DNA from: an uncultured bacterium
GTDB taxonomy: Bacteria > Verrucomicrobiota > Kiritimatiellia > CAIKKV01 > CAIJXV01
Assembly (NCBI GenBank): GCA_903824675.1
Contig: CAIJXV010000020.1
Location: forward strand, 1-64,000
Length of the DNA stretch: 64,000 bases
Direction: 5' to 3'
Shown here in pieces: positions 1-64,000 of the stretch. The translations under genes were made by a program, and so were the position numbers. The notes under the pieces were generated by a model that did not search any database, had not been told where the DNA came from, and saw nothing but the letters and a program-made list of their open reading frames with translations. Positions within the stretch are counted from its first letter, which is position 1; the number at the start of each line of letters is the position of its first letter.

Positions 1-366
1 GTTACCGAAGGAAATCTGCCTATAGGGAGGGGGAATAGTCGGCTGCGCCAGAATCAATGTTACCGAAGATTTGGCATGTCATATCCATGATGCCGATAAG
101 ATTGCTTAGAATAGAGCCTACCATTCAAGGTGGTATCCAAGCGCTTGGATGCCTATTCTCGGGCCAATAGTCAATTTGGTAGGGAACGATGAAGCCCGGC
201 TCTTTAACCCGGCGTTACTGTTGGTATTTAAGGCCTGGGCGATCCGGATCTAAAACATGCATGGGACGCAAGCAGGCGGATAAATGGGTGATGATATGGT
301 AACGTTTTATTATGGCGCAACGCGTCAAAACAAGAACGGGAGATCTCCATCCCCCCGAACCCCATC
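1..366. other. left-edge region without a supported gene
   Basis: No convincing gene was found here. The ten bases GTTACCGAAG occur at 1-10 and again at 59-68. A 34-codon frame from an ATG at 149 to a TAA at 251 is open but has no ribosome binding site and no recognisable content. The region lies downstream of the minus-strand phosphofructokinase. No clear terminator hairpin with a T run was seen. Confidence 0.5.
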
Positions 367-1629
367 TCATTCAAAAAGCGCCGGCTGCCCGGTGGCGGCC
401 AGGACCGACTGCCACCAGACCTCATCGGGATTCAACCGTTTGTGGTGCGCCACCAGCAATTCAATCGGGATATGAATGAAAGCATCATGCAACATGCCGA
501 TCACCAACCCGGTTTTTCCGGCCATCGCCGCATGGACCGCATCGCGCGCCAGCAAATCGCATACAATCGCATCCTCAGAATCCGCCGGGCGACTGCGGAT
601 CAGGTAACTGGGATCGAAATACCGCAGGACAAAGGGGAATTTCTCAGCCCGTAGATAGCCCTCGATCCGGTCGCGCAGATAAACGCCGATGTCACCCAGT
701 TTGACATTGCCGGAGGCATCCCGCTCCCCGCTGTTCATGGCCAAAAGATCTTGCCCCGCCCCCTCGGCTACGACCACCACGGCGTGCGCCCGTCGGGACA
801 ATCGGTCCTTCAGCGCCGCCAGGAATCCCCCTGGCCCCTCCAACTTGAACGGCACTTCGGGGATCAGGGTGAAATTCACATCCTGGCTGGCCACCGTGGC
901 CCCCGCCGCAATAAACCCGGCGGCACGCCCCATCAACTTCACCAGGCTGATTCCGTTCAACACGCTGTGGGCCTCGCGATGCGCCCCATCGATAACCCGG
1001 CAAGACTCCTCCACCGCGGTCAGGTAACCAAAGGTTCGAGAAACAAATGCCACATCGTTGTCAATCGTCTTGGGAATCCCCACCACGGACAACGGATACC
1101 CCCGCCGCCGCGCTTCCTGGTAAAGGTCGTTGGCGCCCCGCTGGGTGCCATCCCCTCCGATGGTAAACAGGATCTGGATCCCCAGTCGCATCAGGCTATC
1201 CACCGCTATCCCGGTGTCCACGGGGCCGCGCGAAGTGCCCAGCAACGTTCCCCCGTCCCGGTGGATATTCTCCACCAGTTCCGGCGTCAAGCGCAGGGGC
1301 GGTTGGCCCCGTTGGGGATCCAACCCTTGATAACCGAAACGGAAACCCCATACTTCGGGGACGCCATAGGAGTAATACAAACCAAAAAACAGGGAGCGGA
1401 TGACATTGTTCAAACCCGGGCACAAGCCGCCGCATGTCACAATCCCTGCGCGAACCTGACTCGGATTGAAATAAAGCTTTGCGCGCGGCCCCGCCACCTC
1501 GAACATCAATTCGGTATGCGGCGTATGGCCCGGATGCCGTCTAATGTTGGCCGGAATGCGCAATGCGTCGTCGGTGAAGGTCCTTAAGGGGGATGGGTAA
1601 ACCGCCTCCCCGAGTACTTGAATTTGCAT
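367..1629 (-). CDS. 6-phosphofructokinase, plant-type (group III), probably ATP-dependent
   Basis: Cytoplasmic glycolytic enzyme of the PfkA superfamily, 420 residues, phosphorylating fructose 6-phosphate. GGDGT lies at about 158-162 and PKTIDND at about 186-192. A Gly in the first motif, where PPi enzymes have GGDD, together with Lys in the second is the combination of plant-type ATP-PFKs. The following LVKLMGR and VVAEGAGQDL stretches also match that group. The ATG at 1629 is chosen over one 13 codons upstream because GGAG sits about 8 bases before it and the upstream residues look unrelated. A second, PPi-type PFK lies at 45225-46880. The phosphoryl donor is inferred from motifs only. Confidence 0.88.
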   Translation of the reverse strand: MQIQVLGEAVYPSPLRTFTDDALRIPANIRRHPGHTPHTELMFEVAGPRAKLYFNPSQVRAGIVTCGGLCPGLNNVIRSLFFGLYYSYGVPEVWGFRFGYQGLDPQRGQPPLRLTPELVENIHRDGGTLLGTSRGPVDTGIAVDSLMRLGIQILFTIGGDGTQRGANDLYQEARRRGYPLSVVGIPKTIDNDVAFVSRTFGYLTAVEESCRVIDGAHREAHSVLNGISLVKLMGRAAGFIAAGATVASQDVNFTLIPEVPFKLEGPGGFLAALKDRLSRRAHAVVVVAEGAGQDLLAMNSGERDASGNVKLGDIGVYLRDRIEGYLRAEKFPFVLRYFDPSYLIRSRPADSEDAIVCDLLARDAVHAAMAGKTGLVIGMLHDAFIHIPIELLVAHHKRLNPDEVWWQSVLAATGQPALFE

Positions 1630-1806
1630 ATTGAATCTCCAAGGGGAACCCCAGCGGGGATTCGCCACTCCCGCAGACTAGCGCGGGAACCCCCGCCGCG
1701 CAACCGATATATTTACGCGTCTTCTAAGGGGAAGGAGGAAGTCTCCCCAACAAAGCTCGACCGCAAATAATGGAAAACGATCAAACCCAGCAGGTCAGGA
1801 CAGAGC

Positions 1807-1856
1807 CCGACCCTCCAATCAAAACAAAATGGTTTCATGTGCAAATGGAGGGTCGG
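1807..1856. repeat. inverted repeat, GAGGGTCGG family
   Basis: The arms CCGACCCTCCA (1807-1817) and TGGAGGGTCGG (1846-1856) are perfect 11-bp complements around a 28-base AT-rich loop. It lies between the phosphofructokinase and the amidohydrolase gene. It resembles the GAGGGCGAG elements at 17938, 37486 and 52377-52446 in arm sequence and in its flanking CAGAG. It could act as a transcript 3' structure, but no T run follows. Confidence 0.6.
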
Positions 1857-1880
1857 CTTCGGCTCCCCGAACCACAAAAC

Positions 1881-2699
1881 TTATGGGGACGTGGTACACC
1901 GCAATAGGGAAGTAGACCACCAAGGTTGTCGTTCCAAGATCCGGATGGCATTGCGTCCCAGGATATTACGCTGGTCGTCCTCGCTAATGGAGGAATAGGC
2001 CAGCATACCCGGCCCGAACGCCAAACAAAAGAGATTGAAATCGCTCCCCACCAGAAGTTTCTCGCTGCCCCGCGCGCGCTCTACCGCTCCGGCCATCTGA
2101 TTGGGCGTCTGGGCGGCGCAGGTACACACATAATAATTGGAAAATCGTCCCGCCAATTCCATCATCTTATAATCCATATGCCCATTGATAAAGGTCAGGT
2201 CGGGATACCGGGACAATGCCCATTCCAGATCGGCCAGATTGAGATAGGCATGGTTCATGTAAACCATTCGGCGTTCATTTAAGATCTCCAAGACCGGCTG
2301 GATGAAGCCGCTCTTCAGGGTGTAGGCCGGCTGGTCGTAACGGTGCATCTTGACCCCGATGCATCTGGGATATTCCAAACACCTCCGAAATTCCGTCAAA
2401 CACAGGCCGGGCTCGTTGGAGGATAACGTGCAATAGGGCAGAATTCGGTCAGGATGGGCCCTGGCTAAACCTAAAATCGTATCGTTCTTGTCGCGCATCA
2501 GCGCTCCAAACCCTGGCTCGGAAGCCGTCATCCAAACCTGATCGCACCCCCACCGGTCCATTTCGGCAATCAACCGGCCAGCGTCCAGTGCGGCGGGTAC
2601 CGCGGTTTCAATCCAGGTTCCGAAATGGCCATGCACATCGATAAAGGGCGTAAAATCCAGCGGGGCACCCCGCACCACCGCGTCATAGATCGTGTTCAT
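1881..2699 (-). CDS. amidohydrolase family (amidohydrolase-2 type) metal hydrolase
   Basis: A 272-residue TIM-barrel amidohydrolase. The N-terminal metal motif DVHGH is at about 21-25. Later come GVKMHRY, YMNHAY, INGHM and the terminal aspartate motif GSDF. The substrate cannot be told from sequence. The ATG at 2699 overlaps the TGA of the upstream gene (ATGA), so the pair is translationally coupled. An upstream extension of the frame only overlaps that gene and is discarded. The last 15 or so residues (RQPWWST onward) look unlike the family and may be read-through into flanking DNA. The upstream neighbour is a degenerate relative, suggesting a two-gene unit. Confidence 0.8.
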   Translation of the reverse strand: MNTIYDAVVRGAPLDFTPFIDVHGHFGTWIETAVPAALDAGRLIAEMDRWGCDQVWMTASEPGFGALMRDKNDTILGLARAHPDRILPYCTLSSNEPGLCLTEFRRCLEYPRCIGVKMHRYDQPAYTLKSGFIQPVLEILNERRMVYMNHAYLNLADLEWALSRYPDLTFINGHMDYKMMELAGRFSNYYVCTCAAQTPNQMAGAVERARGSEKLLVGSDFNLFCLAFGPGMLAYSSISEDDQRNILGRNAIRILERQPWWSTSLLRCTTSP

Positions 2700-3457
2700 C
2701 GGATATCCTCCACCAAACGGGCAACATTCGCGCCTGCCACCCGCTCGCGGTCGGCAACACTGATTCCGGAATAGTTGACCCAGGCTTGAAAAATCCCCGG
2801 ATCCCAAAACGGATAATGCGAAGCCGTAATCAGCCGCCCGGCGCCCCATCGCTCCACAACATATTCGATGAACCCTCCCGTCACGCAGGTCAGATCGAAC
2901 CGAATATTCGGACACTGATCCAAAAGTGGAAAGACGTGACGCCCATTACGCATACCGCTCCACAGCAAGATCAGGGGCAACTCCGGAAAAGCGAGGGCCG
3001 TTTCTGCCAGGTTTTTCCATCCCGTCCGATACGCCCACGCATGGCTTTCGGAGATATGCACAAACACCGGAATTCGATGGACTTGCAGTTTTTCCAGCAG
3101 AACGCCAAAATTAAACGGATCGAAATCGCAGGCTTGGAATTCTGGCCATACCCGAACCCCTTTGATCCCTTCCGCCAACAAAATCTCTCCCATTTCGTCG
3201 GGCGGTGGATTTTCGCCCGTCGCCGGCGGGGCAATGGGAACGGTGGGAAACAAACGATCGGGTGCTTCGCGGCAAAATCTGAGTATCCGCGAAAAATCCC
3301 GAAATTGGCCACACTCCAACGCCCCCCGGTCGTATACCAGGGCGCGCGAAATATGATAATGGTCCATCCAGGGGATCATCGTCGCCGGCGTCTCGAAACA
3401 GTCCAATCCCCGTCCCGAACCGATGACGGCGATATCGGCGTCAAAAAAAAGGGGCAT
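2696..3457 (-). CDS. amidohydrolase-like protein, likely metal-poor
   Basis: 253 residues, homologous in layout to the downstream amidohydrolase but lacking the N-terminal HxH pair: the corresponding region reads DADIAVIGS. A barrel strand with a histidine (VFVHISE) remains, while the usual terminal GSD is replaced by ASHYPFWD. It may be a structural partner of the next gene or a non-metal variant. The ATG at 3457 is preceded by AGGGAG; a further upstream frame start has no such site. It sits just downstream of the lipid kinase gene in the same direction. Family assignment is moderate and function is unknown. Confidence 0.65.
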   Translation of the reverse strand: MPLFFDADIAVIGSGRGLDCFETPATMIPWMDHYHISRALVYDRGALECGQFRDFSRILRFCREAPDRLFPTVPIAPPATGENPPPDEMGEILLAEGIKGVRVWPEFQACDFDPFNFGVLLEKLQVHRIPVFVHISESHAWAYRTGWKNLAETALAFPELPLILLWSGMRNGRHVFPLLDQCPNIRFDLTCVTGGFIEYVVERWGAGRLITASHYPFWDPGIFQAWVNYSGISVADRERVAGANVARLVEDIR

Positions 3458-3473
3458 GCGTTCACTCCCTCGC

Positions 3474-4466
3474 TTATACCGGTTCCACCGGCGTCTTGAT
3501 GGCAATGGCTCCGGGTTCAATACCGATTTCAAAAACGGAGGCCGGTGTCAGTTCTTCTCCGTCGCATTGCGCCCCTTCCGGGCCGCTCAGGGTCAATCGC
3601 ACCCGACGGGCCTGAACTTGGGACGACAATTGCGATAACTGTTCCGACCATTTCCGGATTCGGGATGGCGTATTCCGCATCGAAAGCAGATAGCGCGCCA
3701 GGTAATCATTATGGTCGTTGAATAAAACCAGATCCAATTTGCCATCATTGGCAAAAGCATTCGCGCTGAAATCGAATTCACCCGCATAGATTCGCGAGTT
3801 ATTGACGACCAGATTGACGCACAGTCCAGCATACCACAACCGGCCGTCCACCTCAATCCGGCACTGCAACGCTCGATGCTGCATCAAGGGCCGGCCGCTC
3901 GACAAGGTATACAGCAGGCGGCCCCGGATCAGGTTTCGCAGAATGGGAATACGGCCAATCCATTTTTTCTGGAGATTGCGCTCGCACAAAATATAGGAAT
4001 CCAAACCGATCGTCACCGCATCGGCAAAATACAAACCATTAACAATCCCCAAGTCCATCCGGTAATCGGCGCCATACCGAATCGCCGCCACGGCCCGGCG
4101 CACATCAGTGGCAAACCGGTCATCCCGCGTCCGAATCCCCAGCGATTTGGCAATGTCATTTCCGGTCCCCATCGGGATAAATGCATAGGGGGGCAATTGA
4201 AAACCGGACGCTGAATGGCGCAAAGCCATCAGGGCATTGAGGATCACCGAGTGCGTGCCATCGCCTCCAATCCCGGCGATAGCACCGTAAACCGACGGCC
4301 CAACCTGGGTAAGGTGCTCGGTCACCTGTTGCGCCAGGGGAACATCGCCGTCGGCCAGTAAATGATAATCTAACTCGAATGAGCTCAACAGGGCTGATAT
4401 CTGGGGCCACCACCGCATCCCCATCCCGTCGGCCGCCCGCCGGTTGAGCACACACAAAACCTTCAT
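3474..4466 (-). CDS. diacylglycerol kinase-type lipid kinase (DAGK catalytic domain)
   Basis: 330 residues, typical for the YegS/DgkB/sphingosine-kinase-like family, which phosphorylates diacylglycerol or related lipids at the membrane. The nucleotide loop GGDGT is at about 67-71, followed by the second motif MGTGNDIA. C-terminal strands such as CDGEE match the beta-sandwich domain of the family. The ATG at 4466 overlaps the TGA of the small upstream gene (ATGA), so the two are coupled. The lipid substrate cannot be inferred. Confidence 0.85.
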   Translation of the reverse strand: MKVLCVLNRRAADGMGMRWWPQISALLSSFELDYHLLADGDVPLAQQVTEHLTQVGPSVYGAIAGIGGDGTHSVILNALMALRHSASGFQLPPYAFIPMGTGNDIAKSLGIRTRDDRFATDVRRAVAAIRYGADYRMDLGIVNGLYFADAVTIGLDSYILCERNLQKKWIGRIPILRNLIRGRLLYTLSSGRPLMQHRALQCRIEVDGRLWYAGLCVNLVVNNSRIYAGEFDFSANAFANDGKLDLVLFNDHNDYLARYLLSMRNTPSRIRKWSEQLSQLSSQVQARRVRLTLSGPEGAQCDGEELTPASVFEIGIEPGAIAIKTPVEPV

Positions 4467-4657
4467 CCGGCTTTCACTAGGGGCGCCCGCTTCGACTTCA
4501 GCATCTCCCGCAGGTCAACCGCCGTCATGTGCTTTAATTGTTCGTCGCCCACACCGAGCGCCTTTAGCCGCTTGATGTGCGTATTCATCCGACGTCGACG
4601 CTCCAGCCCGCTTTTACGCGGACGGAGAGCAACCATATCCTTGGTTTTGCCAGCCAT
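4463..4657 (-). CDS. small basic hypothetical protein
   Basis: 64 residues, very rich in Lys and Arg (LERRRRM, IKRLKAL), ending in KAG. No family is recognised. The support is its 4-base ATGA overlap with the lipid kinase gene and its position as first gene of the minus-strand unit. It is divergent from the secretion operon that starts at 4808, so its promoter must lie in the same 150-base gap. It may be a leader peptide or a small nucleic-acid-binding protein; this is a guess. Confidence 0.5.
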   Translation of the reverse strand: MAGKTKDMVALRPRKSGLERRRRMNTHIKRLKALGVGDEQLKHMTAVDLREMLKSKRAPLVKAG

Positions 4658-4746
4658 TTTAACCCTTCGCTTTCTGTCATGGATTCCTACAAAGAGCCTG
4701 TAATTTGGAGATTTATGGCTGAATTGTCAATGAAAACGTGAGCCCA

Positions 4747-4775
4747 TTGACTTTAACCGGTCCTTGGCGTAAAGT
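4747..4775 (+). promoter_or_regulatory. sigma70-type promoter for the pseudopilin operon
   Basis: TTGACT (4747-4752) and TAAAGT (4770-4775) are separated by exactly 17 bases. The predicted start, near 4782, leaves a leader of about 25 bases before the ATG of the E gene. The match is good but not experimentally supported. Confidence 0.5.
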
Positions 4776-4807
4776 TTAGGGAGAAACGACACATTGAAAA
4801 GGCGCCT

Positions 4808-6514
4808 ATGTCTAACGTGATATCCCCTGGTGTCAGCGTCCTCCTGGCCCGAACCAACCTGTTAACCCCGGCCCAGATCGAACGGGGAATAGCCTTGGCC
4901 CGTGCGGAAAATCGGAAAATCGCCGAAATTGTCGCACAGGAGGGGTGGGTCGCCGAGGATGTCTTCCTGAAAGCGCTCGCTCTGGCCCTTAATCTGCCCT
5001 TCGTCCAATTAGGCCCCCTCGATGTGTCCACGGACATTCTCGAAAAACTCCCCACCAAGGCGGTTTTTCAGTATGCCGTCTTCCCGTTTGCCGTCCACAA
5101 CAACATCCTGCAAGTGGCCACCAATGATCCCTTTGATTCAGGCTTGACCGACGCCTTGCGGCTCGCTTCCAACCTGCGAGTCCGTCTCGCGCTGGCCACC
5201 ACCGAGGATATCGCCAACGCGACCAAGAAATTTTACGGCGTCGGCGCCGAAACGGTCGACCGCCTGATGCAGGACGACCGGATTGAGGTCGAACCCCAGG
5301 GAAACCTGCTTAAGATGGACCTGAATGAGATGGATCAGGAGGCATCCATCGTCAAGTTCGTCAACCAGATCATCTGGGAAGCCTACGAGGAACGCTCGAC
5401 CGATATTCATCTGGAGCCGATGGAGAGTTCATTGCGGATCCGCTACCGGGTCGACGGTGTTTTGCACCAGACCCCCCTCCCCGCCCAGTTGGCCCGTTTT
5501 CAGAATGCCATCATTTCCCGTATCAAGGTCATGGCGAATATGGATATTGCCGAAAAACGCCTGCCGCAGGATGGCCGTATCGGCATGCGCATCCAGGGCG
5601 AAGATATCGACATCCGGGTTTCCACCATGCCCACCGTTTACGGGGAAAGCGTCAGCCTTCGTTTGCTGATGCGCAGCAAGGAATTCATCGGTCTCAATCA
5701 ACTCGGTCTCCGCCCCAACGATGTCGCCTCTCTGCGGCGGTTGATCGACCGGCCCAACGGCATCATCCTCGTCACCGGCCCCACCGGTTCCGGCAAATCC
5801 ACCTCCCTCTATGCCTACCTGCACGAAATCAACACCATCGATCAGCGGATTATTACGGTTGAGGATCCGATCGAGTACGAAATGGCCGGGATCAACCAGA
5901 TCAATGTCCGCGCGGATATCGGCCTGACCTTCGCCACGGCCCTGCGCCATATCCTGCGCCAGGACCCGGACGTCATCATGATCGGTGAAGTTCGCGATTT
6001 CGAAACAGCCGAAATCGCCATCCGCGCTTCGCTCACCGGACATCTGGTCTTCAGCACCCTCCATACCAATGACGCCGCCGGCGCCATCACCCGGTTGCTC
6101 GACATGGGCGTTGAACCCTTTCTCGTGGCCTCTTCGCTAGAAGCCGTCGTGGCCCAGCGCCTCGTCCGCAAACTCTGCCCGGCATGCCGCCGGCCCGCCC
6201 AGCCCGATCGCACCATTCTTCAAAGCGCCGGATTTCCCGTCGCGGAACTCGATCATGGCCGTCTCATCTACGAATCCGTTGGTTGCGAAAAGTGCCGGAA
6301 TACCGGCTTTCATGGCCGGCTGGGCATCTACGAAATCCTCTTTATCTCCGAAAAGGTCGAACCCCGCATCATCGACCGGTCCTCTTCCCACGCCATCAAG
6401 CAGATCGCCATCTCGGAAGGCATGCAAACCCTGCGCGAGGACGGGTGGAACAAGGTTCTTGACGGAATTACCACCTTCGAAGAAATCCTGCGCGTGACCG
6501 AGGAGACCGACTGA
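4808..6514 (+). CDS. gspE: type II secretion / type IV pilus assembly ATPase (GspE/PilB)
   Basis: 568-residue cytoplasmic hexameric ATPase that drives pseudopilus assembly. The N-terminal MshEN/GSPII_E domain spans about 1-140. The Walker A motif GPTGSGKST is at about 324-332. It is followed by the Asp box and Walker B region DPDVIMIGEVRD and the His box SLTGHLVFSTLHTNDA. The zinc-binding tetracysteine insert near 455-500 is present as CPAC and CEKC. Length matches the family. It starts the operon and ends two bases before the F gene. Whether the machine secretes proteins or builds pili cannot be settled because no secretin is in the window. Confidence 0.95.
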   Translation: MSNVISPGVSVLLARTNLLTPAQIERGIALARAENRKIAEIVAQEGWVAEDVFLKALALALNLPFVQLGPLDVSTDILEKLPTKAVFQYAVFPFAVHNNILQVATNDPFDSGLTDALRLASNLRVRLALATTEDIANATKKFYGVGAETVDRLMQDDRIEVEPQGNLLKMDLNEMDQEASIVKFVNQIIWEAYEERSTDIHLEPMESSLRIRYRVDGVLHQTPLPAQLARFQNAIISRIKVMANMDIAEKRLPQDGRIGMRIQGEDIDIRVSTMPTVYGESVSLRLLMRSKEFIGLNQLGLRPNDVASLRRLIDRPNGIILVTGPTGSGKSTSLYAYLHEINTIDQRIITVEDPIEYEMAGINQINVRADIGLTFATALRHILRQDPDVIMIGEVRDFETAEIAIRASLTGHLVFSTLHTNDAAGAITRLLDMGVEPFLVASSLEAVVAQRLVRKLCPACRRPAQPDRTILQSAGFPVAELDHGRLIYESVGCEKCRNTGFHGRLGIYEILFISEKVEPRIIDRSSSHAIKQIAISEGMQTLREDGWNKVLDGITTFEEILRVTEETD

Positions 6515-6515
6515 T

Positions 6516-7790
6516 ATGCCTCGCTTCACCTACTCCGCCCGAACGGCTAAGGGCGAAAAAACGGAGGGTTCCCTCGAGGCATCCGACCGTCGAAACGCCT
6601 TGCTGCAGGTCGAACGGCTCGGGCTGACTCCCATTTCCCTCCGCGAGGGGGCGGGCACCGCACCGCCCTCTTCCGCCGCCAAACCCGGCGCCAAACCGGG
6701 AACCAAGTCTCCCCATAAATTTCAATTCAAACTCACGCTCCCGGTTCGCAAACGCCTTTCCCCCTCTGAAGTCCTGTACTTCTCCACCGAACTCAGCGAT
6801 CTGCTCGCTTCCGGCATGAACCTCGGCACCGCCCTCAGCACCCTGGCGAATCGTAAAACTGGCCGGGCGGGTGACGACATCATCCGTGAATTGCGCGACG
6901 ATATCGTCCGCGGCAAAAGTCTGTCCGATGCCATGGCGCGTTTCCCTGACTCCTTCTCCCCCCTCTACATCAGCATGATTCGCGTCGGCGAAGCCACCGG
7001 AGCCCTCAGTGAAGTCATGACCCGGCTGGTCTCCCATTACGAGCGCATCCAGGATGTCAAAGAAAAAGTCACCATGGCCCTGGTGTATCCCTCCATCGTG
7101 ATGACTTTGGGTATTGCTACGCTGGTCTTCTCCATGGTTTTCGTCATCCCTAAATTCTCCGCCATTTTTCTGGAATTAAAGGGGACCCTGCCCCTCCCCA
7201 CCAAAATTCTCATCGCCGCCAGCCAATGGCTGGTCCGGTATGGCTGGTTGCTCCTGATCGCCATCGTGGCCGGGTCCATTGCCGCCCATCGGGCCATCCA
7301 GAAACCCCGGGGCAAGATTTGGTGGCATCGGCTCCAGTTGCGCATCCCCATGATCCGCAGTATTGTATCCACCAGTAGTTATGCCGGTTTCGCACGGACC
7401 CTCGCCACCCTCCTGTCCAATGGCGTCCCGGTGCTCCAAGCCCTCGCCATCGTCGAAAAAACCGTGGGGAATGTCATCATTGCCCAGGAAATACATAACG
7501 CGCGCGAACGCGTCACCGACGGCACCTCCATCTCGGGTCCCCTCGCCGCGGGCAAGGTGTTCCCACCCCTGATGACCGATATGATGGCCATCGGCGAGCA
7601 AACCGGCGATATGGTCGGCGCGCTCAACCATGTCGCCCGACGCTATGAAAACGAACTCGATCGCAGCGTTAAAATCTTCACCACGGCATTGGAACCCATC
7701 CTGATTGTGTTGGTTGCCGTCATGGTCGGATTCGTTGCCGTCAGCATTCTAATGGCGGTCTTCAATCTGACCAATGGGTTGAATGTTTAA
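6516..7790 (+). CDS. gspF: inner-membrane platform protein GspF/PilC
   Basis: 424-residue polytopic protein that couples the E ATPase to pseudopilin polymerisation. Two T2SSF domains are visible: one at about 85-205 containing LLASGMNLGTAL and RVGEATGAL, and a repeat at about 285-410 containing LLSNGVPVLQAL and AIGEQTGDM. Membrane spans are near 190-213, 240-260 and 395-420. The N-terminal MPRFTYSART and LTPISL match the family start. A Pro/Ala/Lys-rich linker lies at about 47-70. It begins two bases after the gspE stop. Confidence 0.95.
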   Translation: MPRFTYSARTAKGEKTEGSLEASDRRNALLQVERLGLTPISLREGAGTAPPSSAAKPGAKPGTKSPHKFQFKLTLPVRKRLSPSEVLYFSTELSDLLASGMNLGTALSTLANRKTGRAGDDIIRELRDDIVRGKSLSDAMARFPDSFSPLYISMIRVGEATGALSEVMTRLVSHYERIQDVKEKVTMALVYPSIVMTLGIATLVFSMVFVIPKFSAIFLELKGTLPLPTKILIAASQWLVRYGWLLLIAIVAGSIAAHRAIQKPRGKIWWHRLQLRIPMIRSIVSTSSYAGFARTLATLLSNGVPVLQALAIVEKTVGNVIIAQEIHNARERVTDGTSISGPLAAGKVFPPLMTDMMAIGEQTGDMVGALNHVARRYENELDRSVKIFTTALEPILIVLVAVMVGFVAVSILMAVFNLTNGLNV

Positions 7791-7812
7791 CCCCCGCCCC
7801 GGAACTATCGGA

Positions 7813-7841
7813 TTTCTTTTCAATGGATTGCAGGATATAAT
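7813..7841 (+). promoter_or_regulatory. possible internal promoter before the major pseudopilin gene
   Basis: A perfect TATAAT lies at 7836-7841. A weak -35 (TTTCTT, 7813-7818) sits 17 bases upstream. The 77-base gap between gspF and gspG is the only real gap in the operon. An extra promoter here would raise expression of the major pseudopilin. Confidence 0.4.
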
Positions 7842-7867
7842 AAGCGACGAAATAAGGAGTGATCATC

Positions 7868-8287
7868 ATGAAAAATAAATTGCATCGCAGGCTGATGGGA
7901 ACCGTTCCGGCCAAGCGCCCCGCCACGGCGGGCTTCACCCTGGTTGAAGTGCTGCTGGTCGTCGCCATTCTGGGCATTCTGGCCGGAGTCATCGTCGTCA
8001 GCACCAAGGGTCGCATTCCCGCCACTCAGATCAGCGCCTGCCGCATGAGCATCAAGGGACTTGAAACCGCCGTCGGGACCTATGAAATCGACAATGGAAT
8101 CCTGCCCAACTCGCTCGACAGCCTCATCACCAAATCCTCCGAGATGAATTGGAACGGACCCTATGTTCCGTCCCTCAACGATCCCTGGGGTAATAAGTTC
8201 AACTATACGCGGGAAGGCAACGCCTATAAAATCGTCTCAGCCGGCCCGGATGGACAGTCGGGGAGCGGCGACGATATCTCCAATTAA
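7868..8287 (+). CDS. gspG: major pseudopilin GspG
   Basis: 139-residue prepilin. The cleavage motif AGFTLVE predicts cutting after Gly22, with Phe23 as the first mature residue and Glu27 at the +5 position. A hydrophobic helix of about 20 residues follows. The C-terminal half has the GspG hallmarks: YEIDNGILPNSLDSL, then NDPWGNKFNY and a final SAGPDGQSGSGDD calcium-site stretch. The ATG at 7868 is preferred over a GTG at 7859 because the AAGGAG at 7853-7858 is correctly spaced only for the ATG. The stop TAA shares its last base with the next ATG (TAATG). Confidence 0.95.
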   Translation: MKNKLHRRLMGTVPAKRPATAGFTLVEVLLVVAILGILAGVIVVSTKGRIPATQISACRMSIKGLETAVGTYEIDNGILPNSLDSLITKSSEMNWNGPYVPSLNDPWGNKFNYTREGNAYKIVSAGPDGQSGSGDDISN

Positions 8288-8934
8288 TGCCTCTCCAACC
8301 CCGGACTGACCTGCTTATGATGGGGCGCAATCACCCTCGGCGTTTCCGATTTAAGGCCGACCGACGAGCTCGCTGGACGGCATTCACCCTGGTCGAAATG
8401 CTCCTCGTCGTCGCTATCATTGGGATCACCTCTGTTATCGCCATCCCCTACATGGTCCGGTCCATCCAAGGGAACCGCCTGCGGACCGCCATTCGAACCG
8501 TGGTCATGGCGGGCCGGTACAGCCGGAGCATGGCCCTGCTCCGTCAGCAGGAATTAACCCTGACTTTCGACCTCGCTCACTCCTCACTCAGCGTCCAACC
8601 CGTTTCCGGCACCACCACCCCGCCGCCCTCCCCTCTCCCCAACGAAAAAACCCCGTCTTTCCCGCCTACCCCAAACACCGATGAACCCGCCCCGCCGCCG
8701 ACCTCCAGCAGCGAAGCCTATCCCATCGGCATTCAGCGCGACCTCGACCAGGTGACGATCGAGTGGATCGAGATCGACGGGGAGCCGCCCCAAACCGAGG
8801 GACCCGCCATCATTCATTATTTCACCAACGGCCGGTGCCAGCCTTATGCCCTGCGCATCGTCGATGCCCGCGGCATCGCCACCCGCATTACCGTCGATTC
8901 CCTGTCCAAAGCCCGCACCGTCGAGGAGAATTGA
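8287..8934 (+). CDS. minor pseudopilin, GspH-like
   Basis: 215 residues. The prepilin motif TAFTLVEM is at about 31-38 (cut after Ala32, Glu at +5), following a 32-residue basic leader that is unusually long. The hydrophobic helix is followed by a globular domain interrupted by a Pro/Thr/Ser-rich insert at about 105-140 (TTTPPPSPLPNEK). The start overlaps the gspG stop. Assignment to H rather than another minor pseudopilin rests on gene order and on the RLRTAIRTVVMAGRYSRSMAL stretch, which is typical of the GspH/FimT group. Confidence 0.8.
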   Translation: MPLQPRTDLLMMGRNHPRRFRFKADRRARWTAFTLVEMLLVVAIIGITSVIAIPYMVRSIQGNRLRTAIRTVVMAGRYSRSMALLRQQELTLTFDLAHSSLSVQPVSGTTTPPPSPLPNEKTPSFPPTPNTDEPAPPPTSSSEAYPIGIQRDLDQVTIEWIEIDGEPPQTEGPAIIHYFTNGRCQPYALRIVDARGIATRITVDSLSKARTVEEN

Positions 8935-8936
8935 CC

Positions 8937-9335
8937 GTGTCCTTGCGCACCACCTCCCGTACCGGTCTCACCCTGGTCGAAGTTCTCCTCGCCATGGTCA
9001 TCCTCGCCACCGGGGCCATGGTCCTGATGACCGCCGTCTCCCACTGCCTTGCCGTAATCCGGATTTCCCGCAATTATCACACTGCCCGCCATATTTTTGA
9101 CCTGGGCGAATTGGAATATCCCGTCTTTATCAAGGACGAGAAAGTCGTCAACCTCGAACTGAATCAGATCGAATACAAAAATGGTTTTACCTTTTCCCGA
9201 AACTCGATCGAAGATCCCGCGCACAAAGGGATGCGGATCATCCATACCCGGGTCGATTGGTCCGATCGCGGCAATCGCCGGGGCGAAGAAACGGTCAGCT
9301 ATCTCTACTACACCAATGATCTCTCCCTCAATTAA
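8937..9335 (+). CDS. minor pseudopilin, GspI-like
   Basis: 132 residues with a very short leader: RTGLTLVEVLLAM predicts cleavage after Gly10 and Glu15 at +5. GTG at 8937 is chosen because GAGGAG ends about 9 bases upstream and because it places the motif at the correct distance. Any longer frame would overlap the previous gene. The domain after the helix is small, as in GspI. Its 3' end overlaps the next gene by 20 bases. Confidence 0.8.
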   Translation: MSLRTTSRTGLTLVEVLLAMVILATGAMVLMTAVSHCLAVIRISRNYHTARHIFDLGELEYPVFIKDEKVVNLELNQIEYKNGFTFSRNSIEDPAHKGMRIIHTRVDWSDRGNRRGEETVSYLYYTNDLSLN

Positions 9336-10020
9336 ATCGAAACGTCGCGGCTTTACCATGGTCGAACTATTGGTCTCGGTCGTCATCCTCGGCCTGATCA
9401 CCTCCGTGACCTACGGCATCTTTTCCGCCGTAACCCGTGCCTGGCAAAGGGGAATGGCGCTCAGTGACGAGATGCAACACGGCGATTTCGTCATGGAGCA
9501 ACTCGTCATGGGTCTCCGCTCAGCCTATTATCGCGACGCCGGCAAAAACAGCGATGTGCGCTTCGGGTTTTGGCTCGACGATCAGGGGAGCGGTTCCTCT
9601 GCCGATGACTCCATCAGTTGGGTCAAACTCGGCCCCAGCCTCATTGGTCGTGGAACCGAGCAATCCAAAGGGCCTCACCGGGTCAAGTTTCAACTGGTCC
9701 CTGACCCCGACAATGAAGAATCCGCCGCCGCTATCACCGTCTGGTCGCCCGACGAATTCCTGCAGCCGGAGGATTTCGATCCTGACACGCTCAAACCCAC
9801 CCTCCTGGCCACCGGGATCGTCGGCTTCGACTGCCGGGTCTCAACCAATGTCGATGAATCTGAAATCGTCTGGGAGGAGGAATGGGAAGAGACCAATTCC
9901 ATTCCCCGCCTGGTCGAATTGACGCTCTATCTCAAGCCGCTCCAGGAAGGTGAAGAACCGGTCGCCATGAAGCGCTGTATTGAAATCCCGGTCGGCAAAC
10001 AATTCTGGCCCGTCCAATGA
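9316..10020 (+). CDS. minor pseudopilin, GspJ-like
   Basis: 234 residues. RRGFTMVELL predicts cleavage after Gly12 with Glu17 at +5. GspJ members of this length have a globular domain of about 190 residues, as here, with acidic stretches (WEEEWEETN). The ATG at 9316 lies within the end of the preceding gene; starting further upstream would only add out-of-frame coding sequence of that gene. Its stop overlaps the ATG of the K gene (ATGA). Confidence 0.8.
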   Translation: MISPSIKSKRRGFTMVELLVSVVILGLITSVTYGIFSAVTRAWQRGMALSDEMQHGDFVMEQLVMGLRSAYYRDAGKNSDVRFGFWLDDQGSGSSADDSISWVKLGPSLIGRGTEQSKGPHRVKFQLVPDPDNEESAAAITVWSPDEFLQPEDFDPDTLKPTLLATGIVGFDCRVSTNVDESEIVWEEEWEETNSIPRLVELTLYLKPLQEGEEPVAMKRCIEIPVGKQFWPVQ

Positions 10021-11069
10021 AACTCGCCCCCTTCCATCTTCCCCGCCGACGCGCCGCCTCCGCCCTGGTCGTCGTCCTCTGGGTCATCGGCCTTCTCGCC
10101 ATTATCGTGACCTCGTTCGCCTTCGACATGCAACTCGAGACCATCATCACCTCTTATTGCCGCAAACGGCTCAAGGCCGATTACCTCGCCCAATCCGGTC
10201 TCGAAATGGTCAAGGTCGTCGTCCAAAAAAAGGACACCATCACCGGCGACAAGGAAACCGACGGCGACGATGCCGCGGACGCCTGGTATCCCCTGGCCCG
10301 AGCCCTCAAATACGGCGGATCGGTTTCGGGTTTCCGCCAACCCCTCGGAGATGGCGAAATCGTTATCGATATCATTCCCGAACCGGCCCGCCGGAATATC
10401 AATAAGCTCGACGAAAAGGATTGGGAAGGCGTGCTCGAAGTCGCCAACATTCCCGAAGATCTCTGGGATACCCTGATCGACTGTTTTTTCGATTGGACCG
10501 ATAACGAGACCCCCACTGCGGTCCGCCCCTTCGGTGCCGAAACCGACGATTATTACGCGCGCCTCCCCAATCCGTATAACGCGCACAACGGCCCCATCGA
10601 AACCATCGATGAACTTCTGCTCATCAAAGGGTTCACCAATACCGTCGTTTATGGCGGACGACCGCCCGACGCCGACCCCGAAGATCCTCCCTGGCTGGGA
10701 ATCGCCGACCTTCTGACCACCTACGGCGACGGGCTTGTCAATGTGAACGCCGCGTCCAAACGGGTGCTCAGAACCCTTCCGGAAGTCGATGACTTACTGG
10801 GCGATCTGATCACCGAGGTACGCGAGGAAGTTCTCACCACTGGCGGTAAAGATGAAGACCCCCATTTCAAAAGCCCCGACGATTTTTTTGCGCGAATCCC
10901 GGAAGCCAACCGGGCCATCCTGGCGCCGCGAATCTCGGTCTCCTCGGCGATTTACCGGATCAATTCCACCGGTTTCGTCCAAGGCGTCCGGCGCACCATT
11001 TCGTGTATCGTTGAATTCAACGGGGCCAAGATGAATATTCTTCGCTGGCAGGAACAGGAAGGCCAATAA
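10017..11069 (+). CDS. gspK: pseudopilin GspK-like protein
   Basis: 350 residues, the length class of GspK, which caps the pseudopilus tip. The N-terminus has a basic leader and then a hydrophobic helix (SALVVVLWVIGLLAI). It lacks the Glu at +5, as is normal for K. The cleavage point is probably after Ala14 or Ala15. The large domain contains helix-hairpin-like segments (NINKLDE, LVNVNAASKRVLRTLP) as in the T2SSK family. It is the last gene of the operon and ends 7 bases from a convergent gene. C, D, L and M genes do not follow. Confidence 0.85.
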   Translation: MKLAPFHLPRRRAASALVVVLWVIGLLAIIVTSFAFDMQLETIITSYCRKRLKADYLAQSGLEMVKVVVQKKDTITGDKETDGDDAADAWYPLARALKYGGSVSGFRQPLGDGEIVIDIIPEPARRNINKLDEKDWEGVLEVANIPEDLWDTLIDCFFDWTDNETPTAVRPFGAETDDYYARLPNPYNAHNGPIETIDELLLIKGFTNTVVYGGRPPDADPEDPPWLGIADLLTTYGDGLVNVNAASKRVLRTLPEVDDLLGDLITEVREEVLTTGGKDEDPHFKSPDDFFARIPEANRAILAPRISVSSAIYRINSTGFVQGVRRTISCIVEFNGAKMNILRWQEQEGQ

Positions 11070-11076
11070 GGACGGT

Positions 11077-11880
11077 CTAAAACCGGGCGTGTACCAATGG
11101 ATACGCCGGCCAAAAACCCTCCGGATTCAAATTCAATAAACCCACCTGAACCCCTCGGAAATCACCGGCGTAATTGATCAACCCCAATTGAAAACCCCGG
11201 AGGGTACGGGCGGTATTTAAGGTTACCCCCACCTGAGCCCCCACCACGTCCCGGGCATGATTGCCTCCCAACCCTATATTGAGTTGCACCCCGTGTACGC
11301 TCCCCGCGTAATTCATCGCCAAAATTCCAACATTGATCTGGGCTCCTCTGACATCACCCGCCCAATTCAGGGCCGTCACCAAGCCGGCCCCCAGTTGTGC
11401 GCCCCGTACCCGGTGCTTGACATAATTGACCTCGGCGACTTGCAGGCCGGTCATGGAGCCATTCACTCCGTTCGCAAACAAGGCCAGTTGCAATCCTGCG
11501 CCCTCGTCGCGCACCCAATTCAGCCCCACCGCCACTTGCACGCCCCGGAACCGATCCACTCCATTGAATCCGCCGGCGCATTGAACCCCGTCATACACCC
11601 CGGACTCCGGCTCCGGGACTTCATCGCCCCAATTCCCGACCAGCCCGATCGCTAATCCGCTCCCCCCGTTTTTTGTGCGATTGAGCAACCCAAGGTCTAA
11701 CCCGTCGACCCGTTCATTTCGACCATAGAATAGATCTAGACGCACTCCGGACACGGGATCCTCAGCGGACACTAGCTGCAGGGGATCGAAAAAAGCAACT
11801 TGGACGACGCCGGCCAGCGTCGATTCCACCGCTACCGTTAATCCCCACCCTAAAATCAAGCCGTAAAATAACTTGGACAT
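11077..11880 (-). CDS. secreted or surface GxQ-repeat protein
   Basis: 267 residues with an N-terminal signal-like segment (LFYGLILGWGLTVAVESTLAG). The rest is about ten imperfect repeats of 18-20 residues of the form G-x-Q-(L/V)-x-(L/V)-x-x-N-x-A-x-x-(V/L)-x-G, for example GAQINVGILAMNYAGSVHG and GFQLGLINYAGDFRG. This resembles LA_2272-type surface repeat proteins and suggests a beta-solenoid or barrel. It ends in HARF; a terminal aromatic residue fits outer-membrane proteins. Function is unknown. It is convergent with the pseudopilin operon. Confidence 0.65.
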   Translation of the reverse strand: MSKLFYGLILGWGLTVAVESTLAGVVQVAFFDPLQLVSAEDPVSGVRLDLFYGRNERVDGLDLGLLNRTKNGGSGLAIGLVGNWGDEVPEPESGVYDGVQCAGGFNGVDRFRGVQVAVGLNWVRDEGAGLQLALFANGVNGSMTGLQVAEVNYVKHRVRGAQLGAGLVTALNWAGDVRGAQINVGILAMNYAGSVHGVQLNIGLGGNHARDVVGAQVGVTLNTARTLRGFQLGLINYAGDFRGVQVGLLNLNPEGFWPAYPLVHARF

Positions 11881-11907
11881 CGTTTCACCGGGCCCTATGA
11901 TACCCGC

Positions 11908-12291
11908 ATGATCTGGTTCGCCAAGCTTAAAACCACCGGAGCCCTTCTCCCGGTTGCCGTCCTGCTGGCAACCACTCCTTTTTTGCGCGCGACCGAAGCC
12001 CCCCCTTCAGACAATTACACTCGTTCCACCTGTCATCAAATGATTGGCTTCTACCGACATTTTCTCCGCCCCTTCTCTTCCAGCCGATGCCCGCTCTATC
12101 CCTCCTGCTCTCAATACAGCCTCGAAGCCATCGGTAAGCATGGTGCCGCGCGGGGAATCCTCCTTACGGCCGATCGGCTTATTCATGAAGGCAGCCTGAT
12201 GTCCCGCGCCGCCTCGGTCAATACCCCCGCCGGCCCGAGAATTCCCGATCCGTTGTCAGATAACGATTTCTGGTGGAGATCCCCCCGATGA
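11908..12291 (+). CDS. yidD: YidD family membrane protein insertion efficiency factor, with signal peptide
   Basis: 127 residues. The YidD core spans about 44-90: IGFYRHFLRPF, then CPLYPSCSQYSLEAI (from 61) and HGAARGILLTADRL. YidD proteins assist YidC-mediated membrane insertion. Two oddities are visible. A hydrophobic, signal-peptide-like N-terminus of about 29 residues precedes the core, and the gene is not near rnpA, rpmH or yidC. The arginine-rich tail of the classical protein is replaced. The stop overlaps the ATG of the TPR gene (ATGA), so they are coupled. Confidence 0.85.
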   Translation: MIWFAKLKTTGALLPVAVLLATTPFLRATEAPPSDNYTRSTCHQMIGFYRHFLRPFSSSRCPLYPSCSQYSLEAIGKHGAARGILLTADRLIHEGSLMSRAASVNTPAGPRIPDPLSDNDFWWRSPR

Positions 12292-13217
12292 AACGATGCC
12301 TGTGTGGAGCCGCTTTAGTCCTCGTCTTTTGGACCCGCCTCGCCGGTGCCCTCCAAGCCCCCGACCCTGACGCTTTGCTCGCCTTTGCCGCACACCTCGG
12401 ACAACAGGACCAGTTTGACAAAGCCCTGGTGGAATACGACCGATTTATCTTTTTCCACCCCCAAAGACCGGAAGTCCCGCTCGCCCAAATCCAAATCGGC
12501 GCCTGCCATGCGCGACTGAATCAGTGGGATGACGCCGAACACGCCTGGGAAAAGGTCAAACAGGCTTATCCGAATACCGCATGGTCAGATCTGGCCACCC
12601 TTCTCCAAGCCGAAGCGGATTACCGGCATCAGCTTTATCCCCGGTCCACAGCCCGTATCGCCCGTTTCCGCGCGGAACACCCGGACTCCCCTTTCTTCGA
12701 TCTCTCCGCCATCCTGCTCGCTCGCAATGAACTACCTTTCGATAACACTCCTTTCGCCAATGATATTTTGCGCACGGTGTCAACCAATTCAGTCCTCGCC
12801 CCCGTGGCCACCGGTTTCCGCGAAAGCCTCGATGACTTTTCCGGGCGCCCCGTCAAATCCCCGCTCCTCGCCGGTAGTTTGTCCGCCTTGCTCCCGGGGG
12901 CGGGACAACTCTACACCGGCCACCCCGGCGACGCCGCCACCGCTTTTCTTCTGAATGGCCTTTTCATCGGCGCGGCCGTCTGGGCCTACCAGGAAGATGA
13001 ACCGGTCACCGGTTCCCTTCTGATCGGATTCGATGCCATCTGGTACTTCGGCAATATTTACAATGCGGCCAATCATGCCCACCAATTCAATCAGCAGGGC
13101 CGCGATGATTTTGCCAATCGTTTGCAACTTCGTTTCGGCGCGACCCTCGATGGATCCATCCACGATCGCGGGGGCCGGGATCTCGTCCCCGCCCTCCTCA
13201 TGCGGTTCGAGTTTTAG
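12288..13217 (+). CDS. exported TPR protein with hydrophobic C-terminal domain
   Basis: 309 residues: signal peptide at about 1-22 (ending AGALQA), TPR-like helices at about 28-145 (ALVEYDRFIFFHPQRPEVP, HAWEKVKQAYPNTAW), and a C-terminal hydrophobic region at about 195-270. The latter contains LLPGAGQLYTGHPGDAA and GLFIGAAVWAY, reminiscent of TM2/DUF5683-type domains. The ATG at 12288 has GGAG about 9 bases upstream and overlaps the yidD stop; a start five codons earlier is less well placed. The role is probably linked to the YidD partner, but this is inference. Confidence 0.7.
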   Translation: MKRCLCGAALVLVFWTRLAGALQAPDPDALLAFAAHLGQQDQFDKALVEYDRFIFFHPQRPEVPLAQIQIGACHARLNQWDDAEHAWEKVKQAYPNTAWSDLATLLQAEADYRHQLYPRSTARIARFRAEHPDSPFFDLSAILLARNELPFDNTPFANDILRTVSTNSVLAPVATGFRESLDDFSGRPVKSPLLAGSLSALLPGAGQLYTGHPGDAATAFLLNGLFIGAAVWAYQEDEPVTGSLLIGFDAIWYFGNIYNAANHAHQFNQQGRDDFANRLQLRFGATLDGSIHDRGGRDLVPALLMRFEF

Positions 13218-13288
13218 GGAAAAGATCTTGTCTTCCCCTCTATCGAGGGCCTATTCTATGTCGTTTGTTTTCTCAGGAGTATTCGTGC

Positions 13289-14389
13289 ATGACCTCAAAA
13301 ATCAGTCGCTTGGATCGGAATTTCCGCGCCCAAAAAATCGCACCCGGCGATTCGTACGTCTGGGTTGACGGCGCCGACCGCCGCCTGACCGTGCGAGGAC
13401 TCCCGTGGTTCGATGAAAACCGCCCCGGCTATGCCCGCTTTCCCGCGCGGGCACAAAAAAAACTCCGCGAAGCCGTTTGGTCCCTCGCGCAATGCCCCGC
13501 GGGAGGGCGCATCTGTTTTCGCTCCAACACCACCCGCATGGCCGTTCGGGTCACCCTTGCCGAGCCTTCGGGCAATCAGCCCCATATGCCCGCCACCGGG
13601 CAGAGCGGCATCAGCCTGTATGCCGGCGCAGGACAAGCGTGCCGCCCCTGGAGCGGCACAAAACCCGATATCGCAAAGCTGGGTTACGAGGGCCCCCTAT
13701 TCGACTCCGTGACGCCCGAATGGCGCGATTTCACCCTGTATCTTCCCCTCTACAACCCCCTCACGACCCTTAAAATCGGGGTGGCCCCCGGTTCATCTTT
13801 CAAACCACCCAGCCCACACCTCCTAGCTAAACCCGTGGTCTTTTACGGCACCTCCATTACCCAGGGTGGGTGCGCCAGCTTGCCAGGCAGTGATTTTGTC
13901 GCGACCACCGGTCGTATTCTTGATGTCGATGTCGTCAATCTCGGTTTTTCAGGAAACGGACAGGGAGAACCCGAAGTCGCCAAGCTGATGGCGGAAGTCG
14001 ACGCGTCTTTGTTCGTCCTCGATTACGCCGCCAATTCCACGGTCGAGTCGCTCACTCAAACCCTCCCTGGGTTTGTCCAGACTCTTCGCAGGCGCCACCC
14101 TAAAACCCCCATCGCGCTCCTCTCGATCATCCCCTACTGGAGAACGGCCTGGTCAATACCCGCACTCAAACATCATGAGGGGCTCCGGGACGCCCTGATT
14201 CATTTTTATTCCGACCAGCGGCGAAAAGGTGATGCGCGCCTGCATTTTATCGATGGACTCGCCCTGCTCCCGCTGGGCACTTCCGGCGCCTCCGTCGACG
14301 GTGGCCATCCCAGTGATCACGGGTTCCAGGTCATGGCGACCAACCTGGCGCCCCAGATTGAACGACTGCTCTATCCGCCGCCATCATGA
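13289..14389 (+). CDS. SGNH/GDSL-family hydrolase with N-terminal sandwich domain
   Basis: 366 residues. The C-terminal SGNH domain starts at about 183: block I GTSITQG (nucleophile Ser189), block II GFSGNG, block III LDYAAN, and block V DGGHPSDHG with Asp337 and His340. The first 180 residues form a beta-rich domain common in two-domain carbohydrate esterases. Likely a deacetylase acting on polysaccharide esters; the substrate is unknown. The ATG at 13289 is placed by AGGAG at 13275-13279. No signal peptide is visible. The stop overlaps the next ATG. Confidence 0.85.
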   Translation: MTSKISRLDRNFRAQKIAPGDSYVWVDGADRRLTVRGLPWFDENRPGYARFPARAQKKLREAVWSLAQCPAGGRICFRSNTTRMAVRVTLAEPSGNQPHMPATGQSGISLYAGAGQACRPWSGTKPDIAKLGYEGPLFDSVTPEWRDFTLYLPLYNPLTTLKIGVAPGSSFKPPSPHLLAKPVVFYGTSITQGGCASLPGSDFVATTGRILDVDVVNLGFSGNGQGEPEVAKLMAEVDASLFVLDYAANSTVESLTQTLPGFVQTLRRRHPKTPIALLSIIPYWRTAWSIPALKHHEGLRDALIHFYSDQRRKGDARLHFIDGLALLPLGTSGASVDGGHPSDHGFQVMATNLAPQIERLLYPPPS

Positions 14390-15318
14390 CCACCCGCATT
14401 TCACTCCCGGCGCAAACCCATCGACCCGCCCCCCGGACCGGCGCCCTTCTAGCCCTCTTTGGCGCCATTCTCTGCTGGAGCAGTGTCCCGCTTTTCCTCC
14501 GCTATTTCACCGCCCATCTCGATGCCTGGACGGTCAACGGGGTTCGCTATGGCATCGCCGCTCTCCTCCTGGCACCGCTCCTGTTCCAGATCGAAGCCCC
14601 ACCCGGACGCTCCATTTGGCGGGATGCCTGGATCCCGGCCCTGATCAATACCATTGGACAAGTCGGATGGGCCCTCACCCCTTATTATATCCCGGCCGGG
14701 GTGATGGGATTCGGGATCCGTTCGGCCTTCTTCTTCACTCTGCTGGCGGGCGTCTGGCTTCTGCCCGATGAACGCAAAATCATGAAATCGCCCCTGTTTT
14801 GGGTCGGCGCCGTGGCCTGTATCTCCGGCATCGGCCTCTTGTTTCGGGATTCGATCGCCACCGCCCATCTGCCGCTGCTGGGTCTCATCCTGCTTTTTTC
14901 AACGGCCGCCGTATGGGGATTTTACGGAGTTTCGGTCCGGCGCACAATGCACGGATATGCCCCGCATCATAGTTTTGCCGTGATCTGTCTTTACACCGCC
15001 GTCATGCTCGGGATCCTGACCCCGATCCTCGGTCATCCCGGCCAGTTGTTCCGGTTATCCCCTCAGCCCCTGATCCTGCTTGCGGTCTCCGCCATCGTCG
15101 GCATTGCCATCGCCCATGTCCTGATGTATCGCGTGCTACATCGGTTCGGGGCATTGGTTCAAAGCGGGGGAGAATTCATGACGCCGTTCCTGACCTATTG
15201 CGGCGCCGCCTGGCTCTTCGGCGAACGGCTCGGATCTGGTCAATGGATTGGAGGCGTGGCCGTCATCGCCGGCAGTCTGCTAATGATCCGGGCCCGAATC
15301 GGGATCGGAAAGCGTTAG
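14386..15318 (+). CDS. EamA/DMT-superfamily transporter
   Basis: 310 residues with about ten membrane spans and two EamA repeats (roughly 18-150 and 160-305). The typical first-helix motif LFGAILCWSSVPLFLRYF and the second-half AAVWGFYGVSVRR are present. The family exports or imports small metabolites; the substrate is not predictable. Its ATG overlaps the hydrolase stop (ATGA), so it may handle a product of that enzyme. Confidence 0.85.
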   Translation: MTTRISLPAQTHRPAPRTGALLALFGAILCWSSVPLFLRYFTAHLDAWTVNGVRYGIAALLLAPLLFQIEAPPGRSIWRDAWIPALINTIGQVGWALTPYYIPAGVMGFGIRSAFFFTLLAGVWLLPDERKIMKSPLFWVGAVACISGIGLLFRDSIATAHLPLLGLILLFSTAAVWGFYGVSVRRTMHGYAPHHSFAVICLYTAVMLGILTPILGHPGQLFRLSPQPLILLAVSAIVGIAIAHVLMYRVLHRFGALVQSGGEFMTPFLTYCGAAWLFGERLGSGQWIGGVAVIAGSLLMIRARIGIGKR

Positions 15319-15371
15319 TAGGAACATCTGTCCAGCAACCGGTCAGACTTACATCCGTAAAAGGCGGTTGA

Positions 15372-16556
15372 TCAAGGCGATGCAAGCCGTTTAACCATCC
15401 GGGCCAGGCGCGTCATGGCTTCTTTGATGGCTTCCAGATCGGTCGCGTAGGAACATCTTAAAAAGCCCTCGCCGCATTCGCCAAAAGCGCTTCCCGGCAC
15501 ACAGGCCACCTGCTCTTCATCGAGGAGTTTCAGGGCAAATTCCTTGGAGGACAATCCACACCGGTCGATTTTGGGAAACGCATAGAAAGCGCCTTGCGGA
15601 CGCTGACAGGCTAAACCCATTTCCTCCAGGGAACTCCAGATGAAGTTGCGCCGTTTTTCATAGGCCTGGCGCATGTGCGTTGTATCGTCCCGGGTTTTCA
15701 ATGCCTCCAGCGCGGCTTCCTGGCTCAGGGTCGGCGCACACAGCATGGTGTACTGGTGGATTTTCATCATCGCTTCGCTCAACTCGGCAGGCGCACAGGC
15801 ATAGCCCATCCTGAATCCGGTCATGGCCCACCCCTTCGAAAATCCATGCAACAGGATCGTCCGATCGCGCATTCCCGGACAGGCCGCAATCGTCCCCCGC
15901 TCCGCCCCGTCATAGGTCAACTCCGAGTAAATTTCATCGGTGATCACGACGAGGTCATGCGCCACGGCAAACCGGGCAATATCCTCGCGCTGAGACTGGG
16001 TCAAAATAGCCCCGGTAGGATTGGTCGGAAAATTCAGGATCAGCACCCGCGTCCGCGGCGTCACCTGAGCCTCCAGCATTTCGCGGGTCAGCGCAAACCC
16101 GTTCTCGGGACGGGTCGTCACCGCGACCGGAACCGCATGGGCAAAACGGATCACCGGATTGTAGGACACATAGCAGGGCTCATGGTACATCACTTCATCA
16201 CCGGGCGAGACCAATGCGCGAATGGCCAGATCCAACGCTTCGCTGACCCCCACGGTGATTAAAATTTCATCATCCGGACGATAGGCGACCTGGAACTCCT
16301 CTTCGATGTACCGCGCGATGGCCTTGCGCAAGCTCATTAAACCCCGGTTTGAGGTGTACGTCGTCGCGCCGCGATCCAAAGAGTAAATGGCCGCCTCGCG
16401 AATATGCCAGGGCGTCATGAAATCCGGCTCTCCAATACCCAGACTGATGATGCCCTTCCGCCCGCTGACAATTTCAAAAAAATCACGGATCCCGGATCGA
16501 GGGATGTCCCGCAAATGGGGTGCCACGTAATTACGGAGTGACTTGGAGTCGCTCAT
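15372..16556 (-). CDS. PLP-dependent class I/II aminotransferase
   Basis: 394-residue fold-type I enzyme. NPTG is at about 179-182, DEIYSELTYDG at about 207-217, and the Schiff-base lysine is Lys241 in HGFSKGWAMTGFRMGYA. The family includes aspartate and aromatic aminotransferases; exact substrate is unknown. Its start lies inside the end of the Lrp-type regulator gene on the same strand (26-base overlap), an arrangement that implies co-transcription and probably amino-acid-responsive control. Confidence 0.9.
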   Translation of the reverse strand: MSDSKSLRNYVAPHLRDIPRSGIRDFFEIVSGRKGIISLGIGEPDFMTPWHIREAAIYSLDRGATTYTSNRGLMSLRKAIARYIEEEFQVAYRPDDEILITVGVSEALDLAIRALVSPGDEVMYHEPCYVSYNPVIRFAHAVPVAVTTRPENGFALTREMLEAQVTPRTRVLILNFPTNPTGAILTQSQREDIARFAVAHDLVVITDEIYSELTYDGAERGTIAACPGMRDRTILLHGFSKGWAMTGFRMGYACAPAELSEAMMKIHQYTMLCAPTLSQEAALEALKTRDDTTHMRQAYEKRRNFIWSSLEEMGLACQRPQGAFYAFPKIDRCGLSSKEFALKLLDEEQVACVPGSAFGECGEGFLRCSYATDLEAIKEAMTRLARMVKRLASP

Positions 16557-17010
16557 CTTGTTCCCTTTCTTCCATCAAAACACCATGTTCTTTATACGTC
16601 TTAAGCATGAAATGCGTGGCCGTCGAGACGATGCCCTCGCAAGTGGCGAGTTTTTCCGAGACAAACAACGCGACTTCCTTAAGATTCCGTCCGGCGACAA
16701 AGGCCAGCAGATCGTAGGTTCCCGACATCAGATACAACGACTCCACCTCGGAAAACTTGCTTAAGCGCTCGGCCAGGCGGTTGAACCCGCCCTCCCGCTC
16801 GGGGGTGATCTTGATCTCGATCACCGCATGCACCAGGTCGAGATCCAATTGATCCTTATTGATCAGGGCCTGGTATCCGCGGATCACGCCGCTCTGTTCG
16901 TAGGCCGCAATCCGCGCCGCGACTTCCGTTTCGGAAGCATTCAGCAATCGCGCCAGATTGGCCGGCGTTTCACGGGCATTCAGCTGAAGCAGTTTCAATA
17001 AATCGTCCAT
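16531..17010 (-). CDS. Lrp/AsnC-family regulator
   Basis: 159 residues: N-terminal helix-turn-helix at about 5-55 (LLQLNARETPANLARLL), then an AsnC/RAM ligand-binding domain at about 65-145 (HAVIEIKITPE, YLMSGTYDLLAFVAG). Lrp-type proteins bind amino acids and regulate metabolism. The ATG at 17010 is preferred over one 11 codons upstream because a GGGA site precedes it. It overlaps the aminotransferase gene, which it probably regulates, and is divergent from the TrmJ-like gene. Confidence 0.88.
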   Translation of the reverse strand: MDDLLKLLQLNARETPANLARLLNASETEVAARIAAYEQSGVIRGYQALINKDQLDLDLVHAVIEIKITPEREGGFNRLAERLSKFSEVESLYLMSGTYDLLAFVAGRNLKEVALFVSEKLATCEGIVSTATHFMLKTYKEHGVLMEEREQDERLQVTP

Positions 17011-17096
17011 GGTCGTTCCCTTACTGGGTAATTGCGTTTTCAATCCGCTTCCGGTATCTTTAACACCTTATTCGGCAAATATCAACTGCTTGCATT

Positions 17097-17858
17097 ATGA
17101 GTCTTTTGAACAATATCCGGGTGGTACTGGTTAACCCCCTCTATGGCGGGAACGTGGGATCGATCTGCCGTGTGATGGCCAATACCGGCCTCAAACAACT
17201 GGCGCTCGTCACCCCCAGCAATCTCAATCTTCAAGAGGCCCGGATGCTGGCCTGTAATGCATGGTCCATCTTCGAACAACACCGGGAATTCGCCACCCTG
17301 GCCGAGGCGGTGGCGGATTGTGGTCTGGTCGCCGGAACCAGTGTCCGGCCCGGCCTCTATCGCGCGCATGCCCGCTCTCCCCGGGAATGGGCCCCCACCC
17401 TGCTCGAGGCGGCACGCAAAGCCCCGGTCGCCCTCGTTTTCGGTCGCGAAGATAATGGGCTCAGCAATGAAGATCTGACCCTGTGTACCCATTTCATCCG
17501 AATCCCGTCCACCCCCGAATATTCTTCGCTCAATCTCGCCCAAGCGGCCATGATCTGCTGTTATGAGATCTACCTCGCGTCCAACGAATTCGTGCCCGGC
17601 GCCGAAAAATCACCGGAAGCCCCCGCAGAACTCCGTGAACGCATGTTCGCCATGTGGGAGGAAACCCTCCTCGCGGTGGGCTTTATGGAACGGGAAAAAG
17701 CGTTGCATATGATGCTGGGAATCCGCCGGATTTTCGCGCGGGGACTCCTGACGGTTGACGACGTCAAAATCCTGATGGGAATGGCCCGTCAAATGCGTTG
17801 GAAAATCGACCGGCTCGCAGAACACGCACCCGACGCGTTTCCCGACGGAACCGAATAA
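17097..17858 (+). CDS. TrmJ-like tRNA 2'-O-methyltransferase (SPOUT)
   Basis: 253-residue SpoU/TrmH-superfamily enzyme. N-terminal motif I is present as VNPLYGGNVGSICRVMANTG, motif II as FGREDNGLSNEDL, and motif III as IPSTPEYSSLNLAQA. This IPS-SLNLAQA form is characteristic of TrmJ, which methylates position 32 of tRNA with S-adenosylmethionine. A helical C-terminal extension (about 165-245) is also TrmJ-like. No clear ribosome binding site is visible. Confidence 0.88.
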   Translation: MSLLNNIRVVLVNPLYGGNVGSICRVMANTGLKQLALVTPSNLNLQEARMLACNAWSIFEQHREFATLAEAVADCGLVAGTSVRPGLYRAHARSPREWAPTLLEAARKAPVALVFGREDNGLSNEDLTLCTHFIRIPSTPEYSSLNLAQAAMICCYEIYLASNEFVPGAEKSPEAPAELRERMFAMWEETLLAVGFMEREKALHMMLGIRRIFARGLLTVDDVKILMGMARQMRWKIDRLAEHAPDAFPDGTE

Positions 17859-17880
17859 AGGGCAATGCTTGCCCCTTAAT

Positions 17881-18005
17881 GGCTCGCAGGGACGCTCGCT
17901 CCATCGAAGAAAGAGCGTCCGCTATTCAATCCCTTCCGCTGGAGGGCGAGCGTTCCAGCCTTCGTAGTCACGCCAAGGTGTGACGGAGTAGGCTCCCCGC
18001 GAGCC
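17881..18005. repeat. cluster of inverted repeats between convergent genes
   Basis: GGACGCTC (17890-17897) pairs with GAGCGTCC (17913-17920). GGCTCGC (17881-17887) pairs with GCGAGCC (17999-18005), bracketing the whole block. In between, at 17939, lies TGGAGGGCGAGCGTTCCAG, a relative of the GAGGGCGAG element at 37486 and 52429. A small GTCAC/GTGAC stem follows. It separates the convergent trmJ-like and transglutaminase-like genes and could act as a bidirectional transcript end, but no T tract is present. Confidence 0.55.
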
Positions 18006-18018
18006 GTCCCCCAGCCCC

Positions 18019-19746
18019 TCACGCGCCATCCAATTTCCACATCTGATCCGGTAACCCTTTAGTGGTCGGCCAAGCAGCGCTGAAATCACCCCCCCGGACT
18101 TTCGCCTGCCCGGATCCGATTTCAAGTTGAACCCCCGTCGCCAGATTTCGTTGGACCAGGAAAATGCCATACAGCAAGGCCTTTTCAACCCCATCCCCCC
18201 GCCGATAATTCCAGACTTCATCCGGCTGGGCCAACCGTCCGGCTTCATCATAAATCGACTCCGCCTCCAGTTCATTCAGCCGGTCGCGAAGTTGATCCGC
18301 TGACCATTCGGCGGTGTCTTTCAAAAACACCGGGTTGCGTTCTCGGGCAGCCAACAAAAATGGCTCCGAATGGACTCGCGTCAAATCCCGGTAGGCATAA
18401 AAGGCCAGATCGGCGACCGGATTCCGATCCCGAATCGATTCCAGCCGGGCAATCACTTCGTCCCGTGTCATTCCGACGGTGATATTTAGCGGTTCCGACT
18501 CGGACATAAAGGTCTTCGTGCCCACGTCCGGTAGCTGCGGCACCACCCGGCAAAAACGAATCAGGCTTTCCATCGCCATCTCTTCGCGCAGACATTCACA
18601 GGCAAACTGCTGTTTCAGCAATTGGATATCCTCAGGCTTTTCCAGATCAACCCGGTTAGTCCGGATGTAGGACTCCAAATCATTGAGCACAATCCGGCTC
18701 TTAAAGCGGGTGGTACTGAACTCTTCCGGTTCGACTTCGGCCATGAGTTTCTCCCGGGTCGCATCCGTAACGAGAAAGGAACATCCGTTCTCGTAGGCAA
18801 AGGCCCCTTCCAACGGTAGATATTTTTCAACCCCGCCCACCGTCCATCGGAGTTGAAAACATTTCTGCAGATCCCGGTGATGCCGCAGGAAATTACCAAT
18901 GATTTCATCGGTCAAGCCGGTGACCAGGAAAGACCGAAGACGGGACCCCAGTCGGTCGAAAGCAGCGGGATTAATTGTTGCCCGGGGATATATGCGGTGA
19001 ATATGCCCGCTCTCGTGCGCCACAATGGTGACCTGCTCGTTCTCCAGGGCCCGCCGGGCTTGGGCTGACAGCGCCGTTCCATTGAACCACATCTTTTTGG
19101 TCACCAGCCGCCGGTTATTGGTCAGAATGCCATCCTCCAAAATAATGAAATTCTGGGAATGCAGGGGCGTCGCCAGGAGAAAGATGTCGGTCAGGGGAAT
19201 TCTCGCCACGATATGAAGCGCCGCGGCATACAGGGCGGACAGGGAAACGCATTCCCCGGCCCCCATCGTATAGCCCGGCTTGAACCGGAAGGCGTCCATG
19301 GCCTCAACCGTCTCGGTTTTCCAGTACGGAATGGTATCGCCGTCGTATTTATCCAGGCCGAAATGAGCACGGATGTCGATATCGAAATAATATTTATCGC
19401 CCTCATAACCAAAAAGGGCGTTTGATTGGGCCAGCGTCTCGGGATCCAGAACCATCCGAAACCGTTCGACTTCGCGGATCTGGGTGGTTAAACCCCAGGT
19501 GTCCAGATCGAGGTTAAAGGCATAATGCTCCATGATAAACTGTTTCAATCGGGTAATCCGCCGGTAGGGTTTCATTTTCTGAATACCGTCAAACCAGGGA
19601 TCTTCGCGCCAGCGCCAGATACGGGGAGACATCAGATTGGCCAGCAGCAGGCTGTACATCAACTCCGGAAAAACAAAGATTTCCATGTCCGAGAGCGTCA
19701 CCGCCGAGGATTGTTTTTCCAGTAGAATCTTTTTTTGCATAGTCAT
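18019..19746 (-). CDS. large hypothetical protein with transglutaminase-like core
   Basis: 575 residues with no signal peptide or membrane span. A segment at about 160-212 reads GAGECVSLSALYAAAL, then TPLHSQNFI and ILTNN, which fits the Cys-His-Asp/Asn order of transglutaminase-like cysteine proteases (Cys166, His196, Asn199 or Asn210). At 244-248 it also carries HESGH, which formally matches the HExxH zinc-protease motif but may be a coincidence in a beta strand. The C-terminal 150 residues are helical. It lies directly downstream of an MFS transporter gene (35-base gap). Function is unknown. Confidence 0.6.
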   Translation of the reverse strand: MTMQKKILLEKQSSAVTLSDMEIFVFPELMYSLLLANLMSPRIWRWREDPWFDGIQKMKPYRRITRLKQFIMEHYAFNLDLDTWGLTTQIREVERFRMVLDPETLAQSNALFGYEGDKYYFDIDIRAHFGLDKYDGDTIPYWKTETVEAMDAFRFKPGYTMGAGECVSLSALYAAALHIVARIPLTDIFLLATPLHSQNFIILEDGILTNNRRLVTKKMWFNGTALSAQARRALENEQVTIVAHESGHIHRIYPRATINPAAFDRLGSRLRSFLVTGLTDEIIGNFLRHHRDLQKCFQLRWTVGGVEKYLPLEGAFAYENGCSFLVTDATREKLMAEVEPEEFSTTRFKSRIVLNDLESYIRTNRVDLEKPEDIQLLKQQFACECLREEMAMESLIRFCRVVPQLPDVGTKTFMSESEPLNITVGMTRDEVIARLESIRDRNPVADLAFYAYRDLTRVHSEPFLLAARERNPVFLKDTAEWSADQLRDRLNELEAESIYDEAGRLAQPDEVWNYRRGDGVEKALLYGIFLVQRNLATGVQLEIGSGQAKVRGGDFSAAWPTTKGLPDQMWKLDGA

Positions 19747-19781
19747 TCAATTATCCCTATTGGGGATTAACTCTCAACCCA

Positions 19782-20984
19782 TTATTTTTCAGCACGTGCA
19801 TCCGCCAATAGCCGGACATCTTTCCCCCGCCAGGCAAACCACAGGGTTCCCAATACCCCAAATCCAAAAGCCACCAGCAGATTCAAACGGGGCGACACCA
19901 TCCAAAGCCAGGCGCCCCCAAAAGCGGCAAAGGCGACCAGCACATCCCGAATCAGGTAATAGAGTCCGAACATGGCCGCCTTGCGATCCTCGGGTGCAAG
20001 ATCCATGATCAATGCTTTGCGGGTCGGCTCACCGAACTCCTTCAACCCGCGGAGCACAAAAACCGGAATCACCGCCCACAACGACTGGGCGTGCAGTAAC
20101 GCCAGGGGAAAGCAGGTGAAAAAGCCGAAGGTGATCAAAACAAAGGGCTTTTTCCCAAACCGATCGGCCATGTATGCCACCGGCAGATAGACCAGAACCG
20201 CCGTCATATGTTCAACCGCAGAAAGCCATCCAAACGTCAATTCCGAGACATGTCCGGCCATCGTTCGCGTCACCCATATCACGACAAAAGCATCGGGAAT
20301 CCGTTCACAAAACCGGATCAAAATGTCTGAAAACAACAGGTTTCGCAAGGCCGGGGGCATCTCGCGCCAAAGCCGTAACGGGTTGGATTCCGGCGAGCGC
20401 CCCGTCCGGGTTTCGTCCTCGATCATCACCTGCTGTAGCACGGCCGCCACCAACGCCAAACCCAAGGCCAGAATAAACGCCGCACGCACGCCGTTTGCAA
20501 CCCCCCACAACGCAATGCAGACCCCGCCCAACACCGGCCCCAGCATCTTCGGTATCCGTCGCACCAGGGCCAGGGCGGACACGCCCAGGGTTCTCCGGTT
20601 TTTCGGGACGATCCGGGCCACTAAATCCATCGTGGCGGGTAGCGAAATCGCCGACCAGGAAATGAAAAAAGCCGCCCCGAGCAGTACGGCCCACCAGGTG
20701 GGAATCAGGATCACGCACAAATAGCCAGCCATGGAGAGAATATTGAAAACCAACAATGCACGTTTGGTTCCCAGCCGGTCATTCAGGTACCCACCCGGAA
20801 AAGAATATAGCGCCGACAGCAGATCATCCATCCCGGCCAAAATTCCGATCGCCAGAATGGCTGTGGAAGAGGCCGCCAATTCCTGGAGATACAGCGGCAG
20901 GAATCGCTCGGCCAGGTGCTCGCCCATGCCGACGAGCACCACCATGCCCAGAAGCCCGGCCATACTGCGCTTGTTGCTGCTCAT
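19782..20984 (-). CDS. MFS-family transporter
   Basis: 400 residues with about 12 membrane spans. The loop after helix 2 is GGYLNDRLGTKRALL, the MFS signature-like motif, and the second half has VAYMADRFGKKPFVL in the equivalent place, supporting the two-repeat fold. The substrate is not evident. It precedes the transglutaminase-like gene in the same direction. The 249-base gap to the divergent GH20-like gene holds a TTCGCGT/TTCGTAG-rich segment (about 21065-21090) and nothing else recognised. Confidence 0.88.
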   Translation of the reverse strand: MSSNKRSMAGLLGMVVLVGMGEHLAERFLPLYLQELAASSTAILAIGILAGMDDLLSALYSFPGGYLNDRLGTKRALLVFNILSMAGYLCVILIPTWWAVLLGAAFFISWSAISLPATMDLVARIVPKNRRTLGVSALALVRRIPKMLGPVLGGVCIALWGVANGVRAAFILALGLALVAAVLQQVMIEDETRTGRSPESNPLRLWREMPPALRNLLFSDILIRFCERIPDAFVVIWVTRTMAGHVSELTFGWLSAVEHMTAVLVYLPVAYMADRFGKKPFVLITFGFFTCFPLALLHAQSLWAVIPVFVLRGLKEFGEPTRKALIMDLAPEDRKAAMFGLYYLIRDVLVAFAAFGGAWLWMVSPRLNLLVAFGFGVLGTLWFAWRGKDVRLLADARAEK

Positions 20985-21233
20985 AGCTCTGAAAATAGCA
21001 TAAGCCCGTGGGGCGGCAACCGAAAATTAGAAATCGATGTCAGCCTTTATTGCAAACGATTAGTTTCGCGTCGTTCGCGTATTTCGTAGTGTATCTTCCC
21101 TTCCCAGAACACGAAGGCTTTCCCCGTTCCCAGATTTATCCTGCACCCGTTGCCCTACCAGCAAAAAGAATTCGCTTTACCCTCAACACTCGATTGTTAG
21201 ACTCATGCCATATCTGCTTAAGGAGATGCACCC

Positions 21234-22949
21234 ATGAAAACTTTGAGAATCCGAATTCTCTGCCCACACCTGCCCATCGTCCAATCGCTCAAAACCATCA
21301 CCCTGCGCGTACTTAGCGAACGAAACTGGCCCGCACCGGAATTCGTATCCGGCCCCGGAGCGACGGATCTGGAATGGGATCTGGTCAGCGGAATAGCGGC
21401 ACAGGGATTCCGCATCGAAAACGGCACGGCCGGGCAAATCCGGATCGTCGCATCCGACCCCCAGGGACTCGTTTACGGAATGGGCAAGTTCTTGCGCCGC
21501 ACTCGCATGGACAACGGTGAATTGAAACTCTGCCCCTGGCGGGGCACCTCCCTGCCCCGCTTGTCCATGCGGGGCATCTACTTCGCCACTCATTTCCATA
21601 ATTTCTATCAGGAAGCGCCTCTTGAGAAGGTCGAAGCCTATATTGAAGATCTCGCCCTTCAAGGCTTCAATGCCCTTAATGTTTGGTTTGATATGCACCA
21701 TTTCAAGGGCATTGACGACCCTGCGGCACAGGAGATGCTGACCCGCCTTAAAGCGTTGCTCCGGACCGCCCGGCGCGTCGGCATGTCGGCCGGAATCGGT
21801 TTTCTCGCCAATGAAGGCTATCGCACAACACCGGCCGCCTTGCGGGCCACCCCCACCGGTCGTGCCCATTATGGTGTGGAGGTCTGCGTGGCAACCCCCG
21901 AAGGCGAAGCCCTCGTCCTGAAGAATTTGCAGGGCGAGTTGGATGCATTCCGCGAGGTGGGCTTGGATTTCATCTGGCTCTGGCCCTACGATCAGGGCGG
22001 GTGTGCCTGCCCATCCTGCGGACCCTGGGGTCGCAAGGGCATGCTCAAGATTGGCGAAAAAGCAGCGCGATTGTTCCGGGATCGCTTCCCGGGTGGAAAG
22101 GTGATTTTCTCCACCTGGCTCTTCGATTACGGTAACGATCAAGGGGAATGGAACGGCCTCGCCAAAACCTTTTCCCCAAAACCGGACTGGGTGGACTATC
22201 TCTTGGCCGATTCCCACGACCGTTTCCCGAGGTTTCCCTTGGAACACGGAGTGCCGGGGGGGTTGCCCTTGTTGAATTTTCCGGAAATCAGCATGTACGG
22301 CATGCTCCCCTGGGGCGGCTTTGGCGCCAATCCGCTGATCCAGCGGTTTACCAACTTGTGGGGGGAAGTTGCGCACCTGGCAGATGGCGGGTTCCCGTAT
22401 TCCGAAGGCATTTTCGAAGATCTGAATAAAGCCGCTTATGCCCAGTTTTACTGGACCGGACAGAATGATTGCCGGGAAGCAATGGAGGAGTATTTCGAAT
22501 TCCAATTCGGCGCTGTCGATTTCGAAGCCTGCCGACGAATTCTCGATTTACTGGAAGCCAATCATGGGCCATGCTGGATGATCGGCGACATGGTCCGTCT
22601 GTGGGGATCGCCGACCGGCGGAATCCCGTTGCCCGGGTATCCCGAAGGCTCGATTCGTTTTCCTCGCCCGCAAGCCGATCAAGCGCGCGCAATCGAGGCC
22701 GTGGCATTATGTCGTCGGGTTGAATTGAGCCTGCCTGAGTGGGGACGAAAAAGCTGGCGCTGGCGAATCATCGCCTTGCGCGCCCTCCTCGACCTGGAAC
22801 TGCTCACCCATGGCGACAACCCCAACGAAGCCTGCCAGAAAGCGTTCTTGGAATTGCAGGACATTTATAGTGCAGAAAAAGGAGAGGCGGCCGTTTCTCC
22901 TCCGGTCAAAGGTGTTAACCGGATTGATGACTCCGCCAACTGCGAATGA
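21234..22949 (+). CDS. GH20-like / alpha-glucuronidase-like glycoside hydrolase
   Basis: 571 residues. The first 85 resemble the GH20/GH67 N-terminal domain (RIVASDPQGLVYGMGKFLR). A TIM barrel then starts at about 105 with LSMRGIYFATHFHNFYQEAP and contains FIWLWPYDQGGC at about 247, followed by CPSCGPWGRKG, a Cys pair that may bind metal. The canonical GH20 Asp-Glu pair is not obvious, so the exact family is uncertain. No signal peptide is seen, so it is probably intracellular. AAGGAG at 21220-21225 sets the ATG. Confidence 0.65.
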   Translation: MKTLRIRILCPHLPIVQSLKTITLRVLSERNWPAPEFVSGPGATDLEWDLVSGIAAQGFRIENGTAGQIRIVASDPQGLVYGMGKFLRRTRMDNGELKLCPWRGTSLPRLSMRGIYFATHFHNFYQEAPLEKVEAYIEDLALQGFNALNVWFDMHHFKGIDDPAAQEMLTRLKALLRTARRVGMSAGIGFLANEGYRTTPAALRATPTGRAHYGVEVCVATPEGEALVLKNLQGELDAFREVGLDFIWLWPYDQGGCACPSCGPWGRKGMLKIGEKAARLFRDRFPGGKVIFSTWLFDYGNDQGEWNGLAKTFSPKPDWVDYLLADSHDRFPRFPLEHGVPGGLPLLNFPEISMYGMLPWGGFGANPLIQRFTNLWGEVAHLADGGFPYSEGIFEDLNKAAYAQFYWTGQNDCREAMEEYFEFQFGAVDFEACRRILDLLEANHGPCWMIGDMVRLWGSPTGGIPLPGYPEGSIRFPRPQADQARAIEAVALCRRVELSLPEWGRKSWRWRIIALRALLDLELLTHGDNPNEACQKAFLELQDIYSAEKGEAAVSPPVKGVNRIDDSANCE

Positions 22950-22953
22950 TCGT

Positions 22954-23418
22954 TCAGTCGCTGTTACCATCCGGCACCTTTTTCGAATCCGGTTTCTGAT
23001 TGTTTACCACAAACCGTTTATCTGTTTTGCTGAGTTCAGTCCAGACGATGACGATGTCATTCGTCTTATTTCCAATTACAACCAAAGGGTTGTGGATAAT
23101 CATCTCCCCGGTCTCCTGCCGGACGAGACGGGTGCCGAAAAAGTCCAGATAGTAGTCCCCGCCGTTATGTCCGGTTATGCCTCTGACGCAGCCGTCCGCT
23201 GCGACGTCAAGTTCAAGTACTATGTTCGTGCCGGAGAACAACTCATCCGTTTTGTCTTTGCCATTATACACGGTGATTGAGATTAGCCCAGGGAATGGCG
23301 AGACATGAATCAGGACTTCACCCATTCCCATTGGAATGCGGAGATCCTTGGCCGGTTCGGCTCCCGTGCGTAACGTAAGCGCGAGGGTGGAAAGAATTAT
23401 TGCAGATAGTCTCTTCAT
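22954..23418 (-). CDS. small secreted hypothetical protein
   Basis: 154 residues: signal peptide of about 20 (MKRLSAIILSTLALTLRTGA), then a beta-rich domain (VLIHVSPFPGLISITVYN) and a polar tail. No family is recognised. Two starts are possible. An ATG at 23460 overlaps the antitoxin stop but adds 14 residues before the signal peptide, so 23418 is preferred. It converges on the GH20-like gene with a 4-base gap. It is the last gene of the small minus-strand accessory block. Confidence 0.55.
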   Translation of the reverse strand: MKRLSAIILSTLALTLRTGAEPAKDLRIPMGMGEVLIHVSPFPGLISITVYNGKDKTDELFSGTNIVLELDVAADGCVRGITGHNGGDYYLDFFGTRLVRQETGEMIIHNPLVVIGNKTNDIVIVWTELSKTDKRFVVNNQKPDSKKVPDGNSD

Positions 23419-23456
23419 CTTTTCTCGATACGAAGGCACTGCTCGCGGGCGGCGAA

Positions 23457-23729
23457 TCATCCTGCCTTTTCAATCAAACGGCCATTAATGTATTTATGCA
23501 GGATGCTGGAAATGAGTGTTTGGTAAGGTAACCCCTCATGGACGGCGGTTTTCTGAAAACGAATCAGGTCGCGTTCAGCCATCCGAATATTGACGCGTTT
23601 ATCCTTTCGGAGTGTTGCGCGGGCCGCATCGCGGTAACGAACCGCTTCGCGCGCAAAGTTCGGGATACGCTTCCATTCCCCCTTCTCAACGGAGTCCAGC
23701 AACCCCTTCTCGTCCTGTGTCAGCTTCAT
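23457..23729 (-). CDS. CopG/BrnA-type antitoxin
   Basis: 90 residues. The C-terminal ribbon-helix-helix is visible as KRVNIRMAERDLIRFQKTA followed by LPYQTLISSILHKYING, the pattern of CopG antitoxins of type II systems. The ATG overlaps the toxin stop (ATGA). Toxin first and antitoxin second is the usual order for brnT/brnA. Such antitoxins normally bind the toxin and repress their own promoter. Confidence 0.8.
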   Translation of the reverse strand: MKLTQDEKGLLDSVEKGEWKRIPNFAREAVRYRDAARATLRKDKRVNIRMAERDLIRFQKTAVHEGLPYQTLISSILHKYINGRLIEKAG

Positions 23730-24004
23730 TTTTCACCTCCCAAGTATATTTTCGTCATTTTACGACTGGGAATGATGGTTTTGAGAAAGATCCTCTCCTC
23801 ATCCTCCACGAATGGCACGAGGCAGGCGTACCCCTCCACATTCACAATAAATATCCTCTGCCCGGGGTACTGTTGCTTATTGGGGTGCTCGATTGTGTCG
23901 AGTAAACCTCCTTGCGACAGATGGAAGACAACATCCTCAAAAGCGACGCCTCGTTCCTGTTGTAGCCATTCATTCTTCTCATCATTCCAGTCGTATGGCT
24001 TCAT
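23726..24004 (-). CDS. BrnT-family toxin
   Basis: 92 residues of the BrnT type (RelE-like fold ribonuclease toxins). The N-terminus YDWNDEKNEWLQQERGVAF corresponds to the family's FEWDPxKxxxNxxKHGVSF. IFIVNVEGYACLVPFVEDEE and IFLKTIIPSRKMTKIY fit the central strands and the C-terminal basic helix. It lies just upstream of, and overlapping, the antitoxin gene. Local GC is lower than in the flanking housekeeping genes, which fits a mobile module. Confidence 0.78.
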   Translation of the reverse strand: MKPYDWNDEKNEWLQQERGVAFEDVVFHLSQGGLLDTIEHPNKQQYPGQRIFIVNVEGYACLVPFVEDEERIFLKTIIPSRKMTKIYLGGEK

Positions 24005-24116
24005 GATGCAAATGTATCACTATGTGTGCATTTTGGCAACAGGCGTCTTTGATTCATTTCCCTGGAAGAACGTTCAGGGTGTGGGTTGAGCTGGCCGCGC
24101 AGCGGACGGCGAATAC

Positions 24117-24187
24117 GCCCTAACTCGCTCCTCGTCAATTCCTATCCTGACTAACAACCTGTCCCTGTTCCCTTCTGTTGTTAGGCG
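24117..24187. repeat. attC-like imperfect palindrome A
   Basis: GCCCTAAC (24117-24124) and GTTAGGC (24180-24186) bound a 71-base non-coding stretch directly 3' of the small membrane protein gene. An inner perfect pair, CTAACAAC (24151-24158) and GTTGTTAG (24177-24184), shares the right arm. GCCTAAC and GTTAGGC are the classical outer boxes of integron recombination sites. The middle pairing is weak, so this is a candidate only. Confidence 0.35.
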
Positions 24188-24463
24188 CTATTGTAATTGT
24201 CTGTATGCTGTTTTGAAAAGCTTAACGCTTCGTGCGCCAAGCAGAATACCGAACAGGAGGGAAACGGACTCCGTGAGCCAGAATTCCATTGGATTATCTT
24301 GTCTCTCAACACACCCGGGCTGGTGCCGTGAGAAGCCCATCGTTTTATCTGTCTTCAGCCCAATGAAGAATACGCAAAACAACACGATAGCAAGCAGGGA
24401 TAGGGCAATCCCGGCGGCAATAGTCCGTCTCGGTCGGAGTGGCGACGATGTATCGGTATTCAT
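24188..24463 (-). CDS. small membrane protein
   Basis: 91 residues with one clear membrane span at about 16-36 (AAGIALSLLAIVLFCVFFIGL) and a second hydrophobic segment near 64-80 (VSLLFGILLGA). No family is recognised. The ATG at 24463 has an AGGA about 11 bases upstream; a GTG six codons earlier is possible. It is flanked on its 3' side by the attC-like palindrome and is one of several single-gene minus-strand units here. Confidence 0.5.
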   Translation of the reverse strand: MNTDTSSPLRPRRTIAAGIALSLLAIVLFCVFFIGLKTDKTMGFSRHQPGCVERQDNPMEFWLTESVSLLFGILLGARSVKLFKTAYRQLQ

Positions 24464-24567
24464 GCTGTTACGATTCCTCACGTTTGAAAGGAGCGTCGGG
24501 CGTAGCCCGTAAGCTCACTTGACTGGTTGGGATTATTTGCATATTTAATTTGGGATTGAGAATGCTG

Positions 24568-25122
24568 TCAAATTTGTCCTCCGCATGCAATGCGCAAGGC
24601 TCCGGTGGCGTTATGCACCGTAGTGAGAGGTGTAAAGGTCGCAGTGATGGTGTAAGTGGCGGCCGAAAGAGTCTCGATGTATAAACTGTCTGCCGTCAAA
24701 TAGCAGCCGTTCGTGCCCTGTGGTCGCGAGTTGATCCGTTCCGACCACCTCATTGAATCAGTACGCATTGTCACATCTATCAACGTCCTACCCACTTCGT
24801 CTGACGCGACAATGTGCAATGTACCGACTGGCGACTCAAATGGTGCGCCGATGACGTGTAAGTAAATCAGGCATTTTCGTTCTATGTCGGGTACGTGGGT
24901 TAGTGTGTACGTAGCAGAGAATGGCTGTTCTAGCGTGAACGTCGGGAATTGGATTTCATAGCCCTTGATTTTGGCCCAGAGAAATCTCAGGGATGTGTCG
25001 ACCATTATTCCATCGCCGGTATATGCGGCGATTTCTTTGGTCATGTATGCCCTTGGATGAGGAGACGAACATCCTGAAAGAGGTAGGCAGAGGGCAAGCA
25101 ACAGTCCGATAATTGGTTTCAT
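24568..25122 (-). CDS. lipoprotein of unknown function
   Basis: 184 residues. The signal peptide ends in the lipobox LSGC with Cys18 as the acylated residue, so the protein should be membrane-anchored on the exterior face. The rest is beta-rich with many Thr and Tyr; no domain is recognised. Base composition is lower in GC than the housekeeping genes. Downstream (24492-24515) a nested hairpin GAGC-GGGC-GCCC-GCTC is visible. Confidence 0.6.
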   Translation of the reverse strand: MKPIIGLLLALCLPLSGCSSPHPRAYMTKEIAAYTGDGIMVDTSLRFLWAKIKGYEIQFPTFTLEQPFSATYTLTHVPDIERKCLIYLHVIGAPFESPVGTLHIVASDEVGRTLIDVTMRTDSMRWSERINSRPQGTNGCYLTADSLYIETLSAATYTITATFTPLTTVHNATGALRIACGGQI

Positions 25123-25132
25123 ATAGTATTTA

Positions 25133-25212
25133 TCCCAACGCTCGCCTTGTACATCCGAGTGCCCGCAGCGGGCACGAGGTAGTGCACCAAGGCATTGTTT
25201 GCAGGGTTGTTG
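25133..25212. repeat. attC-like imperfect palindrome B
   Basis: TCCCAAC (25133-25139) and GTTGTTG (25206-25212) bound the element. Inside, GCCTTGTAC (25144-25152) pairs imperfectly with GTGCACCAAGGC (25182-25193), leaving unpaired bases on one side. At the centre is GTGCCCGCAGCGGGCAC (25159-25175). It fills most of the gap between the sialidase-like and lipoprotein genes. Outer, inner and central pairings in this order recall an attC site, but the right outer box is atypical. Confidence 0.35.
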
Positions 25213-25244
25213 TTTTGTTCAAGTCGTTACGTTGCCCCCTCGGT

Positions 25245-26216
25245 CTATTTTTCGAGGCGCCCCTCCCAGAAGACGATGGATTCGCGTTTCCAGGTGTAGG
25301 TTCCTGCGAATCCTTCGGGAGTGGCTATGACCGCGGGATAGGAATATTCGCCCGGGGCGATCTCAAGCTCGTAAGCATCCTGCCAGTTCTGTCCGCCGTC
25401 AAAGGATGCGGCGAGATTCAAAGGCGTTCTTGATCCCCAGTTCTTCGGCACCTTGTTGAAAGCCAGCAGGATGGTGCCATCGGGTGCTTTGTCGAGGTCA
25501 ATGCCGCTATTGTTATTGGGAAGGGGGGTGGGTCTCAGTTCGCACCAGGTGTTTCCGTAGTCGCTTGAGTCGCTGCGGCAGATGAATCCGCTTGAACTTC
25601 GGGTAAGCATGTGGACTTTCCCTGGCGATGATTCCCAAATAGTCGGCTGGATGGCCCCCTGACCGGTGATCAGTGTTCTATCCATAGTCACTTCAGGACT
25701 GGCCACCCAAGTGAGACCGCCGTCCTGGCTGCGGTCGGTCAGCACGCGCCACTTGTTACCGTTCTCAAGGGAATTTGGAGCGAGCCATGATCCGTCGGAC
25801 AGGATGATGGGCTTGTTCTTTACGGGGCCACGTCCGCCCATGTCACCTGGTACAAGTTCGCTTGGCCTACTCCATGAACAACCACCGTCAAGGGATTGGG
25901 TAACCCAGGTCCTCCAATGATCGCACCTTTCGCCTTCCTTGAAGAAGAGCAGGACTGTTCCGTTTTTCGGCTGGAAAAGAACGGGGTTCCAGTGGGAAGA
26001 GTTGCAGGCCCTTGCCCACTGTGCGGGTCGGCTCCAGATCCCCTCCTGATTACGGACTGAACCATAGATGGCCACATCAACCGCCCCCTCTTTCGTGCCG
26101 GCGAACCATGCGGCCAGATAGCGTCCATCCTGCAGCCGGAGAAGAGTCGAGGCGTGGGACTGTCCAACAAGGCCCGGATCGAAGATCCGTTTCTGACTTT
26201 TCAGCGTGAACTTCAT
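25245..26216 (-). CDS. sialidase-like (BNR/Asp-box) protein
   Basis: 323 residues of the six-bladed propeller type (BNR_2 family). Asp boxes S-x-D-x-G-x-x-W are visible: SLDGGCSW, SQDGGLTW, SDYGNTW and SFDGGQNW. The start has QSHASTLLRLQDGRYLAAWFAG, typical of exo-sialidase-like proteins that often act on sialic acids or other sugars. No signal peptide is present, so location is uncertain. The ATG at 26216 is chosen because MKFTLK begins the conserved part; a start 13 codons upstream is possible. Activity is not shown by sequence alone. Confidence 0.75.
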   Translation of the reverse strand: MKFTLKSQKRIFDPGLVGQSHASTLLRLQDGRYLAAWFAGTKEGAVDVAIYGSVRNQEGIWSRPAQWARACNSSHWNPVLFQPKNGTVLLFFKEGERCDHWRTWVTQSLDGGCSWSRPSELVPGDMGGRGPVKNKPIILSDGSWLAPNSLENGNKWRVLTDRSQDGGLTWVASPEVTMDRTLITGQGAIQPTIWESSPGKVHMLTRSSSGFICRSDSSDYGNTWCELRPTPLPNNNSGIDLDKAPDGTILLAFNKVPKNWGSRTPLNLAASFDGGQNWQDAYELEIAPGEYSYPAVIATPEGFAGTYTWKRESIVFWEGRLEK

Positions 26217-26257
26217 AAGGGTAAATGATCTTGACCGCACCTTCTCCAATTGCAAAC

Positions 26258-26324
26258 GTCAACGCTGAGCATTTTCTGAAGGCCATCCGCGGCCTTCGGA
26301 AATATGCTCCGGCGTTTTGTTGGC
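26258..26324. repeat. attC-like imperfect palindrome C
   Basis: GTCAAC (26258-26263) and GTTGGC (26319-26324) bound a long stem. AACGCTGAGCA and GAAGGCC on the left pair with GGCCTTC and TGCTCCGGCGTT on the right, with single-base bulges (one extra base beside TGCTC) around a loop ATCCGC. The bulged, nearly symmetric stem with short outer boxes is the strongest attC lookalike of the block. It sits in the gap 3' of the next minus-strand gene. Confidence 0.4.
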
Positions 26325-26375
26325 ATTATTTGTCTTCAACGAGCACTTGTCCAGTCCCCTCCTCTGATAAACGTT

Positions 26376-26999
26376 TCAGACGAGGACTTCCCATATCTCG
26401 CCGCCACCGTTGACAACGGTAACGAGGTAGTCCTTGATCTGCTTGCCTGTTAGGACTCCCTCGTGGACGACGTGATACTTGGGCGAACCGCTCTGGCTCG
26501 ACATGCCCTCGTTTGTTGGACGCAACGCCGCTGCTGTATTGTCGGCAATGCGATTCAGAACTGAATCAGCATGCGCATGGTCCCGATAGAACGTGTGTAG
26601 TCGCGCCTTCGAAAAGGTATGATCGTCCACGAGGTCGCCAGAGATGCACTTGCCGTACTGCTGTTTCACTTGACCCCATGCCAAAGACATCGTTCCCTCG
26701 TGGGCAGGCGAGCCTGCCTGTCTGGCCGCGTCCTTTATCCACGCGGGGACTTGATATGGAACTTTCTGTTTCTGTGAGTTGGGGGAAGATGTCTTTGCAT
26801 CTCCTGACTCCGGAAAGATATGGGCACCAAGCGCTGCAATCCCCGAGCCTACGAAGAACACAAAAACTACTCCGACGACTCGTTGTCCGACGGTCGCCTG
26901 CGCCTCTTTGTTGCAGAACGCCGCGACTACGGTGAGGACTACGATCCCTACACCTAGCGCACCCAGGATCCAACCGAGGATCTTTCGTAGTAATTGCAT
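26376..26999 (-). CDS. hypothetical protein with two N-terminal membrane spans
   Basis: 207 residues: hydrophobic segments at about 5-27 (ILGWILGALGVGIVVLTVV) and 38-58 (VVGVVFVFFVGSGIAALGA), then a soluble region with no recognised domain (LHTFYRDHAHADSVLNRIA). The ATG at 26999 is set by GGGAG about 8 bases upstream; the 17 codons before it read poorly. It is the first gene of the minus-strand accessory block and has lower GC than its neighbours. Confidence 0.5.
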   Translation of the reverse strand: MQLLRKILGWILGALGVGIVVLTVVAAFCNKEAQATVGQRVVGVVFVFFVGSGIAALGAHIFPESGDAKTSSPNSQKQKVPYQVPAWIKDAARQAGSPAHEGTMSLAWGQVKQQYGKCISGDLVDDHTFSKARLHTFYRDHAHADSVLNRIADNTAAALRPTNEGMSSQSGSPKYHVVHEGVLTGKQIKDYLVTVVNGGGEIWEVLV

Positions 27000-27446
27000 C
27001 TGTATACTCCCTATGCGTACTGATTCGGCCCAGGCACCTTTCTGTGCCAACTAGTATTATGCGTCAAAAATATCGAGAGGCATATTCGGGGTTAAAAGTG
27101 ATAGGCCTCAAAGGCGTTGTTGCACATCAACAGGTTGCGACGCGAACCTGACGCATATGAATTTCGATAGGCCTCAACAATAGGCGTCATAATACCTGAC
27201 TTTGGGCAAAACACCCGTCCTGTCGTATGATCGAAGGTAGCATGGGGGAGAATGGGGAGCAAGCGGTTTTGAGGGAGGGAGATGGCTAATGCCCTTACGG
27301 GCACACTACAAAAGGTTTTTTGTAAAATCCAGATGTTCGTAGTGAGGCCGTCAGGCGTTTCTTCGCCCTATTAGAATTACGGAGGTGCTCCGAGATCTCT
27401 GCGATCTCCTTGCCTTTGCGTGCTGGTTTTGGGAATATCGCACGCC
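27000..27446. other. gap with short direct and inverted repeats
   Basis: No supported gene. The 12-mer GATAGGCCTCAA occurs at 27100-27111 and 27166-27177. Between them is a hairpin, CAGGTT (27131-27136) with AACCTG (27145-27150), and GTTGTTG (27116-27122) faces CAACAA (27175-27180). A 70-codon minus-strand frame through this palindrome is explained by the repeats. Composition changes here from the lower-GC block to the GC-rich oxidase gene. Confidence 0.5.
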
Positions 27447-29072
27447 ATGACAACACCTGTAATCCCCGTTGAACCGGTCCTGTCGCCCGAAGAATATGCG
27501 GCGCTGGACCTTATCACCGCCCAACCCGGCCTGACCCTTTCCGATCTGTCCCGTTTCCTGGCCACCCGCTTCAACCTCGATCTCACGCTCGACCCGGATA
27601 TCGTCGGGGGATTCGCCGCTGATAGTTCCAACCTGCCGGGCCGCGCCCAGGCGCTCTGCCGCCCCGCCACCGAACGCGATTGCGCCGTGATCCTCCACGC
27701 CTGCCATAAGGCCGGAATTCCCCACACCCTCTCCGCCGGTAAATCGAATCTGACCGGAAGCGCCACGCCGGATGACGGTGTCATCATCTCCACCGTCAAT
27801 CTTCAAACCCCCACCCCGAGCATCGATGCCGTTACCCGGACGACCGTCGCTCCCGTCGGCCTGATCCTCGAGGATTTCCGACGACAGGTGTTGGAACTCA
27901 GCGGCGGGTCCCTGATTTATCCGGTCGATCCGACCAGCCGGGGAGATGCCTCCATCGGCGGCACATTGGCCTGTAACGCCTCGGGCTTCACTCCCGGCGA
28001 AGCCGGTGCCACTCGCCCCTGGGTCGCCGCCATCGATTTCCTCCTTCCCGATGGCTGGCGGATCCGGGCCACCCGCGGCCAATACGTCTCGGCGGATGGT
28101 TTCTTTCACCTCCACTATGGCGATGGACGGACCGTGGATTTGCCCGTTCCGAATTATCCGCGACCGGCCATCAAGAATGCGGGCGGTCCATTTTCGGCGT
28201 CCAATGGAATCATGGATTTCGTGGACCTGGTAATCGGCAGCGAGGGTCTGTTCGGCCTCGTCACCTCCTGCCGGCTCTCGCTTCAGCCACGTCCCCCCGC
28301 GGTTCTGGATCTGTTTTTTCCGCTACCCGGCGAGCCGGAGGCGTTGAAGTTTTTCCATTTTCTACATACTCAAATGGCGGGGCGGCTTGATAGCCTTTCG
28401 GCATTCGAATATTTCGGGGTCAACTGCCGGAAATACATGGACCACGAAAATGCCCTCTTCCAGGGGAATAATCAGGTCGGCATCAATCTGCAAGTGCCGT
28501 TGATGAACGCCGATGCGCTCGACTCAGCGGCCGAAGAGTGGCTGGAACGAATCCTATCCGCCGATTGCGGTGTCGATCCGGACGCCATTCTCCTGCTGGA
28601 CAACGATCGGGTTCGCAAACTCTTCATGGAGGCCCGCCACTCCCTGCCGGCCAAATCCTTGGAAGTGGTTCAACATCGCGGAACTTTCACGATTATGACC
28701 GATGCCGTGGTGCCGCCCAACCGGTTCGACGAATTCCTCGCCTTCACTCACAACCTGATTCGTTCCGCTGGAATTGATTACCTTTCGTTCGGACATTTGG
28801 GAGATTGCCATCTGCATTTCACGCTCCTGCCGGAAAAAAGCCAACAGGATCGGGGTCGGGAAATATATGACCAAATCGTGGCCCGTTCAGCCGACTTGGG
28901 CGGCGTCTATTCCGGCGAACATGGCACCGGCAAACGCAAACGCCAGGATTTCCTGCGCTGTTACGGACCGGAGGGCGTCGCTTCCGTCCAGCGGTGCAAG
29001 GCCGCGCTCGATCCGAAGTGTCTGCTCAACCGCGGCAATGTCGTCGAGTGCATGTCGGATGTTCACCACTGA
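27447..29072 (+). CDS. FAD-linked oxidase, GlcD / D-lactate dehydrogenase type
   Basis: 541 residues. The FAD-binding PCMH-type domain spans about 50-260 (CRPATERDCAVILHACHKAG, then GGTLACNASGFTPGEAG). A C-terminal cap domain extends to the end with FGHLGDCHLHF and SGEHGTGKRKR, the family's metal/substrate motifs. It oxidises a 2-hydroxyacid such as D-lactate or glycolate, passing electrons to the membrane chain. The usual start context is weak; ATG 27447 is preferred over one nine codons upstream. The final residues DVHH come from a TTCACCACTGATGCACAGGG repeat-like sequence, so the true C-terminus may have been altered. Confidence 0.85.
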   Translation: MTTPVIPVEPVLSPEEYAALDLITAQPGLTLSDLSRFLATRFNLDLTLDPDIVGGFAADSSNLPGRAQALCRPATERDCAVILHACHKAGIPHTLSAGKSNLTGSATPDDGVIISTVNLQTPTPSIDAVTRTTVAPVGLILEDFRRQVLELSGGSLIYPVDPTSRGDASIGGTLACNASGFTPGEAGATRPWVAAIDFLLPDGWRIRATRGQYVSADGFFHLHYGDGRTVDLPVPNYPRPAIKNAGGPFSASNGIMDFVDLVIGSEGLFGLVTSCRLSLQPRPPAVLDLFFPLPGEPEALKFFHFLHTQMAGRLDSLSAFEYFGVNCRKYMDHENALFQGNNQVGINLQVPLMNADALDSAAEEWLERILSADCGVDPDAILLLDNDRVRKLFMEARHSLPAKSLEVVQHRGTFTIMTDAVVPPNRFDEFLAFTHNLIRSAGIDYLSFGHLGDCHLHFTLLPEKSQQDRGREIYDQIVARSADLGGVYSGEHGTGKRKRQDFLRCYGPEGVASVQRCKAALDPKCLLNRGNVVECMSDVHH

Positions 29073-29487
29073 TGCACAGGGGCACGGAAGAAAACACTCT
29101 CCCGCCTTCTGCGCCAAAGGTGTGAAAGAATTAAATCCGAAACATCTGGTTCATTCTTTGATTGTGTCATGCTGAGCCTTTCGACACGCTCAGGACAGGC
29201 GGAGTCGAAGCATCGCAATGCGAATCCGTTACTTATCGCATCGAGATCCCTCGACTACGCTCGGGATGACAGAAGGGGAAAACGGGATAACAGAAGGGAA
29301 AGACGGGATGACCTTCGATGACGTCCCCTGCTATTCCTTCATACCTTCTACGCGGAAACTTGGCACGCTGCGTGCAAAGGCGGCCTGCATCTTCGGGTTC
29401 CTGCCGGTCAGCTCTGTGACTCGGTGACTCTGTGGTTAATCTCGACGGTTATCCGTGAAATCCGTGTCATCCGTGGTTAATATCCGA
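29073..29487. repeat. intergenic repeat block between convergent genes
   Basis: No gene is supported. TGTCATGCTGAGC (from 29165) with CGAGATCCCTCGAC and GGGATGACA (ending 29272) forms a 108-base unit with inverted TGTCA/TGACA ends. At 29420-29481, GTGACTCTGTGGTTAAT is followed by ATCCGTGAAATCCGTG and TCATCCGTGGTTAAT, a short-period repeat. Similar strings are familiar as non-coding repeats in many environmental bacterial genomes; the copy number here cannot be assessed. Confidence 0.55.
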
Positions 29488-33328
<3,841 letters not shown>

Positions 33329-33329
<1 letters not shown>

Positions 33330-33508
33330 CAGCCTTCCAACGGCATCGGATTGCACAAATTCTTGTCCGAATCCGCGGCACGCCCGCAATTAAAACAAAC
33401 GAATTTCGGCTTTTTCACCAACTTGCGAATGGCCTCGAACCGGCTCTCGCTCGCCAATACGCAAAGATGTCCATTATGTCCGTCTTTTTTGCAGCTTTTA
33501 TCACTCAT
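33329..33508 (-). CDS. 59-residue Cys/His-rich protein, probable zinc binder
   Basis: An ATG at 33508 is preceded by AAGGA and opens 59 codons: MSDKSCKKDGHNGHLCVLAS is followed by a basic stretch, FVCFNCGRAADSDKNLC and NPMPLEG. Candidate ligands are Cys6, His11, His14, Cys16, Cys38, Cys41 and Cys52. The FxCxxCGR-like part resembles a small zinc ribbon. Its TGA shares a base with the ATG of the pseudokinase gene (TGATG), so it is the first gene of a coupled trio ending in ligA. No family is recognised. Confidence 0.7.
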
Positions 33509-33597
33509 GACCAGGTTCCTTTCAAATCGGTTAGGGGTTGACTATACGGAGTTTAGGTCAGGCAATCAAATCGAAAGAAGAGGGGGCTGACCCTGAT

Positions 33598-33682
33598 CCT
33601 CGCGTAATCTCCGCGGTGCATCCGGCAGTAAAGCCAGACCTATGGGCTGGCTTGCGGGAGACCAGCCGCGCGATGCGCTCTT
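33598..33682. repeat. dispersed repeat, copy 1
   Basis: Contains CCTCGCGTAATCTCCGCGGT followed by the core TGCATCCGGCAGTAAAGCC and on to GATGCGCTCTT at 33682. Inside, AAGCCAG pairs with CTGGCTT over a 9-base loop. Near-identical copies of the core are at 37510-37576 and 52455-52521. All are intergenic. Confidence 0.8.
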
Positions 33683-33758
33683 GGGCGAGGATTTGGCGCA
33701 TCTGCGATTCGGTGCACAGAAACCGCCGAAAGGGCGTTTACACCAACCGTTTTCTGCC

Positions 33759-34245
33759 GATGTCGGCCCGCCCTCGGTGGTGGGCGCCTGGAGATGGAGC
33801 GGGCTGGATCCGCAGACGCCGGGCGCTGAGGCCCGGCCTACAAAAACAGGGAATCGGGTTAAGGGCGAACCCCCACCTGGGGCGATGTATCAAGGAAATA
33901 GGCGAACAGTTTTCAAAGATGTCGGCCCGCCCTGCATAGTATCTCTGTGGCGGGCGTCGGGAGAGGGAACGGGCTGGATCCGCGGACGCCGGGCGCGGAG
34001 GCCCGGCCGACAACAACGGAGAATCGGGTTACGGGCGAAGCCCCACCTGGGGCGGTTTATCAAGGAAACAGGCGAACAGTTTTCAAAGATGTCGGCCCGC
34101 CCTCGGTGGCGGGCGTCGGGAGAGAGAGCGGGCTGGATCCGCAGACGCCGGGCGCTGAGGCCCGGCCTACAACAACGGGGAATCGGGTTGTGGACGAATC
34201 CCCACCTACGGCGGTTTATCAATGAAATAGGCGAATTTTCCACCG
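33759..34245. repeat. three-copy tandem repeat of about 160-170 bp
   Basis: Units begin at 33759, 33918 and 34088 with GATGTCGGCCCGCCC. Each carries a GGGCTGGATCCGC segment, the hairpin GCCGGGCGCTGAGGCCCGGC (33818-33837, 34147-34166; variant at 33988-34007), then GAATCGGGTT and CCCCACCT. The middle unit has about 11 extra bases near its start. Open frames run through all units on both strands, which is a by-product of the repeat length and GC content. No protein is supported. This fills most of the gap between the zinc-protein operon and the next plus-strand operon. Confidence 0.85.
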
Positions 34246-34347
34246 AAACGCAGATTCGCCCGCGAGAATTTGGGGCTGAAAAGCGCTATTGCACCGCCAA
34301 ACTGTTCGCGCTACTATAAAAGAAATTCAAGGATTCAACACGGTTTT

Positions 34348-34536
34348 ATGCCTGATTCTCAAGATAGCGAAGAATTGATGTATGTCAAATGTGCCTATTG
34401 TGGACAATGGCTCGACGTTAAGCCTGGAAAGATGAACCTGATCAGTCACGCTATTTGTCCTGATTGCTTCGAGAAAGAGATGCAGGAACGGAATGACAAA
34501 AAACCAACCTCTCATGACAAGGGGGACGACACATGA
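34348..34536 (+). CDS. small zinc-ribbon protein
   Basis: 62 residues with two CxxC pairs: CAYCGQW (Cys15, Cys18) and ISHAICPDCFEKE (Cys37, Cys40). The SHAICPDC second half is like the zinc-ribbon tails seen on some bacterial signalling proteins. The ATG at 34348 is chosen since upstream codons are repeat-derived. The stop overlaps the next ATG (ATGA), so it opens a three-gene operon with a membrane protein and a nitroreductase. Confidence 0.7.
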   Translation: MPDSQDSEELMYVKCAYCGQWLDVKPGKMNLISHAICPDCFEKEMQERNDKKPTSHDKGDDT

Positions 34537-35066
34537 ATCCCTGGCTCGATCAATTCATTGCTCTGCTCCAAGTCATTTTTAACGCATCAACGGCAACAAC
34601 AGTCCTCTACATCCAGGCTGGAGTCGCCTTCTTTTTCTTCTGCTTCACCCTGCGTCTTTCGGGCTGGGCGTTGCATGTTGGCTATGCCACATGGCCCCGC
34701 CTGATCTTGTCCATTATCCTGGTCATCGGTCTCCCTCTGGGACTGGCCCTCTCCTTCCAGGTTTTGGCCACCCCCCAACTTCCCGCCAGCATCCCCGTCT
34801 CCTGGGTTTTGGGTTCCATGATTGCGATTCTGCTCCTCGGCATTGTCCTCCCCCTCCTGACCTTCTTGCTTAAAACCGGTTTTATCCAAATTGTAATGAT
34901 GATCGCCTTCAGCGCCTTCGCCGGTTTTATCGCCGCCCTTTTAGTCCTATTCCTCTCCGGCGCCCTCCAACGGGGCGCAACCGATTTCAGCAAGGCCGAA
35001 CAACGGCGAAATGCCATCGATTCCGCCATTTCCGAACCCCTCACCCAACCGGCGGTTAAGCCGTGA
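34533..35066 (+). CDS. four-span membrane protein of unknown function
   Basis: 177 residues with hydrophobic segments at about 24-46, 53-75, 90-112 and 118-142, and a polar C-terminal tail. No family is recognised. ATGA overlap with the zinc-ribbon gene upstream and GTGA overlap with the nitroreductase downstream show tight coupling; a redox or metal-related role is only a guess from context. Confidence 0.65.
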   Translation: MNPWLDQFIALLQVIFNASTATTVLYIQAGVAFFFFCFTLRLSGWALHVGYATWPRLILSIILVIGLPLGLALSFQVLATPQLPASIPVSWVLGSMIAILLLGIVLPLLTFLLKTGFIQIVMMIAFSAFAGFIAALLVLFLSGALQRGATDFSKAEQRRNAIDSAISEPLTQPAVKP

Positions 35067-35617
35067 CCGGTGACGATTTTTTGTCCCTGGTCCGCCAACG
35101 TTTTAGTTGTCGCAGTTACCGGCCGGATTCAGTCCCTGAGACTCTGATCGCCCGCCTTTTGGAAGCGGTCCGACTGGCTCCCTCGGCCTGTAACAAACAA
35201 CCCTGGCGGCTGGCCGTCGTTTCCGACGAATCCCAGCGTATCCGTTTGTGCGAGGAGGGACTTCTCCCCGGCATGCAGCGACCCTGGATACGCGGCGCAC
35301 CGGTCCTCATCGCCTTGGGTGTAGCCCGAACCACGGTAACCCACCGCCTGGCCCCCCTCATTTCAGGAATCGATTATCCCGCCCTCGATCTCGGCATCGC
35401 AGGAGAACACCTCGTCCTCCAGGCAACCGCCCTGGGATTGGGCACTTGTTGGATCGGATGGATTCGCCCTCCCGCCGTCCGTCGAATCGTCGATTGGCCC
35501 CGATCCATCCAACCTGTCAGTTTGATTTCAGTCGGCTGGCCAGCTGAATCGTCTGAATCGCACCGAACGGGCCGAAAACCCCTGTCAGACTGGGTCAGTG
35601 GATTTATTGCAAAATAA
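35063..35617 (+). CDS. nitroreductase-family protein
   Basis: 184 residues, FMN-dependent nitroreductase fold. The N-terminal VRQRFSCRSYRPDSVPETLI and RLAPSACNKQPWRLAVV are the flavin-binding motifs, and LGIAGEHLVLQATALGLGTCWIGWI is the family's helical signature. The GTG start at 35063 overlaps the previous stop. Physiological substrate is unknown. Confidence 0.88.
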   Translation: MTGDDFLSLVRQRFSCRSYRPDSVPETLIARLLEAVRLAPSACNKQPWRLAVVSDESQRIRLCEEGLLPGMQRPWIRGAPVLIALGVARTTVTHRLAPLISGIDYPALDLGIAGEHLVLQATALGLGTCWIGWIRPPAVRRIVDWPRSIQPVSLISVGWPAESSESHRTGRKPLSDWVSGFIAK

Positions 35618-35619
35618 TG

Positions 35620-35648
35620 TTGACGCCTAAAAGCATAATTACTATTAT
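35620..35648 (+). promoter_or_regulatory. sigma70 promoter for the cysteine synthase gene
   Basis: TTGACG (35620-35625) and TATTAT (35643-35648) are separated by 17 bases in an AT-rich gap. The start would be near 35655, leaving a leader of about 45 bases with AAAGG before the ATG at 35699. Confidence 0.6.
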
Positions 35649-35698
35649 CTCTATAGTTTTAGTTGTGATTAGTAAAAACAAATTGAAAGGACATTACA

Positions 35699-36658
35699 AT
35701 GGCTGGTATCTATAAAGACAATTCGGAATCCATCGGGAATACCCCGTTAATCAAGTTGAATCGCGTCACGCAAGGGGCCCAGGCGACCGTTCTGGCCAAA
35801 ATCGAAGGACGCAACCCCGCTTATTCGGTCAAATGCCGGATTGGGGCCGCCATGATTTGGGATGCCGAAAAAAGAGGAGTCCTCAAACCCGGCGTCGAAA
35901 TTATCGAGCCGACAAGTGGGAATACCGGGATTGCGCTGGCTTATGTCGCCGCCGCCCGGGGGTACAAACTGACCTTGACCATGCCGGAGACCATGAGCAT
36001 TGAACGGCGGCGGGTTCTAGCCGCATTTGGCGCCAACCTGATCCTGACCCCCGGTGCCGGTGGCATGAAAGCCGCTATTCAACGCGCAGAAGAAATCGCC
36101 GCATCGAATCCTTCGAAATACTTCCTCCCCCAGCAGTTCAAGAATCCGGCCAATCCGGCCATTCATGAAAAAACAACCGGGCCCGAAATCTGGAGCGATA
36201 CCCAGGGTGGGATCGACGTACTCGTGGCGGGCGTGGGTACGGGGGGAACCATCACCGGCATCTCCCGCTACATCAAAAATATTCGCAAAAAACCGATCCT
36301 CTCCGTTGCCGTCGAACCCAAGGAGAGCCCGGTCATATCGCAAAAACGAGCCGGCCAGGAGATCAAACCCGGCCCGCATAAAATTCAGGGCATCGGCGCG
36401 GGATTCATTCCGGACACATTGGATCTCTCGATCGTCGACCGGGTCGAACAGGTGGAGAGCGCGGAAGCCGTGGCGTTTGCGCGCCGCCTGGCACTGGAGG
36501 AAGGTATCCTGGTCGGAATTTCCTGCGGTGCGGCAGGGGTCGCCGCCCTGCGTCTGGCCAACCAGCCCGAATTTGCGGGGAAAACCATTGTGGTGATTTT
36601 CCCCGATTCCGGCGAGCGATACCTTTCGACGGTTCTGTTTGAAGGCTTGGGCGGCTGA
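35699..36658 (+). CDS. cysK: cysteine synthase (O-acetylserine sulfhydrylase)
   Basis: 319-residue PLP enzyme making cysteine from O-acetylserine and sulfide. The PLP lysine is Lys45 in [11 protein letters not shown], substrate-loop SGNTG is at 73-77, the phosphate-binding GTGGTITG is near 182, and SCGAA comes late. The Cys after the lysine replaces the usual Asp. Length and motifs fit CysK/CysM. It has its own promoter and converges on the RlmB-like gene. Confidence 0.93.
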
Positions 36659-36665
36659 TCGGAAT

Positions 36666-37400
36666 TTATCCGCGCTGTCTCAATATTTCATACAAAGCCA
36701 CGGCGCCAGCCACCGAGGCGTTCAGTGATCCCACGTGACCCCGCATGGGCAGGGTGATCACATAATCACAGGTCTCGCGAATCAGGCGGCCCATCCCCTC
36801 CCCTTCACTGCCGACCACCAAACCGAGGGGGCCTTTTAAATCGGTCGCCGTGTAAAGAGTAGCGGCGGGGGTCTGGTCTAATCCGGCCAGCCAGATTCCG
36901 GCCTCCTTGAGTTTGCCCATCGTCTGGTGCAAATTGACCACGCGGCAGATCCGCAGGTGTTCCGCGGCGCCGGCGGAGGCCCGGATGGCGGCAGGAGTCA
37001 CCTCGGCCGCCCGGTCTTTCGGAAGAAAAACCGCATCCACTCCGGCCGCATCGGCCACCCGCAACAGCGCGCCCAGATTTTGGGGATCTTGAAGATGATC
37101 CAATAACAGGAACAGCGGGGGCTTACCCGCCTCTTCCAGGCATTCCTCAAATTCGCAATAGGGATAAGGGCCGGCTTCCACCGCCACCCCTTGATGATTG
37201 CCCCGCTGAGTCAATGTGTCCAACGTCTGGAGATCGACCGTTTCCACCCGGACCACCTGCCGCTGGGCCGCCTCCCGAATCGTCCGGATCACCTCGGCAT
37301 CCTGACAGTTGCCGGCCAATAGCAACCGTTTAAAATCGCGCCTCCCCGCCTTCAAGGTTTCGCTCACCGGCTGTCGCCCGTAAATAATGTCAACCGCCAT
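36666..37400 (-). CDS. RlmB/TrmH-family rRNA 2'-O-methyltransferase
   Basis: 244-residue SpoU-type enzyme. The N-terminal SpoU_sub_bind domain is at about 5-80 (YGRQPVSETLKAG). The catalytic domain has motif I LLLDHLQDPQNLGALLRVAD, motif II GLVVGSEGEGM and motif III LPMRGHVGSLNASVAGAVAL. This matches RlmB, which methylates G2251 of 23S rRNA. The ATG at 37400 has AGGAG upstream; a longer frame reads through repeat DNA. Confidence 0.9.
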   Translation of the reverse strand: MAVDIIYGRQPVSETLKAGRRDFKRLLLAGNCQDAEVIRTIREAAQRQVVRVETVDLQTLDTLTQRGNHQGVAVEAGPYPYCEFEECLEEAGKPPLFLLLDHLQDPQNLGALLRVADAAGVDAVFLPKDRAAEVTPAAIRASAGAAEHLRICRVVNLHQTMGKLKEAGIWLAGLDQTPAATLYTATDLKGPLGLVVGSEGEGMGRLIRETCDYVITLPMRGHVGSLNASVAGAVALYEILRQRG

Positions 37401-37485
37401 TCGATGCTCCTCTGTTCTGGTTCTTCTCGGTTGAAAGAATAATAGGGCAGAACGGGGAAAGCAAGGGGGATACGGGGCTCCCCTC

Positions 37486-37576
37486 GAGGGCGAGACTCTG
37501 GCGATACAATGCATCCGGCAGTAAAGCCAGACCTATGGGCTGGCTTGCGGGAGAGCTGTCACGCGAGGCGCTCTTA
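37486..37576. repeat. dispersed repeat, copy 2, with GAGGGCGAG flank
   Basis: GAGGGCGAGACTCTG (37486-37500) continues into GCGATACAA and then directly into the TGCATCCGGCAGTAAAGCC core (37510-37576). The flank equals the right end of the insertion seen in copy 3, so this copy keeps one end of that element. The rest of the 324-base gap up to recN holds nothing clear except a weak TTGACA (37657) with TGAATC 17 bases later. Confidence 0.75.
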
Positions 37577-37724
37577 GGCGGGGATTCAGGTGGTTTGAGA
37601 AATAAAATGGCATTCCAAGGACCTCACCACTGAACCCGGCGATCCCTGTGGGAGCATTGACAACCCCGGGCGTCTCATCTGAATCTGCTGGAATCCCGTC
37701 TCCAAGACGTGTATCGTTACGCAC

Positions 37725-39395
37725 ATGCTTCAAACCCTGCGCATCAAAAATTTGGCGCTCGTTGAAAACCTGACCGTCGATTTCGAACCCGGGTTGAATA
37801 TGATTACCGGCGAAACCGGGGCCGGCAAATCGGTTTTGATTGGCGCCCTGGGGCTCCTCCTCGGGGGACGGGCCGATAAAACCCTCATCCGGACCGGTGA
37901 GGATCAATGTGGTGCAGAGGCCCTCTTCACACTGGAACGCCCGGCGGGAATCAATGCAATCCTCCAGGAGAACGGACTCGATGCGTGCGAGGCCGGCCAG
38001 TTGGTTATCCGCCGCATCATCAATGCCGCCGGTACCAGTCGCAATTTCATCAATGGCGGGCCCACCACGCTTCAGGTTCTGAAGTCCATCGGCGATCAAC
38101 TCGTCGACATGCATGGCCCCCATGACCACCAATCCCTCCTGAGCACCGACTTCCAACTGGAATTACTGGATGCCTTCGGGGAATGCGGCCCGACCGCCGA
38201 GTTGTATGGCGCCGTCTATGCCGAATGGAGCGCCCTCCGGGCTCAGCGCCAAGCCCTCGAGGGCGACGAGGGCCAGATCCAGCGCGAAATCGATCTTCTC
38301 CGTTTTCAATGTCAGGAAATCGAAACGGCCAACCTCGTCGAGGGCGAAGAGGCTGAACTCGAATCCGAACACCGCCGCGTCGCCAATGCCCAGAAAATCA
38401 TCGAACTCAGCGATGGCATCCGTCGCGCCCTGACCGATGACGAAACCGCCGCCGCGGTATCTCTGGCGGCGGCCTACAAACTCCTGCACGAATTGGCGCC
38501 GGTCCTGGATGTCGCCGTCGAATGGCAGGCGCGGGCACAGTCCCTGTCCATCGAAATCCGCGACCTCGCGGAATCCGTTGCCACCACCGCCCAATCGATC
38601 GAAGCCGACCCCGAGCGCCTGCAATGGCTCGAGGACCGCATGGCCCTTTATCGCAAGTTGAAGCGCAAATATCGGCCCATCCTGGCCGAAATCACCGCCC
38701 TGCTGGCCGAATCCAAACAACGTCTGGTCGACTTGGAACAACGCGATTCCAAGCGCGCGGAGTTGGACGCCCAAATCGCACAAACCCGCACCCGTCTCGA
38801 AAAAACCGGCCTGAAGTTGCGCGCCGCCCGTGAAAAAGCGGCAACGGAACTGGGCAAAGCGATCACCCGCCAACTGCGCGATCTCGGATTTCCCAACGGG
38901 GCATTGGAAGTTACCCTCACCCCCACCGATCCCGCCCCGTCCGGCATGGATGCCGTCGAATTCGCTTTCGCCCCCAATATCGGCGAATCCATCCGCCCCC
39001 TCCGGGCCATCGCCTCCAGCGGTGAAATTTCCCGCGTCATGCTGGCCGCCAAGGCCGTTTTAGCGGGGCAGGATCGCATCCCGCTCCTGGTGTTCGACGA
39101 AATCGACGCCAACATCGGCGGAGAAATGGGACGCGCCGTCGGTGCCAAGCTCAAGGCCGTCGCCAAACACCACCAGGTGATTTGCATCACCCACCTGCCC
39201 CAGGTGGCGGTGTTCGGCCCTACCCACTTCGCCGTCTGCAAAGAAGTCACCGGCGGGCGGACCCGCACTCTGATCGAACGCTTGGAAGGCGCCGCACGGG
39301 TCGAAGAAGTAGCCCGCATGCTGGGGGGAAAAGATTCGACCGATTTCGCCCTGCGCCACGCCCGCGAATTGCTCAAGACCCCGGACACCAAGTAA
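37725..39395 (+). CDS. recN: DNA repair protein RecN
   Basis: 556-residue SMC-like ATPase for double-strand break repair. N-terminal MLQTLRIKNLALVENL and Walker A GETGAGKS (29-36), a long coiled-coil middle (about 150-360), and C-terminal ABC signature ASSGEISRVMLA and Walker B LLVFDEIDANIGG, then ICITHLPQVA. Full length. It is followed closely by the SEC-C/deoC/deoB run. Confidence 0.95.
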   Translation: MLQTLRIKNLALVENLTVDFEPGLNMITGETGAGKSVLIGALGLLLGGRADKTLIRTGEDQCGAEALFTLERPAGINAILQENGLDACEAGQLVIRRIINAAGTSRNFINGGPTTLQVLKSIGDQLVDMHGPHDHQSLLSTDFQLELLDAFGECGPTAELYGAVYAEWSALRAQRQALEGDEGQIQREIDLLRFQCQEIETANLVEGEEAELESEHRRVANAQKIIELSDGIRRALTDDETAAAVSLAAAYKLLHELAPVLDVAVEWQARAQSLSIEIRDLAESVATTAQSIEADPERLQWLEDRMALYRKLKRKYRPILAEITALLAESKQRLVDLEQRDSKRAELDAQIAQTRTRLEKTGLKLRAAREKAATELGKAITRQLRDLGFPNGALEVTLTPTDPAPSGMDAVEFAFAPNIGESIRPLRAIASSGEISRVMLAAKAVLAGQDRIPLLVFDEIDANIGGEMGRAVGAKLKAVAKHHQVICITHLPQVAVFGPTHFAVCKEVTGGRTRTLIERLEGAARVEEVARMLGGKDSTDFALRHARELLKTPDTK

Positions 39396-39481
39396 GACCG
39401 GGTTCTTCGGATGTTGCCTCGTTCCGCCCGGTGTGATACGTTTAGACGGATTTGAGGGAAAGCGCACCGGGAGAAAGCACC

Positions 39482-40009
39482 ATGACAAATACAAATTGCC
39501 CCTGTGGAAGCGGACACGCGTTCGCTGAATGTTGTGAACCCATCATTAAGGGCGAAAAAAACGCCACCATCGCCGCCGATCTGATGCGGGCCCGCTATGC
39601 CGCGTATACCACCGCCCACGTCAATTTCTTACGGGATAGCTCCGCACCCGCCCTGAAACGTAAGTTCGACGAAAAATCAACGCGAGAATGGGCACAAGGC
39701 TCCGAGTGGCGCGGATTGAAAATTTTACGCTGTGACAAAGGGGGAGCCTCCGACCCAACCGGTTCGGTCGAATTCATCGCTTCCTACCGTTACAAGGAAC
39801 AAGACCATGAGCACCACGAAACCGCCACGTTCGTTCGGGATGACCAAGGCCAATGGTTGTTCGAGGATGGCGTTGTGGCCGGACATGATCCGATCCGAAG
39901 AACCGAACCCAAGATCGGGCGCAATGATCCCTGTCACTGCGGAAGCGGCCTGAAATTTAAAAAATGCTGCGCCCTCAAAACCCCAGCCGCTGAAGTTCCC
40001 GCCTCATGA
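39482..40009 (+). CDS. YchJ-like protein with two SEC-C motifs
   Basis: 175 residues: SEC-C at the N-terminus ([15 protein letters not shown]) and at the C-terminus ([16 protein letters not shown]), with a cystatin-like YchJ core between ([17 protein letters not shown]). SEC-C motifs bind zinc and often mediate protein contacts such as with SecB or nucleic acids. The ATG at 39482 is set by GGGAG. The stop overlaps the deoC ATG. Confidence 0.85.
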
Positions 40010-40695
40010 GTGCCCTCCTCCCCGACGGGCGCCCCCTGGCCCCGATGATCGACCATACCCTGCTCAAACCCGATTCCCGCCGGGCTCAAATTGAAAAGCT
40101 TTGCGATGAAGCCCGCCAGTTCGGCTTCGCCTCCGTCTGCGTTCTCCCGGTGTGGCTGGCCGTGGTCGCCGAACGGCTCGAAGGATCTCCGGTCAAACCC
40201 TGCACGGTCGTCGGATTCCCACTCGGGGGAACGGCCCCGGAAATCAAGGCCCGTGAAGCCGACTACGCGCTCAAGGAAGGCGCACGAGAAATCGACATGG
40301 TCGCCGCCATCTGGGCTATCAAGGATGGCAAATTCCGGGCACTGGCCAGCGATATCGCCGCCGTCGTGCGGACCTGTACCAACCGGGCCATTGTCAAAGT
40401 CATCCTTGAAACCTGCCTGTTGACCGATGAGGAAAAAGTCACCGCCTGCAAGATCGCCGTCGATAGCGGCGCCCATTTCGTCAAAACGTCCACGGGTCTC
40501 TCCACCGGCGGCGCCACGGTCAAAGATGTCAAACTGCTCCGCCTGATCGCCGGAGAAACAGTCGGTGTCAAGGCCAGCGGCGGAATTCGCACGTTCGACC
40601 AGGCACGCGCCATGATAGAAGCGGGTGCCAATCGTATCGGCACCAGCGCCGGTGTCGAAATTGTCGGATCTGAATCGTCCCCGGCCCCAACATGA
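40006..40695 (+). CDS. deoC: deoxyribose-phosphate aldolase
   Basis: 229-residue class I aldolase splitting 2-deoxyribose 5-phosphate to glyceraldehyde 3-phosphate and acetaldehyde. Schiff-base Lys160 in FVKTSTG, second Lys189 in GVKASGGIR, and Asp97 in REIDMV are present. It overlaps the deoB gene by ATGA. The pair forms a short deoxynucleoside catabolic path. Confidence 0.95.
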
Positions 40696-41873
40696 CCGCT
40701 TTTTTGATCGTCCTGGATTCGGTGGGAATCGGCGCGGCGCCGGATGCCGACCATTATGGCGACCAAGGCTCGAACACGTTGGCTCATCTCGCATCCGCTC
40801 GCGGTGGACTCCGTCTCCCGATCCTGACCCAACTCGGTCTGGGTTGTATCCCCCCCCTGCTTCCCGGCGGTCTGCCGATCGCCGGCGTCCCTCCCGTCGA
40901 CACACCCCTCGCCTCTTTTGGCGCGCTCCAGGAAATGTCGGAAGGCAAGGACACCACCACCGGCCATTGGGAAATGGCCGGACTCGAATTGCGGCCGGGT
41001 TTTCAATTGTTCCCCTCCGTCGCCCCGTCTTTCCCGGCCGAATTGACCGACGCCTTCAGCGCCCGGACCGGGCGCGCCATCCTCGGGAATCGGGCGGCCG
41101 GTGGTCTGGCTATCATCAAAGAGTTGGGCCCGGAACAGATGAAAACCGGAGCATGGATCGTCTATACCAGCGGCGATTCGGTCTTTCAAATCGCCGCCCA
41201 CGAGGAGATCATCCCCCTGGAAGAACTCTACCGCGCGTGTGAAATTGCCCGTGAACTCTGTACCCCCTATCGGATCGGACGAGTCATCGCCCGTCCTTAT
41301 CTGGGCCAACCCGGGGATTTCAAACGCACTGAAAACCGCCGTGATTTCTCCTATCCCCTCCCCGAACCGACCCTGCTGGATCGCCTCACCGCGAACCAGA
41401 TCGACGTTTCAACGGTTGGCAAACTCGACGATATTTTCGCCCATCGCGGGATCCGCCACACCCACCACGTCGAAAACAATGCCGATGCTCAATCCATCCT
41501 CCTCGACCTGGCCCGCCAACGCCGGACCGGCCTGATCTTCGCCAACCTGATCGATTTCGACATGCTCTATGGACACCGGCGCGATTCCGAGGGATATGGT
41601 CGGGCCTTGGAAAACACGGATGCTTTTTTAGCGGAACTGTTGCCGCTCCTCGCCCCGGAAGACATCCTGATCATCACCGCTGATCACGGGAACGATCCCA
41701 CGTTCACCGGAACGGATCATACGCGTGAATTCGTGCCCCTGTTGGCCTTCCGCCCCAGCCATCCGGGTCGCAATGTCGGGATCCGACGGGGCTTTTATGA
41801 TATCGCCCAGACCTTAGCCGTGTACTTCAAGATCGCGCCCATGCCCCGCGGGCGATCTTTTCTGGACCAATAA
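40692..41873 (+). CDS. deoB: phosphopentomutase
   Basis: 393-residue alkaline-phosphatase-fold enzyme converting (deoxy)ribose 1-phosphate to the 5-phosphate, feeding DeoC. Metal motifs DSVGIGAAPDA at the start, GKDTTTGHWEMAG, and TADHGNDPTFTGTDHTRE near the C-terminus are present. Length matches the family. It ends the operon. Confidence 0.95.
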   Translation: MTAFLIVLDSVGIGAAPDADHYGDQGSNTLAHLASARGGLRLPILTQLGLGCIPPLLPGGLPIAGVPPVDTPLASFGALQEMSEGKDTTTGHWEMAGLELRPGFQLFPSVAPSFPAELTDAFSARTGRAILGNRAAGGLAIIKELGPEQMKTGAWIVYTSGDSVFQIAAHEEIIPLEELYRACEIARELCTPYRIGRVIARPYLGQPGDFKRTENRRDFSYPLPEPTLLDRLTANQIDVSTVGKLDDIFAHRGIRHTHHVENNADAQSILLDLARQRRTGLIFANLIDFDMLYGHRRDSEGYGRALENTDAFLAELLPLLAPEDILIITADHGNDPTFTGTDHTREFVPLLAFRPSHPGRNVGIRRGFYDIAQTLAVYFKIAPMPRGRSFLDQ

Positions 41874-41887
41874 AGTCGATTCCCAGT

Positions 41888-41912
41888 AGAGCCGGGCGTA
41901 CCGGACGGCTCT
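41888..41912. terminator. hairpin downstream of deoB
   Basis: AGAGCCG (41888-41894) pairs with CGGCTCT (41906-41912) across 11 bases that can add two pairs. No T run follows, so intrinsic termination is doubtful. It lies between the convergent deoB and RlmD-like genes. Confidence 0.35.
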
Positions 41913-41958
41913 GAAAGAACGAAAAATATCGCCGCATATTCCCAAGGCGGGCATCGCC

Positions 41959-43182
41959 TTAAGAAACCAATTCCACTGCGGTCTCGAAATGAGGTGTGCG
42001 CGGGAACATGTCGAAGAGGGCAACGGAACGGATCTCATAGCCCCCGGTGGTCAACCGTTTCAAGTCGCGCGCCAAGGTATCCGGACCGCAGGAAACATAG
42101 AGGAGGGAAGACACGGGCCGCTCCGTCAAATGCCGGCATAACTCCGGATCCAATCCCGTCCGGGGCGGATCGATCACCACCTGGCACGCTTTTAAATCCA
42201 ACGTCGCCGCCATCGCCGGCCAGACGCGCCCCGCATCACCGGTCTGCCAGGCAACCCGGGCCGGATCAAACCCCAATCGCCCCGTATTGATCCGTGCGGC
42301 ATCAATGGCCTGCCCGTGCGATTCAACCCCAAAAACCTTCCGGCCTTCGGCCGCCGCGATCAATCCAAAAATCCCCACCCCGCAATATAAATCAACCACG
42401 GTTTCACATGGGCTGGACCGAATTCGATCCTGAACCCATTTAAACAGCCGGTCGGCGACCGGGAGGTTGACTTGGAAAAAGGCGTTCCGGGGAACCAGTA
42501 AATCCCCCACCAACGTCGTTTCATGCAGCCAGGGATCGGATGATTTGGGCGAACCGCGCCACCAGTTGGCGCCATCCGGTTCCGTCCGCCGCAAGGTCAA
42601 CCGCGCTTGGTCACGAAATCCCTTAAGAAATCCCGGTCGCCCCCGGAGTTCCGCCAGACAGGCATTCAAATCGGGATGCAACAAGGGACAGCCGGGGATG
42701 TCGAGCACGGTGTGATTATCTTCCTGCACATAGCCCAGCCGGCATTCCTCCGGCTCCACCGCCGCATGCAAGACCCCTTTATTCCGATATCCCATCGGCT
42801 CCAGCGCGCCTTCCACCTGGATGGGAATCTCTTCCGAAACCGCGTGGGTGAGAAAATCATGCAACTGACGGCGCTTGCTGTCGCATTCCGCGGCATAGGT
42901 CATCTGCTGATACGTGCATCCCGGACAAAACGGCGAAGTCGCCCACGGACGCGACCACGGAATGACCGCAAATGGGCAGACCGGAGTGATCCGTTCCGGC
43001 GCGGCATCGAGGATCTCGAGCAGGCGGGCCCGACAAAAAGAACGCCGGTGATCGACCATCAACACCCGAACCCGCTCCCCCGGCAAGACGCCTGGAATGA
43101 ACACCACTTCCCCTTCCCACCGGGCGATTCCAGACCCGCCGAAGGCCAGGGATTCGATGGTCAATTCACAGGTCTCGCTCAT
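41959..43182 (-). CDS. RlmD/TrmA-family rRNA uracil-5-methyltransferase
   Basis: 407 residues. N-terminal TRAM domain (about 1-60, FGGSGIARWEGEVVFIPG), a cysteine group for an iron-sulfur cluster (Cys69 and CPGCTYQQM), and the methyltransferase domain with VDLYCGVGIFGL, DPPRTGLDPE and the nucleophile in LYVSCGPDTLARDL. MFPRTPHFE ends the enzyme. The target is likely U in 23S rRNA; TrmA specificity cannot be excluded. It starts with an ATGA overlap on the MFS gene. Confidence 0.9.
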   Translation of the reverse strand: MSETCELTIESLAFGGSGIARWEGEVVFIPGVLPGERVRVLMVDHRRSFCRARLLEILDAAPERITPVCPFAVIPWSRPWATSPFCPGCTYQQMTYAAECDSKRRQLHDFLTHAVSEEIPIQVEGALEPMGYRNKGVLHAAVEPEECRLGYVQEDNHTVLDIPGCPLLHPDLNACLAELRGRPGFLKGFRDQARLTLRRTEPDGANWWRGSPKSSDPWLHETTLVGDLLVPRNAFFQVNLPVADRLFKWVQDRIRSSPCETVVDLYCGVGIFGLIAAAEGRKVFGVESHGQAIDAARINTGRLGFDPARVAWQTGDAGRVWPAMAATLDLKACQVVIDPPRTGLDPELCRHLTERPVSSLLYVSCGPDTLARDLKRLTTGGYEIRSVALFDMFPRTPHFETAVELVS

Positions 43183-44468
43183 GCTCCAGTCCCCGCTCGA
43201 TCGGCCTTCGACAAACCTGTTTTCCGGACGCGCGGATCGCGAACCAGGACACAGAGCCAGAACAAGGCCCCCGCAGAAACGGCCAGCGACAGACCGAACA
43301 GCATGCGCAAACCCAACCCTTCCGCGATTACCCCGGCCAGGAGCGGCGCCATCAAGCCCACTCCGCCCAAGGCTAGGTTACCGATCGTAATATGGGCCCC
43401 CAAATGGTCATGGGGACAGGTTTCAAACAATAGATTGTAGTGCGACACCCACCCACTGGCGTTTGAAATCCCGGCAAAAAAATAAAAAATCAGGCAACCC
43501 CATAAACCCGGCACCACCAATAAGACCGAAAGAGCCACGATCTGACAGACAATCCCAACCAGCAGTCCCACCCGATGTCCCCGACGATCCCCCAGATAGC
43601 CCAACCCCAAATTTCCGGCAGCCAACCCGACGGTAATCGCCGCGCCACAGGAGACCAGGGTGCCGGGGTTCAATCCCCCGCCCTCGGGGCGGCAAAAATA
43701 AACCGCCACCAGCGGCACCATGGAAAAACCCAAAACGGTCAACAGCCGCGCACCCAGGAAATAGCGAAAATTGGAATCCCGTAAACTCTGTTTGAATTTT
43801 GAAACAATCACGCGGAAATCGACGACCGCCAACTGTTCCGGCTGCTCTTCCGCCGGATCGCGAACGTGGCTATAACCCCACATGGACAGCAACCCCACCA
43901 CACCCGAGACGAACAGACAGATCGCGAACACCCGCGGCTCCGGATGATCCTTTAAAATATATCCCGCCATGAGCGCGCCCACCGATCCGGTCACCGCATA
44001 GGAACAGAGCGAGAGCCCCATCACACGGCCCCGAATGGCCGTTGGGAACAGCGCGGCAATCCATTCGCTCCAGACCGCTATCACAATTCCCATCGACCCC
44101 ATGAAGAGGGCCAGTAAGAGCCAAACCAGCCGGGCAACCCATCGCGGCGGGAGATGCGGACTGAAATAGACGAGTCCAGCCAGGATGAAAAGAAACGGGA
44201 TCACAATGCCGACATGCCATAAAATCAGGTTGCGTTTGCGATAGCGAATGGAATGGAACCAGAGCAGGCCCAGAATCTGCATCACCAAGATTCCCCCACT
44301 CTCGATGGCGGCAATCGAGCCAATCATGATTTTACCCGCCCCGAATTGGGACAGCAGCACCGCAAAAAAAGTCGCAGGCGCAATCATCGCGGCCTGAAAC
44401 CCCCACGTTCCCTCGGACCCCATCAAGATGATGGCGTTATGGATCAGTGGATTGCGATGAAGACGCAT
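43179..44468 (-). CDS. MFS-family transporter
   Basis: 429 residues with about 12 membrane spans. YLGDRRGHRVGLLVG is the MFS loop of the second half. A hydrophilic central loop (PAEEQPEQLAVVDFR) lies near 205-235. Substrate is not evident. Coupled to the methyltransferase gene by a 4-base overlap, though functions appear unrelated. Confidence 0.85.
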   Translation of the reverse strand: MRLHRNPLIHNAIILMGSEGTWGFQAAMIAPATFFAVLLSQFGAGKIMIGSIAAIESGGILVMQILGLLWFHSIRYRKRNLILWHVGIVIPFLFILAGLVYFSPHLPPRWVARLVWLLLALFMGSMGIVIAVWSEWIAALFPTAIRGRVMGLSLCSYAVTGSVGALMAGYILKDHPEPRVFAICLFVSGVVGLLSMWGYSHVRDPAEEQPEQLAVVDFRVIVSKFKQSLRDSNFRYFLGARLLTVLGFSMVPLVAVYFCRPEGGGLNPGTLVSCGAAITVGLAAGNLGLGYLGDRRGHRVGLLVGIVCQIVALSVLLVVPGLWGCLIFYFFAGISNASGWVSHYNLLFETCPHDHLGAHITIGNLALGGVGLMAPLLAGVIAEGLGLRMLFGLSLAVSAGALFWLCVLVRDPRVRKTGLSKADRAGTGA

Positions 44469-44534
44469 AATGGCGACAAAACGTCAGATGAGAAACAAGT
44501 GGAGTTCGGATTTCCGGCGACGGGCCGCCTTGAA

Positions 44535-45149
44535 TTAAAAGGCCATCTTCAACATCAGGCCATATTCCAATTCGCTGATTTGAAAATTGCTCAGGGGATC
44601 GAAATCCGCAAATGGATAGTAAGTGGCAAAATCGAGTTTCACCCGGCCCAAGGGCACGCTCACGCCTAACACGAATTGCCCATAAAAATCGCTCCATTCG
44701 CTTTGGGCTTCACGGCCATCCGGCAACGTGCCATCGCGCAGGATGTAACTCCAAAAACCGCCGATCCCCCCAAAAAAAGCGCCGTCTTCAAAAATCAAAT
44801 TGATCTGCGGGGTCAACACCATGTCGACGGTATCGTCTTTATAAGTATCCAGTTTTCCGGTCAGCGCATTCGTCGAACCCGGTATTTCGACATCCTGGGC
44901 CGTTACATCCGGCGCAATGCCCAACCCCAACTGCCAATAGGCGTTGTTTTCATGATATTCATAGCCGATGACGTAGGAGATATCGTTATCTCCGAACGGC
45001 AGGTCTGCCCGGTCCGCACTCTCCGAATGCCAACGGGCGCCCAGATCGATGAAATTCACCCCTGCCCCTGCATAGGTCGATAAAACTCCCAGGAAGAGGC
45101 CGGACCCAACCAGACAACGCATCAGCAGTCGTAAAAAGGATGTTTTCAT
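44535..45149 (-). CDS. outer-membrane beta-barrel protein
   Basis: 204 residues: signal peptide of about 30 ending in YAGAG, then alternating aromatic/hydrophobic strands (YWQLGLGIAPDV, FYGQFVLGVSVPL, VKLDFATYYPF) and a terminal Phe (LKMAF), the outer-membrane insertion signature. Eight strands would fit its size. Function unknown. ATG 45149 is preferred since it starts the signal peptide. Confidence 0.7.
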   Translation of the reverse strand: MKTSFLRLLMRCLVGSGLFLGVLSTYAGAGVNFIDLGARWHSESADRADLPFGDNDISYVIGYEYHENNAYWQLGLGIAPDVTAQDVEIPGSTNALTGKLDTYKDDTVDMVLTPQINLIFEDGAFFGGIGGFWSYILRDGTLPDGREAQSEWSDFYGQFVLGVSVPLGRVKLDFATYYPFADFDPLSNFQISELEYGLMLKMAF

Positions 45150-45224
45150 AGGGGCGAGTATTACCGCTTGCGCGCCGGGGCGCAAGCTAATTTATGCCCT
45201 TGGATTCAGGATTTCAGCCCGACC

Positions 45225-46880
45225 TCAGCCCTGTTCCAGCCCCAGAGTGCAGGTCACCGCATCAGCCACGGAGGAAGGACCAAAGTACTGGATGGGACCG
45301 GGATAGACATATTCGGTCTCGAGGGCCCAACGCGCCCGTGCGGCGGCAAAGGTTTTGAAAGGCTTGCCGTTGAGATCGACAAGACATTTCCGGATCACCG
45401 GCACATCCTTGCCCTTGCGCCGTTCGATATTCATCATCATGGTCAGAGGCACTCCGCCTGCTACCCATTCAGACGCCGGGCGACACAATTGGCGCACCGA
45501 GGCCATGTAGCCGGTCTTGCCGGCCAGCACCAACGCCACGGCCGTATACCCCAGACTGTAACAATAATCGGCATCGAAATTCGAGGGCGCTGCGCACCGG
45601 CCTTCGTATCCCAGAAAATGGGTTTGCGCGCTGAAGGACCCCGGATATTTGCCCTCTGCCGCCCATTCGCGCAATTGATCGTTGACCAAGTCCAGCAGCA
45701 ATTTTTCGGTTTCAATCCGCGAAACCTGAACCTGCCCATGACTGTCGCGATCGGCCAGTAATTGCAGCTTGATCGTGCCGGGCAGGGTGTTGAAAACCTG
45801 GGCCGACCCCGCCGTCAGTTTCGAGGACACGAATTGCAGGCGATCATCCGACGTGGTCAACGCGTTGAAAGCGGCCTCATGAACCGCCAACAGATCGTTT
45901 AATTCGCCGATCAGGAGTTTGATTTCAGGTATAAATTCGATCAATCCTTCCGGCACCAGCACCACGCCGAAATTACGCTTCTGCGCCGCCCGATCACGGA
46001 CCACGCCCGCCACATGCGTCACAATCGAGCGCAAGGTCTGCTTTTTCTCGGCCACCTCTTCCGAGATCAAGGCCACATTCGGGTGGGTTTGCAGGGCGCA
46101 TTCCAAGGTGACATGCGAAGCCGAACGACCCATGAGCTTGATGAAATGCCAGTATTTCTTGGCCGAATTGGCATCGCGGGCGATGTTCCCGATCAATTCA
46201 CTATAGAGCTTGGTCGCGGTATCGAACCCGAAGGAAATTTCAATCTGCTCGTTTTTCAAGTCGCCGTCGATCGTCTTGGGACAGCCGATCACCCGGATGG
46301 GAATTTTCTGCGCCTCGAAATATTCGGCCAAAACCCCGGCGTTGGTATTGGAATCATCCCCGCCGATAATCACCACCGCATCGATTTTCAACGCCTTGCA
46401 ATTCGCCGCGGCCTTGTCAAATTGCTCGTTCTTTTCGAGCTTGGTCCGGCCGGAGCCGATCAAGTCAAACCCCCCCGTATTGCGAAAGGCATCAATAATG
46501 GCCTGGTCCAAAACGCGGAATTTATTATCGGTCAGCCCACTGGGTCCGCCGAGAAATCCGATCAGCTCACTCTCGGGGTGGACGGCTTTCAGCCCATCAA
46601 AAAGACCGGCAATTACATTATGCCCGCCCGGCGCCTGGCCACCGGACAGGATGACGCCGACCCGCAGGGGATTGACCGTCCGGCGTTGTCCGACGGCAAA
46701 AGTCAACATCGGCCGGCCATAGGTCTGGGGAAAGGACCGCGCAATGGCGGCTTCATCGGCAAGGGCGGTGGTGCGGGCGCCCTCTTGCACGGACACCACG
46801 GGGCCGTGGGCCGAATAGACGGCAGGCAGTTTGGGGCGGTAGGAAAAACGTTCCTGTTGCAAAGTCGATATGGTGGACAT
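45225..46880 (-). CDS. PPi-dependent 6-phosphofructokinase (long type)
   Basis: 551 residues, the length of PPi-PFKs of the plant beta/spirochaete type. [13 protein letters not shown] is the phosphate loop, GGDDS (173-177) carries the Asp that marks PPi use, and PKTIDGD (201-207) the Lys. [13 protein letters not shown] follows. It interconverts fructose 6-phosphate and fructose 1,6-bisphosphate reversibly with pyrophosphate. GGAGGAG precedes the ATG at 46880. It complements the ATP-type enzyme at 367-1629. Confidence 0.92.
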
Positions 46881-46967
46881 GGCGGGCTCCTCCTTGAGCA
46901 GGTTGATCACGGCATAAAAACCGGTGAAGAATAGAAGGAGCCACCCGATAATTCAATCAAAAACAAC

Positions 46968-47126
46968 TTAAACTTCACGGACCAGGGCAGGCCGGCCCCA
47001 ACCGGACCAAAAGTCATCGAACAGCCGGTTGATTTCCCTCTGCAGGGGCGCCACCCCAAAAGTTTCCGGTCGCCGCTCGATGTTCGCTGACTTGCGAATA
47101 TGAGGAACCAAATCTTTGATACTCAT
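46968..47126 (-). pseudogene. truncated Hsp20-type gene (N-terminal part)
   Basis: 52 codons from an ATG with a strong AAGGAGG site, encoding MSIKDLVPHI at the start and then QREINRLFDDFWSGWGRP, which is the N-terminal arm of small heat shock proteins. It stops at TAA before any alpha-crystallin domain. It lies just 33 bases downstream of a second Hsp20 fragment. Confidence 0.6.
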
Positions 47127-47159
47127 GACAACCTCCTTTTCGGGAATATCCCATCGTTG

Positions 47160-47351
47160 TTAGTTATTCAGCCGCAAATGGATTACCATTTTGTCCGGAT
47201 CGACCCCCGGCAATTCAGCCTGAATCACGACTTCATCCGGTTTAACCCAACCTTGCAACCGTGTAAAAATTTCTCGATCATTTCGATCGCCCATCCACCG
47301 AGACATCGAGTTCACCGGATCCAATAGATCATCAAGCCAAACCGCCGGCCG
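47160..47351 (-). pseudogene. Hsp20-type fragment (arm and first strands)
   Basis: The frame reads AVWLDDLLDPVNS, then MGDRNDREIFTRL, VKPDEVVIQAELPGVDPDKM and VIHLRLNN, then TAA. VIQAELPGVDPDK is the first beta strand and loop of the alpha-crystallin domain. The rest of the domain is missing and no good start with a ribosome site is present. An ATG at 47306 would give 48 residues. The region upstream, to 47621, is AT-rich and holds no supported gene. Confidence 0.6.
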
Positions 47352-47621
47352 ATAGTTGTAACTTGTTATATTAATAATTAAACAATTTTGACTTATATAT
47401 TGGCAAACACCATTCCAAACAAGTTATAATCATGTTTAAATCTCTATATAATGCCTATTTAGAATGTCTTACGAATACTTTGATATAGCTGTAAACAAAC
47501 TTATTGTGCGTCAATATGTCTCTTCGATAAAATCTAAAAATAGTAATTGCGTCGTTTTGGCGCATTACAGAAAAGATTTCGAATGGTTATTGGTATCGAA
47601 GGCGAGCGAAAACCGGCTTCA

Positions 47622-48077
47622 TCATCCGCCCAAGGTACTGTCCCAACGAGAGGGGATCATGCCGTCACGAACCCAGAGGGCCAGTCGCTTGCGCAGGGGT
47701 GCGGGTTCCAGATTGCCTCGCCCCAGCCGGTTCAACGGAATCCAGCGAAAATCCAGATGCCCTTCGCACGAAACTGGCGAGGCATCTGCAGTCATCTTCA
47801 AATCCAGGGCAAAAACCAAATTTACCTCGCAATGAATTCGGCCCTTTTGAAGATACTCGTGCTCGATCACCCCCAGAAAACCCCGCACCCGCGACGGCAC
47901 ACCGAGTTCTTCCCGAATCTCACGCACCAACGCATCCGGCGCGGATTCCTGAAATTCCACATGTCCGCCGGGCAGATAGGTGTTCTGGGCGCCCCGGGTA
48001 TGACACACCAGCAAATGCCGATCCCGGATACAAACCCCGCGCGCCATGACTTCGATCTGTGCAGGCCGATCGCTCAT
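47622..48077 (-). CDS. Nudix hydrolase
   Basis: 151 residues. The Nudix box GGHVEFQESAPDALVREIREELGV fits G-x5-E-x7-REUxEExGU, split here as GGHVEFQESAP and DALVREIREELGV. The substrate is a nucleoside-diphosphate-linked compound, unknown. ATG 48077 follows the folC stop by one base, with AAGGGA inside folC, so it is translationally linked. Confidence 0.88.
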   Translation of the reverse strand: MSDRPAQIEVMARGVCIRDRHLLVCHTRGAQNTYLPGGHVEFQESAPDALVREIREELGVPSRVRGFLGVIEHEYLQKGRIHCEVNLVFALDLKMTADASPVSCEGHLDFRWIPLNRLGRGNLEPAPLRKRLALWVRDGMIPSRWDSTLGG

Positions 48078-48078
48078 C

Positions 48079-49437
48079 TTAAAATCCCTTCTGCTGTTGA
48101 CCATATCCATGAGCTTCCAATACCTCTCCGGCCAGGTAGAGAGATCCGGCAATCACCACCCATCCGCCCTCCCTCAAAGCCCAGTCGCGTGCCGCCGCGA
48201 GGGCTCCGGACACCGTCTCGACCGACGCCTCCCACCCCGCCCAACGGGCCAATGTCGCCAATTCCTCGGGCGACCGGGATCGCCCCGTCCGCAAGGGCAC
48301 ACACCAGCACCGTGTTCCCGCCCGACCCAGCGCCTTCCAAAAACCCGCGCTATCCTTGTCCGCGCACATGCCGCAAACCCAGCCGACCGGGCGTGAACCC
48401 GCCAATTCCCGCACGGTCTCCACCAAGGTCCGGGCAGCATCCGGATTGTGGGCACCATCCAAAATCGTCACCGGCTCGCGCGATAAGACCTGCAGGCGTC
48501 CCGGCCATTCCACCGCCGCAAACCCCTTGCGAATCCACTGGACATCGCATTCCATTCCCGCCGTGTCGGCAAAGGTTTCCAAGGCCGCCACGGCCGTGGC
48601 GCAATTCTCCCATTGATGCCGGCCCAACAACGGAATCCGCACCCGCCCGTAATCCTGCGAGGACGATTCGATCGCCAATACCTGCCCGTCCAGCGATCCC
48701 TCCAACCGGCGGATCCGGACGGCTTCCGGCGCAGAGATCAAGGGTGCCCGCCGCTCGGCCGCCACCGCCCGGATCACCGCCCGCGCGTCCTCCGGCATCG
48801 CTCCGCAAACCACCGGACAACGGGGCTTGATGATCCCCGCCTTCTCGCCCGCAATCGCGGCCAGGGTGGCTCCCAGATATTCGGCATGATCAATTCCTAT
48901 CCGGGTAATCGCGGTCCCCAGGGGACGACAGACATTCGTGGCATCCAACCGCCCGCCCATACCGGTCTCCAACACCACCGCCTGGGCGCCGACCTGGCGG
49001 AAGTAAACCAGGGCCAGGGCCGTGGTCACCTCAAAAAAGGTGAGTTCCCGCCCCGCCTGAAGCCGGATCTTTTCAAGTGCCGGCTCGATCTGTGCGAACA
49101 ATTCACCTAAGGCCGCATCCTCGATCGGTTGACCCTGCAGGCGAATCCGTTCATTGAAACGGATCAGGTGAGGTGAGGTGTAAAGACCCACTTTTAATCC
49201 GGCGGCCTGCAGCGTGGAGGCCAGCAAGGCGCAAACCGACCCTTTCCCATTGGTGCCGGCGACATGGAGAATCGGGAGCGCATCCTGGGGCCGCCCCAAA
49301 GCGTCTAACAACGCCGTCATCGATTCCAACCCCGGCTTGATGCCGAAGGTCCTCAGCGCATAAAGACGCTCCAAGGCCTGGGCCAAATCAGAAGACGCCG
49401 TCGTTGGTCTTTTTGTACCCACCCGATCCCTCCTCAT
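48079..49437 (-). CDS. folC: folylpolyglutamate synthase / dihydrofolate synthase
   Basis: 452-residue Mur-ligase-fold enzyme. ATP loop HVAGTNGKGSVCALLAS, GLYTSPHLIRFNERI, TGMGGRLDATNV and GIDHAEYLG are the FolC motifs, and LDGAHNPDAARTL is in the C-terminal domain. It adds glutamate to folates. The ATG at 49437 has a weak GGGAA site; a GTG six codons in (49419) has the better AGGAGGG and could be the true start. Confidence 0.93.
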   Translation of the reverse strand: MRRDRVGTKRPTTASSDLAQALERLYALRTFGIKPGLESMTALLDALGRPQDALPILHVAGTNGKGSVCALLASTLQAAGLKVGLYTSPHLIRFNERIRLQGQPIEDAALGELFAQIEPALEKIRLQAGRELTFFEVTTALALVYFRQVGAQAVVLETGMGGRLDATNVCRPLGTAITRIGIDHAEYLGATLAAIAGEKAGIIKPRCPVVCGAMPEDARAVIRAVAAERRAPLISAPEAVRIRRLEGSLDGQVLAIESSSQDYGRVRIPLLGRHQWENCATAVAALETFADTAGMECDVQWIRKGFAAVEWPGRLQVLSREPVTILDGAHNPDAARTLVETVRELAGSRPVGWVCGMCADKDSAGFWKALGRAGTRCWCVPLRTGRSRSPEELATLARWAGWEASVETVSGALAAARDWALREGGWVVIAGSLYLAGEVLEAHGYGQQQKGF

Positions 49438-49502
49438 CGTCGTTCCCAGTGTAGCCTCAAGGCGATTTGAAAACTGTAACGGGTCGGCCCACGTCTCGTA
49501 AA

Positions 49503-49538
49503 TAAAAAAGCGGGAAATCCCGAAGGGATTTCCCGCTT
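49503..49538 (-). terminator. intrinsic terminator of the corrinoid protein gene
   Basis: A 14-bp perfect stem, AAGCGGGAAATCCC (49508-49521) with GGGATTTCCCGCTT (49525-49538), has a 3-base loop. On the minus strand it is followed by a run of T. It lies 23 bases past the stop of the corrinoid protein gene. Confidence 0.85.
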
Positions 49539-49560
49539 ACGACACGTGTGAACCGGCCGA

Positions 49561-50196
49561 TTAACCGACCAGTTTCTTGGCCAGATCCGCCGCGGAAGCC
49601 GCGTCGGGAGCATAGCCATCCGCCCCGATCTCATCGCAGAACGCCTGGGTCAGGGGCGCACCACCCACCATGACCTTGACTTTACCCTTGAGATCCGAAG
49701 CCTTGATCGCATCGACGATTTCCTTCATGTTCGTCATCGTCGTGGTCAGCAGCGCGGACGCCCCGATCAGGGTGGCATTGTTGGCGCGGACGAGTTCGAT
49801 AAATTTCGCGGGTTCGACATTGATCCCGGCATCGACGACCTTGAAGCCGCCGCCTTCGAGCATCATGCCGACCAGATTCTTGCCGATATCATGGAGATCG
49901 CCCTTGACGGTGCCGATGACCACGGTGCCCCGGGGCTGGACCTTGGCGGCCAACAACGCGGGCTTGAGCAGTTCCATTCCGGCCTTCATCGCGCGCGCCG
50001 CGATCAGCACTTCGGGAACATAGACTTCATTCTTCTTGAACTTTTCGCCGATGATGCCCATTCCGGCCAGGAGACCTTTGTTGAGAATGTCGCCGGCAGG
50101 AAGCTTGTCCTTCAAAGCCTGCTCCACGCCCGCCTTGACATCATTCGCCTTGCCCTTCATCAAATTCTCTTTGATCTGTTCTAACAATGCGCTCAT
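49561..50196 (-). CDS. corrinoid (cobalamin-binding) methyltransferase protein
   Basis: 211 residues of the MtaC/MttC type. N-terminal cap helices span about 1-85 (GDILNKGLLAGM, FIVPEVL-like YVPEVLIAARAM). The cobalt-binding D-x-H-x-x-G is Asp100, His102, Gly105 in GTVKGDLHDIGKN, with further loops ALLTTTM and VGGAPLTQAF. It carries the methyl group between a substrate-specific methyltransferase and a second enzyme. Neither partner gene is nearby. AGGAGG sets the ATG and a strong terminator follows. Confidence 0.92.
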   Translation of the reverse strand: MSALLEQIKENLMKGKANDVKAGVEQALKDKLPAGDILNKGLLAGMGIIGEKFKKNEVYVPEVLIAARAMKAGMELLKPALLAAKVQPRGTVVIGTVKGDLHDIGKNLVGMMLEGGGFKVVDAGINVEPAKFIELVRANNATLIGASALLTTTMTNMKEIVDAIKASDLKGKVKVMVGGAPLTQAFCDEIGADGYAPDAASAADLAKKLVG

Positions 50197-50509
50197 CCGA
50201 TCCTCCTGGGTTAAGTTCAATTTCACGGCCGCAGTTCAAACCTCTCGGGCTTGAAAAACAGGCGTTAATCTATCAGGGTGTGAATCCCCTAAATAGGTTA
50301 ATTCTCTAAAAAATATAACGATCTTGCTGTTAACCCTGAAAAAGATGCTCACCGGGCGTAAAACTCAGCTTGAACCGAATAAATATCCCGTTGGAAATAT
50401 CGCTCTTTCTTTCGTGACCTGATTGTGTTTTGATGGAAACGTTTTACAACAATTCATTCCGTCAACCCGCCATAATTTGCGATGGCCGACGGAAAAACGG
50501 GGATTCGCC
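50197..50509. other. gap holding promoters of two divergent genes
   Basis: No gene is supported. It is AT-rich between the corrinoid protein gene (minus) and the acyl carrier gene (plus). A palindrome (50434-50448) is listed separately. The 29 codons before the ATG at 50510 are open but lack coding character. Confidence 0.5.
50434..50448. promoter_or_regulatory. LacI-family-like operator
   Basis: TGGAAACGTTTTACA is close to the palindrome TGTAAACGTTTACA bound by many LacI/GalR-family regulators. It lies 62 bases before the acyl carrier protein ATG. No LacI-type regulator is encoded in the window. Confidence 0.35.
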
Positions 50510-50761
50510 ATGACACGCAGTGAAATCGACCGCACGTTAAGAAACCTGATAAAAACCAGTTCCCGGGAGAAAAAAGACTGGGACCATGTGCCCGAATCGA
50601 CCCCGATTGCATCGCTCGGTTTTGATTCTTTGTCGATTTTAGACCTGGTTTACGATCTCCAACAGACCTTCCACCTTGAATTCGAAGCCGAAGAACTACT
50701 GGGCATCAAGACGGTTGCCGATCTGATCGATTGGTTGAGCGCCCGGACTGCAAAGTCATAA
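50510..50761 (+). CDS. acyl carrier protein (orphan)
   Basis: 83 residues. The phosphopantetheine attachment is Ser40 in LGFDSLSILDLVYDLQ, followed by FHLEFEAEELLGIKTVADLI, the helix II/III pattern of ACPs. No fatty-acid or polyketide genes are beside it, so it may serve a specialised acylation or a peptide synthetase. ATG 50510 has GGGG upstream. Longer frames add unlikely residues. Confidence 0.85.
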   Translation: MTRSEIDRTLRNLIKTSSREKKDWDHVPESTPIASLGFDSLSILDLVYDLQQTFHLEFEAEELLGIKTVADLIDWLSARTAKS

Positions 50762-50846
50762 TGCGATGGGCATAAGAATTGGGAGTGCGTGATTTCAACT
50801 CCGCCTTGAAACCCAAAGCCAGGCTTACCTGCCGCCGTCCAAAATC

Positions 50847-51896
50847 TTATAGGAATCCGCACTGCTTGCGGGCGTGATCGATCACTCGCATCACCTCCAC
50901 CGCCTCATCCAAGGAGACTGGATAGGGCTTGCGCAATCGCAGGGTATTGTAAATCGCATCCCAGATGCCGGTCATTTCATAGCCGTTGGAAGGCTTGACA
51001 GGAATCGTCGATTCCAGCCAGTCCAGCTTGTCCGGCGTCCCGAAATGTCCGATATCCGGCGTCCCGGACATCAAGCGCCGCGGGGCCAGCCGCCGGTGGG
51101 GATTCAAATACTTGAGGGTGATCTGGGATCCGGTTGATTTCAGGGAACCGCGTGTTCCCCAAACCAGGTATTCCGGTTCACCGAGAGCGGCTCCGCCGCT
51201 GATCTCCAGATCGACCAGGCACCCATTCTTGCCCTTCAGAATAATTTTCAAGTGATCTTCGGCATCCCCCACGGCCGCCACCCGCCGCAGATCGCTCCAT
51301 TGATCAACCACTTTCCCGTCCAAAAACCGAAGGGCATGCTGGACGATATGGGGTCCCCAGTTCAAACCCTGGCCGCCCCCGAATTTCTTGATCGTCTGCC
51401 AGTCGTTCCGGCGCTGATAGCTCACCCGGCGCAACTTGATTTCGAAGACATCGCCCAGCAGTCCTTTTTCGATGATTTCCTGAATATGCTGAAAGCCCGG
51501 CTCCCAAAACCGATTGTGTCGAACCAAGACCTGACCAAAGGACCGTGCGGCAATCGCCTTCAACTTGACGGCTTCCTCATAGGTCCGGCACATGGGTTTT
51601 TCAATGCAAACCTGTTTGCCGGCCTTGAGCGCCATAACGGCATGCGTAAAATGATCGACCGACAGCGTGGCGATATCCACCAGTTCCACATCGCGGTCCT
51701 TGAGCAAATCCTCGTAACGGGCATAGGTCCGGCACCCGAAGGTCCGATCCATTAATTGCCGCCGTTCCTTCAACACATCACAGGCCGCCACAATTTTAAA
51801 TTGTTTTTCGTGCCCCTTGAGTTCCGGCACATGCATCCCCCACCCGGCCCGGCCAATGCCCACCAAACCCACTCGAATCGGATCTATTGCCTTCAT
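50847..51896 (-). CDS. Gfo/Idh/MocA-family oxidoreductase
   Basis: 349 residues. NAD(P)-binding GLVGIGRAGWGMH at about 12, EKPMCRTYEEA at about 98 (the family's EKP), and the C-terminal alpha/beta domain. Such enzymes oxidise or reduce sugars and polyols; the substrate is not predictable. It stands alone on the minus strand. Confidence 0.9.
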   Translation of the reverse strand: MKAIDPIRVGLVGIGRAGWGMHVPELKGHEKQFKIVAACDVLKERRQLMDRTFGCRTYARYEDLLKDRDVELVDIATLSVDHFTHAVMALKAGKQVCIEKPMCRTYEEAVKLKAIAARSFGQVLVRHNRFWEPGFQHIQEIIEKGLLGDVFEIKLRRVSYQRRNDWQTIKKFGGGQGLNWGPHIVQHALRFLDGKVVDQWSDLRRVAAVGDAEDHLKIILKGKNGCLVDLEISGGAALGEPEYLVWGTRGSLKSTGSQITLKYLNPHRRLAPRRLMSGTPDIGHFGTPDKLDWLESTIPVKPSNGYEMTGIWDAIYNTLRLRKPYPVSLDEAVEVMRVIDHARKQCGFL

Positions 51897-51986
51897 AAGA
51901 AATAATCCTTAACGTCAGACTGTTGTCGCAGTCTTCACATCTTTGGCTGGAATCGCCAGTAGCAACGATAACAGAAAAGGCATAAT

Positions 51987-52060
51987 TGGAGGCGCGAACC
52001 GGAATTGAACCGGTGTACGAGGTTTTGCAGACCTCTGCCTAGCCACTCGGCCATCGCGCC
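51987..52060 (-). tRNA. tRNA-Cys (anticodon GCA)
   Basis: 74 bases reading GGCGCGATGGCC from the 5' end and closing with TTCGCGCC plus U73 and an encoded CCA. The acceptor is GGCGCGA/TCGCGCC. The anticodon loop CTGCAAA gives GCA, and the T arm contains GGTTCAATTCC. U at position 73 is the standard cysteine discriminator. Confidence 0.97.
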
Positions 52061-52140
52061 CTAACATGCCCGTCAAGAAAATTGCATCGGAACGGCTGAC
52101 GCCGTGATCGTCTGCAACCCCTACAAACACCCTCGACGAA

Positions 52141-52254
52141 TTACTTCGACGCCGGTGTTTTTTTCTGTTTTTGAAGCTTGGATGCATCGGCCCGGCGCTT
52201 GATGTACCGGATCCGACGTTTCCGCTTTATACGTGGTTTAAGTTGTTGTCCCAT
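52141..52254 (-). CDS. 37-residue lysine/arginine-rich basic protein
   Basis: An ATG at 52254 opens MGQQLKPRIKRKRRIRYIKR followed by RADASKLQKQKK and TPASK, then TAA. Half the residues are Lys or Arg, as in small ribosome-associated proteins. No ribosome binding site is seen on the upstream side. It lies 80 bases upstream of tRNA-Cys on the same strand, a common spot for ribosome-related small genes. No family is asserted. Confidence 0.55.
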   Translation of the reverse strand: MGQQLKPRIKRKRRIRYIKRRADASKLQKQKKTPASK

Positions 52255-52314
52255 AAGGGGGAAGACGTTTATCAGACCCCACCCCGTCCGTCAATAGAAA
52301 ATTAACCCCCTGCT

Positions 52315-52521
52315 CCTCGCGTAATCTCCGCGGTGCGACGGTTCCCGACCTCATCGGGTTGCAGACTGACGGCTCACCAGAGTCTCGCCCTCCAAACGTC
52401 AATCTATACCAGAGGGATAGCTCTCTCCTGGAGGGCGAGACTCTGGCGATACGGTGCATCAGGCAGTAAAGCCAGACCTATGGGCTGGCTTGCGGGAGAG
52501 CAGCCACGCGATGCGCTCTTA
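52315..52521. repeat. dispersed repeat, copy 3, interrupted by a 121-bp insert
   Basis: CCTCGCGTAATCTCCGCGGT (from 52315) is the left part of copy 1. The insert at 52337-52457 is bounded by CGGTGC at 52331-52336 and 52452-52457. Inside are CCAGAGTCTCGCCCTCCA (52377-52394) and its perfect 18-base complement TGGAGGGCGAGACTCTGG (52429-52446). The core TGCATCAGGCAGTAAAGCC resumes at 52455 and runs to 52521. No gene is present from 52255 to 52640. Confidence 0.8.
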
Positions 52522-52640
52522 ACCGGAATGATTCAGTGTCTGACAAGGCGAGGATTTGGGAACCCGCCTTTCACAAAAAGGAGCAGGATCATTTTAAAAC
52601 GGGGAACGTCTGCCGGATAGGCCGGCGAGAACGATTGGAT

Positions 52641-53114
52641 TTATTTTACCGGCGGCTCCGCCAGCAATTCCTGCAAATGTTTCACATAGGCGGCCGCCCC
52701 GCCGGGTTGATATCCCGTCTGGGCCAACACGCGGCCTTTCTCATTCAATAGCAGGACGGTCGGAAAACCTTCCACCTGGTACTGGGCCATCAAGACTTCA
52801 TTCTGCGCCTTTATCCCTTGTGGCTGGGGCGTCGAGCGCGGAAAATCGGCCAGAAATAAGACGAGATTATTTTGGGCAAAACTTTTGAACGCCTCCTGCC
52901 GGAAAACTTCCTTATCAAGCTTGATACACCAGCCGCACCAATCCGACCCTGAAAAATCGACGAGAATCGGTCGCTTTAACTCGACTGCGCGCGCTTTGGC
53001 GGCTTCAAAATCCGTCAGCCACATCCCGTCGTTCGGGGCCAGGGCCTCCCTGCGGTGGCATCCCCACACCAATATCAAGGCAACTACCCAACCCAACCAT
53101 CCATATCGTTTCAT
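52641..53114 (-). CDS. thioredoxin-like lipoprotein
   Basis: 157 residues. A signal helix ends at Cys19 in LVWGC, a lipoprotein cleavage site. The thioredoxin fold follows with DFSGSDWCGWCIKLDKE (Cys60-x-x-Cys63), as in the DUF255/thioredoxin_7 group, and cis-Pro in FPTVLLL. It probably reduces disulfides outside the inner membrane. ATG 53114 has AGGAG upstream. It is the last gene of the nitrogen run. Confidence 0.85.
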   Translation of the reverse strand: MKRYGWLGWVVALILVWGCHRREALAPNDGMWLTDFEAAKARAVELKRPILVDFSGSDWCGWCIKLDKEVFRQEAFKSFAQNNLVLFLADFPRSTPQPQGIKAQNEVLMAQYQVEGFPTVLLLNEKGRVLAQTGYQPGGAAAYVKHLQELLAEPPVK

Positions 53115-53140
53115 GGTAACTCCTTGGGGCCCAAACCCCA

Positions 53141-54568
53141 TCACGGATCGAACTTGAGCATGGGGGCGACTTGCTCCAGATCATCCTTCCCCTGGACCGC
53201 ACTGATGTCAACCCGGTAATCGCCCGAAAAACAGGCGGTACAATAGTTGGCGGCATCGGGGAACGGCGACAGCAAGCCCTCGATGCTGAGATAGCCCACC
53301 GAATCCGCACCCGTCACCTGGCGAATCTGTTCGATCGACCGATCCGCCGCCACGAGTTCCTCCCGGGTGGCGAAATCGATCCCAAAAAAACAGGGGTGCG
53401 TGGTCGGCGGGCAGGAAATGCGCAAATGGATTTCCCGGGCCCCAGCCGCCCGCAAGGCGGATACCCGCCGTTGGGAAGTGGTACCGCGAATAATCGAATC
53501 GTCCACCACCACCACCCGCTTGCCGCGCACCACATCGGCAATCACCGCCAGTTTCATATCCACACTGCGCGCGCGGGCATCCGCTTTGGGCATGATGAAG
53601 GTCCGCCCCACGTAGTGATTGCGCATGAAACCATAATCGAGGTGAATCCCGCTCCGTTGCGAAAACCCGAGCGCCGCGGAATTGCCGCTATCCGGCACCG
53701 AAATCACCACGTCGGCCTCGACCGGGTGCTCCTCGGCCAGCCGCATTCCCAGTTTCATCCGGACGTTATGGACATTCTGCCCGAAAACCAGGCTGTCAGG
53801 CCGTGCAAAATAGACATGCTCGAAAACACACTGGGCCATGCGCTTTTTATCGAGATCCATGAACCGGCTGCTTTGCAATCCGTGTTCGTTGATCACCACC
53901 AGTTCACCGGGCTGAACATCCCGCAGGTATTCCGCGCCCAACTGGTTCAACGCGCAGGTCTCGCTGGCAATCATCCAACCCTCCCCCAGCTTCCCAATCG
54001 AAAGAGGCTTAAAGCCATACGGATCCCGCGCCGCCATGATCGAGGTCGATGTCATCAACACAAAAGCGAACGCACCGTTCAACTCCATCAAGGCCCGTGC
54101 CACCCGACGGGGACGGTTCCGGTACATCGGATCGGCCAGGAGATGAATCAACACTTCGCTGTCGGTGCCGGTTTGAAAAATAGCCCCCGCCTCCTGGTAC
54201 ATCCGGCGCAGGGCCTGGGCATTGACCAGATTCCCGTTATGGGCGATCGCCCAGATGCCGTCGACACATTCGGCAACCAGCGGCTGGACGTTCTGAATCC
54301 GGTCCGATCCGGTGGTCGAATAACGAACATGCCCGATCCCCAAGTGGCCTGGCAACTCGGCGAGTCGTCCTGGCAAAAACACATCATTGACCAAGCCCAG
54401 GCCCTTGTGGGACCGGATGCTTCGTCCATCGCTGACCACAATTCCCGCGCCCTCCTGTCCCCGATGTTGAAGCGAAAATAACCCAGCCTGAATAAGGTTG
54501 GCCACTGAAGGCACACCATAGGCTGCAACAATTCCACAAGCCTCATGAGGCCTATCCGATTCGTACAT
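53141..54568 (-). CDS. purF: amidophosphoribosyltransferase
   Basis: 475 residues; first step of purine synthesis, using glutamine and PRPP. A ten-residue propeptide precedes catalytic Cys11 (HEACGIVAAYG). The PRPP loop is VVVDDSIIRGTTS. Four cysteines expected of the iron-sulfur (Bacillus-type) class are visible: QCVFEH, HPCFFGID and the pair in NYCTACF. ATG 54568 has AGGAAGG upstream. It follows gltD by 83 bases on the same strand. Confidence 0.95.
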   Translation of the reverse strand: MYESDRPHEACGIVAAYGVPSVANLIQAGLFSLQHRGQEGAGIVVSDGRSIRSHKGLGLVNDVFLPGRLAELPGHLGIGHVRYSTTGSDRIQNVQPLVAECVDGIWAIAHNGNLVNAQALRRMYQEAGAIFQTGTDSEVLIHLLADPMYRNRPRRVARALMELNGAFAFVLMTSTSIMAARDPYGFKPLSIGKLGEGWMIASETCALNQLGAEYLRDVQPGELVVINEHGLQSSRFMDLDKKRMAQCVFEHVYFARPDSLVFGQNVHNVRMKLGMRLAEEHPVEADVVISVPDSGNSAALGFSQRSGIHLDYGFMRNHYVGRTFIMPKADARARSVDMKLAVIADVVRGKRVVVVDDSIIRGTTSQRRVSALRAAGAREIHLRISCPPTTHPCFFGIDFATREELVAADRSIEQIRQVTGADSVGYLSIEGLLSPFPDAANYCTACFSGDYRVDISAVQGKDDLEQVAPMLKFDP

Positions 54569-54651
54569 AGTCGGTTCCTTCCTGATCGGGAGTCGCTGTC
54601 GATCCCGCCGGCTGGTTATCCTATCCTTTTTCCTAACCGACCGCAAATTGT

Positions 54652-56076
54652 TTACCGCGCCAGGTAGGCCGCAATCCGCGCCCCAACCTGCCGCCCATCC
54701 GCGATTGCCCGGACCACGAGAGAGGCGCCCTGAGTCATGTCCCCTGCGGCAAAAATACCGGCCCCGGAGGTATTACCGTCGGCGTCCCGGGCCAAAAGCC
54801 CGCGCGCATTCAAAGTCAAACCCCACTCGGTCGCAAAAGGATTCGCCGCCAGCCCTGTAAATCCCATCGCCAGAAGGACCAAGTCCGCCGGGAAACGCCG
54901 GTCGCTCCCGGTCCGGGGTCGTGGCGTCGGACGCCCATCCGCCCCGGGACCCCAATCCACCGTACAGACATCGATCCCGTTCACTCGCGCCCCATCGCCG
55001 AGAAACCGAAGGGCGGTCATCCCCCAATACCGTTGGCCCCCCTCTTTATGACTGCTCGAAATCCGCAGTTGATGCGGCCACAGAGGCCAGGGCGTGGAAT
55101 CCGCACGTGATGCGGGTGGCTCGGGCAGGATTTCAATCTGGACCACTTCCCGCGCCCCCTGACGCAAGGCGGTCCCCAGGCAATCCGAACCGGTATCACC
55201 TCCGCCGATGATCACCACATTCTTGCCTTCCGCCGAAATGAATTCATCCGGAGTCACCGACTCCCCTCCCAGCAGGCGGTTCTGCACCATCAGGTATTCC
55301 ATCGCAAAGTGGATCCCGCCCAACTCCCGTCCCGGAATCGCCAGATCGCGGGGAACCCGGGCGCCGGCGCAAAGACAAATCGCTTCAAAACGATCCTTCA
55401 AATAGCGGGCCGATAAATCCCGGCCGATCGCCACGCCGGTTTCAAAAACGACTCCTTGCGCCTTGAGAAGGTCAATCCGGCGGTCGATCATCCACTTCTC
55501 CAACTTGAATTCGGGGATGCCATAGCGCAGGATTCCTCCCGGCCGGGCCGCACTCTCGTAGACCACGACGCCATACCCTGCGCGGCTAACCGCATCCGCC
55601 ACCGCCAGTCCCGCCGGTCCCGACCCGATCACCGCCACGCGCCCCGCCCGCCGCTCGGCGGCAAGCCCGGGCTGAATCCAGCCTTCCGCGAATCCTTTCT
55701 CGATGATCGCCATTTCGATCTGCCGGATCGTCACCGGCTCATCATGAATGCCCAGGACACACGAACCTTCGCATAAAGCCGGACACACCCGGGCGGTGAA
55801 TTCGGGAAAGGGATTGACCGTCAGCAACAGTTCCAGCGCCTCCCGCCAGTGCCGGCGGTAAACCTGTTCATTGAATTCCGGGATCAGATTATTGAGCGGA
55901 CATCCACACCCATGGCAAAAAGGCGTCCCGCAATCCATGCACCGCGCGGCCTGCGCCACGATCTCCTCTTCACTGGCCCGGACCTCCACGGCCTTGAAAT
56001 CGCCCAACCGCTCGGCGACCGGACGGTATCCCGGCTCGCGCCGGGCCTGTTCCATAAATCCACCCGGTTTACCCAT
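54652..56076 (-). CDS. gltD: glutamate synthase small subunit
   Basis: 474 residues. N-terminal [4Fe-4S] cysteines in QAARCMDCGTPFCHGCGCPL, NAD(P)H/FAD dinucleotide folds GSGPAGLAVADAVSRAG and GGGDTGSDCLG, and the final GDMTQGASLVVRAIADG. It supplies electrons to GltB. ATG 56076 has AGGAGG and overlaps the gltB stop by 8 bases. Confidence 0.95.
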   Translation of the reverse strand: MGKPGGFMEQARREPGYRPVAERLGDFKAVEVRASEEEIVAQAARCMDCGTPFCHGCGCPLNNLIPEFNEQVYRRHWREALELLLTVNPFPEFTARVCPALCEGSCVLGIHDEPVTIRQIEMAIIEKGFAEGWIQPGLAAERRAGRVAVIGSGPAGLAVADAVSRAGYGVVVYESAARPGGILRYGIPEFKLEKWMIDRRIDLLKAQGVVFETGVAIGRDLSARYLKDRFEAICLCAGARVPRDLAIPGRELGGIHFAMEYLMVQNRLLGGESVTPDEFISAEGKNVVIIGGGDTGSDCLGTALRQGAREVVQIEILPEPPASRADSTPWPLWPHQLRISSSHKEGGQRYWGMTALRFLGDGARVNGIDVCTVDWGPGADGRPTPRPRTGSDRRFPADLVLLAMGFTGLAANPFATEWGLTLNARGLLARDADGNTSGAGIFAAGDMTQGASLVVRAIADGRQVGARIAAYLAR

Positions 56077-59000
56077 GGACCACCTCCTGCCGCTCCGTCG
56101 CCTCGTCATCACGCATCATCCGACCCAGAACCCGACGGTATTCCATGGGAAAAACCTTGACAAAAAACGAGACCCGCTCGGGCCAGTCGTCCAAAATCCG
56201 TTCAGCCTTCCGGCTCCCGGTATAATGCACATGCCGCGCCAGAAGTTGTCGAAGCTCCGCCAGATCCTGGGGATCCTCGAGCAGTTCCAAGTCCACCATG
56301 TCCAGATTGCAGCGGCTGTCGAAACGCCGGTCTTCGTCATAGACATAGGCGATCCCGCCACTCATCCCGGCCCCAAAATTCAAGCCGGTCCGGCCCAGGA
56401 TCACCACCCGCCCGCCGGTCATATACTCGCAGGCATGGTCACCGACGCCTTCCACCACGGCGCTTGCGCCGCTATTCCGGACCGCGAACCGTTCCCCCAC
56501 CGTCCCCCCGATATAGACCTCGCCGCCCGTCGCGCCGTACAAAATCACATTCCCGGCGATGGTATTCTGCGAGGCGTCATACGCCGCCTCGGGTGGCGGC
56601 CGAATCGCAATCCGCCCCCCGGACAACCCTTTGCCGACATAGTCATTCGCCTCGCCCTCCAGGAGCAGGGTCACCCCCCGGGCGCACCAGGCGCCAAAAC
56701 TCTGCCCCGCCGATCCCCGGAACCGGAAGGTGATCGTGTCGTCCGGCAAACCTTCGTGGCCATACCGCCGGGCGACTTCGCCCGAAATACGGGTCCCCAC
56801 GGCGCGATCGACATTCGTGATCGGCGAATCCACGGTCACGGCGCGCCGCTGTTCCAACGCATCCGCCACGCGCGGCAGGAGACGCGCATCCAGCGTCTTA
56901 TCCAATTCATAATCCTGCGCCCGGGTCTGGCGAACCGACACCCCTGGCGCGGCGGGACGGCTCAAGATGCGGCTGAAATCGAGTCCCCGCGCCTTCCAAA
57001 ATTGAACCGCCGGCTCCGCATTCAACAGGTCCGAACGACCCACCGCTTCGTCCAGCGACCGCAAGCCGAGTTGAGCGAGATATTCGCGCACCTCCTGGGC
57101 GAGGAACCGGAAAAAATTCACCAGATATTCGGGCTTGCCGCTGAAAAATCGGCGAAGGGCCGGATCCTGGGTCGCCACGCCCACCGGGCAGGTGTTCAAG
57201 TGGCACTTGCGCATCATGACACAACCGCAAACGACCAGGGCGGTGGTGGCAAAACCAAACTCTTCCGCGCCCAACAAGGCGGCAATCATCACATCGCGAC
57301 CGGTTTTCAACTGGCCATCCGTTTGCAGACGAACCTGTTCCCGCAGTCCGTTCAACACCAGCGTCTGCTGGGTTTCCGACAGGCCCAACTCCCACGGCAC
57401 GCCCGCATGGCGGATGGAGGACAACGGCGAGGCCCCTGTTCCCCCATCATACCCACTGATCAAAATCATTTCCGCCTTGGCTTTGGCCACCCCGGCCGCA
57501 ATCGTCCCCACCCCTAATTCCGAAACCAGCTTGACGGAAATCCGCGCCCGCGGATTGAGGTTCTTCAAGTCATAGATCAACTGCTTGATATCTTCGATCG
57601 AATAGATGTCATGATGCGGGGGCGGCGAAATCAAGGTGACCCCGGGAGTCGAATGACGCACACGGGCGATTTCGGCATTGACCTTATGGCCCGGCAACTG
57701 GCCCCCCTCCCCCGGTTTCGCGCCTTGGGCGATCTTGATCTGTAATTCTCGGCAGTTGACGCAATATTCAGCCGTCACGCCAAACCGACCACTGGCGACC
57801 TGTTTGATCGCACTGCACCGGCTGTCACCGTTCGTCAGGGGAGTGTACCGGGCGGGATCTTCGCCCCCCTCCCCGCTGTTGCTCTTCGCCCCCAGCCGGT
57901 TCATCGCAATGGCGATCGTCTCATGCGCCTCCCGGCTGATCGAACCAAACGACATCGCCCCCGTCACAAACCGCCGGCAAATCGATTCCACCGACTCCAC
58001 CTCATCCAGAGGCACGGGCGTTACGGGCTTAAATCGGAAAAGCCCCCGAAGGGTGAAAATCTGTTCGGCTTGATCGTCGATCCGGTGCGTATAGTCCCGG
58101 AATAACCCCATATCGTTTTCACGGGTTGCCCGCTGGAGCGTGCTGATCGTAAAGGGCGTCCAGAGATGCCGCTCACCATCCTGCCGGTAGCGGTAGACCC
58201 CGCCCGACGGCAATAATCCCGTGCCGTCCCCCTCCATCCGGCGGGCTTCCTCTGAACGCAACCGGCACTCTTCGGCAATCTCTTTCAACCCAATGCCCTC
58301 CACCCGCGAAGGCGTCCCCGGGAAAAAAGCTTCCAGCAAGGTGTGATTCAGGCCCACCGCCTCGAATACTTCGGCGCCGCGGTAGGAGCGCAGGGTGGAA
58401 ATGCCCATCTTGGACATGATTTTGCGCAGGCCCTCGCATAACGCGGTGATGTAATTCTCCAGCGCCTTGGCCACGCCGACCTCGACATCCAATTCGTGAT
58501 GCAGAGCCAGCGCGGCCACGGTCTCGAAGGCCAGGTGGGGATTGACCGCCGTCGCCCCATATCCCAACAACAAGGCCATGTGCATCACTTCCCGGGCCTC
58601 GCGGGTCGAGACAATCACACCCGCCTGCGTCCGTAAACCCTCCGCCACCAGGCGCCGGTTCACCGCCGAAACAGCCAGCAGAGAGGGAATCGGCATATAC
58701 CCCGGGGAAATCGTCCGGTCGGACAGTACCACCAGATTGCGCCCGCTCCGCACCGCCTCCGCCGCCTGGTCAGCCAGCGTCCCCACAGCGGCCGATAAAC
58801 CGGCCTCGCCCGACCCGGGCTCGAACTCGGGGATCAAGGTCACCGCGGCAAAATCCTTCAAATTCAGCGACTGGATTTGGGCCAGATCCTCGTTGCTCAA
58901 AATGGGATGCCGCAACTTGATCAACCGGGCGTTCAACGGCGTCTCGTTGAGCACGTTGGGTGGATTTCCGATAAATGTCATGAGCGACATCACCAATTCT

Positions 59001-60610
59001 TCGCGGATGGGATCGATCGGCGGATTGGTGACCTGGGCAAACATCTGCTTGAAATAGTTGAACAGAAGCTGGGGCTTTTCCGAAAAAACCGCCAACGGCA
59101 TATCGTGCCCCATGGAACCCACCGGTTCATGGGCCGAGGACGCCATCGGCGTGAGGATCATCTGCAGATCCTCCCGGGTATAGCCCCCCAGAAGCTGGCG
59201 CGCCCGCAAGGTATCCCACTCCGGCGTAACCGGCGCCACCGCGCCGAAAAACCCCTGCAGGGTGATCTTGTTCTCTTCCACCCACCGCCGGTAGGGATGA
59301 CGGCGGGCCAGCCGCATTTTGATGACATCATCCCGAAGAATCCGCCCTTCCGCCAAATCCACCAAAATCATCTGGCCCGGCCGCAAGGATCCCTTTTCGC
59401 GGATCTCGGAGGCCGCCAACGGCAATACGCCCGCCTCGGAAGCCATCACCATCAGATTGCCGCGCGTAATGCAATACCGCGCCGGTCGCAGGCCGTTGCG
59501 GTCCAACATGGCCCCCACCCGTTCCCCGTCCGTAAAGGCCACCGTGGCGGGTCCGTCCCAAGGTTCAATCAGCCCGGCATGATATTCAAAAAATCCCCGC
59601 TGGTCGGGCCCCATCGGATATTTCACCCCCCACGCTTCGGGGATCAACATCGTCATCGCGTGCGGCAGGCTCCGGCCACAGGCGGTCAGCATTTCCAGCG
59701 CATTGTCCAAACAGGCGGAATCACTGCCGCCGGGATCGATGATGGGCAGGAGATCGCCGATCTCGTCACCGAATAACGGCGAAGCCAGGGAGCGTTCACG
59801 CGCCCTCATCTGGTTCAAATTTCCACGCAGAGTGTTGATTTCGCCATTGTGGGCCAATAAGCGGAAAGGCTGGGACAGTTCCCAGGACGGGAACGTATTG
59901 GTGCTGTACCGCTGGTGCATCACCGCCAGCGCACTCGCAAAATCGGGATCGACCAGATCGCGGTAAAAACCCGATACCTGGGCGCCCATCAGCAACCCCT
60001 TGTAGACAACCGTCCGGCAGGACAGGCTCGGCAGATAGAGCCGCAGCCCCTGCCCTTCGGCCGCACGGGTAATCCGTTTGCGCAGCAGGTAGAGCCGTCG
60101 TTCGAATTCGGCAGTATCCCCGTAAAGTCCCGTCACCCAGAATTGCGCCACGGTTGGACAACTCGCCCGCGCTTGATCCCCCAGCAAGCCCTCGTCGACC
60201 GGCACCGCCCGCCAACCCAGGAACTCCATCGGCATCGCGCGCACGAGGCGCTCGATCAGCACCCGCGCCCCCACGGCCTGGGCGACCTCCTTCGGCAGGA
60301 AGACCATCCCCACCCCATATCGACCGGCGGGCGGCAAAGCCACGCCCAATGTCTCCGCTTCCCGCCTGAAGAACCGGTCGGGCAACTGAAGCAAAACCCC
60401 GGCGCCATCGCCGGTCCGCTGATCGGCCCCCACGGCACCCCGATGCAATAGATTCTGGAGTACTTGGACAGATTTCAACACCAGGTCGTGGGAGGGCTTT
60501 CCATCCAGGTGAACGAGAAAGCCCACGCCGCAACTATCGTGCTCAAGGCGGGGATCATAGAGCCCCTGGGGGTCGAATCCCCGGGGATCCTGTCGGTGTG
60601 TTGGATTCAT
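56069..60610 (-). CDS. gltB: glutamate synthase large subunit
   Basis: 1513 residues. Class II glutaminase domain with the N-terminal nucleophile in HDSCGVGF after a propeptide of about 30 residues. A central domain, the FMN domain and the [3Fe-4S] motif CHLNTCPVG near 1130 follow, then the GltB C-terminal beta-helix (GGEVYIGGTVGERFAVRNS). It makes glutamate from 2-oxoglutarate and glutamine. ATG 60610 has only a weak site. The 199-base leader holds a small CCTTC/GAAGG hairpin at about 60727. Confidence 0.96.
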   Translation of the reverse strand: MNPTHRQDPRGFDPQGLYDPRLEHDSCGVGFLVHLDGKPSHDLVLKSVQVLQNLLHRGAVGADQRTGDGAGVLLQLPDRFFRREAETLGVALPPAGRYGVGMVFLPKEVAQAVGARVLIERLVRAMPMEFLGWRAVPVDEGLLGDQARASCPTVAQFWVTGLYGDTAEFERRLYLLRKRITRAAEGQGLRLYLPSLSCRTVVYKGLLMGAQVSGFYRDLVDPDFASALAVMHQRYSTNTFPSWELSQPFRLLAHNGEINTLRGNLNQMRARERSLASPLFGDEIGDLLPIIDPGGSDSACLDNALEMLTACGRSLPHAMTMLIPEAWGVKYPMGPDQRGFFEYHAGLIEPWDGPATVAFTDGERVGAMLDRNGLRPARYCITRGNLMVMASEAGVLPLAASEIREKGSLRPGQMILVDLAEGRILRDDVIKMRLARRHPYRRWVEENKITLQGFFGAVAPVTPEWDTLRARQLLGGYTREDLQMILTPMASSAHEPVGSMGHDMPLAVFSEKPQLLFNYFKQMFAQVTNPPIDPIREELVMSLMTFIGNPPNVLNETPLNARLIKLRHPILSNEDLAQIQSLNLKDFAAVTLIPEFEPGSGEAGLSAAVGTLADQAAEAVRSGRNLVVLSDRTISPGYMPIPSLLAVSAVNRRLVAEGLRTQAGVIVSTREAREVMHMALLLGYGATAVNPHLAFETVAALALHHELDVEVGVAKALENYITALCEGLRKIMSKMGISTLRSYRGAEVFEAVGLNHTLLEAFFPGTPSRVEGIGLKEIAEECRLRSEEARRMEGDGTGLLPSGGVYRYRQDGERHLWTPFTISTLQRATRENDMGLFRDYTHRIDDQAEQIFTLRGLFRFKPVTPVPLDEVESVESICRRFVTGAMSFGSISREAHETIAIAMNRLGAKSNSGEGGEDPARYTPLTNGDSRCSAIKQVASGRFGVTAEYCVNCRELQIKIAQGAKPGEGGQLPGHKVNAEIARVRHSTPGVTLISPPPHHDIYSIEDIKQLIYDLKNLNPRARISVKLVSELGVGTIAAGVAKAKAEMILISGYDGGTGASPLSSIRHAGVPWELGLSETQQTLVLNGLREQVRLQTDGQLKTGRDVMIAALLGAEEFGFATTALVVCGCVMMRKCHLNTCPVGVATQDPALRRFFSGKPEYLVNFFRFLAQEVREYLAQLGLRSLDEAVGRSDLLNAEPAVQFWKARGLDFSRILSRPAAPGVSVRQTRAQDYELDKTLDARLLPRVADALEQRRAVTVDSPITNVDRAVGTRISGEVARRYGHEGLPDDTITFRFRGSAGQSFGAWCARGVTLLLEGEANDYVGKGLSGGRIAIRPPPEAAYDASQNTIAGNVILYGATGGEVYIGGTVGERFAVRNSGASAVVEGVGDHACEYMTGGRVVILGRTGLNFGAGMSGGIAYVYDEDRRFDSRCNLDMVDLELLEDPQDLAELRQLLARHVHYTGSRKAERILDDWPERVSFFVKVFPMEYRRVLGRMMRDDEATERQEVVHG

Positions 60611-60809
60611 CAGGCGACCGCACCTTCCATCCGCAAACCAAAGGGTTTTAACGCGGACGTGTCCCTTGTACCATATCAACCGCAGATTGCCGAATATTAA
60701 ACCGCAGAACCTTGAAGCCGGGTCCCTTCATTCGCGAAGGGGTTCCGTCATGATTCAGACCCATCATTCGTCAATCTGCAGTGCGTCGCGTATAAGGGTC
60801 ACACGTCGC

Positions 60810-62927
60810 TTACATCATGAACAGCATCTCGGCATAACTGGGCAACGGCCAGAGATCGTGGGGCACCAGCCCTTCCAGTTCATCCGCCGCCGCCCGCAGG
60901 GCCGCCATTCCCGTCAACATCTTGTCAGTGGATTCCGCACTCACCGCTTTTTCGAGCGCGAGGGCCGCCACCAGGGCGTCATCGGTCAGCCGAGCCACTT
61001 GGGACAGCAGATCCCGGGTGGACTTGGACGCCTTGACCCCGCCGGTTTTCAACGAAGTCAGGGTCGCCCCCAGCCGGTTCTGATATTCCAAAGCCGCCGG
61101 AATGATCATCGTCCGGGCCACGGTGCCCGCACACTGCGCTTCGATTTGAACCGTCTTCAGATATTCGTGCAGGTAGACCTCATAACGCGATTCGATCTCG
61201 CGCGGAGAAAACACCTTGTATTTTTCGAACATCGCCACCGACTCTTTTTTCGTCAGGGCTTTAAGCGCCTCGGGGGTCGCCCGGATATTCGGCAAACCGC
61301 GCCGCGCCGCCTCTTTGCGCCACTCCGCCGTGTAATTGTCGCCGTTGAAGAGGATTCGCTTATGCTTGTGGCTGATGTCCGCCAGAACCATTTGCAAGGC
61401 GGCGTTGAAGGCCACCCCCTTCGCCAGTTCCGCTTCGATCCGGCTGCAGATCTGGTCGAGGGATTCGGCGACGATCGTATTCAGCACGGTCATCGGCAAC
61501 GCACAACTCTGGTTCGATCCCACCGCGCGGAATTCAAACTTATTCCCGGTGAAGGCGAACGGCGAGGTGCGGTTCCGATCGGTCATGTCCTTGGCCAGTC
61601 GCGGCAGGGACGAAACGCCGAGATGGAGGGTCGCCGTTCCGTTCTTCTCGCGGGACTCGCCCTTTTCCAACTGGGCGATGACATCCGTCAGTTCCTCACC
61701 CAGAAAGATCGAAACGATCGCCGGCGGCGCTTCGTTCGCCCCGAGCCGGTGATCATTGCGGGCCGACGCCACCGAGGCGCGCAACAGGTCCGCATGTTTG
61801 TCGACCGCCTGCATCAGCACACAGATCATCGTCAGGAACTTGGCGTCTTCCCGCGGATTCGAGCCCGGGCTGAGCCAGTTTTTGCCGTCCGGTCCGCAGA
61901 TCGACCAGTTGTTGTGCTTGCCCGATCCGTTGACTCCCGCGAAGGGTTTTTCGTGGAGGAGGCAGACGAAATCATGTTTCTCGGCCACCTGGCGCAGAGT
62001 ATCCATCACCAGCATGTTATGGTCGATGGCTAGATTCAATTCCTCAAAAATGGGCGCGATTTCGAACTGGGCCGGGCAGACTTCATTATGCCGGGTCCGC
62101 GCCGGAATGCCCAGGCGCCAGAGTTCGAGATCGAGATCTTCCATGAATGAAAGTACGCGATTCTTGATCGCGCCGAAATAGTGATCTTCCATCTGCTGAT
62201 GCTTGGCCGGCTTCCGTCCAAACAAGGTCCGACCGGTCTGGAGCAAATCCAAACGCGCATCAAAATATTCGCGGTCGATCAGGAAATATTCCTGTTCCGG
62301 TCCGAGGGTGGCATAGGCGCGCGCCGCGGTCTTGATCCCGAACAGGCGCCCCAACCGATCGATTTGCGCGGACAAGGCGTCCATCGATCGCAACAGGGGA
62401 ACTTTTTTGTCCAATGATTCGCCATGATAACCGAAGAATACCGTCGGAATACAGAGGGTCGCGCTGTTGACCCCTTCCTTGATAAACGCCGGACTCGTCG
62501 GATCCCACGCGGTGTAGCCACGGGCTTCAAATGTACTGCGCAATCCGCCAGAAGGGAAACTCGAGGCATCCGGCTCCCCCTGAATCAGCTCTTTGCCGGA
62601 GAACTGCATCAAGGCCCCCCCGTTCCCGTCGGGCACCACAAAGGCTTCGTGCTTTTCCGCGGTCGCGCCGGTCAACGGCTGGAACCAATGCGTAAAATGG
62701 GTCGCGCCCCGCGAAATCGCCCAGGTTTTCATCGCGTCGGCCACTTCATCGGCAATCGACGGATCCAACGAATGGCCCTGGCAAATCGTGGCCACCAGAG
62801 AATTGCAGGCTTTCTCGCCCAAATAATTGCGCATCGTCTTGATGCTGAAAACATTCTCGCCGAATAACTCGGTCACCCGATTAGCTTCGCCCGCTTCCGT
62901 CCCCGGCTTCTTGATGTCAGCGCTCAT
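60810..62927 (-). CDS. glnN: glutamine synthetase type III
   Basis: 705 residues, the GSIII length class, much longer than GSI. It contains [57 protein letters not shown] and KHNNWS, all GSIII signatures. It condenses ammonia and glutamate with ATP. A near-consensus sigma54 site lies about 95 bases upstream. It leads the block glnN-gltB-gltD-purF. Confidence 0.97.
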
Positions 62928-63020
62928 TCATCCTCCCTTATTCCAAAATCCAATATCGTTATGCGTCAAAAACCTGTCGGCCACCTTACGGTAACCGGAC
63001 CATTAAACACAGTTAATAAT

Positions 63021-63040
63021 TAGCACGGGGCGTGCCAATC
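63021..63040 (-). promoter_or_regulatory. sigma54-type promoter of glnN
   Basis: On the minus strand TTGGCACGCCCCGTGCTAA has GG at 63036-63035 and GC at 63024-63023, exactly ten bases apart. Against TGGCACG-N4-TTGCW only one conserved base differs. The predicted start near 63011 gives an 84-base leader. The same bases form an imperfect palindrome (TTGGCACG/CGTGCTAA), so a repressor site is the alternative. Confidence 0.55.
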
Positions 63041-63138
63041 AAATCAATCATCCCATTATCTATTTATAAGATATTGATAAATAAAGAGATGAACAATTAT
63101 TAGCCTCTCTTAAAAATCAATGCCGCCCACCATTTTAT

Positions 63139-63184
63139 TACATTTTTGTATTCAATGAGGGCTACGAAAGCATACATTTTTGTA
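63139..63184. promoter_or_regulatory. twin 12-bp sites TACATTTTTGTA
   Basis: TACATTTTTGTA occurs at 63139-63150 and 63173-63184, 34 bases apart (about three helical turns). Each is a near palindrome (TACA/TGTA). They sit between the divergent glnN and rhamnosidase-like genes, 138 bases before the latter. No other motif is recognised in the 394-base gap. Confidence 0.45.
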
Positions 63185-63321
63185 ACATATAAATGGAGTT
63201 GTGATAAAAATGGCGGCCCTTTCGCGCGCAAAACATTTGTCGCAAAATCCCCCCGGAATGCCTATATTCAAAAGGTTGTCGCCTGAATATTCCTCGCGTT
63301 CAACAAACGAAAGGTCCTCTT

Positions 63322-64000
63322 ATGCTTTTTGATTCCTCAGCCCGTTGGATCTGGCTAAACACCGATACCACCTCGTTCAATCAATATCTCAACTTCCAGC
63401 GCCGTTTCTCCCTGTCGCGCCGTCCGCGCCGCGCACTCCTCCAATTGGCCGTGGATACCCAATATGCCCTCTTTGTCAATGGCCAGGAAATTCCCGGACG
63501 CGCCTTTTCCGATTATCCACATTACCGCTCGGTCGATCGGCACGACATTGCCCCGTATCTCAAAGCCGGTGTGAATTCAATCGCCCTCCTCGGTTATTTC
63601 TTCGGTCGCGATAACAGCGAGTATCGCAAGGGACATCCGGGATTGATCCTCCAAGTGGACCTCGACGGCCAGCGGATCGTGTCCAATCGCGAATGGCGCG
63701 TTCGCCAGTCGCCGGCTTTCGTCTCCGGCCTAACCGAAGCCGTGACCGTCCAAATGGGATTCACGGTCCAATTCGACGCGCGCCACGAAGATAACTGGAC
63801 CGCGCCCGGTTACAAGCCCGGTCGCGATTGGTCGCCTGCCGTCGAATTGGCGGGTTCGACGGACGGTTACTGGACTCATCTGGAACTCCGCAAACAATGC
63901 CAATTGGAACAGGGTCCATTGATTCCCGGCAAGCCCATCGCGCAGGGAGAAATCATCCGCCCTCCTGCCGCGAACGACATGACCCCCTCCCTGGCCTTTG
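63322..64000 (+). CDS. alpha-L-rhamnosidase-like protein, N-terminal part (runs off the window)
   Basis: 226 codons are visible, open to the right edge. The opening MLFDSSARWIWLNTDTTSFN and YALFVNGQEIPGRAFSDYPH are typical of the N-terminal beta-sandwich of GH78 enzymes (Bac_rhamnosid_N), with RHDIAPYLKAGVNSIALLGY. AAAGG precedes the ATG. The catalytic domain is outside, so activity is inferred. Confidence 0.75.
   Translation, partial: MLFDSSARWIWLNTDTTSFNQYLNFQRRFSLSRRPRRALLQLAVDTQYALFVNGQEIPGRAFSDYPHYRSVDRHDIAPYLKAGVNSIALLGYFFGRDNSEYRKGHPGLILQVDLDGQRIVSNREWRVRQSPAFVSGLTEAVTVQMGFTVQFDARHEDNWTAPGYKPGRDWSPAVELAGSTDGYWTHLELRKQCQLEQGPLIPGKPIAQGEIIRPPAANDMTPSLAF

Follow-up and report, generated by a model that had tools for sequence, protein, structure and literature searches.

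The window, by which we mean the whole 64-kb stretch of contig C20 analysed in this work, contains a block of seven minus-strand open reading frames (22954-27050, from the ORF list), which confirms the first-pass annotation as to the common orientation of the genes. The features of the block, from its left border onwards, are the following:

27045-27051, minus strand: left border of the array, with the sequence GTTGGCA; the R'' box of the first attC site is its exact reverse complement
26257-27050, minus strand: cassette A (794 bp), a predicted membrane protein gene and its attC site, delimited by the R''/start rule
26251-26325, minus strand: attC site of cassette A
25139-26256, minus strand: cassette B (1118 bp), a sialidase-like gene of the BNR_2 family (25245-26255; PF13088, E 9.2e-71) and its attC site
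25133-25203, minus strand: attC site of cassette B
24481-25138, minus strand: cassette C (658 bp), a lipoprotein gene (24568-25122) and a probable decayed attC site
24475-24532, minus strand: the probable decayed attC site of cassette C, with R' GTGAGGA instead of GTTRRRY
24188-24481, minus strand: small membrane protein gene (open reading frame)
24114-24173, no strand given: copy of a dispersed repeat of about 60 bp
23457-24004, minus strand: BrnT-like toxin gene (23726-24004) and BrnA/CopG-like antitoxin gene (23457-23729), from profile matches
22954-23460, minus strand: secreted-protein gene (open reading frame), of no family

The first-pass annotation had read positions 22950-26380 as a possible block of integron cassettes that carries attC sites but lacks an integrase. 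This interpretation is supported by two covariance models blind to the window, by the R''/start rule at the cassette borders and by a homologue of a cassette gene in G192. The extent had to be revised, because the array begins further out, at 27050, and is proven only for 27050-24481. The lower GC content claimed for the block is partly true: cassette A has 54.5%, cassette B 56.3%, cassette C 49.1% and the distal part 50.2%, compared with 55.8% and 58.0% in the flanks.

The first covariance model of attC (R1) was built from 25 sites of canonical spacing, taken from relatives carrying an integron integrase, from class 1 integrons (some sites of the aadA, dfrA, ereA group) and from one cyanobacterial integron on plasmids, and it was never exposed to the window sequence. 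The sites were cut to 50-mers and aligned gap-free without the variable centre; a MAFFT alignment of full-length sites misplaced that centre and was dropped in favour of these equal-length pieces. The second model (R2) was built from 52 matches, all outside the window. Across the 25 training sites, the attC structure leaves 86.7% of cells paired, compared with 58.8% after shuffling and at most 37% when slid, which is a consistency check only because the structure was derived from those same sites. With default filters, R1 gave exactly two matches at E ≤ 10 in the window, namely the sites of cassettes A and B. The site of cassette A scored 40.6 bits with R1 (E 2.7e-9) and 43.2 bits with R2, and that of cassette B 27.6 bits with R1 (E 1.4e-5) and 35.5 bits with R2 (E 1.5e-7), where all E-values are rough because the calibration was shortened. 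The former is the second-best R1 match in the 4.24-Mb genome. The next-best R2 match in the window reached 11.9 bits at default filters, and the best scores in control stretches of contig C20 were 14.1 bits with R1 and 10.9 bits with R2. When the filters were switched off, the two sites were still first and second with R1, at lower scores (22.3 and 17.4 bits). Both are on the minus strand directly 3' of a minus-strand gene. The fold expected of attC, with L stems and extrahelical bases, was found, the spacers being 9 nt long and the extrahelical bases G/A, as in relatives. The DNA fold of the site of cassette A has -19.7 kcal/mol (z -4.3), and its R' box is to be read as GTTTGCA (26257-26251) rather than as the inner GTTGACG. 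A geometric scanner placed the same site at the top of the window; this is not counted as proof, because 3 of 204 shuffles reached its score. A plain box-plus-fold scan for attC was dropped as too unspecific, and the Rfam search returned tRNA only. By comparing these results with the three gaps in which the first-pass annotation had seen attC sites, and for which it had suggested a covariance-model search, two turned out to be real, with corrected ends (26251-26325 and 25133-25203), and the third (24117-24187) gave no R1 or R2 match at default filters.

Excision of a cassette closes its attC site with the cassette's own first bases. For this reason, R'' is expected to be the reverse complement of a G followed by the first bases of the cassette. 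The three consecutive cassettes A, B and C agree with this rule in 7 of 7 positions each: R'' TGCCAAC and start GTTGGCA (27051-27045) in cassette A, TGCAAAC and GTTTGCA in cassette B, and TCCCAAC and GTTGGGA in cassette C. The probability of a 7/7 match by chance, for a random AAC/GTT box pair within the window, is 0.005. Most cassettes in other arrays of the same genome and of relatives obey the rule as well (6-7 of 7). It also explains the apparently poor R'' box of the site of cassette B (TGCAAAC at 25203-25197). At the left border the crossover lies after G27051, so cassette A begins with TTGGCA at 27050, and GTTGGCA occurs only once on the minus strand within 22401-27600. In the gap behind the lipoprotein gene, which had been described as lacking a good site, the rule points to a decayed attC with a mutated R'. 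This site has canonical 9-nt spacers on both sides and a good central hairpin (GAGC-TTA-CGGGC / GCCCG-AC-GCTC), and its outer pairing is weak. With the filters off it scored 12.2 bits with R1 (rank four in the window) and 9.3 bits with R2 (third in the block), so its assignment is based on the border rule and the geometry and not on the models. We consider it quite probable that 24475-24532 is the third attC site.

The gene of cassette A corresponds to the open reading frame 26376-27050, with an ATG at 26999. A homologue of the C-terminal half of its protein sits in an attC array on contig C245 of G192, and an attC site follows it on that strand, about 370 bp downstream. The genes of cassettes A and C are rare, each with matches in 2 of 193 genomes of the class, the window's own genome counted. 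The sialidase-like gene of cassette B has homologues in 13 other genomes of the class, which are not established as cassettes there, and a comparison of its protein with solved structures gave no sequence match.

Beyond cassette C, the segment 24117-24187 was ruled out as an attC site, because most of it is a copy of the dispersed repeat, with good outer boxes but no L stems; it reached 6.7 bits with the filters off. About ten copies or part-copies of this repeat were found in the genome, the longer ones 78-93% identical. The repeat contains GTTAGGGCGTA and CAGGGACAGGTT and mimics attC at 24114-24173; elsewhere in the genome it was observed on contigs C73, C1, C13, C89, C100, C106, C111 and C101. 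A candidate R'' box outside the repeat, GCCTAAC (24186-24180), fits the start GTGAGGA in only 5 of 7 positions and could be a remnant of a fourth attC, and the small membrane protein gene is possibly the remnant of a fourth cassette. The toxin gene matched BrnT_toxin with E 3e-5, under the Pfam cut-off, and the BrnA/CopG match of the antitoxin gene is weak. On contig C34, two attC sites enclose a homologous pair (50% and 56% identity), which makes a cassette origin likely for the pair in the window, and thus 23457-24004 is probably a former cassette. The pair on C34 (L129:6669-7212) was located by tblastn and its flanking attC sites, as an instance of BrnT/BrnA-like pairs recurring in the cassette arrays of this genome; a further pair was spotted by eye on C65 (L021:about 10140-10620). 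The secreted-protein gene had no Pfam or NCBIfam match, and the covariance-model search of the block gave no attC at its 3' end. We lean towards regarding the distal genes (membrane protein, toxin-antitoxin, secreted protein) as former cassettes of the same array.

The array and its two attC sites at 26251-26325 and 25133-25203 are near certain. We are highly confident that the minus strand at 27050-24481 is an attC-terminated integron array of three cassettes with no integrase or recognisable attI alongside, that is, a CALIN. The definition of a CALIN requires two or more attC sites with no IntI nearby, two being the default threshold (PMC12444791). In the window, two sites about 1.1 kb apart lie on the minus strand with genes between them and no adjoining IntI, so the locus is a further example of an already known class of elements. 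It differs from a typical CALIN in its minimum size, as only two sites exceed the threshold of the models and the decayed third one is below it, and in its worn-out distal end; the attC sites were called here with models built in this analysis and not with IntegronFinder's own. Gene cassettes are mobile units that integrons gather and rearrange. The array is short and partly worn-out. A complete integron would have intI and attI adjoining the array, and there is no intI on contig C20. The locus shares the attC architecture (9-nt spacers, extrahelical bases) and the R''/start rule with sedentary chromosomal integrons of the same genome and order (for example the C45 integrase, and the arrays in G007, G008 and G042); where these have an IntI gene next to their array they are complete integrons, unlike the locus in the window. 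It has the R''-L''...L'-R' layout in common with class 1 cassettes (attC of aadA, dfrA, ereA), but differs from them in having no resistance gene, no plasmid or transposon context and chromosomal-type attC. Integrons are already on record in Verrucomicrobiota and Planctomycetota (PMC8618304). The locus shows that raw sequence from a little-studied lineage is enough to recognise integrase-less cassette arrays, and that the R''/start rule reveals borders and decayed attC sites missed by a covariance model alone; apart from this, the single locus is ordinary.

The absence of an integrase, as first annotated, holds for the window and for the whole contig C20, but an IntI gene is present on contig C45 of the same genome. 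In a search of the whole genome, contig C20 had no TIGR02249 or PF00589 match, and tblastn of IntI against parts of C20 gave chance matches only and no intI remnant. The IntI gene on C45 scored 378.8 bits against the NCBIfam cut-off of 265; the matched stretch has no stop, the contig ends about 560 bp past the match, and the gene is apparently complete. Other attC arrays of the genome lie on contigs C100, C105, C34 and C101. Short C-terminal IntI pieces were observed at C65:23538-23672, C72:13452-13610, C83:37798-37884 and C44:19677-19775, with attC sites near those on C44, C65 and C83, and they look like decayed integrons. On C44, a cassette with a clear attC (19900-20689, equal to L022:9901-10690; R' GTTATGC) ends exactly at the position of the coding start of the C45 intI. 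Beyond it, 230 bp match the upstream region of the C45 intI with 98.7% identity, and no more than the C-terminal intI piece is left, so most of an integrase gene seems to have been replaced by a cassette. Between the array and the FAD-oxidase gene, the window carries GATAGGCCTCAA twice around a short hairpin (AGGTTGCGACGCGAACCT) at 27060-27190, in a region unlike the one upstream of the C45 intI.

According to established integron knowledge, the bottom strand of attC would fold, and IntI would cut next to the G of GTTRRRY. An IntI such as that of C45 might then excise cassettes A and B or move them in trans, and cassette C would be mobile only if its damaged R' is tolerated. The array may have become separated from an integrase by off-target insertion in trans, by loss of intI/attI or by rearrangement. 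CALINs are widespread, and off-target insertion, intI loss and rearrangement have been proposed as their three origins (PMC8618304). We give about an even chance to loss or rearrangement, in which the locus formerly held a complete integron, or the array moved away from one, and intI/attI were lost while the distal cassettes decayed. The decay of the distal end (the mutated R' of the third attC, the dispersed repeat and the genes without attC) and the truncated intI genes adjoining attC sites on other contigs of the same genome argue for this origin, and the lack of any intI remnant near the array argues against it. That same lack on C20, whereas C44, C65, C72 and C83 retain C-terminal intI pieces, is consistent with serial delivery of the cassettes to an attG-like secondary site by an IntI encoded elsewhere, an origin which we regard as plausible, if short of an even chance. 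It is favoured by the IntI above cut-off on C45, by the sequence left of 27051, where 27040-27420 showed no similarity to the upstream region of the C45 intI, and by its place among the three proposed routes (PMC8618304). On the other hand, this genome's true attI was not found, the attG signature is weak, and the distal border as it now stands reads G^TGAGGA, which is not the GWT core of attG. A reading as an ordinary gene cluster, in which the palindromes between the genes are terminators or repeats, would suit the dispersed repeat at the third annotated site and the fold of the site of cassette B, which taken singly is not unusual (z -1.2), but it is contradicted by the scores and specificity of the covariance models, by the exact R''/start pairing in three cassettes and by the extrahelical-base pattern common to the sites in the window and to those of relatives, and is very improbable.

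As for integron arrays in the order, all 17 genomes searched with R1 show attC matches, and 7 of the 17 (G001, G002, G005, G009, G013, G014 and G015) have no IntI match at E ≤ 1e-50. Integrase-less arrays thus seem common in the order, although incomplete assemblies may account for some, and these counts make the lineage a good place to study the origins of CALINs. It is a tentative and rather unlikely extension that such arrays are routinely scattered through the chromosomes of bacteria of this order and fed in trans by one integrase, in which case the locus would be a natural off-target array whose borders are known to single-base resolution, and integrase genes themselves would appear to be broken by cassette insertion, as on C44. 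In relatives at the order level, the two genes that flank the array do not lie next to each other. Judged by the flanking FAD-oxidase protein, the nearest named records are two MAGs, one from an uncultured Lentisphaerae and one from Planctomycetota (62-63% identity), which hints at the taxonomy but does not amount to a placement. The flanking gene of 571 aa had no match in the examined stretches of these records. The Lentisphaerae record has an attC pair of its own (L106:6579-6649 and 7148-7218), located about 3 kb from the FAD-oxidase gene, in which each site marks the 3' end of a small gene.
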